Virus record (IMG/VR): IMGVR_UViG_3300047376_000089
Coordinates: 1-52,045 of that record
Origin: a virus
Length of the DNA stretch: 52,045 nucleotides
Reading direction: 5' to 3' (one strand)
Position numbers and translations under genes: made by a program. The notes below the pieces were generated by a model. That model saw only the letters and a list, made by a program, of their open reading frames with translations. It searched no databases and was not told where the DNA came from. This document shows, piece by piece, positions 1 through 52,045 of the stretch (its first letter is position 1; each line of letters begins with the position of its first letter).

Positions 1-276
1 TGTAGGTGTTGGTAATAACCATCCTAATAATAACAGGATCATTACCCAAGGTGGTATGTTTTGAATGTTTAGTTTTCCAACCATACCTGTTTCTATTTCT
101 TTTGTAATTATATCTCTTCCTACAGATGTAGTCTCTTCAATACTTACAGCAGACTGTCTATTCTCTGCACCTATCTGTGCATTAGAATTTACTGTAGGAC
201 CGCCTGATCCTCCTAGCGGAAGGAGAGTACTCAAACCACAAGAAGATAAAAATAGCACGAGTAATAACCATCTCAT
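1..276 (-). CDS. Spanin-like lysis lipoprotein, cut by window edge
   Basis: The 92 codons visible begin with a short hydrophobic signal and a lipobox (LSSC, Cys13), as in an outer-membrane lipoprotein. A polar middle part follows, with a GPTVNSNAQ stretch, and then a hydrophobic segment (PPWVMILLLLGWLLP) just before the window edge. A lipoprotein N-terminus plus a C-terminal membrane segment is the layout of a unimolecular spanin, which fuses inner and outer membranes in the last step of lysis of Gram-negative hosts. Lipoproteins with the NIPPWV..LLLGWLLP ending are known from other phage lysis cassettes. The ATG shares one base with the endolysin stop (TAATG). The C-terminus lies outside the window. 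Confidence 0.7.
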   Translation of the reverse strand, partial: MRWLLLVLFLSSCGLSTLLPLGGSGGPTVNSNAQIGAENRQSAVSIEETTSVGRDIITKEIETGMVGKLNIQNIPPWVMILLLLGWLLPTPT

Positions 277-743
277 TACATCAACTCAAAATGGGGTGCG
301 TCAATAAAAGGTCTACGACCTTGTGACCTACGCAAATCTACATATGCCATCATAGCGTCCTCTGACGATCCTTCGTATGTACGAATGTCACCTTCACTCC
401 ATGCTGCTCCCCACTTAATGCTGCATCCTACTTCTTTAGCTGCCTCTTTAAATGCGTCACATATATCGTCATATACATTTAGTTCCCATGATACATCTGG
501 TCCTACATAAGCTACCACATCTACCGCATGGCTAAAGCCGTCGTCCTGTAACAAATGTTTACTAGCCATTGTCTGTGATCTTCCTGCAGCTACGTTAGCC
601 TTTTGTTCGTCTAAGGTTCTTACACCCTGCGTAACTCCAAAGTCTACTCCTGTTAATTGAATAGCTCTTTCAACTACTGCTGTCATGTGTGGATGTACTC
701 CCTCAAGTCTATCCATTGATCTTTGACTTAATCTAAAACTCAT
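276..743 (-). CDS. Endolysin, M15 family L,D-peptidase
   Basis: A 155-residue protein of the peptidase M15 type, which cuts the peptide stems of peptidoglycan. Zinc ligands expected of the family are visible: His72 and Asp75 in SHAVD, and His151 in the C-terminal DAPHFEL. The SxH..GHAVD motif of relatives has a short insertion here (LLQDDGFS, residues 64-71). An ATG-less upstream extension is open to about 947 but only shadows the neighbouring gene. The start at 743 has a good ribosome site (AAAGGA) and overlaps the stop of the putative holin gene as ATGA. It has no signal peptide, which fits release through a holin. The order holin, endolysin, spanin makes this the main lysis enzyme. Confidence 0.88.
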   Translation of the reverse strand: MSFRLSQRSMDRLEGVHPHMTAVVERAIQLTGVDFGVTQGVRTLDEQKANVAAGRSQTMASKHLLQDDGFSHAVDVVAYVGPDVSWELNVYDDICDAFKEAAKEVGCSIKWGAAWSEGDIRTYEGSSEDAMMAYVDLRRSQGRRPFIDAPHFELM

Positions 744-1069
744 CTCATGTCCTTTTTCATTGCTACCTTGTTGCCCATTGGCTTTCCTGCCATGTAAGCT
801 GTAGCTCCCATATAAGCTGCTACCACACCTGTCTGTGCAATATAAAATAACCCAAGCAAATCTGCTAGGGCTTGAACTCTTGTATCTGTCATTAGTGGAG
901 TAAACAAGATAACCGTAAATACAATCATCATTCCCATTGCTACCCACGCCATAAACTTTTGTGACTCAGCTTTTTCTTCACGTAGCTCAACCTCAAGCAT
1001 ACGTTCCTTCATTGCTATTTCTTCTGCTGTGATTTTACCGTCACCGTCTATATCAAAATCTATCACCAA
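740..1069 (-). CDS. Putative holin with N-terminal EF-hand loop
   Basis: A 109-residue membrane protein immediately upstream of the endolysin. Residues 6-17 form a textbook calcium-binding EF-hand loop (DIDGDGKITAEE: Asp at 1, 3 and 5, Gly at 6, Ile at 8, Glu at 12). A charged helix follows (about 17-38), then two predicted membrane spans (about 40-58 and 70-93) and a basic tail ending KVAMKKDMR. Two spans, small size and position point to a holin; the EF-hand is unusual for one. The start appears to be TTG (1069) or GTG (1066), both suitably placed after AGGAG. Holin function is inferred from position and topology only. Confidence 0.65.
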   Translation of the reverse strand: MVIDFDIDGDGKITAEEIAMKERMLEVELREEKAESQKFMAWVAMGMMIVFTVILFTPLMTDTRVQALADLLGLFYIAQTGVVAAYMGATAYMAGKPMGNKVAMKKDMR

Positions 1070-1327
1070 CTATGATCTCCTGTAACGTCTGGAAGTTTTA
1101 GCCGCAGCTTTAGGTTGTTTAGAAAACTGCTTACCTGCTGCCGTATCTTTTCTTTTCTTGGCAGTGCTTGCTGCGTACTGGGAACTAGACATTCCTTTGA
1201 TTGCTGCTTCTGGCAGGTATCGTTCACCAGTAGCTTTTGATCCTTGCGTAGAAGGTTTACCACTTTTAGTTCTCCACTTTTGTTTTGTCCACTTGTCGAG
1301 GCTTTGTTGTGATTTTGCTTTAGCCAT
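1070..1327 (-). CDS. Small basic protein, DUF5872-like
   Basis: An 85-residue, very basic protein. Its core (LDKWTKQKWRTKSGKP, then GERYLPEAAIK and SSSQYAASTAKKR) matches my memory of the DUF5872 family, seen in many phages and some bacteria, function unknown. The C-terminus is Lys/Arg-rich (KTSRRYRRS), so nucleic-acid contact is possible. The ATG at 1327 overlaps the stop of the upstream gene by eight bases (ATGGCTAA), which suggests coupled translation, because no clear ribosome site is visible. An upstream in-frame start at 1342 is possible but would overlap the neighbour further. It sits within the lysis cluster but nothing ties it to lysis. Confidence 0.72.
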   Translation of the reverse strand: MAKAKSQQSLDKWTKQKWRTKSGKPSTQGSKATGERYLPEAAIKGMSSSQYAASTAKKRKDTAAGKQFSKQPKAAAKTSRRYRRS

Positions 1328-1778
1328 TGAACAACCACGCAAAAAATATTAAAGCACCTACTCCTGAAGCCATTATTAAACCTGTAACTGTCCATGTAAT
1401 TATAGCTTCCTGTATTTCAGCTTTACGGTACTCTTGATCTTTCTTTTGCTTACGTATCCTACCTTCGGTAGCTACAAGCTCATCCCAAACAGATGGGCCA
1501 TAAGTAAAACTAATCCAGTCTTTTAGTTCTTGTCTCATAGCCTGTGCTTTCTTTTTAGCTGTAAATATCTCTAGAGCTTCAGCTTCAACAGAACCTCCCA
1601 TAGCTTTCCACCAAGGGGGATTCTTATTTTTCTGTTCTAAGTAAGCTAGATCACTCATGCTACTAGCCCACTGATTTAGCTGACCGCCCATTTCTTGAAG
1701 GTCTTTTCCAAATTGGAATCCCTTTTTGAGAGCATTGAACGCAACCGTAGCCCCACCAATAATTGTAACTGGGTCCAT
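1320..1778 (-). CDS. Conserved phage membrane-anchored protein, unknown role
   Basis: A 152-residue protein with a hydrophobic N-terminus (MDPVTIIGGATVAFNALKKG) and a charged central region rich in Lys, Glu and Trp (NPPWWKAMGG, then ISFTYGPSVWDELV). One strong membrane span lies at the C-terminus (about 130-150, TWTVTGLIMASGVGALIFFAW). Proteins with this arrangement occur in many marine phages near lysis or tail genes, but I know of no assigned function. The C-terminal anchor and coiled centre suggest a peripheral membrane protein, possibly a lysis accessory or second holin. It overlaps the next gene by eight bases. Confidence 0.75.
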   Translation of the reverse strand: MDPVTIIGGATVAFNALKKGFQFGKDLQEMGGQLNQWASSMSDLAYLEQKNKNPPWWKAMGGSVEAEALEIFTAKKKAQAMRQELKDWISFTYGPSVWDELVATEGRIRKQKKDQEYRKAEIQEAIITWTVTGLIMASGVGALIFFAWLFNG

Positions 1779-1787
1779 TTTTAGCCT

Positions 1788-1967
1788 CTAGCTTTTGTAG
1801 CCGCCACCTTTGGCTTTATATTGTTTTGCAAGCATTTGGGCTTTACGTGCAGACCACTGACCTGCCTTGCCCCCTTTAGTTCCTGACTTAATGCGGTTAA
1901 ACAAATTCCTACGCATACTAGGGTTAGTATAATTTCCTGCCGCATTTACTTTAGACTTTGTAGCCAT
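1788..1967 (-). CDS. Small conserved basic phage protein (59 aa)
   Basis: A short basic protein: it opens MATKSKVNAAGNYTNP, continues RRNLFNRIKSGTKGGK, and ends QWSARKAQMLAKQYKAKGGG plus a few residues. The GQWSARKAQMLA...GGGY ending recurs in small proteins of marine phages and suggests a real, conserved family of unknown function, possibly nucleic-acid binding. The ATG lies inside the end of the DUF1127 gene (17-base overlap), so the two are probably co-translated. Confidence 0.7.
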   Translation of the reverse strand: MATKSKVNAAGNYTNPSMRRNLFNRIKSGTKGGKAGQWSARKAQMLAKQYKAKGGGYKS

Positions 1968-2115
1968 ATCGTAAAACTCTTTCTATATCGTACCGACCTA
2001 TGCCTATATCTCTTAGCTCTGAATCGGTCATGCTATATAATTGATCACGTGCAATTCTTCGTTTTGCAGATTCAATTCTAGCTTCAATAATTTTATGGAA
2101 TAATCTTTTTAACAT
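1951..2115 (-). CDS. DUF1127 family small protein
   Basis: A 54-residue protein. A basic amphipathic N-terminal half (MLKRLFHKIIEARIESAKRR) is followed by the DUF1127 signature (LYSMTDSELRDIGIGRYDIERVL; compare L..L.D.EL.DIG..R.DI in the family). DUF1127 proteins are very common in alphaproteobacteria and enterobacteria. The few studied ones act in RNA turnover or nutrient-linked regulation. The ribosome site AAAGGAG is excellent and a promoter-like site lies just upstream, so this gene may start its own transcript. A host-derived regulator captured by the phage is a reasonable inference. Confidence 0.78.
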   Translation of the reverse strand: MLKRLFHKIIEARIESAKRRIARDQLYSMTDSELRDIGIGRYDIERVLRYGYKV

Positions 2116-2157
2116 ATCTATCTCCTTTGTTAACGGTAACGTTAGCTACCAGAGATA

Positions 2158-2201
2158 GTTATATCATATATAGTTATAACATACTACAGATAAAAATGCA
2201 A
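2158..2201 (-). promoter_or_regulatory. Sigma-70-like promoter upstream of DUF1127 gene
   Basis: On the minus strand TTGCAT (2201-2196) is followed after 17 bases by TATAAC (2178-2173). A second extended -10-like copy, TGATATAACTA, lies at 2166-2156. The same TGATATAAC core is found before the DUF932 gene, the putative ssDNA-binding gene and the capsid gene. The distance to the DUF1127 start is about 40-60 bases. Confidence 0.5.
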
Positions 2202-2214
2202 CCCCGATATGCAT

Positions 2215-2577
2215 TTACCTGTTAGGATTAAAATATAGTCTTCCAGATATTGTAACATCAAATGTACCACCATCTTTAGAACATACAAGTTTATCACCTG
2301 CATGAAGATGCATACGTGCTGCATCTAAAACATTCAATGCAGTATTACCTGCAACAGATTTTGCTTCTATAAAATTATGATAAGTTGTATCATCTGCATG
2401 ATAAAACTCTATAGTAATCTTTTGACTAGAGTTACCACCATTAGTAACCATTAACATGTCAATAGTTACATCGTGATTAGCAGGGCATGTATATAAAACA
2501 TTACCACTTGCTCCACCTGAAGTGGCAGCAACTGAAACTGATTCTGTAGTGGTGGTATATTTAACGTCTGTTACCAT
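2215..2577 (-). CDS. Putative small virion protein, beta-rich
   Basis: A 120-residue protein with alternating polar and hydrophobic beta-strand character, a Thr/Ser-rich N-terminus (YTTTTESVSVAATSGGASG) and the ending SGRLYFNPNR. The pattern CPANHDVTIDMLMVTNGG...KITIEFYHADD resembles small head or tail decoration proteins of marine phages that fold as a beta-sandwich. I do not recognise a named family. It lies alone after a promoter-less 1-base gap from the upstream gene and has only a weak A-rich ribosome site. A virion role is inferred from composition. Confidence 0.65.
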   Translation of the reverse strand: MVTDVKYTTTTESVSVAATSGGASGNVLYTCPANHDVTIDMLMVTNGGNSSQKITIEFYHADDTTYHNFIEAKSVAGNTALNVLDAARMHLHAGDKLVCSKDGGTFDVTISGRLYFNPNR

Positions 2578-2868
2578 TTACTTTTTTTTCTTTTTACGTG
2601 TAAGTTTCTTAACTACTTTAGTTGTCCATGCTTCATTCTCTGGTGTAGCAGGATCGTCCTTTACGTAGTGACCTTTAGTATTACGTGCACGTACTTTAAT
2701 TGTTTCTGTAGGTACAAGTATAGTTTTTATTTCTTCTATATCAGTAACCCAATTACCGTCTACATCTTTAGAGACAACAACATTCTTGTTCATGTCCTCT
2801 ACATACTGCCCCATGTTTACGACTATGTAACCTAGAGCACTTATCTTTTGTATTTGTTCTGGTGTCAT
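2578..2868 (-). CDS. Hypothetical protein with poly-lysine tail
   Basis: A 96-residue protein of unknown function. The N-terminal half contains MTPEQIQKISALGYIVVNMGQYVED and then DVDGNWVTDIEEIKTI. The C-terminus is extremely basic (KVVKKLTRKKKKK), matching the Lys-rich tails of neighbouring genes and consistent with nucleic-acid or membrane-surface binding. It starts with ATG overlapping the upstream stop (ATGA). Confidence 0.65.
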   Translation of the reverse strand: MTPEQIQKISALGYIVVNMGQYVEDMNKNVVVSKDVDGNWVTDIEEIKTILVPTETIKVRARNTKGHYVKDDPATPENEAWTTKVVKKLTRKKKKK

Positions 2869-3131
2869 TTTTTCTTTGCCACTCCACCACGTTTCATCTT
2901 CTTAACTGCACCACCCTTTTTCATGTAGCCCATTTTATTACGAACTCCTGTTGGTAGTTTGCTTAGTCCTTTGTTTCCCTTTGGTACTGCTTTCACTGAT
3001 CCACCCTTTCTATATTGATTATAACCTGAAGCATTGGCAGCTTGTCCTTGCTTAACTGCGTCAATCCTACGTTTGTAGACTTTACCAGTTTTACCCCAAC
3101 GATAGCCACCCTCTACTTTTTCTACAGGCAT
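2865..3131 (-). CDS. Lys/Gly-rich phage protein with GGYRWGKTGKVY motif
   Basis: An 88-residue basic protein. The N-terminal part (VEGGYRWGKTGKVY..RIDAVKQGQA) is a short module that I recall from many marine phage proteins, both alone and at the end of virion proteins. The C-terminus carries YMKKGGAV, KKMKRGGVAKKK: two K/R-GG-hydrophobic motifs like those found in at least four other proteins in this window. Function unknown; the basic charge suggests contact with DNA or with an acidic virion surface. Confidence 0.68.
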   Translation of the reverse strand: MPVEKVEGGYRWGKTGKVYKRRIDAVKQGQAANASGYNQYRKGGSVKAVPKGNKGLSKLPTGVRNKMGYMKKGGAVKKMKRGGVAKKK

Positions 3132-3133
3132 TG

Positions 3134-3229
3134 TTATGCTTTACAATTACATTCAGGGCAACATTTTTTATTTATTAGTGCACATACTATTCTTTTTAAA
3201 TATCGCCATATCCATTTAACTATTTTCAT
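3134..3229 (-). CDS. Cys-rich micro-protein (31 aa)
   Basis: A very short gene filling the gap between two tightly packed genes. The product has a basic amphipathic N-terminus (MKIVKWIWRYLKRIVCALI) and a cysteine cluster at the end (KKCCPECNCKA). Its ATG overlaps the upstream stop as ATGA, GGGAG lies at ribosome-site distance, and the next gene starts two bases after its stop. This packing is the main reason to call it real. The CCxxCxC end could bind a metal or form disulphides; the N-terminus could lie on a membrane. Confidence 0.55.
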   Translation of the reverse strand: MKIVKWIWRYLKRIVCALINKKCCPECNCKA

Positions 3230-3420
3230 AATGAAACTCCCATTTTAATTTTTTTACATTCTGGTATTGCTAGGTATCCCTGTTGTTGAAAATACCTAGC
3301 CACTACCATTGCTTCTTGAACACAAGCTTCTTCTGTAGAAAATGTTGCCTCTGTCTTAGCCATAACCTCGCAAGTTAATGCGGAAGGTCCAGTACACAAA
3401 AGCATAAATGCAATCCACAT
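3226..3420 (-). CDS. Small exported Cys-containing protein
   Basis: A 64-residue protein with a hydrophobic N-terminus (MWIAFMLLCTGPSALTCEV) that could be a short signal or anchor. A conserved-looking STEEACVQEAMVVARYF segment follows, then a third cysteine (IPECKKI). The same plan, a hydrophobic start followed by TLEEC and a later Cys, is seen in the gene at 10714 on the other strand, and the two may be distant relatives. Function unknown. It begins directly after the outer-membrane-barrel gene (TAATG overlap). Confidence 0.6.
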   Translation of the reverse strand: MWIAFMLLCTGPSALTCEVMAKTEATFSTEEACVQEAMVVARYFQQQGYLAIPECKKIKMGVSL

Positions 3421-3803
3421 TAGAACTTAACTTTAGCACCTACTGTAATATCACCAAATTCCCAGTCACGGTCTGATGATACTTCAGTATATAAAGTTAC
3501 GCCACTTACTGCATACTCTGCTGCCCAGTCCATGCCTTTAAAAATTTCATCTTCGTCTAGTCCACGAATATCAATTTCAGTTTCTACTGACAGTCCTATA
3601 CCCATAGAGGTAGTAAATGATGCATATGGTGTTGCAGTCCAATCCCACTCTTCTACACCTGTGATGTAGTTAATGTCTGACTCTGCTCCTGCAGAAATAG
3701 TTTGTCCTGCAATAGTAAAGTCTTTAGCTTGAACAGTTGTAGCTGCCATTAAACTAGCCAAACCTATCCATGTTGCAACAACGGTAAGTTGTAATTTGTT
3801 CAT
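3420..3803 (-). CDS. Small outer-membrane beta-barrel-like protein
   Basis: A 127-residue protein with a clear signal peptide (cleavage likely after TTVQA, about residue 26). The mature part is made of alternating beta-strand segments with aromatic residues (WDWTATPYASFTTSMGIGLSVETEIDI, in two parts; GVTLYTEVSSDRDW; DITVGAKVKF). It ends in Phe, the usual last residue of outer-membrane barrels recognised by the BAM machinery. The predicted mature part is only about 100 residues, too short for a classic porin but enough for a small barrel. Such a protein could alter the host surface, for example to block superinfection; that role is a guess. Confidence 0.62.
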   Translation of the reverse strand: MNKLQLTVVATWIGLASLMAATTVQAKDFTIAGQTISAGAESDINYITGVEEWDWTATPYASFTTSMGIGLSVETEIDIRGLDEDEIFKGMDWAAEYAVSGVTLYTEVSSDRDWEFGDITVGAKVKF

Positions 3804-3814
3804 TTTATATTTCC

Positions 3815-3952
3815 TTATTTCTTTTTCTTTGCCATGCCGCCACGCATCATTTTCTTTTTAGCCATACCACCACCACGCATCATAGGCTTTTTAGCCATAC
3901 CGCCACGCATCATTGGTTTCTTTTTCTTCATTGCTCTTGGTTTCATTGCCAT
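3815..3952 (-). CDS. Short repeat protein with MMRGGMAKK motifs (45 aa)
   Basis: The product is almost wholly a short repeat: three copies of MMRGGMAKK-like units (residues 14-22, 24-33 and 35-43) after a basic leader (MAMKPRAMKKKKP). It contains only eight amino-acid types and is strongly basic. An AAAGGAG ribosome site sits at ideal distance from the ATG at 3952, which argues for real translation. The K/R-GG-M-A-K motif recurs in other proteins here, including putative virion proteins. The role is unknown; condensing DNA or tagging for assembly are guesses. Confidence 0.68.
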   Translation of the reverse strand: MAMKPRAMKKKKPMMRGGMAKKPMMRGGGMAKKKMMRGGMAKKKK

Positions 3953-4470
3953 TGTTGGTTTCTCCTTTGTCTTCTTTCTAATACGAGAGCTTCATACTCT
4001 TCGTGTGGATACACATCATAGTATCCTAGTTTCTCAAGTTTTAAACTTGCATCGTCTACCTGAGATAAAGACTGGATAAACATCATGGCATACTCTTCGT
4101 CTATGCTAGATGCCCAGTCATGGTCATACAAAAAATCTAAGTCAGCTTCTTCTGCTCCGTACTCTGGATGAAATCCCATTACATGTAGATCACACCACGA
4201 GTACGTATCATTAAGAAACCCGATAAATTCTGTAAACTGATATGGGGTAGGAAATTTGTAAGACGCAATTACAACTAATTCATATTGATGATCATTAAAC
4301 TTGTTAGCTTGTGCTATTGTTTCAATGCCAATGTGGTCTGTCTCTACAACTTCTACCTTATTCTTCTTCCATGCTTCACGTGCATATGGACAGGCAGGTA
4401 GTCCGTTTAATGCAGGGTTAGCTACTTCAAGTACTTCCTGCGACCAACTACGTAGGTCTGCCTCTATCAT
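3943..4470 (-). CDS. Conserved hypothetical phage protein (175 aa)
   Basis: An acidic protein with a striking N-terminal motif NPALNGLPACPYAREAWKK, followed by predicted mixed alpha/beta sequence (ELVVIASYKFPTPYQFTEFI, WCDLHVMGFHPEYG) and an acidic C-terminal part. The LNGLPACPYAR motif is one that I associate with conserved hypothetical proteins of marine phages. I do not know a function. It overlaps both neighbours: ATGA at its start and ten bases at its end. Confidence 0.72.
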   Translation of the reverse strand: MIEADLRSWSQEVLEVANPALNGLPACPYAREAWKKNKVEVVETDHIGIETIAQANKFNDHQYELVVIASYKFPTPYQFTEFIGFLNDTYSWCDLHVMGFHPEYGAEEADLDFLYDHDWASSIDEEYAMMFIQSLSQVDDASLKLEKLGYYDVYPHEEYEALVLERRQRRNQQWQ

Positions 4471-4880
4471 TTCATAAACATGCCACCTCTACGCATATCA
4501 TAGTTACCTTTACGTGAGGCCATTCCACCTTTGTTAAAAGGTAGACTAGGTAACGTTACATTACCTTTCATTTTTTTATCTCGTGCAGACTGCTGTTGCT
4601 TACGTTCCATTTTATCTACATCTGAAGCTTGCTTTGACTCAAATTTTGTACGTTGATTATCTAACATATCTTGCATCATTTTCTTACGAGTGCCGTCTGG
4701 CATATCGTCAATTCGCCTTTGCATTGTATCCATTGCATTAGCAGTACTAGCTTCTTTAATATCAGTTGCACTTATTGTAGTCTTTTTAGCAATACTACCT
4801 TTTTTCTCTGTAATTTTATCTTCTGCTCTATCTTTAGCTCTTTGCTTTAATTTCTTTTTTGCTATACTAGATAATCCCAT
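4467..4880 (-). CDS. Charged coiled-coil protein with KGGMASRK motif
   Basis: A 137-residue, highly charged protein predicted to be mostly helical (AKKKLKQRAKDRAEDKITEKK; MDTMQRRIDDMPDGTRKKMM in two stretches). The C-terminus carries NKGGMASRKGNYDMRRGGMF, two copies of the basic-GG-M motif found in neighbouring genes and at the end of the 589-residue protein near the portal. A good ribosome site (AAAGGAA) precedes ATG 4880. Function unknown. The shared C-terminal motif suggests a common binding partner or processing event. Confidence 0.7.
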   Translation of the reverse strand: MGLSSIAKKKLKQRAKDRAEDKITEKKGSIAKKTTISATDIKEASTANAMDTMQRRIDDMPDGTRKKMMQDMLDNQRTKFESKQASDVDKMERKQQQSARDKKMKGNVTLPSLPFNKGGMASRKGNYDMRRGGMFMK

Positions 4881-4892
4881 GATATATTCCTT

Positions 4893-5186
4893 TTACCATT
4901 TAACTTTGTGTGACCAATACTTTGCACTTAGCTTACTTGTTGGTTTACCCTGTGCATTGTGTCTTGCATAATAGCTCTTCTTACGAGCTTTGTCTTTTGC
5001 TGATGTAGGATTTTTACCTGCACCACTTACTCCTTGTTGTCCAAACCTAATAAACTTATACGTGTCTCCTTCTTTAGCCATAACACAATGAGACTTAGTT
5101 GGGTGCTTCGGTGTACGTTTAGGTTTATTAACACCTGTCAGCCCTTCGGCTTTCATTTTAGTTTTGACTCTTTCAGGAACTGCCAT
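4893..5186 (-). CDS. Small conserved basic phage protein (97 aa)
   Basis: A basic protein with a distinctive pattern (KFIRFGQQGVSGAGKNP, then ARKKSYYARHNAQGK and a KLSAKYWSHKVKW ending) that I recall from other tailed phages of marine bacteria, including cyanophages. It may belong to a DUF family, but I am not certain which. Lys, Arg and aromatic residues dominate, fitting a nucleic-acid-binding role. Its ATG lies inside the end of the upstream gene (14-base overlap) after GGAAGG. Confidence 0.72.
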   Translation of the reverse strand: MAVPERVKTKMKAEGLTGVNKPKRTPKHPTKSHCVMAKEGDTYKFIRFGQQGVSGAGKNPTSAKDKARKKSYYARHNAQGKPTSKLSAKYWSHKVKW

Positions 5187-5385
5187 CTGTCCAACCTTCC
5201 ATACGCATCGCCCACTCTACATGTTCTAAAGTAAATGGTTTACCATAGTGAGCCTGTACAGCCTCACGTACATAGTATACATCACTGTGGGGAATATGTA
5301 AATCTTCAATGTTACCGTCAAGTACGTGTTTGTAAAACTCTTCAAGAACATTGTCAGTATATAGTTTTACTGATTTTTTACTCAT
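5173..5385 (-). CDS. Hypothetical protein, first gene of minus-strand left arm
   Basis: A 70-residue protein (MSKKSVKLYTDNVLEEFYKH and so on, ending MRMEGWTDGSS) of unknown function, predicted to be mainly helical. I chose ATG 5385 rather than the in-frame TTG at 5391; no strong ribosome site is visible. It is the first gene downstream of the operator-like repeats and the possible promoter at 5434-5568, so it may be expressed early on this strand. Confidence 0.6.
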   Translation of the reverse strand: MSKKSVKLYTDNVLEEFYKHVLDGNIEDLHIPHSDVYYVREAVQAHYGKPFTLEHVEWAMRMEGWTDGSS

Positions 5386-5433
5386 TGTCAAGAACTTTCG
5401 TAATATTTATACAAAAATAATTAATATACTGCT

Positions 5434-5532
5434 CACTTATAGTGTTACATATAAGTGTATCTTAGTTTAGTATAATTATATTTAAGGTATATAACATTTA
5501 AGTGTATCACTTTAAGTGAGTCTTAGTTTAGT
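5434..5532. repeat. Operator-like repeats upstream of minus-strand arm
   Basis: Three kinds of repeat overlap here. An inverted repeat has 8-base arms CACTTATA and TATAAGTG (5434-5441, 5450-5457). A second palindrome, AAGTGTATCACTT, lies at 5500-5512. A 20-base direct repeat differs at only two positions (5452-5471 and 5513-5532; ends in CTTAGTTTAGT). All share the AAGTG half-site. This looks like a binding region for a dimeric regulator controlling the minus-strand genes. Confidence 0.5.
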
Positions 5533-5540
5533 TATATATA

Positions 5541-5568
5541 GTTTTACACATTTCACTCCTCGTGTCAA
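5541..5568 (-). promoter_or_regulatory. Possible sigma-70 promoter for the minus-strand left arm
   Basis: On the minus strand a perfect TTGACA (5568-5563) is followed after 16 bases by TAAAAC (5546-5541). A second TATAAC with weak -35 lies at 5536-5531. The operator-like repeats are immediately downstream, so a bound regulator would interfere with transcription. Confidence 0.4.
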
Positions 5569-5814
5569 CCCCTAATCGTAAAAATAAGAATACTGTTCTT
5601 CATTTGCCATGTTTTACAGAACCATGTTCTATGTAAACCAGTATATACGTATTGTGGTTAACACTCCATTTTCCTGATCTGTGTGTGTATACATGTATAT
5701 ATACCACGTGACCCCCACTGGCCCTTGCCTACCCCTGCTCTCACTGCGCAATTCCGTGCATCATGCAACGTCATGGCGTGTGGTGAAATCAAATCTGCTG
5801 TCTCATCTCACCAT

Positions 5815-6060
5815 CATATCAAAGATATGTTTAGTTTCAATAGTTTACTTGTCTACGACAACTGTTATGGAATCAGTTGCCACTCTAAAGAGTGTAAGAA
5901 TAGCTGACATATCACACCAAAGGTGTGTTCAAGTGCCGATGCTTAAAATACACCACCCACCATCTACGATGGTCAGATGCATGATCCTACAAGCCGTGCA
6001 TAGCTCTGCCAATAGTCAATCCAACTGTCCAACGTTGGACACTTCACATCTAAAGATGTG
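5815..6060. repeat. Set of five short hairpins with one design
   Basis: Five hairpins share the plan CA-stem-C, a small A-rich loop, G-stem-TG. They are CATATC-AAA-GATATG (5815-5829), CACTC-TAAA-GAGTG (5881-5894), CACACC-AAA-GGTGTG (5913-5927), ACCATC-TAC-GATGGT (5959-5973) and CACATC-TAAA-GATGTG (6045-6060). Stem bases differ between copies but always in matched pairs, so pairing is kept while sequence changes. Confidence 0.6.
6026..6041. repeat. 16-base palindrome, copy 1 (intergenic)
   Basis: TGTCCAACGTTGGACA is a perfect palindrome. Near-identical copies (GTCCAATGTTGGAC core) lie at 6727-6740, 7203-7216 and 8446-8459, so this is a dispersed repeat confined to the control region and first early genes. 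Confidence 0.7.
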
Positions 6061-6237
6061 GCAGAATTGTCACAGTTATCTTGCAATCCTAGGCCAGAAG
6101 CCTCGTGAGTTTAGCACACGTACTTCAAAAATATATGAAATATTTTTTGCAGTCACCTGTGAAACGACAGGCGCAGAGGATCACAGGAAGCAGCAAATTC
6201 AACTTATACTATCTTCTATTCGTTTTTAATGATAAAG

Positions 6238-6266
6238 TATATCTCACTATTTGTGAGAGATATACA
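6238..6266 (+). promoter_or_regulatory. Hairpin in leader of first rightward gene
   Basis: GTATATCTC and GAGATATAC are 9-base complementary arms about 40 bases before the ATG at 6308. It lies between the hairpin set and the ribosome site (AAAGGAGG), so it would be in the mRNA leader or act as an operator. Confidence 0.45.
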
Positions 6267-6307
6267 TTTCTCATATAAAAACAGAAGATAGATAAAGGAG
6301 GCCAATC

Positions 6308-6925
6308 ATGGCAAATTCAATCTCAGTAAGCAAAACAACTCAAGAAGGAACTTCTTTGGATACTCTAGTAAAAGAGGGCAAAGCCCTGTACAACATTTGG
6401 AAACAGACTAACAGTCTGAAAGACTCAACAAAAGCCAAGGGCTTTGACACAAGGCTTGGCAAACTACTTGTTGAGCTAAAGGCTCAGTCTAGCCTAGATA
6501 GTGGTCAAATCAGTAGACAAACCTTGGCAACATATCATGTTGACAAAATAGATCGTAGAAGACGATCAGAAGCTTTGTGGTTCGTTGAAAACGAAGTTGA
6601 ATGTCGAGAGTTCATAGAAGCCTCAAAGAAGGGCTTCACATCTCTAACTGCTCTTCAAGCAGCAATGCGTAAAGCTGCTAAAGCAGATGATGCTGCTGCT
6701 GAACCAACCACTGCTAAAGCAGAACCGTCCAATGTTGGACAGTCTAACGGAGTTAAGGACACTGGTTGGGTAGATGTTGACAAGGGAACGTTCTCACTTG
6801 GCAATACTCGTACTGCAATCGTTGACGCAATCTTTGCACATTGCAACGATCACCAGATTGACATTGACACAATCATTGCTGACTTACAGTCAAAAGCAGC
6901 TTTAGCAAACAAGGTGGCAGCATAA
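6308..6925 (+). CDS. First rightward early protein, unknown function
   Basis: A 205-residue protein with a strong ribosome site (AAAGGAGG). The N-terminal half is helical and charged (LVKEGKALYNIWKQTN; HVDKIDRRRRSEALWFVENE) and could bind DNA. An Ala-rich linker follows (about 118-140), then a C-terminal region ending IIADLQSKAALANKVAA. The linker contains the residues SNVGQ, encoded by one copy of the dispersed palindrome (6727-6740). As first gene of the early arm, next to the control region, it may be a regulator or host-takeover protein; I recognise no family. Confidence 0.7.
   Translation: MANSISVSKTTQEGTSLDTLVKEGKALYNIWKQTNSLKDSTKAKGFDTRLGKLLVELKAQSSLDSGQISRQTLATYHVDKIDRRRRSEALWFVENEVECREFIEASKKGFTSLTALQAAMRKAAKADDAAAEPTTAKAEPSNVGQSNGVKDTGWVDVDKGTFSLGNTRTAIVDAIFAHCNDHQIDIDTIIADLQSKAALANKVAA
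6727..6740. repeat. Palindrome copy 2 (inside first early gene)
   Basis: GTCCAATGTTGGAC, followed by A as in the other copies. It lies in frame in the linker region and encodes part of SNVGQ. Confidence 0.7.
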
Positions 6926-6952
6926 GCTGTCACTAACATAGGAGTTATAAAA

Positions 6953-7111
6953 ATGATTACATTTTTAATGTTTATGATTAATGGTATGGCAATGGTAACT
7001 TTGTTTTTGATTGCTATGACAGTTGGAACGTTACAAGCAATACCTAGTATGTTAGTTGTGTTTGTGATTGTAATGGCAATCAACTACCTAGTGATGTATA
7101 TGAATGGATGA
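6953..7111 (+). CDS. Small Met-rich membrane protein (52 aa)
   Basis: A short, strongly hydrophobic protein (MITFLMFMINGMAMVTLFLI; later PSMLVVFVIVMAINYLVMYM) with two predicted membrane spans and an unusually high methionine content. A GGAG ribosome site lies seven bases or so before the ATG. It follows the first early gene by 27 bases. Small two-span proteins in early phage operons often act on the host membrane, for example in superinfection exclusion; here that is only a guess. Confidence 0.6.
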   Translation: MITFLMFMINGMAMVTLFLIAMTVGTLQAIPSMLVVFVIVMAINYLVMYMNG

Positions 7112-7134
7112 ACTTTAGTAGTCACATAGTTAAA

Positions 7135-7163
7135 TAACACTTGATACTTTAGTGAAAGTGTTA
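7135..7163. promoter_or_regulatory. Intergenic inverted repeat TAACACTT / AAGTGTTA
   Basis: Two exact 8-base arms (7135-7142, 7156-7163) separated by 13 bases. The AAGTG half-site is the one in the operator-like region at 5434-5512, so the same regulator may bind both. Confidence 0.4.
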
Positions 7164-7202
7164 TATAACATATGTAGACACTAACAAACTATAACTGAAA
7201 CC

Positions 7203-7216
7203 GTCCAATGTTGGAC
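7203..7216. repeat. Palindrome copy 3 (leader of gene at 7236)
   Basis: GTCCAATGTTGGAC followed by A, about 20 bases before the ATG at 7236 and just ahead of its ribosome site (CGGAG). Confidence 0.7.
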
Positions 7217-7235
7217 ACTTTAAACGGAGTTTATT

Positions 7236-7463
7236 ATGAGAATATTAAGAAAATCAGTATTAACTGGTAACGTCAATACAATGGATATCAATGTAACTGA
7301 TGAGCAGTTTACTAAATATCTAGGTAGTAATGAGTGCATACAAAATGTACTGCCTGACTTATCAGTTGATGAACGTGAGTTTCTTATATCTGGTATTACA
7401 CCAGATGAATGGGATAATACATTTTCATTTACTGCAATCTCTCTAAATGCGGAGGAAGCATAA
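7236..7463 (+). CDS. Conserved small early protein, unknown
   Basis: A 75-residue acidic protein. The C-terminal part (MDINVTDEQFTKYLG, then IQNVLPDLSVDEREFLISGI and TPDEWD) is a pattern I recall in many marine phage small proteins with no assigned function. It overlaps the next gene by one base (TAATG), so the two are probably co-translated. The leader contains a copy of the dispersed palindrome. Confidence 0.68.
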   Translation: MRILRKSVLTGNVNTMDINVTDEQFTKYLGSNECIQNVLPDLSVDEREFLISGITPDEWDNTFSFTAISLNAEEA

Positions 7464-8047
7464 TGTCTGTAAGACAAATACTAAAAGTATACAAGTCGGC
7501 TACTGCTGACGAAGTGAAGCATGGCATGAAATGGTACGCCATTGCCAAACGTGATAGCACTAAGGTAGCCAAGGAATTTGGTATCAGTATAAATACTGTT
7601 GTCGGTGTAGTTGCTGCACTGTCACCCAACTTAGGTTGGAATATCAACATCAAAGCTGCTCGTATTCTAGTCGAGTGCTTTGCCAATGGTGGTGCAATGG
7701 ATGACGTTACTGTGTCAGCCTATCCACAGAACAAGCTGAAAGCTTGGGAAATGCTTGAACAAAAAATGGTTCGTAAGAAAACCATTATGGCTAAACTCAA
7801 TGGCCCTAAGACTACTGCGTTCTTTGCCAATATCATTGGCCTTGACGTTGTGACAGTTGACGGTCATGCTAAGAACATACATGATGGACTACGTAGGGTT
7901 CTCAAGAACAGTAACGTAGGTGTCAAGGAATACAGAACCATATCGGAAGCTTACTACAAAGCTGCTGACAAGGTGGGTATCAAAGGCTATCAAATGCAAG
8001 CTATCACTTGGGTAGCATGGCGTAGACAACATAACATTGCGAGGTAA
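7463..8047 (+). CDS. Conserved phage protein, glycosylase-like helical fold possible
   Basis: A 194-residue protein conserved in many phages of environmental bacteria; I believe it is placed in a DUF family (perhaps DUF7178). Features are VVAALSPNLGWNINIKAARI, AYPQNKLKAWEML, KTTAFFANIIGLDVVTVDGH and the ending GYQMQAITWVAWRR. The helical pattern with a conserved VTVDGHA and QAITW recalls helix-hairpin-helix DNA glycosylases, but I cannot point to a complete catalytic motif. A role in DNA modification or repair is therefore tentative. Confidence 0.72.
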   Translation: MSVRQILKVYKSATADEVKHGMKWYAIAKRDSTKVAKEFGISINTVVGVVAALSPNLGWNINIKAARILVECFANGGAMDDVTVSAYPQNKLKAWEMLEQKMVRKKTIMAKLNGPKTTAFFANIIGLDVVTVDGHAKNIHDGLRRVLKNSNVGVKEYRTISEAYYKAADKVGIKGYQMQAITWVAWRRQHNIAR

Positions 8048-8051
8048 AATT

Positions 8052-8354
8052 ATGATGGACGATTTACACAACAACATTAATGTTTGGCATGGCACTACAA
8101 AAATATCTATATGCCAACACTGGGATACACCTAGTGATAGGCTTAATGGTGATGCTGCTATGCAAGAGGTAGGTATTATACCTGATGATGGTGACTGGGG
8201 AAATATGCACATTGAAAAATACTCTGCCAGTTTAGATCATCTTATAGATGTATTGGAAGGAATACGACATGAAATTGAAGCAAAGAAATATAACGAATCC
8301 AGTGGCAAAGGCGATGCTAGAGCAACGCAAACCGCCACAGGTAGTGCCACCTAA
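8052..8354 (+). CDS. Hypothetical early protein (100 aa)
   Basis: Starts MMDDLHNNINVWHGTTKI after GAGG; an in-frame TTG at 8037 is less likely. The protein is acidic in the middle (IPDDGDWGNMHIEKYS), with a helical LDHLIDVLEGIRHEIEAKK and a Ser/Thr/Gly-rich tail. The last part is overlapped by another small gene in a different frame (8269-8424). No family recognised. Confidence 0.6.
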   Translation: MMDDLHNNINVWHGTTKISICQHWDTPSDRLNGDAAMQEVGIIPDDGDWGNMHIEKYSASLDHLIDVLEGIRHEIEAKKYNESSGKGDARATQTATGSAT

Positions 8355-8424
8355 GAAGGGCACGAAACGCAAGCCTAGTAAGAAGGAGAAGTATAATGCG
8401 TTACGAGATGCAAAACTTTGTTAA
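8269..8424 (+). CDS. Small basic RNP..AKAM protein (51 aa)
   Basis: A short basic protein: MKLKQRNITNPVAKAMLEQR, then KPPQVVPPKKGTKRKPSKK. Proteins with the pattern RN.VAKAL....P.VVP.KK are frequent in T7-like and marine phage early regions, function unknown. The ribosome site GGAAGG is well placed, and the gene overlaps the preceding frame by 86 bases, which is large but typical of this packed region. It was found by reading the sequence because it is short. Confidence 0.62.
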   Translation: MKLKQRNITNPVAKAMLEQRKPPQVVPPKKGTKRKPSKKEKYNALRDAKLC

Positions 8425-8542
8425 GTTTGCAAGCACCAAAAAAGTGTCCAATGTTGGACAGAAACCTAAACGTGATGAGCACAAACGTTTACGTAAAATT
8501 GCACGTAAAAACAAAAGCTTAACACAAAAATTATCAAACTAA
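8396..8542 (+). CDS. Small basic protein with SNVGQ segment (48 aa)
   Basis: A 48-residue protein (MRYEMQNFVKFASTKK, then VSNVGQKPKRDEHKRLRKIA and a Lys-rich end) preceded by AAGGAG. Residues 18-22 (SNVGQ) are encoded by a copy of the dispersed palindrome, in the same reading frame as in the gene at 6308. Strongly basic, so nucleic-acid binding is possible. Confidence 0.58.
   Translation: MRYEMQNFVKFASTKKVSNVGQKPKRDEHKRLRKIARKNKSLTQKLSN
8446..8459. repeat. Palindrome copy 4 (inside small basic gene)
   Basis: TGTCCAATGTTGGACA, with one central base pair different from copy 1. It lies in coding sequence and gives SNVGQ. Confidence 0.7.
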
Positions 8543-8555
8543 AAAGGAGAAAACT

Positions 8556-8786
8556 ATGTTTGTATTACTAGCTACTAAACCCCTCAATGATGGCACTAAA
8601 GGCTTTCGTTTTAACTTCTTAGGACAGAAAGGCTTGCTACGTAAACGTAGTCGGAAGTCTCGTGGCTTCTCACTATTCAATCGTGACAAGTGCATGACTG
8701 CACACCATGTAGGCAAGTACAGTCTATATGTTGAGCATAACCGCAACCAAAAAACAGAACGTAGGTTCTGGCATTTCGCAGGTTAA
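8556..8786 (+). CDS. Hypothetical basic early protein (76 aa)
   Basis: A basic protein (MFVLLATKPLNDGTKGFRFN, GLLRKRSRKSRGFSLFNRDK, HHVGKYSLYVEHNRNQK) with an AAAGGAG ribosome site. The beta-strand pattern and Arg-rich loop fit a small nucleic-acid-binding fold, but I recognise no family. Its stop overlaps the next ATG (TAATG). Confidence 0.62.
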   Translation: MFVLLATKPLNDGTKGFRFNFLGQKGLLRKRSRKSRGFSLFNRDKCMTAHHVGKYSLYVEHNRNQKTERRFWHFAG

Positions 8787-8908
8787 TGGTGATAACACGT
8801 CATAAGGGTAAGTACACTGTGTACGGTGATGATGGGTATGTGCTCGTCATCACACGATACAAGAACGTTGCAAAACAAATAATCAAGGATTATAAAAATG
8901 AAAGTTGA
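8786..8908 (+). CDS. Micro-protein (40 aa)
   Basis: A 40-residue frame (MVITRHKGKYTVYGDDGYVL, ITRYKNVAKQIIKDYKNES) that fills the space between two genes, starting as TAATG and overlapping the next gene by 11 bases. The beta-hairpin-like YTVYGDDGYVLVI and balanced composition look like real protein. Function unknown. Confidence 0.55.
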   Translation: MVITRHKGKYTVYGDDGYVLVITRYKNVAKQIIKDYKNES

Positions 8909-9263
8909 AGTATATTTTAATCTACACAGACGTGTATTCTCTGTCCGTTCATGTAAGACTGGACGTGTAATACATCATGCAAAAGATGTACACATTGTGA
9001 ACCCAAAGTTTGTGGTTCGTGAAGGTGGCAGACAACGTGTACTGCGTGAACGTAAGAAGAATGTTCATGCCTTTGTTCGTGGTAATCTCACTGCCTTTAA
9101 AGATAGTCCAAGCTATCTTGCAGATACTATTGGGTATAATCCATTCAAGTATGATAGCTTTGTTAAGATGCCAGATGAAGCACCTGTGTACAAAGCATTT
9201 CGTGCATGGTTAAATGTAAACGGCAATGACATGCCAACAATACAAGCAGAAGGAGTACAATAA
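8898..9263 (+). CDS. Conserved phage protein (121 aa), unknown
   Basis: A 121-residue basic protein with the pattern MKVEVYFNLHRRVFSVRSC, HHAKDVHIVNPKFVVREGGR, RVLRERKKNVHAFVRGNL, seen in many phages across hosts. Mostly beta-strand at the N-terminus, a basic loop, then an acidic C-terminal part. No function known to me. It overlaps the next gene by one base. Confidence 0.7.
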   Translation: MKVEVYFNLHRRVFSVRSCKTGRVIHHAKDVHIVNPKFVVREGGRQRVLRERKKNVHAFVRGNLTAFKDSPSYLADTIGYNPFKYDSFVKMPDEAPVYKAFRAWLNVNGNDMPTIQAEGVQ

Positions 9264-9541
9264 TGACAGAGAAAACAGTAAAGACAGAGCTAACTCGTGA
9301 AGAGGTAGTAGAACTACTAGGTCTGTATCACATCATAGATGAGATAGTCCATGACTTTGGAGAGATGTTCGACACTGACCTTGGTAAGGTGCGTAAGCTA
9401 CAAGAAATGTCTTGGACATTGAAAAATCTATTTGACTTTAGACCAACCACAAATGACAATGGTTATCCAGAGCACTATCGTCCATACGTTATGCCTGACG
9501 ATGACAGGGCGTGGTATCACACACCAGAGGAAGACCAATGA
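9263..9541 (+). CDS. Hypothetical acidic protein (92 aa)
   Basis: A mainly helical acidic protein (LTREEVVELLGLYHIIDEIV, DTDLGKVRKLQEMSWTLKNL) with an acidic end (PDDDRAWYHTPEEDQ). ATG shares a base with the previous stop, and its own stop overlaps the next start (ATGA). Small acidic early proteins often inhibit host enzymes, but nothing specific supports that here. Confidence 0.62.
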   Translation: MTEKTVKTELTREEVVELLGLYHIIDEIVHDFGEMFDTDLGKVRKLQEMSWTLKNLFDFRPTTNDNGYPEHYRPYVMPDDDRAWYHTPEEDQ

Positions 9542-9777
9542 TAGTAAACGGATATGAAATAGTAGTTGAGATTGATGGTGTCAAAAGCCTTATCAATCTT
9601 GACGATCTGTACCCATCCATCAAGGACTGGCACAGTGCGGCAGAGTTCGCCATGAAGATGGCACGTGAGGCAAATCCTAACGCAGTACACATTGACTTCC
9701 TTGAGTGTGGTGAGTATGAACTTGAAGGGTACGAAGAGATACCCTATATACATGAAGCACCATTTCAAGTGCAATGA
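9538..9777 (+). CDS. Hypothetical protein (79 aa)
   Basis: Starts at ATG 9538 (MIVNGYEIVVEIDGVKSLIN), overlapping the upstream stop as ATGA; an in-frame ATG at 9511 lies inside the previous gene and is less likely. Acidic overall, alpha/beta pattern (KDWHSAAEFAMKMAREANPN). No family recognised. Confidence 0.6.
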   Translation: MIVNGYEIVVEIDGVKSLINLDDLYPSIKDWHSAAEFAMKMAREANPNAVHIDFLECGEYELEGYEEIPYIHEAPFQVQ

Positions 9778-9790
9778 AAGGAGAGTACGA

Positions 9791-10153
9791 ATGGAAGCCA
9801 AGATAAAACTAACTAAGACCATGCTCGACAAGAGCATAATAGATGCCAACAAATCTGTGCAGCAGTTTCTAACTGAGGAACTAGAGCACACGTTTGATGA
9901 GCTAGATGCAGGTGAAAAGATGCCTTGGAACTCATTGTATGAGGACAATACCCCTACAACTGTTACATTCTACAAAGCCAAAGGCAGAGGTGACAAACGT
10001 ATTAGCATCAAGAACTTGCGTAAGTTTGCAGCAGAGGGAGACACTGTGAAGCTACGATCAGAGGTTGTGATGATTGAAGATTGCATCTTTGATGTACGTG
10101 TAGTAGTGTATAAAGAAGATGATGACCAACAAGGAGAAACCGTTGCCGCCTGA
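9791..10153 (+). CDS. Hypothetical protein (120 aa)
   Basis: Start at ATG 9791 chosen for its AAAGGAG ribosome site; the frame is open further upstream. The product has a helical N-terminus (MEAKIKLTKTMLDKSIIDAN), a middle VTFYKAKGRGDKRISIKNLR and a C-terminal beta region (VVMIEDCIFDVRVVVYKEDD). Possibly a small DNA- or protein-binding factor; I cannot name a family. Confidence 0.62.
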   Translation: MEAKIKLTKTMLDKSIIDANKSVQQFLTEELEHTFDELDAGEKMPWNSLYEDNTPTTVTFYKAKGRGDKRISIKNLRKFAAEGDTVKLRSEVVMIEDCIFDVRVVVYKEDDDQQGETVAA

Positions 10154-10208
10154 TGATCCACACGATGACTGGGGCAACCACCCATTACCCAAGGAGACAC
10201 TAACATGA
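10122..10208 (+). CDS. Possible micro-protein (28 aa)
   Basis: A 28-residue acidic, Pro-rich frame (MTNKEKPLPPDDPHDDWGNH plus eight residues) bridging two genes. Its stop overlaps the next ATG (ATGA), a pattern used throughout this genome, and without it there would be an unusual 50-base gap. It overlaps the previous gene by 32 bases and has only a weak ribosome site. Confidence 0.4.
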   Translation: MTNKEKPLPPDDPHDDWGNHPLPKETLT

Positions 10209-10714
10209 ATAGATTTCTAATAAGCTACACACCTGAATGGATTGCACGTGAACTGTGTGACAAGCACATAGTCAAGATGCCATTGGAAGAGGCACAGATG
10301 TTATGCACTGCTGTATGGCAACATGCACCTGAGTATGCAGAGAAGCATGACCTATACAAGCCAGTGCATCAGAAGCACCCATGTACAATATGGGCAGCTA
10401 AAACTCGTGCCAACTACAACTATGGCCTTGCCTTGTTTGACCACATGCAAGCTGAGTACAGCTACAGGTATGGCAGACGCCATGCTTCCAACAAGCATTA
10501 CTTTGCCTTGCAAGATGCGGCACAGTACATACCTGAAGGTGACATGACACCGCACCCTGAGTGTTTCAGTGAGCACACTGACCTCAAGAGTGGTGAGAAC
10601 TGGCCTATCAAAAGCTATCGTAAGTTCTACATGACCAAGCAACGTAGGTTCAGTATGAAGTGGACGAACCGTCCAGTGCCATCATGGTTTCATTTTGAAG
10701 AGGAGTATGCATAA
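10205..10714 (+). CDS. Conserved viral protein with CDKHIVKMPLEEAQMLCT motif
   Basis: A 169-residue protein with N-terminal ELCDKHIVKMPLEEAQMLCT and HPCTIWAAKTRANYNYGLAL, features shared by a family found in many phages and some large viruses, sometimes annotated as pyrimidine-dimer glycosylase or endonuclease V-like. I cannot confirm that activity from the sequence. Cys, His and basic residues are concentrated in the first half. It sits among early genes and could act on DNA. Confidence 0.68.
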   Translation: MNRFLISYTPEWIARELCDKHIVKMPLEEAQMLCTAVWQHAPEYAEKHDLYKPVHQKHPCTIWAAKTRANYNYGLALFDHMQAEYSYRYGRRHASNKHYFALQDAAQYIPEGDMTPHPECFSEHTDLKSGENWPIKSYRKFYMTKQRRFSMKWTNRPVPSWFHFEEEYA

Positions 10715-10887
10715 TGATGTACGTATTAATATGGATGCAGTTGTTCAGTACACAGACGGTGGAGCACTACCAGTTAGGTAGCTATGCCACACTGGAAGAG
10801 TGCCAGATACAATTGAGTAAGGCAGCTAAGATGATAACACACAAGTCAGAGACAGTGGCTTGTCTAGAGGTGGAGACACAACAGTGA
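10714..10887 (+). CDS. Small protein with hydrophobic start and paired Cys (57 aa)
   Basis: A 57-residue protein (MMYVLIWMQLFSTQTVEHYQ, then GSYATLEECQIQLSKAAKMI and SETVACLEV). The hydrophobic beginning could be a signal or anchor, and two cysteines flank a helix. ATLEEC..A....C resembles the small exported protein at 3226-3420. It starts TAATG with the upstream stop and ends GTGA with the next start. Confidence 0.58.
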   Translation: MMYVLIWMQLFSTQTVEHYQLGSYATLEECQIQLSKAAKMITHKSETVACLEVETQQ

Positions 10888-11216
10888 TACTATACAAGTC
10901 AAGTAAGGGTCAGTGGGTTGGCACTCAGAGAGATGCTCAAAGATACTTTCCTAGAGATTGGGAGCAAGTTGAAGTGCCTGTGTCTAAGGAGTACCTCATT
11001 GAGTTCCTAAACGTTCACAAGGTAGGGGCGTATTCACAGTCTCCACCACCACAACAGCCAGTGATGACTGCACCTGACCCAGAACAGATAGACCCAGAAG
11101 CATACAGTTGGGTGTCATGGGCGTATGAAACCCTAGCAAGGGGAGACAAGGCAGAGGCACTCAAGATGTTAGAAAAAGGTTTAAGTAAACAGAAGGAGTT
11201 GATGAATGACGCCTAG
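10884..11216 (+). CDS. Hypothetical protein (110 aa), GTG start
   Basis: The GTG at 10884 overlaps the upstream stop (GTGA) and follows GGTGGAG, so I prefer it to the open frame further upstream. Residues 1-40 have beta pattern (ILYKSSKGQWVGTQRDAQRY); a Pro/Gln-rich linker follows (SPPPQQPVMTAPDPEQ), then a helical TPR-like piece (ETLARGDKAEALKMLEKGLS). No family recognised. Confidence 0.6.
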   Translation: MILYKSSKGQWVGTQRDAQRYFPRDWEQVEVPVSKEYLIEFLNVHKVGAYSQSPPPQQPVMTAPDPEQIDPEAYSWVSWAYETLARGDKAEALKMLEKGLSKQKELMNDA

Positions 11217-11397
11217 TGAAGCAGCAGAGATAGAGGCAAAGAAAACATTCAATGCCTTTGTCAAATGGTCTAAGGTTACTTTGTATTGGATCATTGGTAT
11301 ACTACTTGTACTAGCATCATGTGACTTTGGAACGGACACCAAGACAGGTAGTCAATACAACGGTGCAGTGTATGCACCATCAAACATAGGAGAATAG
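11206..11397 (+). CDS. Small membrane or lipoprotein-like protein (63 aa)
   Basis: A helical charged N-terminus (EAAEIEAKKTFNAFVKWSK) precedes one strong hydrophobic span (VTLYWIIGILLVLAS) ending in a Cys, with a short polar tail (GTDTKTGSQYNGAVYAPSNI). A single-span membrane protein is likely. It is directly followed by the SleB hydrolase gene after one base, so the pair may act together at the host envelope. Confidence 0.6.
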   Translation: MTPSEAAEIEAKKTFNAFVKWSKVTLYWIIGILLVLASCDFGTDTKTGSQYNGAVYAPSNIGE

Positions 11398-11398
11398 G

Positions 11399-11791
11399 AT
11401 GATAGCTGAGATGCTTACATGTATTGCACTTAACGTGTACTACGAGGCACGTAGTGAGCCATTGGAAGGACAGTACGCAGTGGCTCATGTCGTACTCAAT
11501 CGTGTAGCAAGTGACAGGTTTCCAGATGACGCATGTACGGTGGTGCGGCAGGGTCTGGAGAAGGGACTGGGTAGATGCCAGTTCAGTTGGTACTGTGACG
11601 GTAAGTCCGACACACCCACAGAGAAACGAGCATGGCTCTACTCACAACTTGTAGCACACAAGGTAGTGCATGGGTATGTCAAGGACAATACCGATGGGGC
11701 TATCTACTACCATGCCAATTATGTTCGCCCCTTTTGGAGCAAGCACTACGACCACACTGTGACTTTAGGGTCACACATATTTTACAAGTAG
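11399..11791 (+). CDS. Cell wall hydrolase, SleB family
   Basis: A 130-residue protein of the SleB/hydrolase_2 family, which cleaves peptidoglycan. The family pattern is clear: NVYYEARSEPLEGQYAVAHV with the catalytic-type Glu, VVLNRV, CQFSWYCDG, GAIYYHA and a final GSHIFYK. The length is that of a bare catalytic domain, with no signal peptide. It is encoded in the early-strand block far from the endolysin, next to a single-span membrane protein. It may help genome entry, cell-wall remodelling or lysis timing rather than replace the M15 enzyme. GGAG precedes the ATG. Confidence 0.85.
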   Translation: MIAEMLTCIALNVYYEARSEPLEGQYAVAHVVLNRVASDRFPDDACTVVRQGLEKGLGRCQFSWYCDGKSDTPTEKRAWLYSQLVAHKVVHGYVKDNTDGAIYYHANYVRPFWSKHYDHTVTLGSHIFYK

Positions 11792-11803
11792 CTTATCGTT
11801 ACT

Positions 11804-11831
11804 AGTACAGGGAAGGGCAATATGATATAAC
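11804..11831 (+). promoter_or_regulatory. Extended -10 promoter before DUF932 gene
   Basis: TGATATAACTA (11823-11833, -10 TATAAC at 11826-11831) matches the sites before three other transcription units. The -35 (AGTACA, 16 bases upstream) is poor, so the TG extension may compensate. The DUF932 start is about 43 bases downstream. Confidence 0.42.
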
Positions 11832-11874
11832 TAATTATCAGTTGCCAATATAACAAATGAAAAGGAGAAAATAT

Positions 11875-12705
11875 ATGCCATTTGATATTCCAACACACTT
11901 AGACTTTGATGTAGAATTTGAACCAACAAAGATGAATGACAAGAAATATGTTATAAATCAAGACACTGGCGATTACCTTGGTATCGTAGGTGATGGGTTC
12001 AAGTGTGCATCACACGGTGACTTCTACCGTAATATGTATGATACAATTACAGAGGAGTTAACAGACGGTGACATTGAAAACGCCAATTACAGGTGGTCAA
12101 CCGCACGTAATGGGGCATGGTCAATGCTCGACATTACTCTGCCTGACATGCAAGTACCTATCGTGACAGACAAGATGGAGACTAGCATTGGCAATCGTAT
12201 CATTGCTTTGCATGGTGTCGATGGGTCATGCAGTAACCAAGTATTCTTTGGGGCAATTGATTTCTTTTGTACCAACGGTATGATACGTGGTGAGTTTGAT
12301 AAGATACGTAGGAAGAACACCTCGAACTTTTCCTTGGAAAGTTTTATAGGTGAGCTACAACGAGCACGTACTGACTTCTATACAGAGGCAGCTAAAATGC
12401 AAGTGTGGGCTGAGACTGACACTAAGTACATCGACATCAAGTCATTGCTTGACGAGATGATAAAGTCTGACCGTAAGGCAGAGAGGATGTATGAATTGTA
12501 TCTGCATGAGGCATCACAACGTGGTCACAACAAGTGGGCATTGTATTCTGCGTTCACTAACTATGCTTCCTATGCTGATGAACGTAATGGTTTCAACCTA
12601 CGTAACACTGGCAATGACACACAGGCAATCAGCATGTGGTCACGTGAACAAGAGGTATCCAAATGGGTATCAGACAAGAAGTTCATACAGTTGGAAGCTG
12701 CTTAA
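11875..12705 (+). CDS. DUF932 family protein
   Basis: A 276-residue protein resembling the DUF932 phage/plasmid family, many members of which lie beside replication or recombination genes; function not established. Family-like parts are the N-terminal DTGDYLGIVGDGFKCASHGD, the central QVFFGAIDFFCTNGMIRGEF (compare the family's R.VCxNTL) and the charged helical C-terminus. ATG 11875 follows AAAGGAG; an in-frame ATG at 11857 lies before the ribosome site and is unlikely. It has its own promoter-like site and starts the middle-region block leading to integrase and replication genes. Confidence 0.75.
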   Translation: MPFDIPTHLDFDVEFEPTKMNDKKYVINQDTGDYLGIVGDGFKCASHGDFYRNMYDTITEELTDGDIENANYRWSTARNGAWSMLDITLPDMQVPIVTDKMETSIGNRIIALHGVDGSCSNQVFFGAIDFFCTNGMIRGEFDKIRRKNTSNFSLESFIGELQRARTDFYTEAAKMQVWAETDTKYIDIKSLLDEMIKSDRKAERMYELYLHEASQRGHNKWALYSAFTNYASYADERNGFNLRNTGNDTQAISMWSREQEVSKWVSDKKFIQLEAA

Positions 12706-12887
12706 TGCGTAAAAGATATGATGTAAAAATCCTTAAACAGGATGAGCTTATACGATATTCAGATGGTACGTATAGTAAACGAGTAGACATGCCTTGGTAT
12801 GCCTTTGTAATCAGAATTTATGCAGATAATAAGGAGCAAATAAAAGAAATGGTAGCAGAAAATATAGAATGGATTGAGACAGTATAA
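12705..12887 (+). CDS. Hypothetical protein (60 aa)
   Basis: A short alpha/beta protein (MRKRYDVKILKQDELIRYSD, MPWYAFVIRIYADNKEQIKE). It starts TAATG with the DUF932 gene and shares one base with the integrase start, so the three are likely translated together. The beta-strand then helix layout with a final acidic helix could be a small interaction domain; no family recognised. Confidence 0.6.
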   Translation: MRKRYDVKILKQDELIRYSDGTYSKRVDMPWYAFVIRIYADNKEQIKEMVAENIEWIETV

Positions 12888-14014
12888 TGGTAGCACTGCC
12901 TAGATTTGTACAACAACGAGTGTCACTTTCGGGTGACACATCGTATCGTTTCAACCCACCACAGAGACTTGTCAATGCAGGTGTCGTGTCACGTGAAGAG
13001 TTAGGTAATGACCTACGTGTAAGTAAACAACTTGCCAAGGAGTTAAACAAACAGATAGATGATTGGAGAGTTGAACAGTCAAAGGTTGTGAGCATCAAGC
13101 CAAGCAGCAAGGTTACAGACCTAATCAACTTCTATTATTCTTCTAATGATTTCAATATGTTACGTGACTCTACAAAGATCGACTACAGGTATTTCCTCAC
13201 CATCTTACATCAGACAATGGGCTGTCGTAAGTACAAGGATGTTACATCTAAGATTGCCAAGGCTGCGTATGAGGAATGGGTGTCACGTGGTATTAGTTTT
13301 GCTAATCATACTGCTACTTGTGCTAGTAGGATATACAACTATGCAATACAGATGGAACATGCAGAGCAGAACCCATTTGCTAAGATCAAACGTAAGCAAC
13401 AGAACCAACGTAAGGTTGTGTGGACACATGGTGAGGTTAACAAGTTTCTTGACGTAGCATACAGTGACTTTGAGTACCGTAACTTAGGGCTGATTGTACA
13501 CATGGCATATGAGTGGTGTCAGAGGCTTGGAGACATGCGTAATCTTACATGGGATTGCCTTGACCTCAAAAAGCAGCAGCTTACTATGGAGCAAAGTAAA
13601 CGTAGGGCAGAGGTGTTTCTACCTATCAGTGACAACCTCAACGCCATGCTGCTAGAACAGAAAGCTGACTTTGGTTTTCAACAGTGGGTAGTACCACACC
13701 CAAAGCCAAGGTCAGGTAAGTTTGAGCCGTATGCTATGGAGAGACTGTCCAAGGTTGGACGTAAGGTAATGAGACTGGCTAAACTGTCAGAGGAACTACG
13801 CCTTATGGACATACGTAGGACTGGTGTAACAGAAATGGTAGACAAAGGTGTGCCGTTGCCACAAATTATGGCAGTGACAGGGCATACACATGTGTCTTCT
13901 GTGAAACCATATATGAAACATACATATGAAAGTGCAAATAATGCCTTGACACAGAGAGATACTTATGTACAATCGAGTGTAACGAGTAACATAGAAAGTG
14001 ATATACATGATTAA
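12887..14014 (+). CDS. int: Tyrosine recombinase (integrase)
   Basis: A 375-residue site-specific recombinase. The N-terminal core-binding part (about 75-165) precedes a catalytic domain: Arg213 in CQRLGDMRNLTW, a likely beta-hairpin Lys238, Arg310 in LMDIRRTG, His333 in VTGHTH and nucleophile Tyr342 in VKPYMKHT. The usual His two residues before the second Arg region (HxxR) is Met307 here. Integrases occur in several marine podoviruses with otherwise lytic gene sets. No repressor gene is recognisable nearby. It could allow integration or resolve replication products; lysogeny is not shown. Confidence 0.88.
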   Translation: MVALPRFVQQRVSLSGDTSYRFNPPQRLVNAGVVSREELGNDLRVSKQLAKELNKQIDDWRVEQSKVVSIKPSSKVTDLINFYYSSNDFNMLRDSTKIDYRYFLTILHQTMGCRKYKDVTSKIAKAAYEEWVSRGISFANHTATCASRIYNYAIQMEHAEQNPFAKIKRKQQNQRKVVWTHGEVNKFLDVAYSDFEYRNLGLIVHMAYEWCQRLGDMRNLTWDCLDLKKQQLTMEQSKRRAEVFLPISDNLNAMLLEQKADFGFQQWVVPHPKPRSGKFEPYAMERLSKVGRKVMRLAKLSEELRLMDIRRTGVTEMVDKGVPLPQIMAVTGHTHVSSVKPYMKHTYESANNALTQRDTYVQSSVTSNIESDIHD

Positions 14015-14801
14015 TATATTAGATCATATAAGTGATATGGACATTGGTAATGGAGAGACTAGACGTACTAACTGTCCAGTATGTAATGGTGTAAAAACAT
14101 TTACAGCTACCAATAACATGGGTCAACTTGTATGGAATTGTTACAAGGCAGGGTGTCGTGTGTCGGGTGGCACACGCACTCACCTTACCAGTGATGACAT
14201 TCGTAAGTCACTTGGTACTGTAGCTGAAGAAACAGAAGCTGTATCCTTTCAGAAACCTGAGTGGATAGTAAAAGACTACAGCATGATACAAAACTTTTGT
14301 AGGGATTGGGAATTGCATCCATCCAACTTAGGTTTGTTGTATGATGTTCGTGAAGACCGTGTGGTATTTCCTGTGGTGCACAACAATATCATGGTGGATG
14401 CTACAGGTAGAGCACTAGGGAAAAAGTTACCTAAGTGGAAAAGATATGGAAAAAACTCCTTGCCATATGTATTTGGATGTGGTAAAACTGGAGTAGTCGT
14501 TGAGGACTGTGTGAGTGCAGCTATTGTAGGTGCGACAGGCGGTTCTGGATGCTCAGAGGGTGACGTATATGTCGGGGTAGCAGTGTTGGGTACGTCACTC
14601 TCTGAGGTACATAAGAAGTACTTATCACAGTTCGACACGATTATTATTGCACTTGACCCTGACGCATTACCAAAGACACTGCAATTTGCTAAAGAGTTAC
14701 GTGGTTATGTTAATAACGTAAAGGTATTACGTTTGATAGATGACCTGAAGTATCGTAATCCTACCGACATTAAAAACTTAAACACACTAGGAGATATATA
14801 A
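14007..14801 (+). CDS. DNA primase, T7 gp4 N-terminal type
   Basis: A 264-residue primase. A zinc-binding module comes first: Cys23 and Cys26 in NCPVC, Cys45 and Cys50 in NCYKAGC. A TOPRIM catalytic domain follows, with Glu166 in VVVEDC and Asp217 and Asp219 in ALDPDA. It would make RNA primers for lagging-strand synthesis. In T7 the primase is fused to the helicase; here the helicase is a separate gene starting at the very next base, so they may work as a complex. ATG 14007 is chosen over an upstream GTG; it overlaps the integrase end. Confidence 0.88.
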   Translation: MINILDHISDMDIGNGETRRTNCPVCNGVKTFTATNNMGQLVWNCYKAGCRVSGGTRTHLTSDDIRKSLGTVAEETEAVSFQKPEWIVKDYSMIQNFCRDWELHPSNLGLLYDVREDRVVFPVVHNNIMVDATGRALGKKLPKWKRYGKNSLPYVFGCGKTGVVVEDCVSAAIVGATGGSGCSEGDVYVGVAVLGTSLSEVHKKYLSQFDTIIIALDPDALPKTLQFAKELRGYVNNVKVLRLIDDLKYRNPTDIKNLNTLGDI

Positions 14802-16025
14802 ATGGAATTATCATTAATACGAAGCTTGATGGACAGAGAGTTCTACGAATCACATCGTGGTGCTAAATGCCCTGACAGATTATTCAGTAAGGATGTTCGT
14901 AAGATCAAGCAAGCTATCGACAAGGCTATGGATCGTTATGAACGTACCGTTACACCAGATGAGATTGAGGCACTGTTCATGTCAAACAATCCCACCATGA
15001 CAACAGCACAGAAACAGGCGTATGGTTCTTTATTCAACCAGATTAAACGTGAGTCACCTATGGGTGGTGATGTAGCACAAGAGGTGCTGTCGAAGCTGTT
15101 CCAACAGGTAGTGGGCGAGGACATTGCTAACCTTGGGTTTGACTACGTGAACGGAGACAAGAACAGTCTCGAACCACTACGTGATTTACTTGAACGGTAT
15201 GCAGATGACTTCACACCTGATCTAAACATTGAGTGGGATGACATTGAGATTGATACACTGCTTGCCAAGAATGATTTGGAATCACAGTGGACATTCAACA
15301 TACCAAGTTTGACACGTAAGGTAGAGGGCGTCAATGCAGGACACCTGATTGAGATAGGTGCTAGACCTAACACAGGTAAGACCTCATTCCACGCCTCTCT
15401 CATTGCCTCTCCTAATGGGTTTGCCCATCAAGGTGCACGATGTGTTATACTATGTAACGAGGAAGCTTCTCACCGTGTTGGTGCTAGGTATCTTACAGCA
15501 GCTACAGGTATGACAATGCAGGAAGTCAAGAACAATCCTTCCAGAGCACGTGACGTTTATGATGCAGTCAAGAAGAACATCAAGATCAAGGACGCATCTG
15601 ATCGTGACATGGCATGGGTGGAGTCAGTATGCAAGTCGTACAAGCCTGACATTGTTGTGCTCGACATGGGTGACAAGTTTGCTAGGACTGGTGGCTTTGC
15701 TAGACCTGACGAGGCACTGAAAGCTAATGCTATCTATGCCCGACAGATTGCCAAGTCACACAACTGTGCTATCTTCTACATGTCTCAGCTATCTGCTGAT
15801 GCAGAGGGTAAGGTACTACTCAACCAGAGTATGATGGAAGGTTCACGTACTGGTAAGGCAGCAGAGGCTGACCTCATGGTATTGATTGCTAAGAACCCAG
15901 TGGTTGATGGTCAGGATGAAGAGGACACACAACGTCACTTGAATGTTGTGAAGAACAAACTATCTGGATGGCATGGTGTTGTTCATTGCGAGTTGGAATA
16001 CAAGACTGCAAGGTACATGGTTTAA
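14802..16025 (+). CDS. Replicative DNA helicase, DnaB/T7 gp4 C-terminal type
   Basis: A 407-residue hexameric-type helicase. The N-terminal helical domain (1-140) is followed by the RecA-like motor: Walker A GARPNTGKT (186-194), Walker B IVVLDMGD (284-291), a downstream FYMSQLSADAEGK sensor-like segment and an arginine-rich C-terminus. It would unwind DNA at the phage fork together with the adjacent primase and the polymerase. Length and motifs fit the SF4 family. It begins immediately after the primase stop. Confidence 0.9.
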   Translation: MELSLIRSLMDREFYESHRGAKCPDRLFSKDVRKIKQAIDKAMDRYERTVTPDEIEALFMSNNPTMTTAQKQAYGSLFNQIKRESPMGGDVAQEVLSKLFQQVVGEDIANLGFDYVNGDKNSLEPLRDLLERYADDFTPDLNIEWDDIEIDTLLAKNDLESQWTFNIPSLTRKVEGVNAGHLIEIGARPNTGKTSFHASLIASPNGFAHQGARCVILCNEEASHRVGARYLTAATGMTMQEVKNNPSRARDVYDAVKKNIKIKDASDRDMAWVESVCKSYKPDIVVLDMGDKFARTGGFARPDEALKANAIYARQIAKSHNCAIFYMSQLSADAEGKVLLNQSMMEGSRTGKAAEADLMVLIAKNPVVDGQDEEDTQRHLNVVKNKLSGWHGVVHCELEYKTARYMV

Positions 16026-16040
16026 TGAAAGGAGTTAATT

Positions 16041-16574
16041 ATGTTTAATGTTGAATTTAAAGATGGTCAGTATGAGTACACTGATAACTCAGGACAAGTA
16101 CGGAAGTATCCATCGTATGATGAGTTAGATAAATCATGTATTCATTGCGGTGACGAGTTAGGACAACACAATCTCGTGTTAGGCAACCTTAGAAAAAACT
16201 GTTACATATGTAGAACCTGTGATAACAATAGAAAGAAATCACGTGAACATAGACGATTAGTAAAAACAAAGTATGAGTTTCGTAGGTCTGAGCCTGAGTT
16301 AAAAACTGGATATGTATATGTCCTTAGTATACCTGCTTATCCTGACTATGTTAAGATAGGTATGAGCATTGATGTAGACAAAAGAAAAAAGGGTGCAAAC
16401 ACATGGACGCCACATAAAGATGTGATGGAACATGGTAAAGTATATAGTGAAGACAAACGTACTCTTGAGGGTATGGTACACGATAAACTAAAGAAGTATG
16501 TTGCTACTTCACAGGAGTGGTTTAAGGTAACGCCAGAGGTAGCACTAAAAACTATACGAGAATGTAAGGGATAG
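16041..16574 (+). CDS. GIY-YIG/T5orf172-like nuclease with Cys cluster
   Basis: A 177-residue protein. An N-terminal region has five cysteines (Cys33, 36, 54, 57 and 60; CIHC and CYICRTC), likely a zinc-binding unit of HNH-finger appearance. The C-terminal part (GYVYVLSIPAYPDYVKIGMS, DVDKRKKGANTWTP, later EGMVHDKLKKY and QEWFKVTPEV) matches the T5orf172/MUG113 branch of GIY-YIG nucleases. A zinc finger plus GIY-YIG domain placed between helicase and thyX suggests a free-standing homing endonuclease or a phage-specific nuclease. AAAGGAG precedes the ATG. Confidence 0.72.
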   Translation: MFNVEFKDGQYEYTDNSGQVRKYPSYDELDKSCIHCGDELGQHNLVLGNLRKNCYICRTCDNNRKKSREHRRLVKTKYEFRRSEPELKTGYVYVLSIPAYPDYVKIGMSIDVDKRKKGANTWTPHKDVMEHGKVYSEDKRTLEGMVHDKLKKYVATSQEWFKVTPEVALKTIRECKG

Positions 16575-16578
16575 TACA

Positions 16579-17229
16579 ATGATAGACGTAACATTAATTG
16601 ATAGCATGGGCAGTGACCTTACTGTAGTAAACTCTGCTCGTGTTAGCTTCAACAAGAAGAGTGGGTGGGATGAAGACAATACCCTCACTGTGTCAGACAG
16701 TATACTTATATCATATCTTGCACGACACAAACACATGTCACCCTTTGGTCATTGCTTTGCTACCTTCCATGTCAAAGCACCTGTGTTTGTTGCAAGACAA
16801 CTGGTCAAGCATAAGTTTCTTAGATGGAACGAGGTAAGCCGTAGGTATGTAGATGAAAAACCTGAGTACTACTCTCCTATGACATGGAGAGGACGTGCAG
16901 ATGATAAGAAACAGGGTAGTAAGGGAGAGATTGCACTGTCTTACAAACTCATAAGCACACTGGCTAAACACACAGTATGGTGTGACAAAGCATACAATGA
17001 CTTACTTGCTGAAGGTATTGCACCAGAGCAAGCACGTATGGTACTGCCACAGAGCACCATGACAGAGTGGTACTGGTCAGGTAGTCTGGATGCATGGTCA
17101 GATATGTGCAAGCTTAGACAGAGTGAGGACTCACAGTACGAGACACGGCTAGTTGCTAATTATATTAGTACTGAGATGGGGAAACTATTCCCTGATTCGT
17201 GGATAGCATTGACGGCTTATAACCGATGA
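16579..17229 (+). CDS. thyX: Flavin-dependent thymidylate synthase ThyX
   Basis: A 216-residue ThyX, which methylates dUMP to dTMP with FAD, NADPH and methylene-tetrahydrofolate. The signature region RQLVKHKFLRWNEVSRRYV has the form KHK-7-S (residues 77-79 and 87) where most relatives have RHR-7-S. Other family features are AxRHKHMSPFGHC near residue 50 and MVLPQSTMTEWYWSGSLDAW with the conserved late arginines. It would supply thymidine for a phage replicating in a host with limited pools. It lies in the replication operon after the GIY-YIG gene. Confidence 0.93.
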   Translation: MIDVTLIDSMGSDLTVVNSARVSFNKKSGWDEDNTLTVSDSILISYLARHKHMSPFGHCFATFHVKAPVFVARQLVKHKFLRWNEVSRRYVDEKPEYYSPMTWRGRADDKKQGSKGEIALSYKLISTLAKHTVWCDKAYNDLLAEGIAPEQARMVLPQSTMTEWYWSGSLDAWSDMCKLRQSEDSQYETRLVANYISTEMGKLFPDSWIALTAYNR

Positions 17230-17375
17230 GTGAGCAGTACTGTACAACAAAAGGATTAGGTTGGGCATTTCTACTATGTGTATTATTTATACTAGGTGTG
17301 CCTGTGGGTATGTGGTTAGCATTAGAAGGGCTATCATGGTACGAGACATTCAGCATGATGAACCCAATGTTCTAG
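17226..17375 (+). CDS. Small single-span membrane protein (49 aa)
   Basis: A 49-residue protein (MSEQYCTTKGLGWAFLLCVL, FILGVPVGMWLALEGLSW) with one or two hydrophobic spans and a short polar end. It starts ATGA with the thyX stop and is followed by a good GGAG site for the next gene. Function unknown. Confidence 0.55.
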   Translation: MSEQYCTTKGLGWAFLLCVLFILGVPVGMWLALEGLSWYETFSMMNPMF

Positions 17376-17384
17376 GAGACAGCC

Positions 17385-17627
17385 ATGAGAAGATATAAAG
17401 AAGTTAAATGTCATTTGTGTGAGGAATACTTTGACACAACTAAGTATACGTCCTGCCCGAAAGAATCGTGTAGGTCAGCAGGTGAATTAAAAGAATGGTT
17501 TATTGATAAACGTAAAGGTATTTCAAAAGAAATTAGGCACATGACAGATGAAGAACGACAACGTGCCAAAGAAAGAGAGGAAGCTAATAAATGTACACAG
17601 TCGAGTTTGAAAAAGACGCCTCAATAG
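17385..17627 (+). CDS. Small zinc-finger-like protein (80 aa)
   Basis: The N-terminus carries Cys9 and Cys12 (CHLC) and Cys24 and Cys29 (CPKESC), a four-cysteine arrangement typical of a zinc ribbon. The rest is a charged helix (ISKEIRHMTDEERQRAKERE). A GGAG ribosome site precedes the ATG. A DNA- or RNA-binding or adaptor role is plausible. It overlaps the next gene by 37 bases. Confidence 0.62.
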   Translation: MRRYKEVKCHLCEEYFDTTKYTSCPKESCRSAGELKEWFIDKRKGISKEIRHMTDEERQRAKEREEANKCTQSSLKKTPQ

Positions 17628-17842
17628 TTACATCATTAGATGAGACTGATAGATTTGAGGACGTAGAGATGGTGATAGGTGAGGATGACACTGTTTATTT
17701 AAGACAGTTTGAACCTAACCTAAATGAACATCAAATTATTTATATATCATATCAGCAATTGCTAGATATAGTTACCTCTTTGAATAGCACAGAGGGAGCT
17801 TTCTATGCAAAGCTAAGAGGAGGCACACTACATGACACATAA
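17591..17842 (+). CDS. Hypothetical acidic protein (83 aa)
   Basis: An acidic protein with beta pattern (MYTVEFEKDASIVTSLDETD, EDDTVYLRQFEPNLNEHQII) and a helical YQQLLDIVTSL. It starts inside the preceding gene after GAGG and overlaps the next by 11 bases. No family recognised. Confidence 0.6.
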   Translation: MYTVEFEKDASIVTSLDETDRFEDVEMVIGEDDTVYLRQFEPNLNEHQIIYISYQQLLDIVTSLNSTEGAFYAKLRGGTLHDT

Positions 17843-18032
17843 AGATATGTTTGACGAGATAAGATTAAACACTTTTGTTAAGAGATTAGGACTAAGCATT
17901 GACGAAGTTGAACATGCATTAAGTTTGTATGCACACAATAAAAAGTTTGACAAAGAGCTTGATGAGTATTATAACTTAGATAACGACACAATAGATGATG
18001 ACTGGGATGAATGGCATCCCAACGACTTATAG
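17832..18032 (+). CDS. Hypothetical acidic protein (66 aa)
   Basis: A helical, very acidic small protein (MTHKDMFDEIRLNTFVKRLG, then a C-terminal stretch dense in Asp and Trp). A GAGGAGG ribosome site precedes the ATG and argues for strong translation. No family recognised; Asp-rich small phage proteins sometimes mimic DNA, which is only speculation here. Confidence 0.6.
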   Translation: MTHKDMFDEIRLNTFVKRLGLSIDEVEHALSLYAHNKKFDKELDEYYNLDNDTIDDDWDEWHPNDL

Positions 18033-18044
18033 GAGAATATATTT

Positions 18045-18737
18045 ATGAAACTAATAAAGTTCAGTACTAATGCAGAGTTAAAGGGTGTTATTCCAGACCC
18101 TGTTCCTGCAAAGAAATTAATACCTGATTGGTTCAAAAAGTTAGAATCTCAACATGGTCCTGTTGCATTTAAAGGTAGGCAGGTACAACGCCCTATGACA
18201 ATTAAGGCATGTCCACCTGTACTAGACTATTTATGTACTGGTTATATAATACCTCTACATTCAGACATGTTTGCACATGAAGAATCCGATGATTTTTGTT
18301 CATTGCAATGTAACTTAGATATACCTATAGTAGACTACCATTCTAAAGAACAGGTGAAGACATCACATTTTGAGGATCGTACATCGTACAAATTAATAAA
18401 CCCTTGGACAATTGAAACACCAAAAGGATATTCTTGTTTATTTATGAAACCTTTCTACTCAGACACAGGAAGTATTGAGGTTTTACCTGCTGTTGTTGAT
18501 ACAGACGTTTATCATAATATAAACTTTCCTTTCTACATCAATAAAGAGATCAAGGAAGGAGATATATGGACTAGAGGCACACCTATTGTGCAAGTTATAC
18601 CTTTTAAAAGAGAGGAGTGGAAAATGGAAAGTTCGACTGTTAATAACCTTAAAAAACACAAAGAAAATCTTTTTATGAGAAGTGTCTTTGGTGGTGGGTA
18701 CAAGAATTTTCTTAAAAACAAGAAGGTATTTAGATAA
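18045..18737 (+). CDS. Conserved hypothetical protein (230 aa), cupin-like pattern
   Basis: A 230-residue protein found as a type in cyanophages and other marine phages. The start (MKLIKFSTNAELKGVIPDPV) and PAKKLIPDWFKKL are followed by CPPVLDYLCTGYIIPLHSDM and beta-rich sequence ending RGTPIVQVIPFKREEWKME, which resembles DUF6065-type proteins. The overall beta pattern suggests a double-stranded beta-helix, but no full metal-binding set is evident. Its position directly before the polymerase suggests a role in DNA or nucleotide metabolism; unproven. Confidence 0.65.
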   Translation: MKLIKFSTNAELKGVIPDPVPAKKLIPDWFKKLESQHGPVAFKGRQVQRPMTIKACPPVLDYLCTGYIIPLHSDMFAHEESDDFCSLQCNLDIPIVDYHSKEQVKTSHFEDRTSYKLINPWTIETPKGYSCLFMKPFYSDTGSIEVLPAVVDTDVYHNINFPFYINKEIKEGDIWTRGTPIVQVIPFKREEWKMESSTVNNLKKHKENLFMRSVFGGGYKNFLKNKKVFR

Positions 18738-20783
18738 ATGAAACTAACACTCGACATAGAAAACACTGTGACCAAACGGAATGACAAGCTACACCTTGAT
18801 CCTTTTGAGCCAGATAATACATTGGTTATGGTGGGTATGCTAGATGATCTTGGACACGAGGACATTGTAACATTCGATCATTCAGAGCAACAACCTACCA
18901 CAGAAGGGCGGTACATTGTCCAAAAGAAACTGGATGAGACTGCCCTTCTGATTATGCACAATGCTTCACATGACTTGATCTGGCTATGGGAGTCAGGGTT
19001 TACCTACGAGGGTGACATATTTGACACAATGCTAGGTGAGTATGTATTGCAACGTGGACAGAAAGAACCTCTGTCTCTTGAGGCATGTGCTGAGAGGTAC
19101 GACCTTGACACTAAGAAACAGGACACACTCAAGGAGTGGCTTAAGGCAGGTAAGTCTGTACGTGATATGGATCATACTGAGTTATCTGACTACCTGTCTG
19201 CTGACCTACATGCTACTCAGCAATTGTATGATCGTTTGCGGATACAGTACGAGGATTGCAACTCACTGGAAGGAACGATCCGATTGACCAATCAATTGGC
19301 TGTACACCTTACACGTATATACCAACGTGGGTTTGCAGTTGACTTGGAAGCTTTGGAAGCTGTACGTAAAGAGTTTGAACAGGAACGTGACACATTGACA
19401 CACGAGTTAGAAGAACAGGTACGTGAACTAATGGGTGATCGTCCTATCAATCTCAACAGTCCAGAGCAATTGTCTTGGGTTATATACAGCAAGAAGCCCA
19501 AGGATAAGAAGGTATGGCCCGATTTATTTGAGCCGTACATGAGTGATGCCGACTATCGTTCAACGGTACACAACAACTCAGAGAAGTTGTATAAGCAAAA
19601 AGCAAAGCAGTGCCGTGATTGTGGTGGCACTGGACAAATTAGAAAGGTAAAGAAAAATGGAACACCATATGCAAGAACAAATAAATGTCCTACCTGCGAT
19701 AGTTCAGGTTATATATTTATGGATATTCATTCGTCTGTTGGGGGATTAAAGTTCAATGCTCCCACCTCAAAATGGATTTCAGCTAACGGTTTCGCCACAA
19801 GCAAGGACAGACTTGTATACCTTGAAGGTGTGGCTAGATCACGTAATATGCAGGACGCAGTTGACTTCTTACAACGAGTTCGCAGGTTGTCTGCCGTTGA
19901 TACATATCTATCAAGCTTTGTGGAAGGTATCAACAACTATGTAAAACAGGACGGTAAGCTGCACGTCAGCTTGCTGCAACACAGGACTGCCACTGGTAGA
20001 TTGTCAGGGGCTAACCCTAACATGCAGAACATGCCACGTGGCGGTACGTTTCCAGTCAAACGTGTGTTCAAGTCACGATGGGATAACGGAAAAATAATTG
20101 AGGCCGACTTTGCCCAGTTAGAATTTCGAGTGGCTGCGTTCTTGTCTCAGGATAAGATTGCAATTGATGAAGTAAATACAGGCTTTGATGTACACAGTTA
20201 CACTGCCAAAGTTATTTCTGATGCAGGTCAAAACATTTCCAGACAAGATGCAAAGTCTCATACATTCGCACCTTTATATGGTGCAAGTGGGTTTGGCAGA
20301 ACACCTGCTGAAGCTGCATACTATGAACAGTTTACCAAGAAGTATTCTGGCATAGCTAAGTGGCACAAAGAATTGGCACGTGAAGCATTGGGTACAGGAA
20401 AGATACAAACACCATCAGGACGTGAGTTCTCATTTCCAGATGTGGTACGTAGATCAAATGGAAGTGTGACATATTTCACACAGATTAAAAACTTTCCTGT
20501 TCAATCCTTTGCCACTGCTGACATCGTACCTATATCACTCATATACATTGATAAGATGTTAGGTATAAATCAAATGCAATCATGCATAGTCAATACAGTA
20601 CACGATTCTATTGTTATTGATGTGCATCCTAACGAGAAGGAGAAAGTACTAAAAGTAATACATGCAGCCAATGATAAGCTTCTTGGAATAGTAAATCGTA
20701 AGTGGAAACTAGACTTCAACGTACCTTTATTATTAGAAGCAAAAATAGGTAACAATTGGCTTGACACCGTAGATGTGTCGTGA
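18738..20783 (+). CDS. DNA polymerase, family A, with DnaJ-type zinc finger
   Basis: A 681-residue replicative polymerase. A 3'-5' exonuclease domain has Asp6 and Glu8 (LDIEN), HNASHD (about 74-79) and Asp156 in DYLSADLHA. A DnaJ-like zinc unit is inserted between exonuclease and polymerase parts: Cys292 and Cys295 (CRDCGGTG), Cys317 and Cys320 (CPTCDSSG). Polymerase motif A is DFAQLEFR (Asp457), the O-helix has Arg502, Lys506 and Phe510, and motif C is HDS (622-624). Phe510 matches E. coli Phe762. The finger is a hallmark of HMO-2011-type phages. It starts immediately after the previous stop. Confidence 0.95.
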   Translation: MKLTLDIENTVTKRNDKLHLDPFEPDNTLVMVGMLDDLGHEDIVTFDHSEQQPTTEGRYIVQKKLDETALLIMHNASHDLIWLWESGFTYEGDIFDTMLGEYVLQRGQKEPLSLEACAERYDLDTKKQDTLKEWLKAGKSVRDMDHTELSDYLSADLHATQQLYDRLRIQYEDCNSLEGTIRLTNQLAVHLTRIYQRGFAVDLEALEAVRKEFEQERDTLTHELEEQVRELMGDRPINLNSPEQLSWVIYSKKPKDKKVWPDLFEPYMSDADYRSTVHNNSEKLYKQKAKQCRDCGGTGQIRKVKKNGTPYARTNKCPTCDSSGYIFMDIHSSVGGLKFNAPTSKWISANGFATSKDRLVYLEGVARSRNMQDAVDFLQRVRRLSAVDTYLSSFVEGINNYVKQDGKLHVSLLQHRTATGRLSGANPNMQNMPRGGTFPVKRVFKSRWDNGKIIEADFAQLEFRVAAFLSQDKIAIDEVNTGFDVHSYTAKVISDAGQNISRQDAKSHTFAPLYGASGFGRTPAEAAYYEQFTKKYSGIAKWHKELAREALGTGKIQTPSGREFSFPDVVRRSNGSVTYFTQIKNFPVQSFATADIVPISLIYIDKMLGINQMQSCIVNTVHDSIVIDVHPNEKEKVLKVIHAANDKLLGIVNRKWKLDFNVPLLLEAKIGNNWLDTVDVS

Positions 20784-20789
20784 TATAAC
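20761..20789 (+). promoter_or_regulatory. Sigma-70 promoter at end of polymerase gene
   Basis: TTGACA (20761-20766) and TATAAC (20784-20789) are separated by exactly 17 bases, with a TG extension before the -10. It overlaps the last codons of the polymerase and lies 32 bases before the ATG of the putative ssDNA-binding gene. Confidence 0.62.
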
Positions 20790-20820
20790 TAAGATTCGTT
20801 TTAACAGAAAAGGAGAATAC

Positions 20821-21711
20821 ATGAACCAAGTATCAACAATAAACACAGGTAACTTTAATGCAATGGCAGAGGCAATGGGTATGTCAGTAGACACCCAACA
20901 AAAGTCTCAGGCCAGTACACTTGCTAGATTGCGTGTCAATCACTCACCTATCATGGGTGAGGAAACCATCAATGGTAAGAAGGTTAAAGTTGAGGTTGTG
21001 TCAGGTGGTACATACAAGTTGGAGATACCAGATGGTCCGACTTACTACGCCACTTCAGCTACTATACGTCCATACCTACAACGTTTTATGTACAAACGTT
21101 TTGTAAAAGGTAGTGACAGTACACCTAATCGTTACGTCAAAACACTAATGGCTAACGACTTGAACAACGACATGAAGGACAATGACGGTGGCTTCAACTG
21201 TGGTAAACCTGCAGGTTACATTGAAGACTTCAAGGCATTACCTGAGAAGACACAAGACTTGATACGTCAAATCAAACGAGTACGTGTACTGTTTGGTACG
21301 GTAGAACTACATGGCATTGTAGATGCTACAGGTAAGTCAGTAGAGTTGTCACCACAGGCGTTCATCTACGAGATAGAGAATCGTGATGCGTTCAAAGGTG
21401 CAGGTGTAATCTTCAACAAGCTAGGCAAGATGCGTAGGCTACCAGTACAGCATAACGTATCAATGTCTACTGAAGAGCAGTCAATGCCTAACGGTAACGT
21501 GTGGTACTTACCTACATTTACACTTGACTTAGGTGAAACACTTGAGGTGGGTGATGGTGAGCAAGAAACCTTTGCTAATTTCATGGCATGGATTGAGAAC
21601 TATAATGAGTACATCAAGTCTGCATGGAATGATAATGCCTACAAGAATGACGATACAGATACAGATACTGTAGAGGAGTTCGTAGACATTGACGCAGAGG
21701 ACTTTGTGTAA
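20821..21711 (+). CDS. Putative single-stranded DNA-binding protein
   Basis: A 296-residue protein. The body is beta-rich with many basic and aromatic residues (YLQRFMYKRFVKGSDSTPNR, KRVRVLFGTVELHGIVD). The last 25 residues are dominated by Asp and Glu and end EDFV, the acidic tail with a terminal aromatic seen in phage ssDNA-binding proteins such as T7 gp2.5. Position between polymerase and recombination nuclease supports this. It has its own promoter-like site and a strong AAAGGAG, consistent with high expression. I recognise no named family, so the function is inferred. Confidence 0.58.
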   Translation: MNQVSTINTGNFNAMAEAMGMSVDTQQKSQASTLARLRVNHSPIMGEETINGKKVKVEVVSGGTYKLEIPDGPTYYATSATIRPYLQRFMYKRFVKGSDSTPNRYVKTLMANDLNNDMKDNDGGFNCGKPAGYIEDFKALPEKTQDLIRQIKRVRVLFGTVELHGIVDATGKSVELSPQAFIYEIENRDAFKGAGVIFNKLGKMRRLPVQHNVSMSTEEQSMPNGNVWYLPTFTLDLGETLEVGDGEQETFANFMAWIENYNEYIKSAWNDNAYKNDDTDTDTVEEFVDIDAEDFV

Positions 21712-22562
21712 TGTATCACCGTGCTGAACTAGCAATACATCAGTACCTAGAAAATGCTGCCAACGGTAAGTCTACTATGTCGGATGAAACAATCGACACG
21801 GTAGCACGTGAGGTAGCAGAGGCACTGAAACGTCAGTTCGGTAGTGGTAATAAACGTGGTGAGTTCAGGTTAAGGATGTCCAACATTGGGCGTCCTACTT
21901 GCCAACTCTGGTTTGATAAGAACAAACCTGAAACGGCATTACCAAAGCCGACTACATTTGTAATGAACATGATGTTAGGAGATATAGTTGAGGCTGTTTT
22001 TAAGGGTGTTCTTAAAGAGTCTAACGTGGCTTTTGAAGACACTGATAAAGTTAGCCTTCCAGTGGGAGATAGTAATGATACTGTTGTTTCTGGGAGTTAT
22101 GATCTTATCGTAGACGGTGCACTTGATGATGTAAAGTCAGCATCAGATTGGTCTTACAGAAATAAGTTTGAGTCATACGATACGTTAGCCAAAGGAGATT
22201 CGTTTGGATATGTCGGGCAGTTAGCAGGTTATGCTAAAGCTTCAGGTAAGAAGGTAGGTGGTTGGTGGGTAGTCAACAAAGCCAACGGTGGCATCAAGTA
22301 TGTACCTGCTGACAACCTTGACATGGAAGCAGAGATGGACAAGATCAGACAGACTGTGGAGACAGTCAATAAGAACGAGTTCAAACGATGCTTCAGCCCT
22401 GTACCTGAGTTCTTTAGGGGTAAACCTACAGGCAATACGGTACTCAATGATGGTTGCAAGTTCTGCGACTATCGACACGAGTGTTGGCCTAACATGGTGG
22501 AAGAGCCATCACGAATGTCAAAAGCAAAAGACCCTAAGATAGTGGCATACATAGAGGAGTAA
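21711..22562 (+). CDS. PD-(D/E)XK nuclease with probable Fe-S cluster (Cas4/RecB-like)
   Basis: A 283-residue nuclease. Four cysteines, Cys64 in RPTCQLW and Cys249, Cys252 and Cys258 in CKFCDYRHEC, match the iron-sulphur cluster of Cas4/AddB-type nucleases. The active-site region GSYDLIVDGALDDVKSA gives Asp131 and Asp140-Val-Lys142, with Gln170 (VGQLAGYA) as the typical later motif. It probably degrades host DNA or processes phage ends for recombination, doing the job of T7 gp6 exonuclease. It overlaps the ssDNA-binding gene by one base. Confidence 0.82.
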   Translation: MYHRAELAIHQYLENAANGKSTMSDETIDTVAREVAEALKRQFGSGNKRGEFRLRMSNIGRPTCQLWFDKNKPETALPKPTTFVMNMMLGDIVEAVFKGVLKESNVAFEDTDKVSLPVGDSNDTVVSGSYDLIVDGALDDVKSASDWSYRNKFESYDTLAKGDSFGYVGQLAGYAKASGKKVGGWWVVNKANGGIKYVPADNLDMEAEMDKIRQTVETVNKNEFKRCFSPVPEFFRGKPTGNTVLNDGCKFCDYRHECWPNMVEEPSRMSKAKDPKIVAYIEE

Positions 22563-22564
22563 AC

Positions 22565-22789
22565 ATGATAGGCGATGCAGAAATCCAAGAGTTACAGGAT
22601 AACATCAAAGAGATGGAACAAGAACTCACGGAGAAAAAGAAAGCCTTACGAGAAGCTAAATATGCAGGGCTACGTACAGCAATGCAAGCACGTAAGGATG
22701 CCGATGAAGCAGTTCGTCAAGAACTAAAGGAACTAGGTATAGCACCTTCTTCTTTTGGTCAACCATTACAGTGGCACTGGAAGTTCTAG
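22565..22789 (+). CDS. Small coiled-coil protein (74 aa)
   Basis: Almost entirely a charged helix (IQELQDNIKEMEQELTEKKK, ALREAKYAGLRTAM) with a short C-terminal tail ending PLQWHWKF. A coiled-coil dimer is likely. It lies between two DNA nucleases and could regulate or bridge them; no family recognised. Its stop overlaps the likely start of endonuclease I. Confidence 0.6.
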   Translation: MIGDAEIQELQDNIKEMEQELTEKKKALREAKYAGLRTAMQARKDADEAVRQELKELGIAPSSFGQPLQWHWKF

Positions 22790-23241
22790 TGGACGGTAAA
22801 CGTTTCAAACATGCTTTAAAGCAGGGGTATAGGAGTGGTCTAGAGATAAAAGTCAAAGACTATCTGAAAGAAAAAAAGGTACGTTTCAAGTATGAGTCTC
22901 TCAAGATAGAATGGGAAGACTTAATGTACCGCACCTATACTCCTGACTTTATATTGCATAACGGTTTAATAATAGAAACAAAGGGAAGATTTACTACAGA
23001 CGATAGACGAAAGCATGTGAATATAAAAAAACAACACCCTAACCTAGACATACGTTTTGTGTTTGAGAACAGTAGACGTAAGTTAAGTAAGGGTGCAAAG
23101 ACAACGTATGCTTTATGGTGTGATAGAAATAATTTCTTATATGCTGATAGGGTTATTCCAGAGGAATGGTTGAAAGAAAAAGGTAAAGACCTTCATCCAG
23201 AACTTGTAGAGTTTCCTTACGAAAAGATAAAAAGGAGATGA
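22789..23241 (+). CDS. Endonuclease I (Holliday junction resolvase), T7 gp3-like
   Basis: A protein of about 150 residues clearly like T7 endonuclease I: RSGLEIKVKDYL, YTPDFIL, IIETKGRF, DDRRKHVNIKKQHPNLDIRF and a basic end FPYEKIKRR. From the longer GTG start at 22771 the catalytic residues are Glu25, Asp59, Glu69 and Lys71. I prefer GTG 22789, which overlaps the previous stop (TAGTG) after GGAAG. The enzyme cuts branched DNA before packaging and helps break down host DNA. Confidence 0.9.
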   Translation: MDGKRFKHALKQGYRSGLEIKVKDYLKEKKVRFKYESLKIEWEDLMYRTYTPDFILHNGLIIETKGRFTTDDRRKHVNIKKQHPNLDIRFVFENSRRKLSKGAKTTYALWCDRNNFLYADRVIPEEWLKEKGKDLHPELVEFPYEKIKRR

Positions 23242-23242
23242 C

Positions 23243-23560
23243 ATGGAAGAAGAACAAACCTTTATTAACTTTGACCCTAACGATTTTATAATACGTATAT
23301 CCCCTGTTATGGAAGACGGTGAATGGAATGGAGATATTAATGTAGGTCAGGTTACAACAGAAATAAATAATTTATCTGATACTGATTATACACATCTTAG
23401 TATCTTGACAGACATGCTAGTATCTGCTATTCCTTTAATGGAGCAAGACAACGAGATTAGAAGTAGACTCTATAAACTAGCACAAGAACAGTTCGGTGAG
23501 GGTGAAAAGCCAGTTGTTACTGAACGAAAAGGAAACGTATTGAAAGTAAACTTTAAGTAG
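23243..23560 (+). CDS. Hypothetical acidic protein (105 aa)
   Basis: An acidic protein (FINFDPNDFIIRISPVMEDG; later DTDYTHLSILTDMLVSAIPL) with a beta N-terminus, helical middle and a basic end. AAAGGAG is well placed. The pattern resembles small proteins next to endonuclease I in marine podoviruses, but no function is known to me. Confidence 0.62.
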   Translation: MEEEQTFINFDPNDFIIRISPVMEDGEWNGDINVGQVTTEINNLSDTDYTHLSILTDMLVSAIPLMEQDNEIRSRLYKLAQEQFGEGEKPVVTERKGNVLKVNFK

Positions 23561-23572
23561 AAGGAGACACGA

Positions 23573-23833
23573 ATGGCAGAAACATTAACGTTAACAAACG
23601 GTGAGCATACAATAACACTGGATGATCCTGTGAATAGTCCAAAGCATTATAACCAAGCAGGTATTGAATGTATTGATGCCATTCGTGCTGCTACTGATGA
23701 AGGTTTTGAGTACTATCTACAGGGTAATATTATGAAGTACCTGTGGAGATACAAGTACAAGAATGGATCAGAGGACTTGAAGAAAGCCCAATGGTATTTG
23801 AATAAACTAATAGAGGTGGTTGATGATAGTTAA
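23573..23833 (+). CDS. DUF3310 family protein, possible nucleotide kinase-related
   Basis: An 86-residue protein with the DUF3310 pattern: DDPVNSPKHYNQAGIECIDA, YLQGNIMKYLWRYKYKNGSE and DLKKAQWYLNKLI. DUF3310 is part of T7 gp1.7, a nucleotide kinase, and occurs alone in many phages. Here only the short domain is present. Position between endonuclease I and the ribonucleotide reductase fits a nucleotide-metabolism role. Confidence 0.88.
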   Translation: MAETLTLTNGEHTITLDDPVNSPKHYNQAGIECIDAIRAATDEGFEYYLQGNIMKYLWRYKYKNGSEDLKKAQWYLNKLIEVVDDS

Positions 23834-23990
23834 AGTATTTCTTACATTAGATATTGACGAGGAAGAGTACCCAATACCTGTGGACGGTTTCATTGACCCA
23901 GAGATAGAGGACGCAATGAATGATTTTATTCACGATGTGGACGGTATAAGAATTAGAAACATGAAGATAATTACACAGGAGCAGACATGA
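23823..23990 (+). CDS. Small acidic protein (55 aa)
   Basis: A short acidic protein (MIVKVFLTLDIDEEEYPIPV, FIDPEIEDAMNDFIHDVDGI, MKIITQEQT). It overlaps the DUF3310 gene by 11 bases, has GAGG before the ATG and its stop forms ATGA with the next gene. The beta-strand, acidic loop, helix, beta layout resembles a small ferredoxin-like fold. Function unknown. Confidence 0.6.
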   Translation: MIVKVFLTLDIDEEEYPIPVDGFIDPEIEDAMNDFIHDVDGIRIRNMKIITQEQT

Positions 23991-24400
23991 AAATTTTAAA
24001 GAGACTGCCTGAGTTTCGTATGAGCCATTGGTTATTACGTATACCTTTAGTTGTTGTATTTGCACAACAGGGTTTAGATAAAATGCCAGTGGACGCAGAG
24101 ACAGCAGCTTCCTTTGACTTACCTTATTTGGTATGGTGGGTAGTTGCATACGGAGAACTAGGCGCAGCTATAGGATTATTATTTGGTGGTCTTTTTTACA
24201 TAAAAGATTTCACTGACTGGATAACAGAGATAGGAGATATACTAACTAGGTTTAGTGGGTTTACTATCGGCTGTATTATGACAGGAGTTATATGGATAGC
24301 TCAACCAGAAAGTTTATTGGACGTTATACTATATGATAACTTTCACGTAATGCTCTGGGTGGGTGGATTATATTTTGCATTGAGAGGAAACAGAACATGA
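23987..24400 (+). CDS. DoxX-like four-span membrane protein
   Basis: A 137-residue integral membrane protein with about four spans (LRIPLVVVFAQQGLDKMPVD; LPYLVWWVVAYGELGAAIGL; FTIGCIMTGVIWIA; FHVMLWVGGLYFALR). The first span with QQGLDK and the AYGELGAAIGLLFGG segment resemble the DoxX family, linked to quinone or redox functions in bacteria. In this place, between nucleotide genes, it may be a host-derived metabolic gene. Exact substrate unknown. It overlaps the ribonucleotide reductase start by four bases. Confidence 0.65.
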   Translation: MKILKRLPEFRMSHWLLRIPLVVVFAQQGLDKMPVDAETAASFDLPYLVWWVVAYGELGAAIGLLFGGLFYIKDFTDWITEIGDILTRFSGFTIGCIMTGVIWIAQPESLLDVILYDNFHVMLWVGGLYFALRGNRT

Positions 24401-26301
24401 ACAATTATTTACCAACAGACTACCAAGCATTTATACACACCTCTCGTTATGCTAGGTGGCTAGAGACAGAACAAAGACGAGAGAGTTGGAGTGAGACAGT
24501 AGAACGTTATATGGATAACATTGTACGTAAGATTGTAGGGGATGATAGTTACATCAATCAAATACGTGATGCTATACTTAGCTTAGATGTAATGCCTAGC
24601 ATGAGAGCAATGATGACAGCAGGGGCAGCAGCAGAACGTGATAACATTTGTATGTACAATTGTTCATACCTTCACGTAGATCATCCCTATGCCTTTGATG
24701 AAGCAATGTTTGTACTTCTGTGTGGCACTGGGGTTGGCTTCAGTGTCGAGAGACAGTTTATCTCTAAACTTCCAGAGATACCACAACTGTTCGACAGTGA
24801 TACTACCATTGTGGTAAAGGACAGTAAGGAAGGGTGGGCTAAATCTTATCGGCAACTACTAGCACTCCTATGGGCAGGGGAGATACCTAAATGGGATGTA
24901 TCTAAAGTACGTCCTGCAGGTTCTCGACTAAAGACATTCGGTGGTAGAGCCAGTGGACCTGCACCTTTGATTGATCTGTTTAACTTTACAGTACAGACAT
25001 TTAAAAATGCACAGGGTAGGCAGCTTAGTTCACTTGAATGTCACGACATGATGTGTTTCATTGGGCAGATAGTTGTAGTCGGTGGTGTTAGACGTAGTGC
25101 CATGATCTCTCTGAGCAACCTGAGTGATGATCGTATGCGTCATGCTAAGTCAGGTCAATGGTGGAACGAGGCTGCACACAGGGCGTTAGCTAATAACAGT
25201 GTGTCGTATACAGACAAGCCAGATTCAGAGACATTCATGCGTGAGTGGTTGGCACTAGTAGAAAGTAAGTCAGGTGAGAGGGGGATATTTAATCGTGAAG
25301 CATCTAAGAAACAAGCTGAGAAATATGGCAGACGTGATCCTAACTTTGAGTTCGGAACTAACCCTTGTAGTGAAATTATCTTACGGTCAGGCCAAGTATG
25401 CAATCTTACAGAGGTTGTGGTACGAGCCACTGACACGATTGAAGACTTGGAACGAAAGGTTAGACTGGCTACAATTCTTGGAACTATACAGTCTACATAC
25501 ACCAAGTTCCCATATCTGCGAAAGGTGTGGCAACGAAATACAGAAGAAGAACGACTGCTCGGTGTGTCTCTCACAGGGGTAATGGACAACCCATTAATGA
25601 CAACAAAGAACAAAGGATTGGATAAGACACTTGAACACTTACGTAAAGTTGCAGTTGACACTAATGCTATGTGGGCTGACCGCCTTGGTATTAATCCTAG
25701 TACAGCAATATCGTGCAACAAACCATCGGGAACTGTATCACAGCTCGTGGACTCAGCCAGTGGGATACATGCACGTCATAACGACTATTACGTTAGAACC
25801 GTTAGAGGAGACAACAACGATCCCCTTACAACCATGATGAAGGATCAGGGTATACCTGCTGAACCTTGTGTATTTAATCCTGATACTACTACAGTGTTTA
25901 GCTTTCCAATGAAAGCACCACACAAAGCTGTTACTCGTAATGACATGACAGCAGTTGAGCAGCTAGAGACATGGTTAATGTATCAACGCCATTGGTGTGA
26001 GCATAAACCCTCAGTGACCTGTACTGTTCGTGATGATGAATGGTTAGAGGTAGGTGCATTTGTGTACAAACATTTTGATGAGATGTCAGGTGTGTCATTT
26101 TTACCACACTCAGATCATACTTATCAGCAAGCACCATATCAGGATTGCACTAAGGAAGATTATCAGGCATTACTAAAGCAGATGCCAAAGGCTATTGACT
26201 GGTCTTTGTTGTCTGACTATGAAAAAGAGGACGGTACTAGTTCAAGTCAAACGTTTGCTTGCACTGGTGATGTCTGTGAAGTTGTAGACATTGGAGCATA
26301 A
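24397..26301 (+). CDS. nrdJ: Class II ribonucleotide reductase, adenosylcobalamin-dependent
   Basis: A 634-residue monomeric reductase of the Lactobacillus RTPR type. Active-site residues lie in NPCSEI (Cys324 radical site, Glu326), with Cys335 in the QVCNLTE segment and a C-terminal redox pair Cys622 and Cys627 (CTGDVC). It reduces ribonucleoside triphosphates using coenzyme B12, so the phage depends on B12 from the host, and works without oxygen dependence. It supplies dNTPs together with ThyX and the MazG-like protein. It is slightly shorter than the Lactobacillus enzyme. Confidence 0.93.
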   Translation: MNNYLPTDYQAFIHTSRYARWLETEQRRESWSETVERYMDNIVRKIVGDDSYINQIRDAILSLDVMPSMRAMMTAGAAAERDNICMYNCSYLHVDHPYAFDEAMFVLLCGTGVGFSVERQFISKLPEIPQLFDSDTTIVVKDSKEGWAKSYRQLLALLWAGEIPKWDVSKVRPAGSRLKTFGGRASGPAPLIDLFNFTVQTFKNAQGRQLSSLECHDMMCFIGQIVVVGGVRRSAMISLSNLSDDRMRHAKSGQWWNEAAHRALANNSVSYTDKPDSETFMREWLALVESKSGERGIFNREASKKQAEKYGRRDPNFEFGTNPCSEIILRSGQVCNLTEVVVRATDTIEDLERKVRLATILGTIQSTYTKFPYLRKVWQRNTEEERLLGVSLTGVMDNPLMTTKNKGLDKTLEHLRKVAVDTNAMWADRLGINPSTAISCNKPSGTVSQLVDSASGIHARHNDYYVRTVRGDNNDPLTTMMKDQGIPAEPCVFNPDTTTVFSFPMKAPHKAVTRNDMTAVEQLETWLMYQRHWCEHKPSVTCTVRDDEWLEVGAFVYKHFDEMSGVSFLPHSDHTYQQAPYQDCTKEDYQALLKQMPKAIDWSLLSDYEKEDGTSSSQTFACTGDVCEVVDIGA

Positions 26302-26312
26302 AGGAGATTTAT

Positions 26313-26756
26313 ATGATCAAACATCCATTTAATAAATCGTGGTACGACAAGTACGACAACGTTGCCAAAGACACCCTTGTAACTTACTTGAAGGGTGTAG
26401 GACATGACGTAGGTGAAGTGAAAGAAGATTATAATGTTGATGTTGTATCAACTAAAAAGGACTTCACCTACTTCAATGAAGCAGAGGTCAAACGTGCATG
26501 GAAAGGTGACTGGCCTAATCACTGGGCTGAGATACGAATACCAGAACGTAAGAAACGTTTGGTAGAAAAGTACAAGAAGGAGAATGGTGTACTTAACTTT
26601 TATATATTCCGTTCTGACTTAAAGCAGGTCTTCCGTATCAAGGATACTGCTCTAACAGAGGATCGTTTGAAAGAGGCACGTGGACGAAACATCCGTGCAG
26701 GTGAGAAGTTCTTTCACGTTCCATACAAAGAAGCTGAATTAATTAACATAGCATAA
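26313..26756 (+). CDS. Hypothetical protein, possible PD-(D/E)XK nuclease fold
   Basis: A 147-residue basic protein. Asp43 in NVDVVS and the FNEAEVKRAW segment (Glu-Val-Lys) have the spacing of a PD-(D/E)XK nuclease core, and basic residues are abundant (RIPERKKRLVEKYKKENG). The match is weak and no named family is recognised. An alternative is a DNA-binding protein without activity. AAAGGAG precedes the ATG; it is followed by two small genes and the terminator. Confidence 0.6.
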   Translation: MIKHPFNKSWYDKYDNVAKDTLVTYLKGVGHDVGEVKEDYNVDVVSTKKDFTYFNEAEVKRAWKGDWPNHWAEIRIPERKKRLVEKYKKENGVLNFYIFRSDLKQVFRIKDTALTEDRLKEARGRNIRAGEKFFHVPYKEAELINIA

Positions 26757-26765
26757 GGAGTACAT

Positions 26766-27017
26766 ATGAAACAACTTACTAGAAAACAACGTGGCCTTGG
26801 CAAGTATGACGCACCGTTAAAGTTTCAATATGAGAAAGGGTATACTGATTTTAAACATGGTCGTGTGTTTAATCCATTCCATAAAGATACCATGCAGCAT
26901 CGGGAGTGGTTACGTGGGTTTAATAAAGCCTACTTTGAGCAACTTAAAAGGGTAAAGGGGAATGAACTTAAAGCAAGAAGCAGATCAATTTCTGGAGGAG
27001 AGGTACGGCATGTCTGA
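26766..27017 (+). CDS. Hypothetical basic protein (83 aa)
   Basis: A basic protein (MKQLTRKQRGLGKYDAPLKF, QYEKGYTDFKHGRVFNPFHK, REWLRGFNKAYFEQLKRVKG) of unknown function. AAGGAG precedes the ATG. The pattern of aromatic and basic residues resembles small phage proteins that accompany MazG-like genes. It overlaps the MazG-like gene by eight bases. Confidence 0.62.
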   Translation: MKQLTRKQRGLGKYDAPLKFQYEKGYTDFKHGRVFNPFHKDTMQHREWLRGFNKAYFEQLKRVKGNELKARSRSISGGEVRHV

Positions 27018-27339
27018 TTTTAATTCATATCAAAGGTCAGCATCAGGTACAGCAATCTATCCTGAACAACACAGGATTACCTATCCTGCCTTGGGCATGG
27101 CAGGTGAGGCAGGTGAGGTAGCCAACAAGGTAAAGAAGCTTATACGAGATGGGCCAGAGAACAGACCTGAGACATGGCGAGAGGACATAGCCAGTGAGAT
27201 AGGAGATGTACTGTGGTACTGTGCTGCACTGGCTAGTGATCTTAACTTATCGTTGGGTATGATAGCTGCACAAAACTTAATCAAGCTAGATAAACGTAAG
27301 GACAAGGGAACACTGGGTGGAAGTGGAGACACTAGATAA
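27010..27339 (+). CDS. MazG-like NTP pyrophosphohydrolase
   Basis: A 109-residue all-alpha NTP pyrophosphatase. Metal-binding acidic residues lie in GMAGEAGEVANKV and in DIASEIGDVLWYC, the EXXE and EXXD pattern of the MazG family. It hydrolyses NTPs or ppGpp-like nucleotides, and in marine phages is thought to tune host nucleotide pools or stringent response. The start at 27010 is chosen because GGAGGAG lies before it; an upstream ATG at 26962 has a poorly spaced site. It is the last gene of the rightward arm, 2-3 bases before a terminator. Confidence 0.88.
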   Translation: MSDFNSYQRSASGTAIYPEQHRITYPALGMAGEAGEVANKVKKLIRDGPENRPETWREDIASEIGDVLWYCAALASDLNLSLGMIAAQNLIKLDKRKDKGTLGGSGDTR

Positions 27340-27371
27340 AAAAAGGGGGAGCTAAATGCTCCCCTTGTTTG
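27337..27371. terminator. Bidirectional terminator between converging arms
   Basis: GGGGAGC (27346-27352) and GCTCCCC (27358-27364) form a 7-base GC stem with a TAAAT loop. Eight A's on the left (27337-27344) give a U tract for leftward transcripts; TTGTTTGTT on the right gives one for rightward transcripts. Confidence 0.88.
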
Positions 27372-30300
27372 TTATCGTATTGCCTTTTTGTAGGCTTTTC
27401 CTATTGTGACCATCTCCTGTAGGTCACTGGCACTTGATCCATCTGGTGATCTGTCATTTCGTTCTATAAATTTTACGGTAGCATACTTTCTAATGTCAGG
27501 TGACATACGCCTGTATTGTGTTTGACTTATTAAATAAGGATCGTCAGACATATACTCCATTCCTGTTTCACGTAAATCACGTTTTAAATTATTTACCTGT
27601 GATTTAATTAAAGGAATAATCTCAGAGTTTACATACTGCTCTTCTGTTACCTCTGCCTTAAAATCTGATGATTTAGATTCATATGCTTGACGTACATACG
27701 TTTCCATATTTTTAGCAATGTCTACTATAGTAGGAATATGTTTACGCAATTCTTTATTTTCTATACGTTGTATCTTAGGAACACGAGACTTACTTCCAAG
27801 TTCCCATTCTTGCATACCTTTACTCTTTAAATACTCACCATACTGTGCATCTCTTTCTTGAAAGTTAAGACCAGTAATGATACGTGTTAAAACATTGGTG
27901 CGATTTTTAGTACCGTCTTCAGCATATAGAAACTCACGTTCTGGTAATTGCTCTTCTGTGCTTGGTAACATAGAAAAACCACGTTGATCAAATGGACGTT
28001 TAACTTCATTACCAAGTGTTGACCAGAAACCTAGATCGGGGTCTTCACGTACATCCTTATACTCTGTTCCACGTAGTCCTGCTGCACGTTGACCTTCAAC
28101 AACTTGGGCAAACGGAACAAGCCACGTAGATAAATAGTTTCCTAGTGCACCACCAAGTAATTTGGCAGAGCTTTCCCCTTTAGTTAAATCAAGACCAGTT
28201 GCAAGGTCAGCAACCTCTTCAATAAAAACATTACCCACACCTGTACGTAAGTTTACACCTAAGAAAGTATCTTGAAACTCTCTTATGTTAAACCAATCGC
28301 CCATAGTGTTATCTCTAAATAAACGTTTGGCTGCTTCACCAAGGTATAAGAACTGACGTAGTGGATACTGTGGTGTAGTATCTAGCATCTCACCTTCAGA
28401 TGTATTAAGCATTTTATAGTCTGGGTTTGCATCATCACTAGTACGATATAAATATGCACCACCAATTGCTCCCCAACCCAAGACGTTACGTTGAATACGT
28501 TGACGATCTTTGGCTGTAAGTGGACCACGTTGCCCTTTCATTACGATGCTTGCCATTTTACGTGTTATAGGTATAGATGCACCACCTGCATATTGACCAA
28601 GTAATTCCATACTGTTAAACATAAAACGTGGGAATGGTGTAATTACAGTCAAACCATTACGTGTAATAAAACTTGACAATTCTTGAAGTGGGGGAAGATC
28701 AGGTTGTTTAGCATATGTTATATCAAGTGCTCTATTAACACTATCATCTACTAAATCCATAAAGCTACGTCCACCTGCAGGACGTACAGATTTAGAGTCG
28801 TTTAACAGGTCACGTATTTTACCTTGATTAAGTGCATCAACAAGATCAATATCCCATTCACGTCTTGATAACCTCTCAAGCTCACCAAAAAATGCACCAC
28901 GTCTAATAAGATATTCCTGCATACGGTTAGGTGTATTTAATACATCAACACCATCCTCAAGTGCAGTAAGGATAGTATCACCTACTCCACCCTTACCACG
29001 TCCTGTGAGTGCCTGTATTTCATTGAGGTTATTAAACATACGATCATATTGATCACCTAGTTCTGGACGATCTAATAGCATGTCAGTGTACCGTTTAGCC
29101 TCAACAGGATTACGGAACATATACTTCATCTGACGAAAGCTATCTGTCCATACATCACCATTGAATACTGCACCTACAGCAGACCCTAAACCATCATTTG
29201 ATAGACGGTATAAGGATTCATCCATGACATTACCAAGGCTTTCCATAGGTGCTCTTATCATGCCTGATGTAAGGTTACGTGAGGCAGTAGCAAGTTGAGA
29301 CACAAGTGCACCACGTCTAATATTTTCCATTCTCATAAATGTTTTACGTATGTTTCCTGCTGCTTCTTTGGCAGCTTTTTCTTTTGCTGCATTAACAGCA
29401 GTAACAGGACGTGCTTTAGCTATCTGTGATAGTTTGTTTAATATCTTACCTGCCTCAGAGCCAGAGCCTACAACAGATAGTACAAAGTCATCGTAAGAAA
29501 GGTTGTACTTTGTAAGAAGTTCATTTAATTTATCATCAGCAAACAGTTCTTTATCTACACTCAACTCAAACAAATCATCAATTATAGTTTTATTTTTACC
29601 AAATGCTTTGGGGTTAGACTTTTTAAGATCGGTAGCAATAGCTACAATAGCATCAAACTTTTCTGGTTTAAGTAGTGGTGAGACAAGCACATCTGGATCG
29701 TCTGTTAAGTGAGCAAATGGTACAGTCTGAGCAACTATACCCTCTTCAAGTGTATCTTTTACAGGTTTGTTTTTATAATTTAGTATTTCTTCTGATGTTT
29801 CTTTACCTGCTTTACGTGTGAGTGTAGGGTCAATTACCTTATTGCCCTTATCTCCTGTTGAAATTATCTTACCAGTACGTTCTTCAAACGCCTCAATGAA
29901 AGCTTGTTTCGTTTCTGGGTTAGCTTCAGCAATTTTCTTAGCTTTACCTGCGGCTTCTTCTGCTGCTTCACTCCCTGCTTCAGCAGCTTGCTTGGAATTT
30001 AATTTAGCACGTGAATATTTTTTAACATTGTTAGTACCCAATAGTTTTGCTACACCTTTACCACCAATAATTGCAGTACCTGCTATCTCTAAACCAGAAA
30101 GCACAGTTAGGGAAGCTGCCAATCCTTTATCAGCTAAGTCTCCCTCTCTCCAAAGCTCTCCTGCTAACTCTAAAGTATCATCTACTTCTTCAATAGCCAG
30201 TGCAGTACCTAAGAATGGAGTAAGTTCAGCACCAGTTACCACACGATATATTGAATCAGTGCCATACCCTGCATCTAATAGTTCATTAATTATTTTTCTG

Positions 30301-30806
30301 TGAATTGGATTTTCTGTACTGTTTATATAACTACGTATATACTCTGCTTCTTCTTGTACCTTTGTTTCGTTATCTTCTGTCCTATTTTCATAATCAGATA
30401 AGGCAAGTAAATCATTTTGTTTTTCAATTGCTTCTTCATTACCATACTGTGCAGCTAACCCTTCATAATATTCTTTTTCTGCACTTATATCCTTATCACG
30501 TTCAGCATAATTTTTACGAGCCTCTACAATTGCTGCTTCAATACGAGGGTCTTCAACAGGTTCGTCTGCTATTTCTGCATCTTCTTTCTCTGTTTCAAAC
30601 ACCTCATTCATTTGGTCTTGTGTAGGTGCATCAATATCAGTTACAGGAGTTGTGTTTTGTTCTTTAACATAGTCCTCCTGTTGTAAAGGTTCTTGTACTG
30701 TAGGTTCTTTAACGGATATAGGTTTTCCAAAGGGTACAAACTCGACTGTATCCTCTTCATCTTCTTTAGATTTTAATTGATTATCAAAAGGTACAAACTC
30801 TACCAT
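27372..30806 (-). CDS. Large internal virion protein (1144 aa)
   Basis: The largest protein, last in the late arm, at the place of T7 internal core protein gp16. The N-terminus carries two VEFVPF motifs (about residues 2-7 and 21-26) and a long acidic, Glu-rich stretch, then helical segments and a few hydrophobic parts (TGAELTPFLGTALAIEEVDD; TVLSGLEIAGTAIIGGKGVA). A conserved-looking middle is RGALVSQLATASRNLTSGMI. No transglycosylase motif is visible, unlike T7 gp16. It is probably ejected with the DNA to form a channel across the host envelope; this is inferred from position and size. Confidence 0.75.
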   Translation of the reverse strand: MVEFVPFDNQLKSKEDEEDTVEFVPFGKPISVKEPTVQEPLQQEDYVKEQNTTPVTDIDAPTQDQMNEVFETEKEDAEIADEPVEDPRIEAAIVEARKNYAERDKDISAEKEYYEGLAAQYGNEEAIEKQNDLLALSDYENRTEDNETKVQEEAEYIRSYINSTENPIHRKIINELLDAGYGTDSIYRVVTGAELTPFLGTALAIEEVDDTLELAGELWREGDLADKGLAASLTVLSGLEIAGTAIIGGKGVAKLLGTNNVKKYSRAKLNSKQAAEAGSEAAEEAAGKAKKIAEANPETKQAFIEAFEERTGKIISTGDKGNKVIDPTLTRKAGKETSEEILNYKNKPVKDTLEEGIVAQTVPFAHLTDDPDVLVSPLLKPEKFDAIVAIATDLKKSNPKAFGKNKTIIDDLFELSVDKELFADDKLNELLTKYNLSYDDFVLSVVGSGSEAGKILNKLSQIAKARPVTAVNAAKEKAAKEAAGNIRKTFMRMENIRRGALVSQLATASRNLTSGMIRAPMESLGNVMDESLYRLSNDGLGSAVGAVFNGDVWTDSFRQMKYMFRNPVEAKRYTDMLLDRPELGDQYDRMFNNLNEIQALTGRGKGGVGDTILTALEDGVDVLNTPNRMQEYLIRRGAFFGELERLSRREWDIDLVDALNQGKIRDLLNDSKSVRPAGGRSFMDLVDDSVNRALDITYAKQPDLPPLQELSSFITRNGLTVITPFPRFMFNSMELLGQYAGGASIPITRKMASIVMKGQRGPLTAKDRQRIQRNVLGWGAIGGAYLYRTSDDANPDYKMLNTSEGEMLDTTPQYPLRQFLYLGEAAKRLFRDNTMGDWFNIREFQDTFLGVNLRTGVGNVFIEEVADLATGLDLTKGESSAKLLGGALGNYLSTWLVPFAQVVEGQRAAGLRGTEYKDVREDPDLGFWSTLGNEVKRPFDQRGFSMLPSTEEQLPEREFLYAEDGTKNRTNVLTRIITGLNFQERDAQYGEYLKSKGMQEWELGSKSRVPKIQRIENKELRKHIPTIVDIAKNMETYVRQAYESKSSDFKAEVTEEQYVNSEIIPLIKSQVNNLKRDLRETGMEYMSDDPYLISQTQYRRMSPDIRKYATVKFIERNDRSPDGSSASDLQEMVTIGKAYKKAIR

Positions 30807-31981
30807 TAGAATAATACACCGTAGTCACTAACTAATGCCATTTTTAATGTTCCATTTTCGTCCGTATACTGAACAACATCGTTTTGTCCATACATTCCTT
30901 TTGCAGCTTGGCTCATCACCTCTTCTTTTGTTCTACCTTCAGATGGAAGAGGCTTAAACTTATTAGCTGTTGCTGTATCCTGTGCTTCAATTGTGGTATT
31001 GTTATCTGCTGCAGCACGTTGAACACCTAAATGAGCACGATATACGTTTTGTCTATATACATTAACAGATTGATCTGTTCCATTTTTAACATTATTAATC
31101 ATAGTTGTAAATGCTTTGTCAGTAGAATCCCCATATTGAGAAACAAGATTACCATGTGCACGATAACGTAAAGCAAATGAGTTAGCCATATTACCTGTTT
31201 GTACAAGTTTAATTTTACCCGATATATCTTTTTCTGCATATCCTTCTAACTCAAATGTACGTTGAATTTCATTATCAACATGACTATCCCTACTTTGTTT
31301 ACTAAAATCTAAACCTGAAGTATCTGTACCTTTACCATCTAAATCTTCTTTAAATTTTTGGTACGAATCCAATGTATTATTGTATGCTTGATCAAACTCA
31401 TCACGTTTCTGTTGACTTGTTGCATTTGTACGTTGAAAATCCAACTCAACTAAACGTGCTTCAAACGTTTTAGCTTTAGTCATATCATCTTCTTTAGGTG
31501 GTTGTGTAAACCTTGATATAAATGGTTGAGTAGAATCTACAGGAGCTTCTCTTATTGCTTTATCTACCTGTTCTTTTTCCATAGCTGCCATTTGTGGACT
31601 TACTTGTGATCCACGAGGATCGTTAATATCAAAAGTAAATTCACTTTGAACACTTGTTTTAGGCATTGAGTAACTAGCAGAAGCACTTAGCCCTCTACCT
31701 GCCATATACTCTCCATGATTTATTGCATACTTAGCAGGGGCTTTACCATTTGCCATAATATCTTTTACTTGATCTGGTGTATAGAATAAACTAAGAGACT
31801 CTATAAGACCTTTAGCTTCCTCTTCATCTGCCTGACGTTTTCTTGTAGCTTCTACACGAGCCTCACGTAACCGTTCCTTCTCATCTTTTTGTTCTTCATA
31901 TAATTGTGCTTCTTTAGTCTTAATCATATTAACTAAATTGTCAGATGCACCACCAACAAATGCTCCAAAATTAAATCCCAT
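30806..31981 (-). CDS. Internal virion protein candidate (391 aa)
   Basis: A mainly helical, charged protein (KTKEAQLYEEQKDEKERLRE, EATRKRQADEEEAKGLIESL) with a short hydrophobic start (MGFNFGAFVGGASDNLVNMI). It lies between the 1144-residue protein and two small proteins, as T7 internal core proteins do, and its start shares one base with its neighbour. Coiled-coil and Gln/Asn-rich parts fit an ejected core protein. No named family recognised. Confidence 0.65.
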   Translation of the reverse strand: MGFNFGAFVGGASDNLVNMIKTKEAQLYEEQKDEKERLREARVEATRKRQADEEEAKGLIESLSLFYTPDQVKDIMANGKAPAKYAINHGEYMAGRGLSASASYSMPKTSVQSEFTFDINDPRGSQVSPQMAAMEKEQVDKAIREAPVDSTQPFISRFTQPPKEDDMTKAKTFEARLVELDFQRTNATSQQKRDEFDQAYNNTLDSYQKFKEDLDGKGTDTSGLDFSKQSRDSHVDNEIQRTFELEGYAEKDISGKIKLVQTGNMANSFALRYRAHGNLVSQYGDSTDKAFTTMINNVKNGTDQSVNVYRQNVYRAHLGVQRAAADNNTTIEAQDTATANKFKPLPSEGRTKEEVMSQAAKGMYGQNDVVQYTDENGTLKMALVSDYGVLF

Positions 31982-32511
31982 TACTGCCTCCGTGCCATTA
32001 GTCCTGCAGCCGCAGGTTCTTCAGCCATACTTTCTTCTTCTTCAATACCACTCTCAGGTAACTCCTCTATGGGTTCTTTACCTTCTTCTTCCATTTTTTC
32101 TTTTACACTACGTATTGCCTTTGCAATTGTTGAGTCACGAAACTTATCCTTATCTTCATCTTCCATCTCTGTACCTACAACATACTCAATCTTTTCTTCA
32201 TCACCTACATAAGATAACATTTCAATAAGTACAGGCATGATAAGTATACCTACATCTATACTATGTTTACCTTGCATTACACCGCCAGATTGTAAGGAGT
32301 TTGCTATGGTTGTAAGGGGAATACCTAGTTCCATTACATCTACTATCTGATCACGAAACTGTGGCTCTAGTATTCTTGGTGCATAGAAATCCATAGCTTC
32401 TTCTACTGTACTATACTGTGGTGGGTGTTGCCAAGGACGTGCACCCAGTTCAGCAGTCAAGCTCTGTCCAGGAATAGGAGCATTAAAACTCTTACGATAA
32501 TTTTGTGACAT
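31981..32511 (-). CDS. Virion-associated protein with PIPGQSLTAELG motif
   Basis: A 176-residue protein. The N-terminus (SFNAPIPGQSLTAELGARPW, then QHPPQYSTVEEAMDFYAPRI) is conserved in marine podoviruses and probably binds another virion protein. The C-terminal third is very acidic and ends AAAGLMARRQ, which resembles the GGL..R motif of several late proteins. It shares one base with each neighbour. Confidence 0.65.
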   Translation of the reverse strand: MSQNYRKSFNAPIPGQSLTAELGARPWQHPPQYSTVEEAMDFYAPRILEPQFRDQIVDVMELGIPLTTIANSLQSGGVMQGKHSIDVGILIMPVLIEMLSYVGDEEKIEYVVGTEMEDEDKDKFRDSTIAKAIRSVKEKMEEEGKEPIEELPESGIEEEESMAEEPAAAGLMARRQ

Positions 32512-32729
32512 TAAAGTTTACTCCTATATTCACGAATTTGTTTCATTGCATCTAGCACCATATCATATGGTTCTTTATTGCTACCTTCTTGTTGTTTAGG
32601 CATACGTGACATATCACGTGCTAATAAACCACCAGTTTTTTGTGGTTCTACTTTTGGTTTATTTTGTTTTTCTAAATCACGTACAGCTTTTGAATATCCT
32701 TTTGCTGCAGCAGTATATAAATTAATCAT
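32511..32729 (-). CDS. Small late protein with TGGLLAR motif (72 aa)
   Basis: A basic, helical 72-residue protein (MINLYTAAAKGYSKAVRDLE; KTGGLLARDMSRMPKQQEGS). The TGGLLAR stretch resembles motifs at the C-termini of neighbouring late proteins. It shares one base with the downstream gene. Possibly a minor virion component. Confidence 0.62.
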   Translation of the reverse strand: MINLYTAAAKGYSKAVRDLEKQNKPKVEPQKTGGLLARDMSRMPKQQEGSNKEPYDMVLDAMKQIREYRSKL

Positions 32730-32738
32730 ATTCTTTCC

Positions 32739-35522
32739 TTATCCTAAACCAAAGAGGCTTCCTGTAAATGTGTTACTTAAATCACTAAACAATAGACTAC
32801 TCACAAGGCTACCAAATGACCTAGATGACTCTGCATCAAGCATCAGCTTACGTTCTTCAACTGATAGCTGTTCTTGTGCTAGTTCGTTTATACGATCTTG
32901 TTGATTTTCTGCACTTGTCCATGCCCATTCCATCTGATCTCCAAATAGCTGCCACAGATTATTATAAGCAGTATTAGATATGTCAAGTGTATTTATTGCA
33001 TTTAATTCATTTGCACGGTTAATGGCAGCAGTATCTTGTGTTGCAATTTCTCTACGCCATGTAGCATTAGATTGATCTACTACTAGTTGGTTACTTGCAT
33101 TAAATTGCTCACGATTATTCTTCATCTCTGCGTTAAATTGGTTTGCTGCATTAATCTCCCCTGTATTAAAACGTTCTTGTGCATTTTTTTGTTCAGTATT
33201 GTGCATGTTAATTGTAGAGTTTAAGTTATCATAGAACTGATTAGCTTGATTTTCTGATTGAGAATTAAACTGTTTTGATGAGTTTATAGCAGCTTGATCT
33301 GTTAACATAGATTGTATATTTTGTGCTGTTTTAAATATCTCTGTTGCTTGCTCATTAGATAAGTTAGCTAAGTCTAAATTTAAAAAGTTTTTTGCATTTT
33401 CTACAGATGTTTGTTGTCTGTTATTTAAATTAGCTATATCTAAGCTTGCTAATGCAGATGCCTCTGCAAGGACCATAGCCTGACGATTAGATAAATTCTC
33501 TAAGTTCATTGTCTGTGCCATACGTGAATTTTCTAACTGCACCTGTTGGTCAGCAGTAAAATTTTGATTGGCTATATCACTAATGGTACTCGCATTTAAT
33601 ACACGTGACTGAAACTCTTGATCAAATTCTTGCCCAATAAATGTTGCACGTTGTTCTGCTGCAAGTAGTGCACGTGCTTGACGATTAGATAAGTTTTGCT
33701 TTTCAAAGCTTGCCTGTGTAGTAGCATCAGCTTGTGCAATTGGTAGTGCAGCTTCCATAGCTGCCTGTAAAATAGCCTGTCCTGCTATTGATGAAGAACC
33801 AAGACCACGTGCAGCCATTCTTTCATTAGCTAATCGTACTGCACCTGCAGCCCATGCAGGAGGAGTTTTACCTTCAAACTGTTCCATAAGGCCAACTAAC
33901 TGACCCTGTACTGTAGCTTTTTCTGAAGGTGTAGCTGTTGCAGCATCAATCTGTTCAGTAAACTTAGCTGCTTTAGTTGCATCTGCAGCAGCACCAGATA
34001 TTAATTCACCGTCTTGTATCTCACGTTGTACCTCATTCTCCATGATAGTAGCAGTACCTTGTGCTGCATTTAGATCACCTACCATACTTGATGTAGTAGC
34101 TGCAGCAGTTACTTTAGAACGAGGATCGTCTTCATCTGTCTGTGCAGAATCTAATGCATTTGTAGCTGCAGCAACTTTATCTGTACTTATATCTGCTTCA
34201 TACTTAGATGTATTGGGTTGTTCTACATTTGATGAAAGATATGTATCTGCTAGTGCAACTTCACTTATGCCACCATCACCAGATACTTGACCACTACCTG
34301 CCTCAATAAACTGACCTTGGTTTTGTTGAATACGTTTTGGATCAACACGAGCACCTTCTGGTAAAGTAGGATCAGTTGCACGTTCAGTCATTACATCTGA
34401 TATAGTTTTTTGTGTTGACTGATACAAAGGAGTAAGTTGATCTAAACGTAATTTAGTATCAGAAAACTCTTTACCTTTAGTTTCTACAAGTTCTTTTAAA
34501 TAAGGATCGTCTGGATTAGCTTTAGCTTGATTACTTAAACGTTCTAACTCTAACTGTAATTGTGTATACTTGGATTGAGTAGTATTAAATTCTTGTTCAA
34601 CATTTTCAATGTCACCAGTTACACCTGAAGTTACACCACTAGATAAAAAGTTACGGTACGCATCTTGTTGATTTTTATTTTGTGTATACTCTGGGCTTTC
34701 TTTAAACTTATTAATGTATTGGGGAATAATATTTTTAGCATCATTCTCTACACTTGCAGGATTTTTTGCTCTATTTTTAATTGCTGTACCATCTGCATAT
34801 GTAATTGTCCAGTCACCTGACTTACCTGTAATTTCATACTTAGTTGGATCAGAAGGAATATTACCAGATGTAAACATTTGTTTAAGTTCTGTATTAAAAT
34901 GAACAGGAGCATCACCTGTGTATTGATTGACTACATCTTCACCTAATGGCTCTGGCATACCTTGTGATGGATCATAGCCTCCTTGTTGACCTGTCATTTG
35001 CTGTGCTTGTTGTTGAGTGTCTATATTAGTTTTAATAACTTTACCTGAAGAATCAACTACGTCAAAAGTACCTGCTGCATTTTGTTGTACAGTATTAAAC
35101 TGATTCATCGTATTTTTCATACTAGAATTAAACTGATCTATAGATGGGTTTACCGTATCTGTATTTAATGCTACATTACCCCCACTAGAATTAAACTGAT
35201 CCATAGATGGGTTTACCGTATCTGTAAATTCTAACTGTGGTGGTCCTGTATTCTCTGGTGGTTTGTATCCCCCTTCAAGTAAGAATGAATCTAAACCTGC
35301 ACCTGTTGCCCCACCTGTTTGAAACTTTCGTACTGCACCACCTTTAGCCATCATCATAGCTGCTTTTTTAAACTCATCCATTTGGTTTTTCTTGTCAGGG
35401 TTTTGCTCTAGGTAAGAATTAAACCCAGACATCTCTCCTGTATAGCCTAATGTTCCTGCAATACGTTGCATTGCATTTGGTTTAAAACCACCGAATGTAG
35501 GATTTTTAAATTGATTATTCAT
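32739..35522 (-). CDS. Large repeat-rich internal virion protein (927 aa)
   Basis: A Gln/Asn/Ala-rich protein in the T7 gp14-gp16 position. The N-terminus has MAKGGAVRKFQTGG (58-71) and two DTVNPS(M/I)DQFNSS units (101 and 122). From about 610 to 730 a 22-residue repeat begins NL(S/N)N(R/E)Q at 610, 676, 698 and 720, with a degenerate copy at 654. From 752 to 807 an 11-residue pattern of (Q/R)FN recurs at 752, 763, 785, 796 and 807. This periodicity suggests a long helical coiled structure, suited to a core or tail-tube extension. Function is inferred. Confidence 0.72.
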   Translation of the reverse strand: MNNQFKNPTFGGFKPNAMQRIAGTLGYTGEMSGFNSYLEQNPDKKNQMDEFKKAAMMMAKGGAVRKFQTGGATGAGLDSFLLEGGYKPPENTGPPQLEFTDTVNPSMDQFNSSGGNVALNTDTVNPSIDQFNSSMKNTMNQFNTVQQNAAGTFDVVDSSGKVIKTNIDTQQQAQQMTGQQGGYDPSQGMPEPLGEDVVNQYTGDAPVHFNTELKQMFTSGNIPSDPTKYEITGKSGDWTITYADGTAIKNRAKNPASVENDAKNIIPQYINKFKESPEYTQNKNQQDAYRNFLSSGVTSGVTGDIENVEQEFNTTQSKYTQLQLELERLSNQAKANPDDPYLKELVETKGKEFSDTKLRLDQLTPLYQSTQKTISDVMTERATDPTLPEGARVDPKRIQQNQGQFIEAGSGQVSGDGGISEVALADTYLSSNVEQPNTSKYEADISTDKVAAATNALDSAQTDEDDPRSKVTAAATTSSMVGDLNAAQGTATIMENEVQREIQDGELISGAAADATKAAKFTEQIDAATATPSEKATVQGQLVGLMEQFEGKTPPAWAAGAVRLANERMAARGLGSSSIAGQAILQAAMEAALPIAQADATTQASFEKQNLSNRQARALLAAEQRATFIGQEFDQEFQSRVLNASTISDIANQNFTADQQVQLENSRMAQTMNLENLSNRQAMVLAEASALASLDIANLNNRQQTSVENAKNFLNLDLANLSNEQATEIFKTAQNIQSMLTDQAAINSSKQFNSQSENQANQFYDNLNSTINMHNTEQKNAQERFNTGEINAANQFNAEMKNNREQFNASNQLVVDQSNATWRREIATQDTAAINRANELNAINTLDISNTAYNNLWQLFGDQMEWAWTSAENQQDRINELAQEQLSVEERKLMLDAESSRSFGSLVSSLLFSDLSNTFTGSLFGLG

Positions 35523-35532
35523 TGTTTATGCC

Positions 35533-35787
35533 TTACTTACCAAATGTCATCCAAACAGCACCTGCTATGAATGTTAGTGTTCCAACTGTAGCTAACTTTA
35601 CTACAGTGCTCCATATACTTCTACGTGTATCTCTCCATGCTTCTATCAAGTTACGCATTTCTAATATATCTTTTTGTGCATCATTATCAAGTAGCCCAAT
35701 AGAACGTAGTGCCTCTTTAGCACCACGCCTAGCTGCATTGTCTAGCATTACCTCTATTTCTTCTGATGTTAGTTTAATATCTGCCAT
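35533..35787 (-). CDS. DUF6127-like small membrane protein (84 aa)
   Basis: A short protein with the pattern LTSEEIEVMLDNAARRGAKE, ALRSIGLLDNDAQKDI, EMRNLIEAWRDTRRSIWST and a C-terminal membrane span (VVKLATVGTLTFIAGAVWMT). This fits the DUF6127 family of phage and prophage small proteins. A single C-terminal span and a helical cytoplasmic part resemble proteins that anchor something to the membrane, or a pinholin-like role; unknown. No recognised partner. Confidence 0.72.
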   Translation of the reverse strand: MADIKLTSEEIEVMLDNAARRGAKEALRSIGLLDNDAQKDILEMRNLIEAWRDTRRSIWSTVVKLATVGTLTFIAGAVWMTFGK

Positions 35788-35797
35788 AGTTTACATC

Positions 35798-36262
35798 TTA
35801 TGGTTTAGTAGGCCAATCTGATTCTTCTAACCAAGGCCAGTTAGAGTGCGTAGAAATATTACGTAATGCTTCACGATAAGCTATTTGATCAGCAGTCATG
35901 TCAGGTGTATCAGATAAAGCCCAATAATCTGTTTCAGCAAAAAGAAAACTACGATGATCTCTTTGCATTTGTGCTTGTCTATCGTTTATTTCATTTATTT
36001 CTTCCTGAGTTTTATTTGTAACTGTCCATACTCTAGTCCATACATTATCTATTAAAGTAGGCACACTTGATAAATTTATATTCTGTGTTCTTGGGTTAAA
36101 ATCAGAAGGCGCATCTTGACTTACCACAGGATAAATATTATATGATGCTAATACACTTTCTGGTATTTCTTGAGGAAAAGACGTTTCGGGATTTTCCTTT
36201 TTTAACATGTTAAAAGTATAAGGAAAAACATCCACACTTCCATTCTTAATTTTTACGTACAT
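35798..36262 (-). CDS. Phage tail assembly chaperone-like protein
   Basis: A 154-residue protein. The C-terminal half (RDHRSFLFAETDYWALSDTP, ADQIAYREALRNISTHSNWP, LEESDWPTKP) matches the tail assembly chaperone-like domain (Phage_tail_APC) often found next to or fused with tail-fibre genes. The N-terminal half is beta-rich. It probably helps fold or attach the neighbouring fibre. It precedes the beta-propeller-like fibre gene with a short gap. Confidence 0.78.
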   Translation of the reverse strand: MYVKIKNGSVDVFPYTFNMLKKENPETSFPQEIPESVLASYNIYPVVSQDAPSDFNPRTQNINLSSVPTLIDNVWTRVWTVTNKTQEEINEINDRQAQMQRDHRSFLFAETDYWALSDTPDMTADQIAYREALRNISTHSNWPWLEESDWPTKP

Positions 36263-36275
36263 TTTTTAATCTCCA

Positions 36276-37823
36276 TTAAATTGGTGTTACACTAAATATA
36301 TTAGCCACAGAATTAGTGTTAGATTTATCTGTATAACTAGGGGTATCTTGACCACCATAATTACTAATATAATTGTTACTTACACTCCAGTAACTTCCTA
36401 CACTTCCAGTAGCTGCTGTTCGACTTGTTGTAGTAACTGAAGGACTTTCTATTGAAAATGGCATATTCTGAATTGTATAACTTCCATTTGAAGAACCATC
36501 AAGAGGTATCCTAGCTATAAAATGGCTATATCTATCGGAACTAGTTATACCATTATCAGCCCAAGCCCCTACCATGTAAATATTGCCATTCGTTCTATCT
36601 ACGGAATAACCATAAAGATCATTAGTAACTGATCCTGCAGTAGCTGTAAGGTCTGCTTTTATACTAATAGTACGTTGAACTGCTAAACTAGTATCTAATT
36701 CCATTACAAAAAGTTCTTTGTATCTTAGAGTGCTATCACTTGAACTTGTAAAATAATAACCAGATCCCCCAACAAATAGTCTATCATCTGTACCACATAT
36801 TAAACTCATTGTATTTAAATTAGGAACATGTAAAGTGTCAAATTTATATGATTTTACTGCTGTAACATTTCCTGTACTATACGAAATTTTAAAGATAGCC
36901 ATCTCCACCTCCAATACTCCGTTTGATCCATTACTTATTTTCATTTGATGACCAAAGTAAATATTATTATTACTATCTCTCACCATATTAGTGTGACCTG
37001 TTTGTTCTATTGTATTTGCTACCGCATAGCTACTACTCCATGATGCACCTGAGGCTGCATAAGGCCAATAAGTTGCAACCATTGCCTGACTACCATTAAA
37101 GTTAGATATTGAGCCTATATCAGTATACGTACCGTAAGCATTGGCTTTAGTTTGATATACACCCCCTAAATTAGGGCTAAGTGCCACACCTGCTAAATAG
37201 GTATTTACACCACTGCTATGTTGCCACTGCCACCCTCTTGTGTGGGTATTTACGTAATTACTTGTAACAGAATATTCGTCAAGGTTACTACTAGTATCGG
37301 CATCCCACGCATATCCATATTCAGAATTTCTTGCGTTTGCTGAACTTCTACTTCTATAACTTCCTACTACCGCATCAATATGTTCATCTATATGCATATT
37401 TTGAAAAGCTGTAGCAGTTGTAGTACCACCCTGAAAAGTTCTACTACCATCACCTGAAGCATAATCGGGATTTGTTTTTACCATAGCACAGTGATTATAA
37501 TTATTTGCTATAGTAGAAACTGTAGCACCTGTGTATACATGGCCTTCGTGAAATGCAACAGCACCTGTTGGAAAATAATTACTGTTTCCTCCTGAATTAG
37601 AGTCTATTTCAACTTCTTTTGTTAAAAGTAAATCAGAGTCAAATTTAACTAAAATTCTATTGTAGCTATCATTTACATTATACATTCCATAATATACATT
37701 TCCATCTGTATCGAAACCACAACCACGGTTATTTCCACCTGCGCCTGTGATTTTAAAATAGGACCAAAGACCATCACCACCACCTGCAGCACCACCTAAT
37801 AAAACTCTTTTCCAACTTGTCAT
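36276..37823 (-). CDS. Beta-propeller-like tail fibre / receptor-binding protein
   Basis: A 515-residue protein whose repeats have the form DTDGNVYYG, DSNNNIYFG and TNGNIYMVG, typical of beta-propeller or SBBP-like blades. Ser, Thr, Gly, Asn and Tyr dominate, as in extracellular recognition proteins. A short N-terminal part (MTSWKRVLLGGAAGGGDGLW) may attach it to the tail; the same kind of start is found in other marine phage fibres. Next to a fibre assembly chaperone and two more fibres, it is the best receptor-binding candidate. Confidence 0.72.
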   Translation of the reverse strand: MTSWKRVLLGGAAGGGDGLWSYFKITGAGGNNRGCGFDTDGNVYYGMYNVNDSYNRILVKFDSDLLLTKEVEIDSNSGGNSNYFPTGAVAFHEGHVYTGATVSTIANNYNHCAMVKTNPDYASGDGSRTFQGGTTTATAFQNMHIDEHIDAVVGSYRSRSSANARNSEYGYAWDADTSSNLDEYSVTSNYVNTHTRGWQWQHSSGVNTYLAGVALSPNLGGVYQTKANAYGTYTDIGSISNFNGSQAMVATYWPYAASGASWSSSYAVANTIEQTGHTNMVRDSNNNIYFGHQMKISNGSNGVLEVEMAIFKISYSTGNVTAVKSYKFDTLHVPNLNTMSLICGTDDRLFVGGSGYYFTSSSDSTLRYKELFVMELDTSLAVQRTISIKADLTATAGSVTNDLYGYSVDRTNGNIYMVGAWADNGITSSDRYSHFIARIPLDGSSNGSYTIQNMPFSIESPSVTTTSRTAATGSVGSYWSVSNNYISNYGGQDTPSYTDKSNTNSVANIFSVTPI

Positions 37824-37827
37824 TTAT

Positions 37828-39168
37828 CTACCCCATATTGTTTGCTGCTAAAAATCCATACCACGTAGTTCCACCAGTATACGTGTAAAATCCAAACTGA
37901 TCTATACCTGAAGCTGCAGATGTTAAAGGAGGTGTAACACTTTTTTTCCATATTACACTAGTAGGCCATGTAACTGTATAGCCACTATTACCTGTATCTT
38001 GTTTAACTACTAAAGAAAAACCATAAGCTGTACCACTGGCAGGTGGATTACTAAAAACAAACGTTGTATTTTCACTTAATGTTGCTTCAAATACATTACC
38101 AGTTTCACAATTTACAGTTGTTGTATTACTTGATGATGAAATACTTTGATATGTTTCGTTGTAAGATTGTACCACAAGTTCACCAGTAATGTCAACATCA
38201 CCTGTGTGTGTTTCACCAACTTTTGCATCTAGTTGTGTCTGTATTGCAGATGTTACACCATCTATAAAATTAATTTCTGTAGTGCTTGCAGTTACACCAT
38301 CTAGCAAGTTTAACTCTGCAGTTGAAGCTGTAACACCATCAAGTATATTTAACTCTGCTCCTGTAGATGTAACTGCCGTACCGCCTAATGTAAGAGTTGT
38401 TGTAGCAAGATCAATATTTCCAGAACCATCAAAGTTAGCAGAGGCTGAAGTAATTCCCGATATAGCAATAGTACGTGGTGTAGCAAGTGTAGTTGCTGTA
38501 TCTGCATTACCTGTAACTGCACCTGTTAAATCGCCTGTAATTGTACCTGAAACAGTAGCATCTCCAGATACTGCTAGAGTTCCCACATTTGCAGTATCAA
38601 TAGAGCCAGTATCAATATTAGCAGTGCCATCAATATAGAGGTCTTTCCACTCAGAGCCACTAGCACCCAGATCATAAGTGTTATCAGCAGAAGGAATAAG
38701 ATTTGAAGCAATGTCTGCATTAACTGTCACCGTATCTGAAGCTGCATCACCTAGAGTTGTGTTACCATTAACTGCAAGAGTACCTGTAAGAGTAGTGTTT
38801 GTAGATACTGCTAATGTTCCAGTAATTGATGTAGAACCTAAATTTACTGCACCACTAGAAGTTACAGCACCACCAATATTAAGATCACCTGCTAAGTATG
38901 CATCTTTATATTTAAGGCTAGATGTACCTAAGTCTACTGTGTTTGTAGTTTTAGGACGAAGAACTGAAGTTGTTGCAACAACATCTTGAGCAGGACCAAG
39001 AACTGTAATAGGAGCACCTTCAGCAGCAGTACCATCGTGAGTGTGTCCACTAGAACTACTAAAAGCACTTTCTACCGCATTAAACTCTGTGTCTAGATCA
39101 TCAGCATCAATAACGTTACCGTTAGCAATGTTGTCTGATGTATCAGCACGTGTGTAACCTGTACCCAT
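37828..39168 (-). CDS. Tail fibre protein with ELN(I/L)LDGVTAS repeats
   Basis: A 446-residue fibre-like protein. The N-terminus (MGTGYTRADTSDNIANGNVI) continues into a repeat-rich shaft with ELNILDGVTAS and ELNLLDGVTAS units and NADTATTLATPRTIAISG and FDGSGNIDL modules. The C-terminal 90 residues (NTTFVFSNPPASGTAYGF, VTWPTSVIWKK, GFYTYTGGTTWYGFL) form a small beta domain shared with the 783-residue fibre. HTHDGTAAEG near residue 42 is typical of fibre shafts. Trimeric shaft is likely. Confidence 0.85.
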   Translation of the reverse strand: MGTGYTRADTSDNIANGNVIDADDLDTEFNAVESAFSSSSGHTHDGTAAEGAPITVLGPAQDVVATTSVLRPKTTNTVDLGTSSLKYKDAYLAGDLNIGGAVTSSGAVNLGSTSITGTLAVSTNTTLTGTLAVNGNTTLGDAASDTVTVNADIASNLIPSADNTYDLGASGSEWKDLYIDGTANIDTGSIDTANVGTLAVSGDATVSGTITGDLTGAVTGNADTATTLATPRTIAISGITSASANFDGSGNIDLATTTLTLGGTAVTSTGAELNILDGVTASTAELNLLDGVTASTTEINFIDGVTSAIQTQLDAKVGETHTGDVDITGELVVQSYNETYQSISSSSNTTTVNCETGNVFEATLSENTTFVFSNPPASGTAYGFSLVVKQDTGNSGYTVTWPTSVIWKKSVTPPLTSAASGIDQFGFYTYTGGTTWYGFLAANNMG

Positions 39169-39177
39169 GTTATTTCC

Positions 39178-40725
39178 TTACTTTTTATTTTCTATAGTAT
39201 ACTCTAAGATTGCAGTATCTAGAGTAAAACTGGCGTTAGTACTATTATCTTCAATACGTAAAGCAACTGTTGTACCTGAACCCATTAAATTATTTTTGTA
39301 TGTTTCGTCCTCAACTGTACTAAATAAAGACGTACCAAAAATTGATTGTGTAGAACCATATGTTGCACCACCACCTGTTCCAGTTATATCAAATACAGGA
39401 GGCTGTATTTTATTTGCATCGTTTCTATTTAGTCTAGTACTAGCTTTACAAGTAAACGATCCTTGAGGTTTAATATACAAATCTAATTTATAAAATGTTT
39501 TACGTACTTGTGGGTCGGTAATAGGCATATAAGCTGATTCATATATTGCATCAATTGCACTACCATCCCTATTAGAACCTACTTCTTTTTTATATATAAA
39601 TCCATCTTCATTTGCAAAATATATTTTTTCAACATCGTCTATTAAATTAGAGTCAGAAACATATACCTTAAAACCTTTTAACTCTGCCCACTGAAAACCT
39701 TGCCCACCTTGATCAATAAATTTAGTAGCTAACATTCCTTTAGCAACACTTGCACGTTCTGTGCTTGTATAACTAAATATTCGATACTGAGCTTTTTCAC
39801 GAAGTATATAACTATTAAAATGTGTTCCTGTAGAAATTTGTCTACTTAGGGTAGGTCTTACATTTTTAGATGCAACATCCAATCCAAAGTCACCAATACG
39901 TTCTGTTGAGCTAAGTGATCTAATGCCATCTGGTGCAAGAAACAAAACATCACCACCAACTTCTTGAATAGTATCTGGTTCTAAACAACCAATGCTATCT
40001 GTAACTGTTGATACTGTAAAATCTGCAGAGCTAGAACCTGTCAAACGTAGTATCTTATCTACACAGAATATAATAAGGTTATCACGATATACTGCTGTAC
40101 CTGTAATAGTTGAAGATACATTTATACTTCCTGCACCATTTGCAGGATTAAAGTCAGTATCTGTTTCTGGAGAAGTAAACACAAGGTCTGTGCCAACTGT
40201 AAAAAATAAAGTACTTTTAAATAGTGTTACATAAGAGGCATCTTCTACTGCAGTATTACCTGTTCCTGAATTTGTAAGATACGTTAATGCACCACTAGTA
40301 ACATTAAAATAAGCAGGATAGTTTACACCATCAACAAATACAATTTTTTCTGTGCCTGTAAAGTTATAGTTTTCTTTACGTACTTTTAAAATATTAGTGT
40401 CTGCAGCAGTTGCTAGAGAAGACCAACTAGGTGATCCATCGTTTGCATTTGCTAAGTAGTAAACACCATTACGTACTGCAATTACTTTTTGTGAGCCTGA
40501 GTCAGGAACTACACATACACCTTGCACAATACCTGATCCTGTTACTGCAGTGTTTATTAATTTGCTATAACCAAGAACTTTTTTATAACCACCGTCTAAT
40601 GTAGGTTCAAAGTTTTGTAGTATAGCCCCAGAACCTATGTTAGACATACCATGTTGTAAAGGACTAAGATTAGAAATTAACCCTCCACCAAACTGTATAG
40701 GAAATGTTTGCCATTCTGTAGCCAT
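39178..40725 (-). CDS. Tail tubular protein B-like (T7 gp12-like nozzle)
   Basis: A 515-residue protein that begins ATEWQTFPIQFGGGLISNLS, LQHGMSNIGSGAILQNFEPT and GGYKKVLGY, the start typical of podovirus tail nozzle proteins. The rest is beta-rich with repeated blades (KVIAVRNGVYYLAN, EKIVFVDGVNYPAYFN, FKSTLFFTVGTD). Gene order A then B and the pairing with the neighbour at 40733 support this. The nozzle forms the tip through which DNA leaves. Confidence 0.85.
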   Translation of the reverse strand: MATEWQTFPIQFGGGLISNLSPLQHGMSNIGSGAILQNFEPTLDGGYKKVLGYSKLINTAVTGSGIVQGVCVVPDSGSQKVIAVRNGVYYLANANDGSPSWSSLATAADTNILKVRKENYNFTGTEKIVFVDGVNYPAYFNVTSGALTYLTNSGTGNTAVEDASYVTLFKSTLFFTVGTDLVFTSPETDTDFNPANGAGSINVSSTITGTAVYRDNLIIFCVDKILRLTGSSSADFTVSTVTDSIGCLEPDTIQEVGGDVLFLAPDGIRSLSSTERIGDFGLDVASKNVRPTLSRQISTGTHFNSYILREKAQYRIFSYTSTERASVAKGMLATKFIDQGGQGFQWAELKGFKVYVSDSNLIDDVEKIYFANEDGFIYKKEVGSNRDGSAIDAIYESAYMPITDPQVRKTFYKLDLYIKPQGSFTCKASTRLNRNDANKIQPPVFDITGTGGGATYGSTQSIFGTSLFSTVEDETYKNNLMGSGTTVALRIEDNSTNASFTLDTAILEYTIENKK

Positions 40726-40732
40726 TACGTCT

Positions 40733-41452
40733 TTATACTTTCAATAAACCAAAAGTGCTTGGATTGCTATACTTTACAGTAGAACGTACATAGTCATAAG
40801 TATTAATATGTAAACTACGCATGTACTTAATACCCTGCTCAAATTTTTGTTGTGACAATTGTGCAGATGGATTATCACCTCTAAATTGATAAGCATAGTA
40901 CATAGCACCATCAGTTATTACATGTTTAAACTCTTGAGGTACTGTAGGTACATCATCTTGTAATTCTAATTCTACAGGATTACGATAATATTCATATACT
41001 AATTCATATGCTTTATCAGGTGTAGGAAATATTATAAATTCTTGACTAGGTGTTCTAGTTACATATCTTGGTTTACTTCGTATACCTGTATCGGTATTAT
41101 ACTCATAGTCAGAATACTTGTCAAGATATTCTTGATAGGTCATGCTTTGTAGTTTAGTAGTTGTGATATTTAAGTTACTATTACGTTTAATACGAAAGCT
41201 ATTCATGTCAATTGTTTTAGCATCATAAGGATAGCCGTACCGTGTAACACCTGCAGTTAATATATCTTCTTCTTCTACGTGATTCCAAGGCCAACCAAAC
41301 TCTTCATGGTTAATATGACGAATAGCAGCATTTACTGAATCTTTAGCTGAATTATAATAACCTGTAGCTGTAGAAAAGTTAGAACTTGTAAGCTCTACTT
41401 CATTGAGCCTACGATTTATTTCGTTGACAAGACCTAAAAAATTATATGCCAT
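40733..41452 (-). CDS. Tail tubular protein A-like (T7 gp11-like adaptor)
   Basis: A 239-residue protein with the family start (MAYNFLGLVNEINRRLNEVE, LTSSNFSTATGYYNSAKDSV, NHEEFGWPWN). The whole length and helical start with beta C-terminus fit T7 gp11, the ring that attaches to the portal. The last residue (FGLLKV) is typical. It lies between the nozzle gene and the fibre-adaptor gene; its start shares a base with the upstream stop. Confidence 0.85.
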   Translation of the reverse strand: MAYNFLGLVNEINRRLNEVELTSSNFSTATGYYNSAKDSVNAAIRHINHEEFGWPWNHVEEEDILTAGVTRYGYPYDAKTIDMNSFRIKRNSNLNITTTKLQSMTYQEYLDKYSDYEYNTDTGIRSKPRYVTRTPSQEFIIFPTPDKAYELVYEYYRNPVELELQDDVPTVPQEFKHVITDGAMYYAYQFRGDNPSAQLSQQKFEQGIKYMRSLHINTYDYVRSTVKYSNPSTFGLLKV

Positions 41453-41772
41453 TATTTTTCCCTCACACGTAAAGATACTGTACGTTCAAATGTCAAGCCA
41501 TCAGATGTAGTTACAGTACAATGAAATTTATACTTTATATTATCTGTGCCTAAACTTATTCGTGCAGTAGCTACTGTATTTGTAAGTGTTGAAGATACGA
41601 GTTGTATACCATGTACTATAGGACCACTTGCAACAAGTGTAGTCTTAACTCCATCTGCATTGTCTACACTCCAAGCTGCAGTGTTTAAAGTTGCAGAACC
41701 AATAAAACGTGACCAGTCTATGCTGTAGTCTAGTATTTCATCAGGGTCTTTGTTAGGCCATTTTAATGACAT
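41452..41772 (-). CDS. Putative fibre-tail adaptor protein (106 aa)
   Basis: A beta-sandwich-like 106-residue protein: MSLKWPNKDPDEILDYSIDW, then SGPIVHGIQLVSSTL and TTSDGLTFERTVSLRVREK. The start KDPDE.LDY.IDW and the end TFERTVSLRVRE are shared with a widespread small phage protein annotated as fibre-tail adaptor. It would link fibres to the tail ring encoded next door. Confidence 0.72.
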   Translation of the reverse strand: MSLKWPNKDPDEILDYSIDWSRFIGSATLNTAAWSVDNADGVKTTLVASGPIVHGIQLVSSTLTNTVATARISLGTDNIKYKFHCTVTTSDGLTFERTVSLRVREK

Positions 41773-41784
41773 TATATATTCCTA

Positions 41785-42573
41785 TTATGCTGCACGTACA
41801 TATGACGTGTTTGTATTTGAAGAATGTGAAGACAAATAAACTGTACGTGCTCTACTATAGTTTTGTTTTATTGACTCATAGTCAAACTGTACTGCATTTA
41901 TAGTTTCATTACCTACAGTAAACGTTCCTTGAACTCCTGTTGGTACAACTACAGCCTTACAGACTATGGTTACAGTTCCTGCTGCAGATGTTCCCACTGC
42001 ACTGGCAGGTGTTTGTACACATTTAGCTACAATAGTTACAGAGCCAATAGAGCCTGTGGCTTCTTGTCCAGTAGGTACATTAGTTGAACCACCCTTACCT
42101 ACTGCTGCAGTTATTGCACTTGTACCTGCTACACCTGTAATACTAAAGTTAGCATCTGCTGAAGGAGTAATTTCATCCCCATTAACAGAAGGGTCATCTG
42201 TAATACAAGTAGCTGATACACCTGTTAATGCTACGTTCGCATCACCACCAAATGTAATGCCATTGACTGCACCTGTACCTGCTACACCTGTGACTGATAT
42301 TACAGTACCTGCACCACCAGTAATTGCAATACTACCTAATGTACCTGTACCTGCGACACCTGTAACACCATGTGTTACTCTACCTTGCTCGGTAGGTGTG
42401 CCTATTGTACCTGTAGCAGATACACCTGTAATAGCTACACTAGCACCACCTTTACCTTCTGCTGCAGTTACAGCACCTGTGCCTACTACACCTGTGAGTG
42501 CAAATGTAGCATCTTCTTGTTGTGAGCTTTCACCAAAAGCTACTACAGAAAAAGGATTTTGTCCAAAAGACAT
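41785..42573 (-). CDS. Tandem-repeat tail protein with ITGVxGTGxV units
   Basis: A 262-residue protein after a conserved start (MSFGQNPFSVVAFGESSQQE). The middle is a run of about seven units of (I/V/A)TGV.GTG.(V/I)......G.(A/V), each about 22-28 residues, rich in Gly, Thr, Val and Ala. A C-terminal part (VQFDYESIKQNYSRARTVYL, SSHSSNTNTSYVRAA) follows. Starts of this kind are found in marine phage virion proteins. A shaft of beta repeats, perhaps a spike or fibre, is likely. Confidence 0.7.
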   Translation of the reverse strand: MSFGQNPFSVVAFGESSQQEDATFALTGVVGTGAVTAAEGKGGASVAITGVSATGTIGTPTEQGRVTHGVTGVAGTGTLGSIAITGGAGTVISVTGVAGTGAVNGITFGGDANVALTGVSATCITDDPSVNGDEITPSADANFSITGVAGTSAITAAVGKGGSTNVPTGQEATGSIGSVTIVAKCVQTPASAVGTSAAGTVTIVCKAVVVPTGVQGTFTVGNETINAVQFDYESIKQNYSRARTVYLSSHSSNTNTSYVRAA

Positions 42574-42583
42574 TAGCTATTCC

Positions 42584-44935
42584 TTATGCGTAAGCAGCAG
42601 CAGACAGTACGCCTATCCAGTTGCTACCACCATCTCTTGTGTAAAAAGAATACAGATTACTTTCCCCACTCGCAGGGGCATCTGGTGCAGTACCACCTGC
42701 CCAATCTACTGTGTTGGGCCATGTGAGTGTGTGAGTACCACCTGCGACTACTTGTAAAACAAAACCAACCGCCACCCCTGATGTGGGGCTTGTGAAAGTA
42801 AATGTAGTATTGCCACTGGTTGTAAGGCTAAATCCACCACCACTGTTTACGTCAACGTTTGGACTTGTACCTGAAAGAGCATCGTAGTCCTCACGGACAC
42901 TGTCTGCGAGTGCTATACCATGGGTAGTTGCGCCAGTTGATGTTGTCTCAAACTTCTTGGAGTTGTCGTAGTAAAGGCTTACTGCGCCATCAGTGCTAAA
43001 GGTTGCCATTACCTCTGAGCTATTTTTATTTATAGCAACACCATTACCATTAGATGTAATTTTAAGGTCACCAGTACCTACATCAGTAATGTAGGAATGT
43101 GTACCATCATGATACATTTGTAAATCTGACCCTGCGCCAAAGATAGCTTTGCCGTTGTCACCTAATTTTATGTCATGGTTAAAAGTAGCAGACCCTGCAT
43201 CTGACATGTCTAGAATGAGGGCAGTAATATCCGCACCATTGTCTGCACCTGCAAACTTTATGTCTTTGTCGTTTACACTTGAAGATATAACAAAATCACT
43301 TGAGGAATTGGTTAACTTACCAAACTGAGTTCCACCATCTAGTAGGCGTATATTACCACCGTCAGCATCAAGGTTAATATCACCGCCAACATCTATGTAA
43401 AAGTCACCACTATCACTGATAGCTGATCCATTGATTGTGATGTCATCAACCGTAAGAGTTGTAAGTGTACCTAAAGATGTAATGTTAGGTTGTGCAGCCG
43501 TTGTGACTGTACCTGCTGTTGTTGCTGTAGCTGCATTACCAGATGTGTCCTGATTACCTGATGTATTAACTCCTGGTAAGTTTATATTTCCAGTACCATC
43601 AAAAGATACACCGCCTATATTCCTAGCTGTTGCAAGGGCAGTTGCAGTAGCTGCGTTGCCAGAGGTATTCTGATTACCTGCAGTGTTTACCCCTGCTAGA
43701 TCAATATTCCCAGTACCATCAAAAGAAACACCACCGATATTTCTAGCTGTTGCAAGGGCAGTTGCAGTAGCAGCATTACCTGTTGTAGAACCAGATGATC
43801 CCGACACATTACCAGTTACGTTACCTGTTACATTACCTTCTACGTTAGCTACAAGTGTACCTGTGCTAATTGTAAGATCACCAGTGCTTGCACCTGTAAA
43901 TGAACCTGTACCTACAATAAACTTATCTGCTGATTCATCAAAACCTATAAATGCATTGTTACTATCACCACGTTCTATAACAAGTCCTGCATCATTTGCA
44001 GGTGTACCTGTTGTTCCATTGGCAAGTTCTATCAATGCATCACTAACAACCATGTTAGTTGTGTTAACTGTAGTCGTAGTACCATTTACTGTAAGATCAC
44101 CAGACAGTGTTAAATCTGTACCTATTACTGCTCCTGTAAATGTACCACCTGTAGTAGATATACTTTTAATCTCTGCTGCTCCACCCATACCTGAGTGAGC
44201 ACTACAATAGTAATATAGTTTTGCAGCTACATCTTGTTCAAAACGTACCTCAGTATAAGCACCTGCACTACCTGCACTACCTGATGTAGTAACACCTGTA
44301 GTAAACTCACTACCACCGACATGAGTACCATTTGACGTTGTACTAAATCTTAATGGGTGTCCTGAGTTAGAACTATCCGATTGATCAAACCGATATGTTA
44401 CAGATGGTTTAAGTATTGCAGTTTGTTGTACTGTACCATCAAGTGCATACTTGTTACCACCAGAGTTTACTACTGTAACTGTAATTGTTGATAAAGGACT
44501 AATGTTGTCACGAGGTAAGTTTACATCTATATTACCTGAACCGTCCTCTGCAGTAATTGTAATAGAACCACTAGAACTGTCTACCTTTAAACCGTCACCT
44601 AGTTCAGCTACATCACTACCATTTAAATAAACTGCTTTTTCAGCAGGTTGTGTAATAAACACTTCAGCTTGTGCAGTAATGTTTATGGCATTTCCTGAGT
44701 TAGAACTTTCAAGAACAGTAGTACGAGCTAGGGTGGCACTACCTTCTGTCCACGTTCCTAGCCCGACTTCATAATCATTTGTACTAGGCACAAAGATACC
44801 ATAGTAAGTAGTATCACCGTTTGCTAAAGCAGCAGCAAAAGTTTGAAAGCCATCAATGTTACCATTAAGGACTATATTACCAGTGCCAGTTGTGGTTGTT
44901 GTTTGTTTTACTCTGTCTTTAACTACGAGAGCCAT
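42584..44935 (-). CDS. Long tail fibre protein (783 aa)
   Basis: The largest fibre. The N-terminal part (MALVVKDRVKQTTTTTGTGN, FQTFAAALANGDTTYYGIFV) is a widespread tail-attachment-like module. A cupredoxin-like middle (RFDQSDSSNSGHPLRFSTTS; KLYYYCSAHSGMGG) is followed by a shaft with two near-identical 40-residue units (NAATATALATARNIGGVSF, FDGTGNI(D/N)L). The C-terminal beta domain (TFTFTSPTSGVAVGFVL, HTLTWPNTVDWAGG, YSFYTRDGGSNWIGVL) is paralogous to that of the 446-residue fibre. Probably trimeric. Confidence 0.87.
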   Translation of the reverse strand: MALVVKDRVKQTTTTTGTGNIVLNGNIDGFQTFAAALANGDTTYYGIFVPSTNDYEVGLGTWTEGSATLARTTVLESSNSGNAINITAQAEVFITQPAEKAVYLNGSDVAELGDGLKVDSSSGSITITAEDGSGNIDVNLPRDNISPLSTITVTVVNSGGNKYALDGTVQQTAILKPSVTYRFDQSDSSNSGHPLRFSTTSNGTHVGGSEFTTGVTTSGSAGSAGAYTEVRFEQDVAAKLYYYCSAHSGMGGAAEIKSISTTGGTFTGAVIGTDLTLSGDLTVNGTTTTVNTTNMVVSDALIELANGTTGTPANDAGLVIERGDSNNAFIGFDESADKFIVGTGSFTGASTGDLTISTGTLVANVEGNVTGNVTGNVSGSSGSTTGNAATATALATARNIGGVSFDGTGNIDLAGVNTAGNQNTSGNAATATALATARNIGGVSFDGTGNINLPGVNTSGNQDTSGNAATATTAGTVTTAAQPNITSLGTLTTLTVDDITINGSAISDSGDFYIDVGGDINLDADGGNIRLLDGGTQFGKLTNSSSDFVISSSVNDKDIKFAGADNGADITALILDMSDAGSATFNHDIKLGDNGKAIFGAGSDLQMYHDGTHSYITDVGTGDLKITSNGNGVAINKNSSEVMATFSTDGAVSLYYDNSKKFETTSTGATTHGIALADSVREDYDALSGTSPNVDVNSGGGFSLTTSGNTTFTFTSPTSGVAVGFVLQVVAGGTHTLTWPNTVDWAGGTAPDAPASGESNLYSFYTRDGGSNWIGVLSAAAYA
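43541..43790. repeat. Two near-identical 120-base units inside fibre gene
   Basis: Two in-frame units of about 120 bases lie side by side here, each encoding NAATATALATARNIGGVSF and then DGTGNI. Their DNA is more similar than expected from protein conservation alone, so recent duplication or recombination is likely. Confidence 0.65.
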
Positions 44936-44950
44936 AGTTTATGCTCCTAT

Positions 44951-45388
44951 TTATGCTATACGTATGATTGCGTTAGATGCATCTGCAGTTGGGAACTGAA
45001 TAGTGAAGTCACCGTTTGTAGATGTTTTAGTTCCACCAAAGTCAATTACACAAATTGCTTTGTTAGATGCAGATGAATTATATATAATACAACCATCAGC
45101 AGATATGGTAGCTGAAGCAAATACTTCATCAGTAAAGTCTACGATAGCTGTAGTTCCACTTACAGTAATAGCAGCACCATCTAGGTTTTGCCCACCTGCT
45201 GAGTAATTAGTACCAGAAGCTTCATCTGAGTTACCAGTTACATCTGAATAGTTAGTTGTTGCTGCACCATACGTTCCTGATGGTGAAGCTTTAATAAGTG
45301 CAAGCTTTAGAGTGTGGGTATCCAAGTCGTGAATACCACCCAATAGTTCTGACTTAAAGCTCGTGCACATTGCGGTTGTGATAGCCAT
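44951..45388 (-). CDS. Small virion protein (145 aa), conserved in phages
   Basis: A Ser/Thr/Ala-rich 145-residue protein (MAITTAMCTSFKSELLGGIH, LKLALIKASPSGTYGAATTN, VDFTDEVFASATISADGCII). The beginning ..CTSFK.ELL.G.H, followed by T.KLALI, is a pattern seen in many tailed phages as a structural protein with beta-sandwich fold. It is probably a minor virion or tail protein. It lies between a terminator after the capsid block and the large fibre gene. Confidence 0.72.
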   Translation of the reverse strand: MAITTAMCTSFKSELLGGIHDLDTHTLKLALIKASPSGTYGAATTNYSDVTGNSDEASGTNYSAGGQNLDGAAITVSGTTAIVDFTDEVFASATISADGCIIYNSSASNKAICVIDFGGTKTSTNGDFTIQFPTADASNAIIRIA

Positions 45389-45419
45389 TTTCTTGGATTC
45401 CTTCTGTTAAATATGACTA

Positions 45420-45442
45420 AAGGGGCAAGTTGCCCTGCCCCC
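45420..45442 (-). terminator. Terminator after capsid/decoration genes
   Basis: On the minus strand GGGGCA and TGCCCC (45441-45436, 45427-45422) form a stem with an 8-base loop, followed by TTTAGTC. It lies 17-37 bases after the decoration-gene stop and could lower expression of tail genes relative to capsid. Confidence 0.5.
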
Positions 45443-45458
45443 CTATAGTTGTTGCTAA

Positions 45459-45932
45459 TTAAGCAGCATCTCGACTTACTTCGTCAGCAGTCATTTCGCC
45501 TAATGCACTAACGTCCATCAATACAGCATACACACGTAGTGTACCTGCAGTGAATGATGCGCCAGAACCTGCAAGGGTTACATCAAGTGTATCTGCAGAA
45601 GTGATAACAATATCACCTGCTACAGTAGCTGAAGGGGCATAAGCTCCATCAGCAGCACCGTCAATATCAAATGCAGCCACATACTCATTGTCGTCTACAG
45701 CCGTACCTAAAATTGCGGTTGCGTCTGTAGATGCGTTCATAGTAGCAGAAGCTGTTACTTGAATACCTGCAGCCATAATTTTAGTATTGGCAGGTACTGT
45801 AAGAGCCTGTACTACATCGCCTGGAGCAATGCTGTTTGCGGTTAGGTCGATAGTTTGCTCAATCATATAAGGCTGTCGCCCTCGTGAAGAACTCCCATGT
45901 GCAGGAGCTAGTTGTGCAGTAATAGTAGCCAT
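45459..45932 (-). CDS. Capsid decoration / head protein (157 aa)
   Basis: A Thr/Ala/Val-rich beta protein (MATITAQLAPAHGSSSRGRQ, MIEQTIDLTANSIAPGDVVQ, NTKIMAAGIQVTASATM). Directly downstream of the major capsid gene by 15 bases, it is in the usual place of a decoration protein. It lacks cysteine, and charged residues are concentrated at the start and end. The GDVV..L.VPA.T.I...G..V pattern is found in other phage head proteins. Confidence 0.75.
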   Translation of the reverse strand: MATITAQLAPAHGSSSRGRQPYMIEQTIDLTANSIAPGDVVQALTVPANTKIMAAGIQVTASATMNASTDATAILGTAVDDNEYVAAFDIDGAADGAYAPSATVAGDIVITSADTLDVTLAGSGASFTAGTLRVYAVLMDVSALGEMTADEVSRDAA

Positions 45933-45947
45933 TGTCTAGTCCTCCCC

Positions 45948-47012
45948 TTATCGCAAGTTGTATATCGCATTGACCAACGCCTCTGGGCGTAGAATCTTGC
46001 GACCATATAGATGCATACCACGAACAATGTCAGCAAAGCTGTCCTGATCACGATATGTTTCTGTCTTATTGATCTGCTCTGCAGTTGCGACTGCTGAACT
46101 GTGACCGCCTACGATAACACCGTAGTTAGTCGCATTTGAAGCAGCTTCAGTTGCAGGACCAGTACCAATTGTAGGTAGATTGTTTGAAACATGTACTTGA
46201 AAGCCATGTAGGTTATTTACTACAAGACCGTTTCGTATTCCACCTGACTCACCAAAATCTGCGTTTTGAAGACGTGAATCTTCGTCACGTAGGATTTCCA
46301 TGAATACGGGGTCTACGACAAGCCATCTACCTTGTGAGTCAACATTTTGTTGATCCAACTTACGTGCCATACGAGCAATAAGTTGTAGTGGGTTTGCTTC
46401 ACCTGTAGTTGAAGGTGTAGCAGTTGCACCGCCTGTACGTGGCAATAATGCAACTGATGAGCCACTTGAACCTGCATTAAAGTCAGAACCGTCTAACTTC
46501 ATTGAGGTAAGCAATTCGTCAGAACCTGCAGTTGATACAGCAACACTACCGTTAGTAGTTGTGTTGGCAGTATTAGCATTACCATGTATTGCAGATTGTT
46601 TAAAACCAGATAGATAACCAAGTACATCTTGGTCAAACTGGTCTGATAGTCTATATGCAGCACGATCACTTGCAAGACTTTGGAAATTTACGTGGCTGTG
46701 GGCCTCTTCAATATCGTCAACCTTAAAAGCAAAATAATTGGCTTTATCAATAGTCAATGAAAAATCTTCATCGTCTAAATCTTGTGGTGTAATAGTCGTA
46801 CCACGTGCATATGATTTCACGGTGATCTCAGGTTCTTTAATAATTTTCACTGAATCACCCATTTGGGCTATCTCTCCAAAATAATCAGAGTTGGTGATAG
46901 CTTCAACAACAGATGCCTTGCGGAAAGCAAGTTGCACCTGTTTGGAATAGATCACTGGGCTAAAATTGCCGTTAGGTAAATTGCCGTGACCTGCTGCTGA
47001 TGAAAACGCCAT
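45948..47012 (-). CDS. Major capsid protein, HK97 fold
   Basis: A 354-residue major capsid protein, length and pattern as in marine podoviruses (FSPVIYSKQVQLAFRKASVV; YFGEIAQMGDSVKIIKEPEI; TITPQDLDDEDFSLTIDKAN; WLVVDPVFMEILRDEDSRLQ; NLHGFQVHVSNNLP). The ending RKILRPEALVNAIYNLR is typical. A strong AAGGAG site and a structured 200-base leader with its own promoter suit high expression. It lies between scaffold and decoration genes, as expected. Confidence 0.93.
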   Translation of the reverse strand: MAFSSAAGHGNLPNGNFSPVIYSKQVQLAFRKASVVEAITNSDYFGEIAQMGDSVKIIKEPEITVKSYARGTTITPQDLDDEDFSLTIDKANYFAFKVDDIEEAHSHVNFQSLASDRAAYRLSDQFDQDVLGYLSGFKQSAIHGNANTANTTTNGSVAVSTAGSDELLTSMKLDGSDFNAGSSGSSVALLPRTGGATATPSTTGEANPLQLIARMARKLDQQNVDSQGRWLVVDPVFMEILRDEDSRLQNADFGESGGIRNGLVVNNLHGFQVHVSNNLPTIGTGPATEAASNATNYGVIVGGHSSAVATAEQINKTETYRDQDSFADIVRGMHLYGRKILRPEALVNAIYNLR

Positions 47013-47263
47013 TATGGTTTCTCCTTATATTAGCAGTAACAGATGCGAAACACACAGATACTTGATTGGAGGCTAGACATCGTAGGGTGCATATTTACAA
47101 CACTTGGCCTTTGTGTTGTATTTATGGGCCATGATTTACTAGGTAAGTCCGTAAGCCACTGTTGTTTGCTTGGGGATATAGATAACGCAGGTATCCATAG
47201 TGGGGCTGCGTTAAACTATCATATATATAGTTATATCATAAATAACTATAATGTCAATACTTT
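47013..47263 (-). promoter_or_regulatory. Long structured leader of capsid mRNA
   Basis: No gene is seen in these 251 bases. A promoter lies at 47230-47257. Between it and the capsid ATG are two strong hairpins: TAACGCAG/CTGCGTTA (47183-47190, 47206-47213, loop 15) and TACAACAC/GTGTTGTA (47096-47103, 47113-47120, loop 9). The leader of about 210 bases is much longer than any other in the window. Confidence 0.62.
47230..47257 (-). promoter_or_regulatory. Sigma-70 promoter for capsid gene
   Basis: On the minus strand a perfect TTGACA (47257-47252) and TATAAC (47235-47230) are separated by 16 bases, with TG before the -10 (TGATATAACTA at 47238-47228). It is the same core as at 2156, 11823 and 20781. 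Confidence 0.6.
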
Positions 47264-48136
47264 TTATCTAGCTGACCCAGATAAATCGTAAATAAAGTTG
47301 CCTGTACGAATAGCTTCCATAATCTCATCCGATTTTTTCTCGTATTCGACTGCAGACATTTTCTGTACGTCAGACTCTCTGACTGCATTTCCCGATGCGT
47401 CAGACTGAGGTTTACTACGTTCATTCCGTGTACCTACGGAACGTGCAGCATCTTTTGATGTGGCACTTTTCTTTTTACCAATGCCACGATCAGACTTATA
47501 AAGATCAATTGCACGAGCAGCAGACTTTGCATCTTGGTCATTCTCATACAGTGCATCTTGTACCCACTTAGGCTGTTCGTCTGCCCACTCATGGAAATCA
47601 TCACTGTCACGTATCTCACTAAAGTCAGGGTGTATTTTAATTAACTCTGCTTCAGCTTTCTCACGTGCTGCTGTTTCACGCATCTCATCAATAACTTGTA
47701 CTCGTTTTTCCAAATCTGCAGATTGTTCTTTTGCTTTTTTAATTGCAATTGTTTCTACAATAGCTGCTACGTCTGGATATGTTGAAGCCCACTTATCTAA
47801 GTCATCGTCTGACTTTGGCAGTTTAAACTCTGCCTTAGTTGCTTCACCAAGTTGTTGCTCAAGTGCATTTATACGATCTTCGTATTCTTTTTCTTTTGTT
47901 TGCTGATGCCTACGTAGATCACCATAACGTTTCTTAAAACTACGTTCTTCAGCATTTTTAGGTTCAGCTTCTTTGGGTTCTTCAACCTCTTCTGCCTCAC
48001 CTTTTTGTTCAGCAATTAATTGCTCTAGTTCTTCTTCTTCTTTTTTTACTCGTTCTTCATTAGTATACTTGCGATTTGCAAATGCTACTTTCTTAGGTGA
48101 CTGCATTTCTTCAGCCATAATTTGTTGTTCTGACAT
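47264..48136 (-). CDS. Capsid scaffold protein
   Basis: A 290-residue, highly charged protein with Glu/Lys-rich coiled coils (NEERVKKEEEELEQLIAEQK; RSFKKRYGDLRRHQQTKEKE) and no hydrophobic core. It lies just before the major capsid gene, where T7-like phages have their scaffold. A middle TYPDVAAIVETIAIKKAKEQ and an ending SAVEYEKKSDEIMEAIRTGN are typical of podovirus scaffolds. ATG 48136 is chosen (AAAGGA); an in-frame start at 48169 is less likely. Confidence 0.82.
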   Translation of the reverse strand: MSEQQIMAEEMQSPKKVAFANRKYTNEERVKKEEEELEQLIAEQKGEAEEVEEPKEAEPKNAEERSFKKRYGDLRRHQQTKEKEYEDRINALEQQLGEATKAEFKLPKSDDDLDKWASTYPDVAAIVETIAIKKAKEQSADLEKRVQVIDEMRETAAREKAEAELIKIHPDFSEIRDSDDFHEWADEQPKWVQDALYENDQDAKSAARAIDLYKSDRGIGKKKSATSKDAARSVGTRNERSKPQSDASGNAVRESDVQKMSAVEYEKKSDEIMEAIRTGNFIYDLSGSAR

Positions 48137-48212
48137 TATCTGTCCTTTCACTAGGGCCACCGTAGCCATGTTGGATGGGGGATGGGTAGCTAGTCATATT
48201 GGTGGTTAATTA

Positions 48213-49982
48213 TTATTTACGTGAAGCCAATCCACCAGACTTCATCATTCCTCTACGTGGGTCGTTTGCATCAGGGTCTTCTTTAGGTTTACTCATTTGC
48301 TCTTGTGTTTTAGCTACAGTTTGTATTGGGGTCATACCTTTTTTAACAAGACCTTGTTCTTTAAATTTTTCTGCTGTTTTTTTAATTTGATCTTTTCGAT
48401 CAATTATACTTTGTCTTTTTTTCTTTCTGTCTTTTTTTCTTTTTGTTCTCATAGCTGTAACAGAGCTAGGTTTATCTGCTATTACTCCTGCAGATGTAGT
48501 ATCTTTTATAACAGGACCAGATTCTAATACTTCATCTGTTTGTTTTTCTATTGATCTAGTATTATTTCTTACTTTATTTCTTCCACGTAAATTAGAAGTT
48601 TGTGTTTGATCTATAACATTTGTTACAGTAGAAAGTGTATCTGCTGCAGTTTCTGGGTCTTTAATACTTTCGATATAAGCACGTATATCTTCATCTGCCA
48701 TTTGAAACTCTGCTCTTTGCATTTGCTCTGCACTACTTGTTATATATTCTGGTTGTTGCTCAAACTCACCCATCATTTCTGCTCTTTGCATTTGTTCTGC
48801 ACTGCTTGTTATATTTTCTTTTTTAGGTTTAGTAAACTCGCCCATAAATTCTGCTCTTTGCATTTGTTCTGCAGTGCTTTCAAAATTTTCTTCTTTAGGT
48901 TTAGTAATACCTTCATTTACTGCTTCATCTATAGAACCTGCCATTGATAGTTTTTCTATATCTGCATCCGTAGTCTCTGCATTAATTTCACCTGCTTTTT
49001 TTGTTAACTCCCCAACCTTGGCATCTATTTCAGTACCCTTTTCTATTCCTAGTAAAGATTTAAAAGCACCTATTACTGTACTCTGTGCTTGTTCAAGTAC
49101 ACTCTGTCCTTCTGGTGACATACGTTTCTTAACAGCTTTTAATGCAGCAACTGAATCTGTTAGCCCTGCTTTTTCTGCCTCTTTAATACGAGCATCTATA
49201 GTATTATTAAGTTTTCTTTTTTCATTTTTTAATGCACCAAATACAAATGCACCTACTACTGGATTTAATGCAGCAGTTGCACCTGCAGCCATATTACCAT
49301 AGGCACTTACTTTTTCTGCTTCTTTAATGTACATGTCTAATGGAGAACCTGCCCAACTACCTGCCTCAGTAAAAGCATTTACAACAGGTTTCTTTTCACC
49401 ACCACCGCCATCATCTTCTGCAGGTGCAGGTGTTTCTGCTTCAGTTTCTGTTGGAGCTTGACCTACAGGAAAATACCCTGCAGGAATTGGGTACACAGGT
49501 TCACCATTTAAAAATGGAATAAATAAACTTTCACCTTGTGCATTTTTGTATTCACGGTTATCTTGATCTGATGGATTAAACATAGGTGTTATAAATTTAC
49601 CTGTTTGTGCTTGTATAACTCCACCCTGTGCCATTTCTTTTGGCTCATCTGAACCTTCAACAATAACTATGTCTGCCATACCAAATGGCATATCGTCAGG
49701 TAGTGTGGCTTCATCACCATTACCCATCTGACCCATAGCTTCCATTTTCTTTAAACCCATCTTAGCTTCTTGACGCATGTTCATAAGATTGTTAAGACCA
49801 ATGTATCGTACAACGTCAGCAGGAAAAACAAACTCACCTTCACTTACCATAGCAGGTATATCATCACGAACTTCTTCTTTAGTAGAACCAATAGGTACAT
49901 CGTTTCCAGATACAGGGTCTACTTCTCCACCCTCATCTTTTAAACCACCTTCGTTAAACAATTCCATTTGTTTTTCATACAT
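48213..49982 (-). CDS. Large accessory virion protein with AEQMQRAE repeats
   Basis: A 589-residue protein between portal and scaffold. The N-terminus has the well-known marine phage pattern DDIPAMVSEGEFVFPADVVRYI and a MAQGGVIQAQTGK unit (117-129). A hydrophobic stretch follows (AAGATAALNPVVGAFVFGAL, about 232-251). AEQMQRAE is repeated three times (371-378, 395-402, 418-425). The C-terminus is very basic and ends KSGGLASRK. A head-tail or ejected protein is likely, but I know no experimental role. Confidence 0.72.
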   Translation of the reverse strand: MYEKQMELFNEGGLKDEGGEVDPVSGNDVPIGSTKEEVRDDIPAMVSEGEFVFPADVVRYIGLNNLMNMRQEAKMGLKKMEAMGQMGNGDEATLPDDMPFGMADIVIVEGSDEPKEMAQGGVIQAQTGKFITPMFNPSDQDNREYKNAQGESLFIPFLNGEPVYPIPAGYFPVGQAPTETEAETPAPAEDDGGGGEKKPVVNAFTEAGSWAGSPLDMYIKEAEKVSAYGNMAAGATAALNPVVGAFVFGALKNEKRKLNNTIDARIKEAEKAGLTDSVAALKAVKKRMSPEGQSVLEQAQSTVIGAFKSLLGIEKGTEIDAKVGELTKKAGEINAETTDADIEKLSMAGSIDEAVNEGITKPKEENFESTAEQMQRAEFMGEFTKPKKENITSSAEQMQRAEMMGEFEQQPEYITSSAEQMQRAEFQMADEDIRAYIESIKDPETAADTLSTVTNVIDQTQTSNLRGRNKVRNNTRSIEKQTDEVLESGPVIKDTTSAGVIADKPSSVTAMRTKRKKDRKKKRQSIIDRKDQIKKTAEKFKEQGLVKKGMTPIQTVAKTQEQMSKPKEDPDANDPRRGMMKSGGLASRK

Positions 49983-50190
49983 TTTTTAGTACCTCATCTC
50001 TTAGTAATTTAAGTCTACGTAATTGATATACTGCACCTTGTGCTCTATGCATTGCAGTGGCATTATCTGATTGTTCCATTATTCTGTGTTGTTGTTCAAT
50101 TAAACTATCTAAATAGTTGTCAAATTTATCCCACTGGGCTTGGTTGCTGACCAACGCCTTGAGCTTGTTGAGGTGCTCCCTGTCCTGCAT
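49975..50190 (-). CDS. Small helical protein between portal and accessory gene
   Basis: A 71-residue helical protein (MQDREHLNKLKALVSNQAQW, NYLDSLIEQQHRIMEQSDNA, QLRRLKLLRDEVLKNV). It begins inside the end of the portal gene (65-base overlap in another frame) and overlaps the next gene by eight bases, a layout found in other marine podoviruses. Unknown role, probably in head assembly. Confidence 0.7.
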   Translation of the reverse strand: MQDREHLNKLKALVSNQAQWDKFDNYLDSLIEQQHRIMEQSDNATAMHRAQGAVYQLRRLKLLRDEVLKNV

Positions 50191-52045
50191 TACCTGTAAA
50201 TCCTTGTTCCTGTGGTAGTGGTGCTTGGCCTACGCCTATGTTACCACCACCTGCTCCTGATGTATCCATTGGGTTAGCTCCTGCAGGTGCTCCCTCTGGT
50301 GTCGGCTGTTCTGTTTGCATACCTTTCATAAGTTCTGCTTGCAGTGCAGCTTCGTCCATATTGTTAGTTACTTTGTCAGGGTCAAGGTCAAGAGACTTTG
50401 CAATCTCTCTAATAATATATTGAAACTTAGCAAATGGTGCAAGTGCAGGGTTGGAAGATACTTGCAAGAATTGCATTAGTCGTTGACTACGTACTTCGTT
50501 AGCCATCAGTGATTCAGTACCACGTGCTTTAACTTCTAAGTCACCACGCATCTCTGGGTCAAAGTCAAACTGCATATTAAATCTAAACAGCCCTTCACCA
50601 AGAGGACGTAGTAAGTAGTCATCTATATTTTTAATTACATTCTTAATGCCGCCACTGGCTGCACCCATAAGCATACTAATACCACTAGCAGTTCTACCTA
50701 CACCAGATACACCTGTTTGCCCATGTGCAAATGATGGAAAGCCAGTAGACTCATCTGCTAGTACTCGTGCCTTATCAAATAGTTGTAAGTTCTCACCTGC
50801 AACGTTTGGAAACTTAGTGCCAAAGATAGCTTGTCCTGGTGCTCCACCTTGTCTCCTAAACACTTTGCCTGGATATACTGATAGGTCTTGTCCTGGAACT
50901 AAGTTAGTTTCATCCACCTCTATCAACAAGTTGCCTGACAGTACAGCATTATCTACAGCCATTCGCATAAAACCATTCATCAATGTCTGTGTATCGTCCA
51001 TGTTTTCAGCAATACCTACACCAAAGAATGAGTATGGGTTTAGTTCATATGGTACAGCTTGATATGGAATACGAGCAGGTTTAAACGGATTAAGAACCAT
51101 ACGGATTAATTTACCATTACAAATCCATACGTTTGCTTGTAGTTCATCAAATGCTGATAGTTCATCTGGAATATCTACACCTTGATCTTCAAGCATCTCA
51201 ACGTCACACATACCCCAATACTCTAGTACTTCAAATCTTTCTACACCGTGTTCTGGTGCATAGTCAGATAGATCATCTTCCCAGTATTGTTTGTCGTAGT
51301 TCTCACCAAGTGATATAGCTTCATCAATAACTGAACTACGAAAGTATGGACGTTTCTTTAATGCTCTAATTTGTGTACGAGAAAGTTTATGACGTTCAAT
51401 TACATACTGTGCTTCGTCCATGCTGTTTGCATCTGGATCAGGATAAAAGTTCCACACAGATACATGAGATACCTGTGGTATTGTTTTCATTACAGGATTG
51501 TATTCACCTTCTTCATCCCAGTTAGGATACTCTTTATCTACAGCAAATGGTCCTTTCATTACACCTGTACCAAACAGTGCCATTTCAAAAGCAGTGCTTC
51601 GTAAGTGTTTAGATGCAGAGGACTCTTCTAATTGATCCTGTATTTTCTTTTGCATCTTCTTTGCTGCAATCATTGCAGGACTAAATGTAATAGCTGTAGC
51701 TGTTTTGCCTACACCCTCTTTAACATTATCAATACCCTCAAACTTATCCTTAATAGGACCAAGCATTTCATTTAATGTTTTAAGTGTAGCACCTGCAGGA
51801 AATTCTTTACCGTCACCTTTAAAACCATATGGATTAACATCTTTGTCTAAACCATTTTCACGCATCTGTTCTGGTTCAGCAGGATCAAAACTTACATCTG
51901 CAACTACACCATCTGGTAATTCGGTAGGTTCTATTGATAAAGGAAAACGATTATTAGCAAAAAGTACATCAACGATTTGTCCATATGCTGCCAAAGTTTT
52001 TGTCTTAGTAACCTTAATAAATATCCTAGATTTTTCTGCCTCAGT
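50126..52045 (-). CDS. Portal (head-tail connector) protein, N-terminus cut by window edge
   Basis: 639 residues are visible and the frame stays open to the last base of the window, so the true start lies outside; the TTG at 51994 is not the start. The part at the edge (RIFIKVTKTKTLAAYGQIVD) and the central pattern (SVWNFYPDPDANSMDEAQYV, ERHKLSRTQIRALKKRPYFR, TAFEMALFGTGVMKGPF) are those of podovirus portal proteins. The C-terminus is Gly/Gln/Pro-rich. Portal forms the 12-subunit ring through which DNA is packaged. The missing terminase should lie just upstream of it. Confidence 0.92.
   Translation of the reverse strand, partial: TEAEKSRIFIKVTKTKTLAAYGQIVDVLFANNRFPLSIEPTELPDGVVADVSFDPAEPEQMRENGLDKDVNPYGFKGDGKEFPAGATLKTLNEMLGPIKDKFEGIDNVKEGVGKTATAITFSPAMIAAKKMQKKIQDQLEESSASKHLRSTAFEMALFGTGVMKGPFAVDKEYPNWDEEGEYNPVMKTIPQVSHVSVWNFYPDPDANSMDEAQYVIERHKLSRTQIRALKKRPYFRSSVIDEAISLGENYDKQYWEDDLSDYAPEHGVERFEVLEYWGMCDVEMLEDQGVDIPDELSAFDELQANVWICNGKLIRMVLNPFKPARIPYQAVPYELNPYSFFGVGIAENMDDTQTLMNGFMRMAVDNAVLSGNLLIEVDETNLVPGQDLSVYPGKVFRRQGGAPGQAIFGTKFPNVAGENLQLFDKARVLADESTGFPSFAHGQTGVSGVGRTASGISMLMGAASGGIKNVIKNIDDYLLRPLGEGLFRFNMQFDFDPEMRGDLEVKARGTESLMANEVRSQRLMQFLQVSSNPALAPFAKFQYIIREIAKSLDLDPDKVTNNMDEAALQAELMKGMQTEQPTPEGAPAGANPMDTSGAGGGNIGVGQAPLPQEQGFTGNAGQGAPQQAQGVGQQPSPVG

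Follow-up and report, generated by a model that had tools for sequence, protein, structure and literature searches.

In a clade of HMO-2011-type phages, an array of stem-loops was found at the start of the rightward early operon, where it extends through a leader of ~650 nt, through the first gene of the operon, g205, and, at falling density, into the next genes. The stem-loops have 5–7 Watson-Crick pairs and a loop of 2–5 nt, mostly of 3 nt, and they are variable in sequence but conserved in shape. The window, by which we mean the whole stretch of DNA that was analyzed (52,045 nt, IMGVR_UViG_3300047376_000089), was assigned by sequence comparison to the HMO-2011-type phages, which one published account presents as a marine viral group that is dominant and broadly distributed (PMC9038755). 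Its ribonucleotide reductase shares 86% identity with the enzyme of Roseobacter phage CRP-1 and 64% with the HMO-2011 enzyme, and its divergent region has matches in CRP-1, CRP-345 and HMO-2011. The divergent gap is bordered on the left by a leftward gene for a 72-aa protein (5173–5391, minus strand) and on the right by g205, the first rightward gene, which encodes 205 aa (6308–6925, plus strand) and whose coding sequence contains many mini-hairpins and one copy of the GTCC element described below. The cumulative GC skew of the window has its minimum near 6 kb, which fits either an origin or a divergence point, and a sigma70 scan identified no promoter above chance. At 5420–5550 there are repeated TTAAGTG/CACTT palindromes with TCTTAGTTTAGTATAATTATA, common to the window and HMO-2011, that resemble promoter-operator units serving the leftward genes. 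A sequence-only reading of the window had placed a local cluster of hairpins in the divergent control region of an HMO-2011-type phage; the phage type and the region stand, but the cluster is not local, since the array continues into the genes.

Seven short perfect stem-loops were identified at 5815–6060 of the window, six with a 5'-C...G-3' closing pair and one that is a GTCCA-AYRT-TGGAC palindrome. All five stems that had been reported earlier are where they were said to be, and two more, at 5849–5861 and 6026–6041, had been overlooked. On the plus strand, the six C-closed hairpins are CATATC-AAA-GATATG (hairpin 1, 5815–5829), TTGTC-TAC-GACAA (hairpin 2, 5849–5861), CACTC-TAAA-GAGTG (hairpin 3, 5881–5894), CACACC-AAA-GGTGTG (hairpin 4, 5913–5927), ACCATC-TAC-GATGGT (hairpin 5, 5959–5973) and CACATC-TAAA-GATGTG (hairpin 6, 6045–6060). 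Covariation was detected at all six pairs of hairpin 1; hairpin 3 is paired in 96% of cells, its five pairs having undergone 68 double changes, and hairpin 4 in 84% of cells, with compensated changes at its loop-proximal pairs. Hairpins 5 and 6 are represented by their perfect stems in the window and by the hairpin counts of the relatives. Within 5800–6099 there are four C-closed stems of ≥6 bp with loops of 3–4 nt, versus 0.03 expected from dinucleotide shuffles, a number reached by none of 5000 shuffles, and five perfect stems of ≥6 bp of any kind versus 0.2; shuffled sequence does not, therefore, yield as many hairpins. A long imperfect hairpin on the plus strand (6208–6291) lies directly 5' of the ribosome-binding site of g205 and also occurs in relatives, with HMO-2011 keeping its shape in a wholly different sequence.

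Two scans of viral contigs yielded the relatives that were examined, 78 distinct intergenic regions (counting that of the window), each flanked by both genes. Across them, C-closed hairpins of ≥6 bp numbered 153, versus 8.8 after shuffling, and hairpins were present in the leader in 76 of the 78 and in the gene in 74 of the 77 g205-bearing relatives. The leader hairpins recur at fixed positions relative to g205 (at approximately −493, −459, −427, −395, −349 and −263), with their stems and loops replaced, and these positions are conserved across relatives whose g205 proteins have 40–60% identity. The linkers between hairpins 1–4 are 19 nt long, or 18 nt before hairpin 4 in the window. In an alignment of 54 sequences, four leader hairpins covary with a score of 0.325, versus 0.129 in shuffles, none of 500 of which reached it, and versus 0.03–0.10 when the partners were slid by 1–3 columns; cells that had changed on both sides and were still paired numbered 150, versus 55 in shuffles, so that conserved pairing does exist in related genomes. 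In a pairwise test, changed pairs were compensated in 35% of cases in the leader, 16% in g205, 10% beyond g205 and 4% in the left-hand control. The covariation exceeds that of both the shuffles and the slid controls, as is characteristic of selected nucleic-acid secondary structure, and pairing in the leader is under selection. Such selection had also been proposed in the sequence-only reading, and correctly, although from matched changes between the stems of one genome, which are not covariation; real covariation is seen only between relatives.

The hairpins had been thought to be limited to the gene-free stretch, but they extend across the g205 coding sequence and into the next genes. The strong array spans 5815–8100 on the plus strand, with a weaker excess to ~10.7 kb: there are 17 perfect stems of ≥6 bp versus 2.6 at 5.6–8.1 kb, and 10 versus 8.1 at 11–23 kb. 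In 2-kb profiles the hot region occupies 5.5–10.7 kb of the window and 0–6 kb of CRP-1 and CRP-345, and in HMO-2011 it spans the end of the record. Among the 78 relatives the excess begins ~560 nt before g205, is equally strong within g205 and fades over the next ~2 kb, and on the leftward side, at 1–1.5 kb, there is none. Hairpins at 8.3–11.3 kb of the window are kept no better than chance hairpins and, therefore, we do not claim this distal part of the array. Examples within g205 lie at 6342, 6375, 6404, 6431, 6472, 6528, 6551 and 6581 (6342–6595, plus strand). When 74 g205 genes were pooled and compared with synonymous-codon shuffles, 826 hairpins were observed versus 161.5 (z = 57), and the excess was also evident in single genes, with 10 versus 1.8 in g205 of the window and 17 versus 1.7 in gp74 of HMO-2011. 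Because it persists against synonymous-codon shuffles, the excess is not forced by the encoded protein, and synonymous codon choice in g205 is selected for pairing. Stem density over the first 30 nt of ORFs is reduced (0.08–0.11 versus 0.16) and a GGA lies within the loop of a ribosome-binding-site hairpin at 44 of 292 starts, versus 0.6 after shuffling. An example is TAAAC-GGA-GTTTA (7221–7233, plus strand), whose loop presents the Shine-Dalgarno core of the gene at 7236.

The leader also has three sequence-conserved motifs. The first is a 5' block, TGTAAACCA..GTGGTTAACACT..CTGATCTGTG (5632–5685, plus strand), with the inverted repeat GTAAACCA/GTGGTTAAC, which is probably a promoter/operator or a start region. 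The GGTTAACACT block is present in the leaders of relatives and in those of HMO-2011, CRP-1 and CRP-345, and is missing from CRP-603, CRP-2, CRP-207, CRP-13 and CRP-235; in four named phages it precedes the CAACTG motif by a constant 203–204 bp. Within 5632–5685 we also observed a strongly conserved, AT-rich TGTAAACCAC-TATATATGTAAT-GTGGTTAACACT dyad followed by CCTGATCTGTG, together a candidate promoter/operator or origin core. The second motif, a CAACTG-TTATGGAAT-CAGTTG-CC stem-loop beside hairpin 3 (5859–5881, plus strand), is nearly invariant and is the most conserved of the leader: in 54 sequences, including HMO-2011, the CAACTG-TTATGNNAT-CAGTTG-CC stem is invariant except in one cell, and the stem-loop was found in at least 120 viral contigs with a single match in 84,980 prokaryote genomes. 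Its stem overlaps the 3' arm of hairpin 2 and, therefore, the two structures are mutually exclusive. In one phage without g205 (IMGVR_UViG_3300037991_000675, here L499) the CAACTG motif, at 487–509, appears inverted relative to the neighboring homolog of the 72-aa gene. The third motif, apparent in the alignment of relatives, is a 3' domain (6107–6184, plus strand) in which GAGTTTAGCRCAYG.ACTTC is followed by a hairpin that can be swapped (in the window, AAAAATAT-ATGAA-ATATTTTT) and then by GAAACGACAGGCGCAGAGGATCAC. A GAAACG..GGAT motif is present in HMO-2011, CRP-1 and CRP-345, but not in the five phages without g205.

A leader with a 5' part of fixed length, three conserved motifs, 19-nt linkers and swappable peripheral helices could be a discrete structured RNA of ~600 nt, riboswitch-like or an ornate phage non-coding RNA, that is the functional unit and to which the coding hairpins are secondary. 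As a large and conserved candidate RNA, carried by phages and having peripheral helices that can be swapped, it would resemble GOLLD and ROOL. However, the array continues into protein-coding genes; the excess of perfect 6-bp stems is at least as high in the g205 coding sequence (19-fold) as in the leader (16-fold), and in the former it is selected at synonymous sites. A search of Rfam returned no match at gathering score and none that was credible, including to GOLLD or ROOL, up to E = 5, which agrees with the earlier statement that no named element of this kind is known. We consider a leader RNA of this type unlikely, and the self-contained non-coding RNA that had been suggested is not what we found, as the hairpins continue through g205 and track that gene.

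A different kind of hairpin within the array is the GTCC element, GTCCA-AYRT-TGGAC, whose sequence is retained. The window has four exact copies, all in the early region and none assigned to a strand: TGTCCA-ACGT-TGGACA in the leader (6026–6041), a copy within g205 (6727–6740) that encodes SNVGQ of a low-confidence linker, one upstream of the 7236 gene (7203–7216) and one within a coding frame (8446–8459). Allowing ≤2 mismatches there are six copies versus 0.62 expected. Relatives have several copies along the early region, up to seven, and HMO-2011 has its own version, GTCCG-ACAG-CGGAC, four times, whereas none was found in N4. The copies at 6727–6740 and 8446–8459 encode the same SNVGQ peptide in two different genes, and for that reason the element looks like a nucleic-acid signal that overrides coding.

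The rules of the variable hairpins were determined by counting each distinct hairpin once. Enrichment is confined to loops of 2–5 nt, with a peak at 3 nt (8-fold in the leader, 7-fold in the gene), and does not extend to loops of 0–1 or 6–10 nt. GNA triloops account for 25% versus 7% expected and C-G closure for 50% versus 16%, there is no enrichment of GNRA or UNCG tetraloops, and on the plus strand GAA loops are far commoner than TTC loops. A reading of the variable hairpins as operators in double-stranded DNA was ruled out, as their half-sites vary and loops of 0–1 nt are not enriched. Among near-perfect stems in the leader, perfect stems are enriched 15.6-fold, those with one G.T 2.3-fold and those with one A.C 1.1-fold, with A.G and C.T below 1, so that G.T is the exception to stems with one mismatch having no clear excess. 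Distinct stems of 6, 7 and 8 bp number 338, 102 and 10, respectively, those of 8 bp being rarer than expected from chance extension, and G+C content is 0.44, 0.40, 0.34 and 0.21 in stems of 5, 6, 7 and 8 bp, a trend that is lost after shuffling. Since stem length falls as G+C rises, hairpin stability appears to be moderate, and set rather than maximized.

Replication template switching, a documented source of perfect hairpins, which it also maintains (PMC8794818), is suggested by the sequences to help make the changes in stems and loops, because loop inversions are present and half-broken intermediates are few relative to the compensated forms. At the same stem we counted 21 pairs of loops that are exact inversions versus 28 pairs with a single change, and fully compensated forms are at least as numerous in the leader as those with a single mismatch (239 versus 229), whereas in the left control they number 5 versus 143. 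Inversions observed in the leaders of relatives include TAAA/TTTA, AAA/TTT and TAC/GTA, for example in the hairpins at −395 and −427, as expected of template switching. It could be proposed that the array is mainly a functionless by-product of this process, in which near-palindromes are perfected and loops inverted in one step, and the perfect stems, compensated changes and loop inversions are indeed those of the template-switch hairpins of Monttinen and Loytynoja (PMC8794818). What distinguishes the array from them is that its stems do not grow but are bounded in size and stability, with stem length offsetting A+T content, that it is conserved in position at 40–60% g205 identity and avoids start regions, and that it tracks one gene, being missing from phages that have related replication genes and lack g205. 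Since stem size is bounded, template switching is not the whole story, and we regard the by-product explanation as quite unlikely.

The array, its leader motifs and the GTCC element are distributed among phages as g205 is. The gene is present in the window, CRP-1, CRP-345 and HMO-2011, where its homolog is gp74 (HMM E = 2.6e-13), and is missing from CRP-603, CRP-2, CRP-207, CRP-13 and CRP-235; the first four of the latter also have no array, leader motifs or GTCC element. CRP-235 (MZ892989) is an exception in having a moderate, diffuse, genome-wide excess of short-loop hairpins without g205, and this phage and the N4-like phages, which likewise have a genome-wide excess of mini-hairpins and apparently no g205, count against the link. 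A co-occurrence analysis anchored on the helicase was significant, but many of its contigs without g205 were incomplete and it was replaced by one anchored on the leader. In that analysis, the 72 leader-bearing loci with g205 had a mean of 14.4 hairpins in the next 2 kb versus 1.5 expected, and the two viral loci that carry the leader motif but lack g205 had three and one. One of these loci is IMGVR_UViG_3300037558_000012 (here L199), which has 87–91% identity to the window across most of the early and replication genes that they share; the other, L499, is a distant, rearranged phage. At 152–900 L199 has no g205, has kept the CAACTG leader motif, has no 6-bp leader hairpins past the motif and shows no hairpin excess downstream of the leader; judged from its sequence, it is a natural loss of g205. 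Apart from L199, the link to g205 is confounded with phylogeny. As far as sequence comparison goes, the array, the three leader motifs and the GTCC element are shown to be inherited together with g205, and a phage apparently carries the array solely when it encodes g205. This suggests that array and g205 are mutually dependent, the best evidence being L199, which is one close case.

Among the closest known counterparts to the hairpins are the early promoters that the virion RNA polymerase (vRNAP) of Schitoviridae phages uses, as in N4, whose stems are of 5–7 bp. The two share the short stem, 3-nt loop, C-G closure, GNA loop and free stem sequence, whereas they differ in that N4 has three hairpins and a giant virion RNA polymerase, and the window phage has dozens of hairpins, in the leader and in coding sequence, and no RNA polymerase was found. 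Despite that shared stem and loop geometry, it is very improbable that the hairpins are promoters for a virion-borne polymerase of the N4 type. No PHROG RNA polymerase match was obtained among the large ORFs of the window, no RNA polymerase motif set was present in any ORF of ≥150 codons except for a match in the DNA polymerase, and the 1144-aa protein carries no such motif. Moreover, the sites number dozens, many of them within genes, and their loop polarity would yield antisense transcripts. Promoters of the N4 type are expected at few sites upstream of transcription units, with conserved −11/−8 bases and +1C, whereas the loops and stems of the array vary. As the tests made found no phage RNA polymerase, the early RNA is probably made by that of the host. 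In N4 itself (NC_008720, 1–12000) there are 33 stems of 6–9 bp with loops of 3–5 nt versus 10, also within genes, and the early genes show 22 versus 8.2 (z = 5.2) in the synonymous-shuffle test, with loops of ≥6 nt barely enriched. The genome-wide ratio for loops of 3–5 nt is 2.3–3.3 in the N4-like phages N4, LUZ7 and DSS3P2, versus 0.7–1.4 in the control phages T7, SP6, phi29, lambda, T4, SIO1, phiM6 and HTVC010P. The phenomenon may, therefore, be wider than the g205 clade. The promoter hairpins of N4 have been described as having a 7-bp stem and a loop of 3 nt that contains a sheared G:A pair, as tolerating changes of stem bases if pairing is kept, and as being extruded at physiological supercoiling (PMC4496689).

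One reading, which we put forward tentatively and at somewhat less than an even chance, is that g205 reads hairpin shape, not sequence, and that dozens of hairpins have been built into the leader and, through the choice of synonymous codons, into the early ORFs, marking early messages, or their DNA, as a class. The g205 protein has no Pfam or PHROG match, and its AlphaFold model (mean pLDDT 73) is all-helical with a low-confidence linker and gave no PDB match at E < 0.1; relatives share three adjacent invariant arginines, R84–R86. An all-helical fold, the three arginines and its place as the first gene make g205 a plausible shape-reader. In a narrower and correspondingly more tentative form, drawn by analogy and the mechanism that we prefer, the stem-loops would be recognized in early RNA as a dispersed analog of boxB/N. 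They would act as the nascent chain leaves the host RNA polymerase; g205, the first gene made, would recognize them by shape, with the GTCC hairpins as putative sequence-specific sites of higher affinity, and would load along its own and the neighboring early transcript, altering elongation, stability/decay or translation. Autoregulation by g205 is also suggested, as the strongest array is on its own leader and gene. We infer every step from g205 binding onward.

Whether the hairpins act as RNA or DNA is a choice that the data do not settle, although we lean to RNA. Hairpins of the array occur only to the right of the divergent region, in line with the direction of transcription; the thinning of stems past ORF starts and the Shine-Dalgarno cores in loops are RNA-like; and among near-misses in the leader G.U numbers 65 versus 28 expected and A.C 41 versus 38. 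Other results point away from RNA: G.U versus A.C was 54 versus 49 in a hairpin-by-hairpin test of the leader and their ratio was 0.73 in the pairwise test, and the triloops, GNA and C-G closure without a GNRA or UNCG excess are DNA-like. The evolutionary G.U:A.C ratio of ~1 makes no strand call, near-miss counts favor the plus strand, and RNA folding z-scores favor the plus strand in the leader and the minus strand in the coding sequence. It is possible, if somewhat unlikely, that the hairpins instead act as DNA, in a single-stranded plus strand or as cruciforms extruded by supercoiling, their shape being read by g205 or a replication protein; the single strand could be, for example, the displaced strand, or the template for lagging-strand synthesis, at a fork moving rightward from an origin within the divergent region. 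The use of N4 promoter hairpins by N4 vRNAP and EcoSSB is a parallel, and the loop rules, the strict Watson-Crick pairing with little preference for G.U and the GC-skew minimum would all fit. However, only the rightward side is affected, GAA greatly exceeds TTC in plus-strand loops, which is unexpected of a symmetric cruciform, and no phage RNA polymerase that would use such promoters was found in the ORFs searched. Stems that thin after start codons and Shine-Dalgarno cores in loops also speak against DNA, although RNA side effects could cause both. A replication origin, a candidate in the sequence-only reading along with a decoy for an RNA-binding protein, does not by itself explain hairpins that are rightward only and made by synonymous codons.

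The known hairpin-binding antiterminators act at a single site or a few, rather than at dozens. In lambda each nut site contains a single boxB, which has a specific pentaloop. The likeness of the array to lambda N/boxB lies in an early gene for a small protein with an Arg-rich segment and in short hairpins with purine-rich loops in the leader and downstream, whereas here there are many triloop stems of variable sequence and g205 has no detected homology to N. Transcripts of T4 also have many small stable stem-loops, of the CUUCGG kind with UUCG tetraloops and mostly intergenic, but the array has no UNCG or GNRA enrichment and its hairpins are inside genes. Hairpins, promoters and RNA polymerase all go unmentioned in a 2022 comparative paper on HMO-2011-type phages, and nothing comparable came up when the literature was searched for arrays of hairpins within the early coding sequence of phages. 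Hairpins as such are not new; what appears new is their arrangement, in which hairpins conserved in shape run through a leader and genes and are linked to one protein. Such arrays can be detected by a palindrome scan resolved by loop length in combination with synonymous shuffles, and the one described here points to the related, unexplained hairpin excess of N4-like phages. HMO-2011 and CRP-1, which have cultured hosts, are tractable models for its study. If our reading is true, a virus would be marking its own nucleic acid in a new way, with an array that is inherited together with one small unannotated protein.
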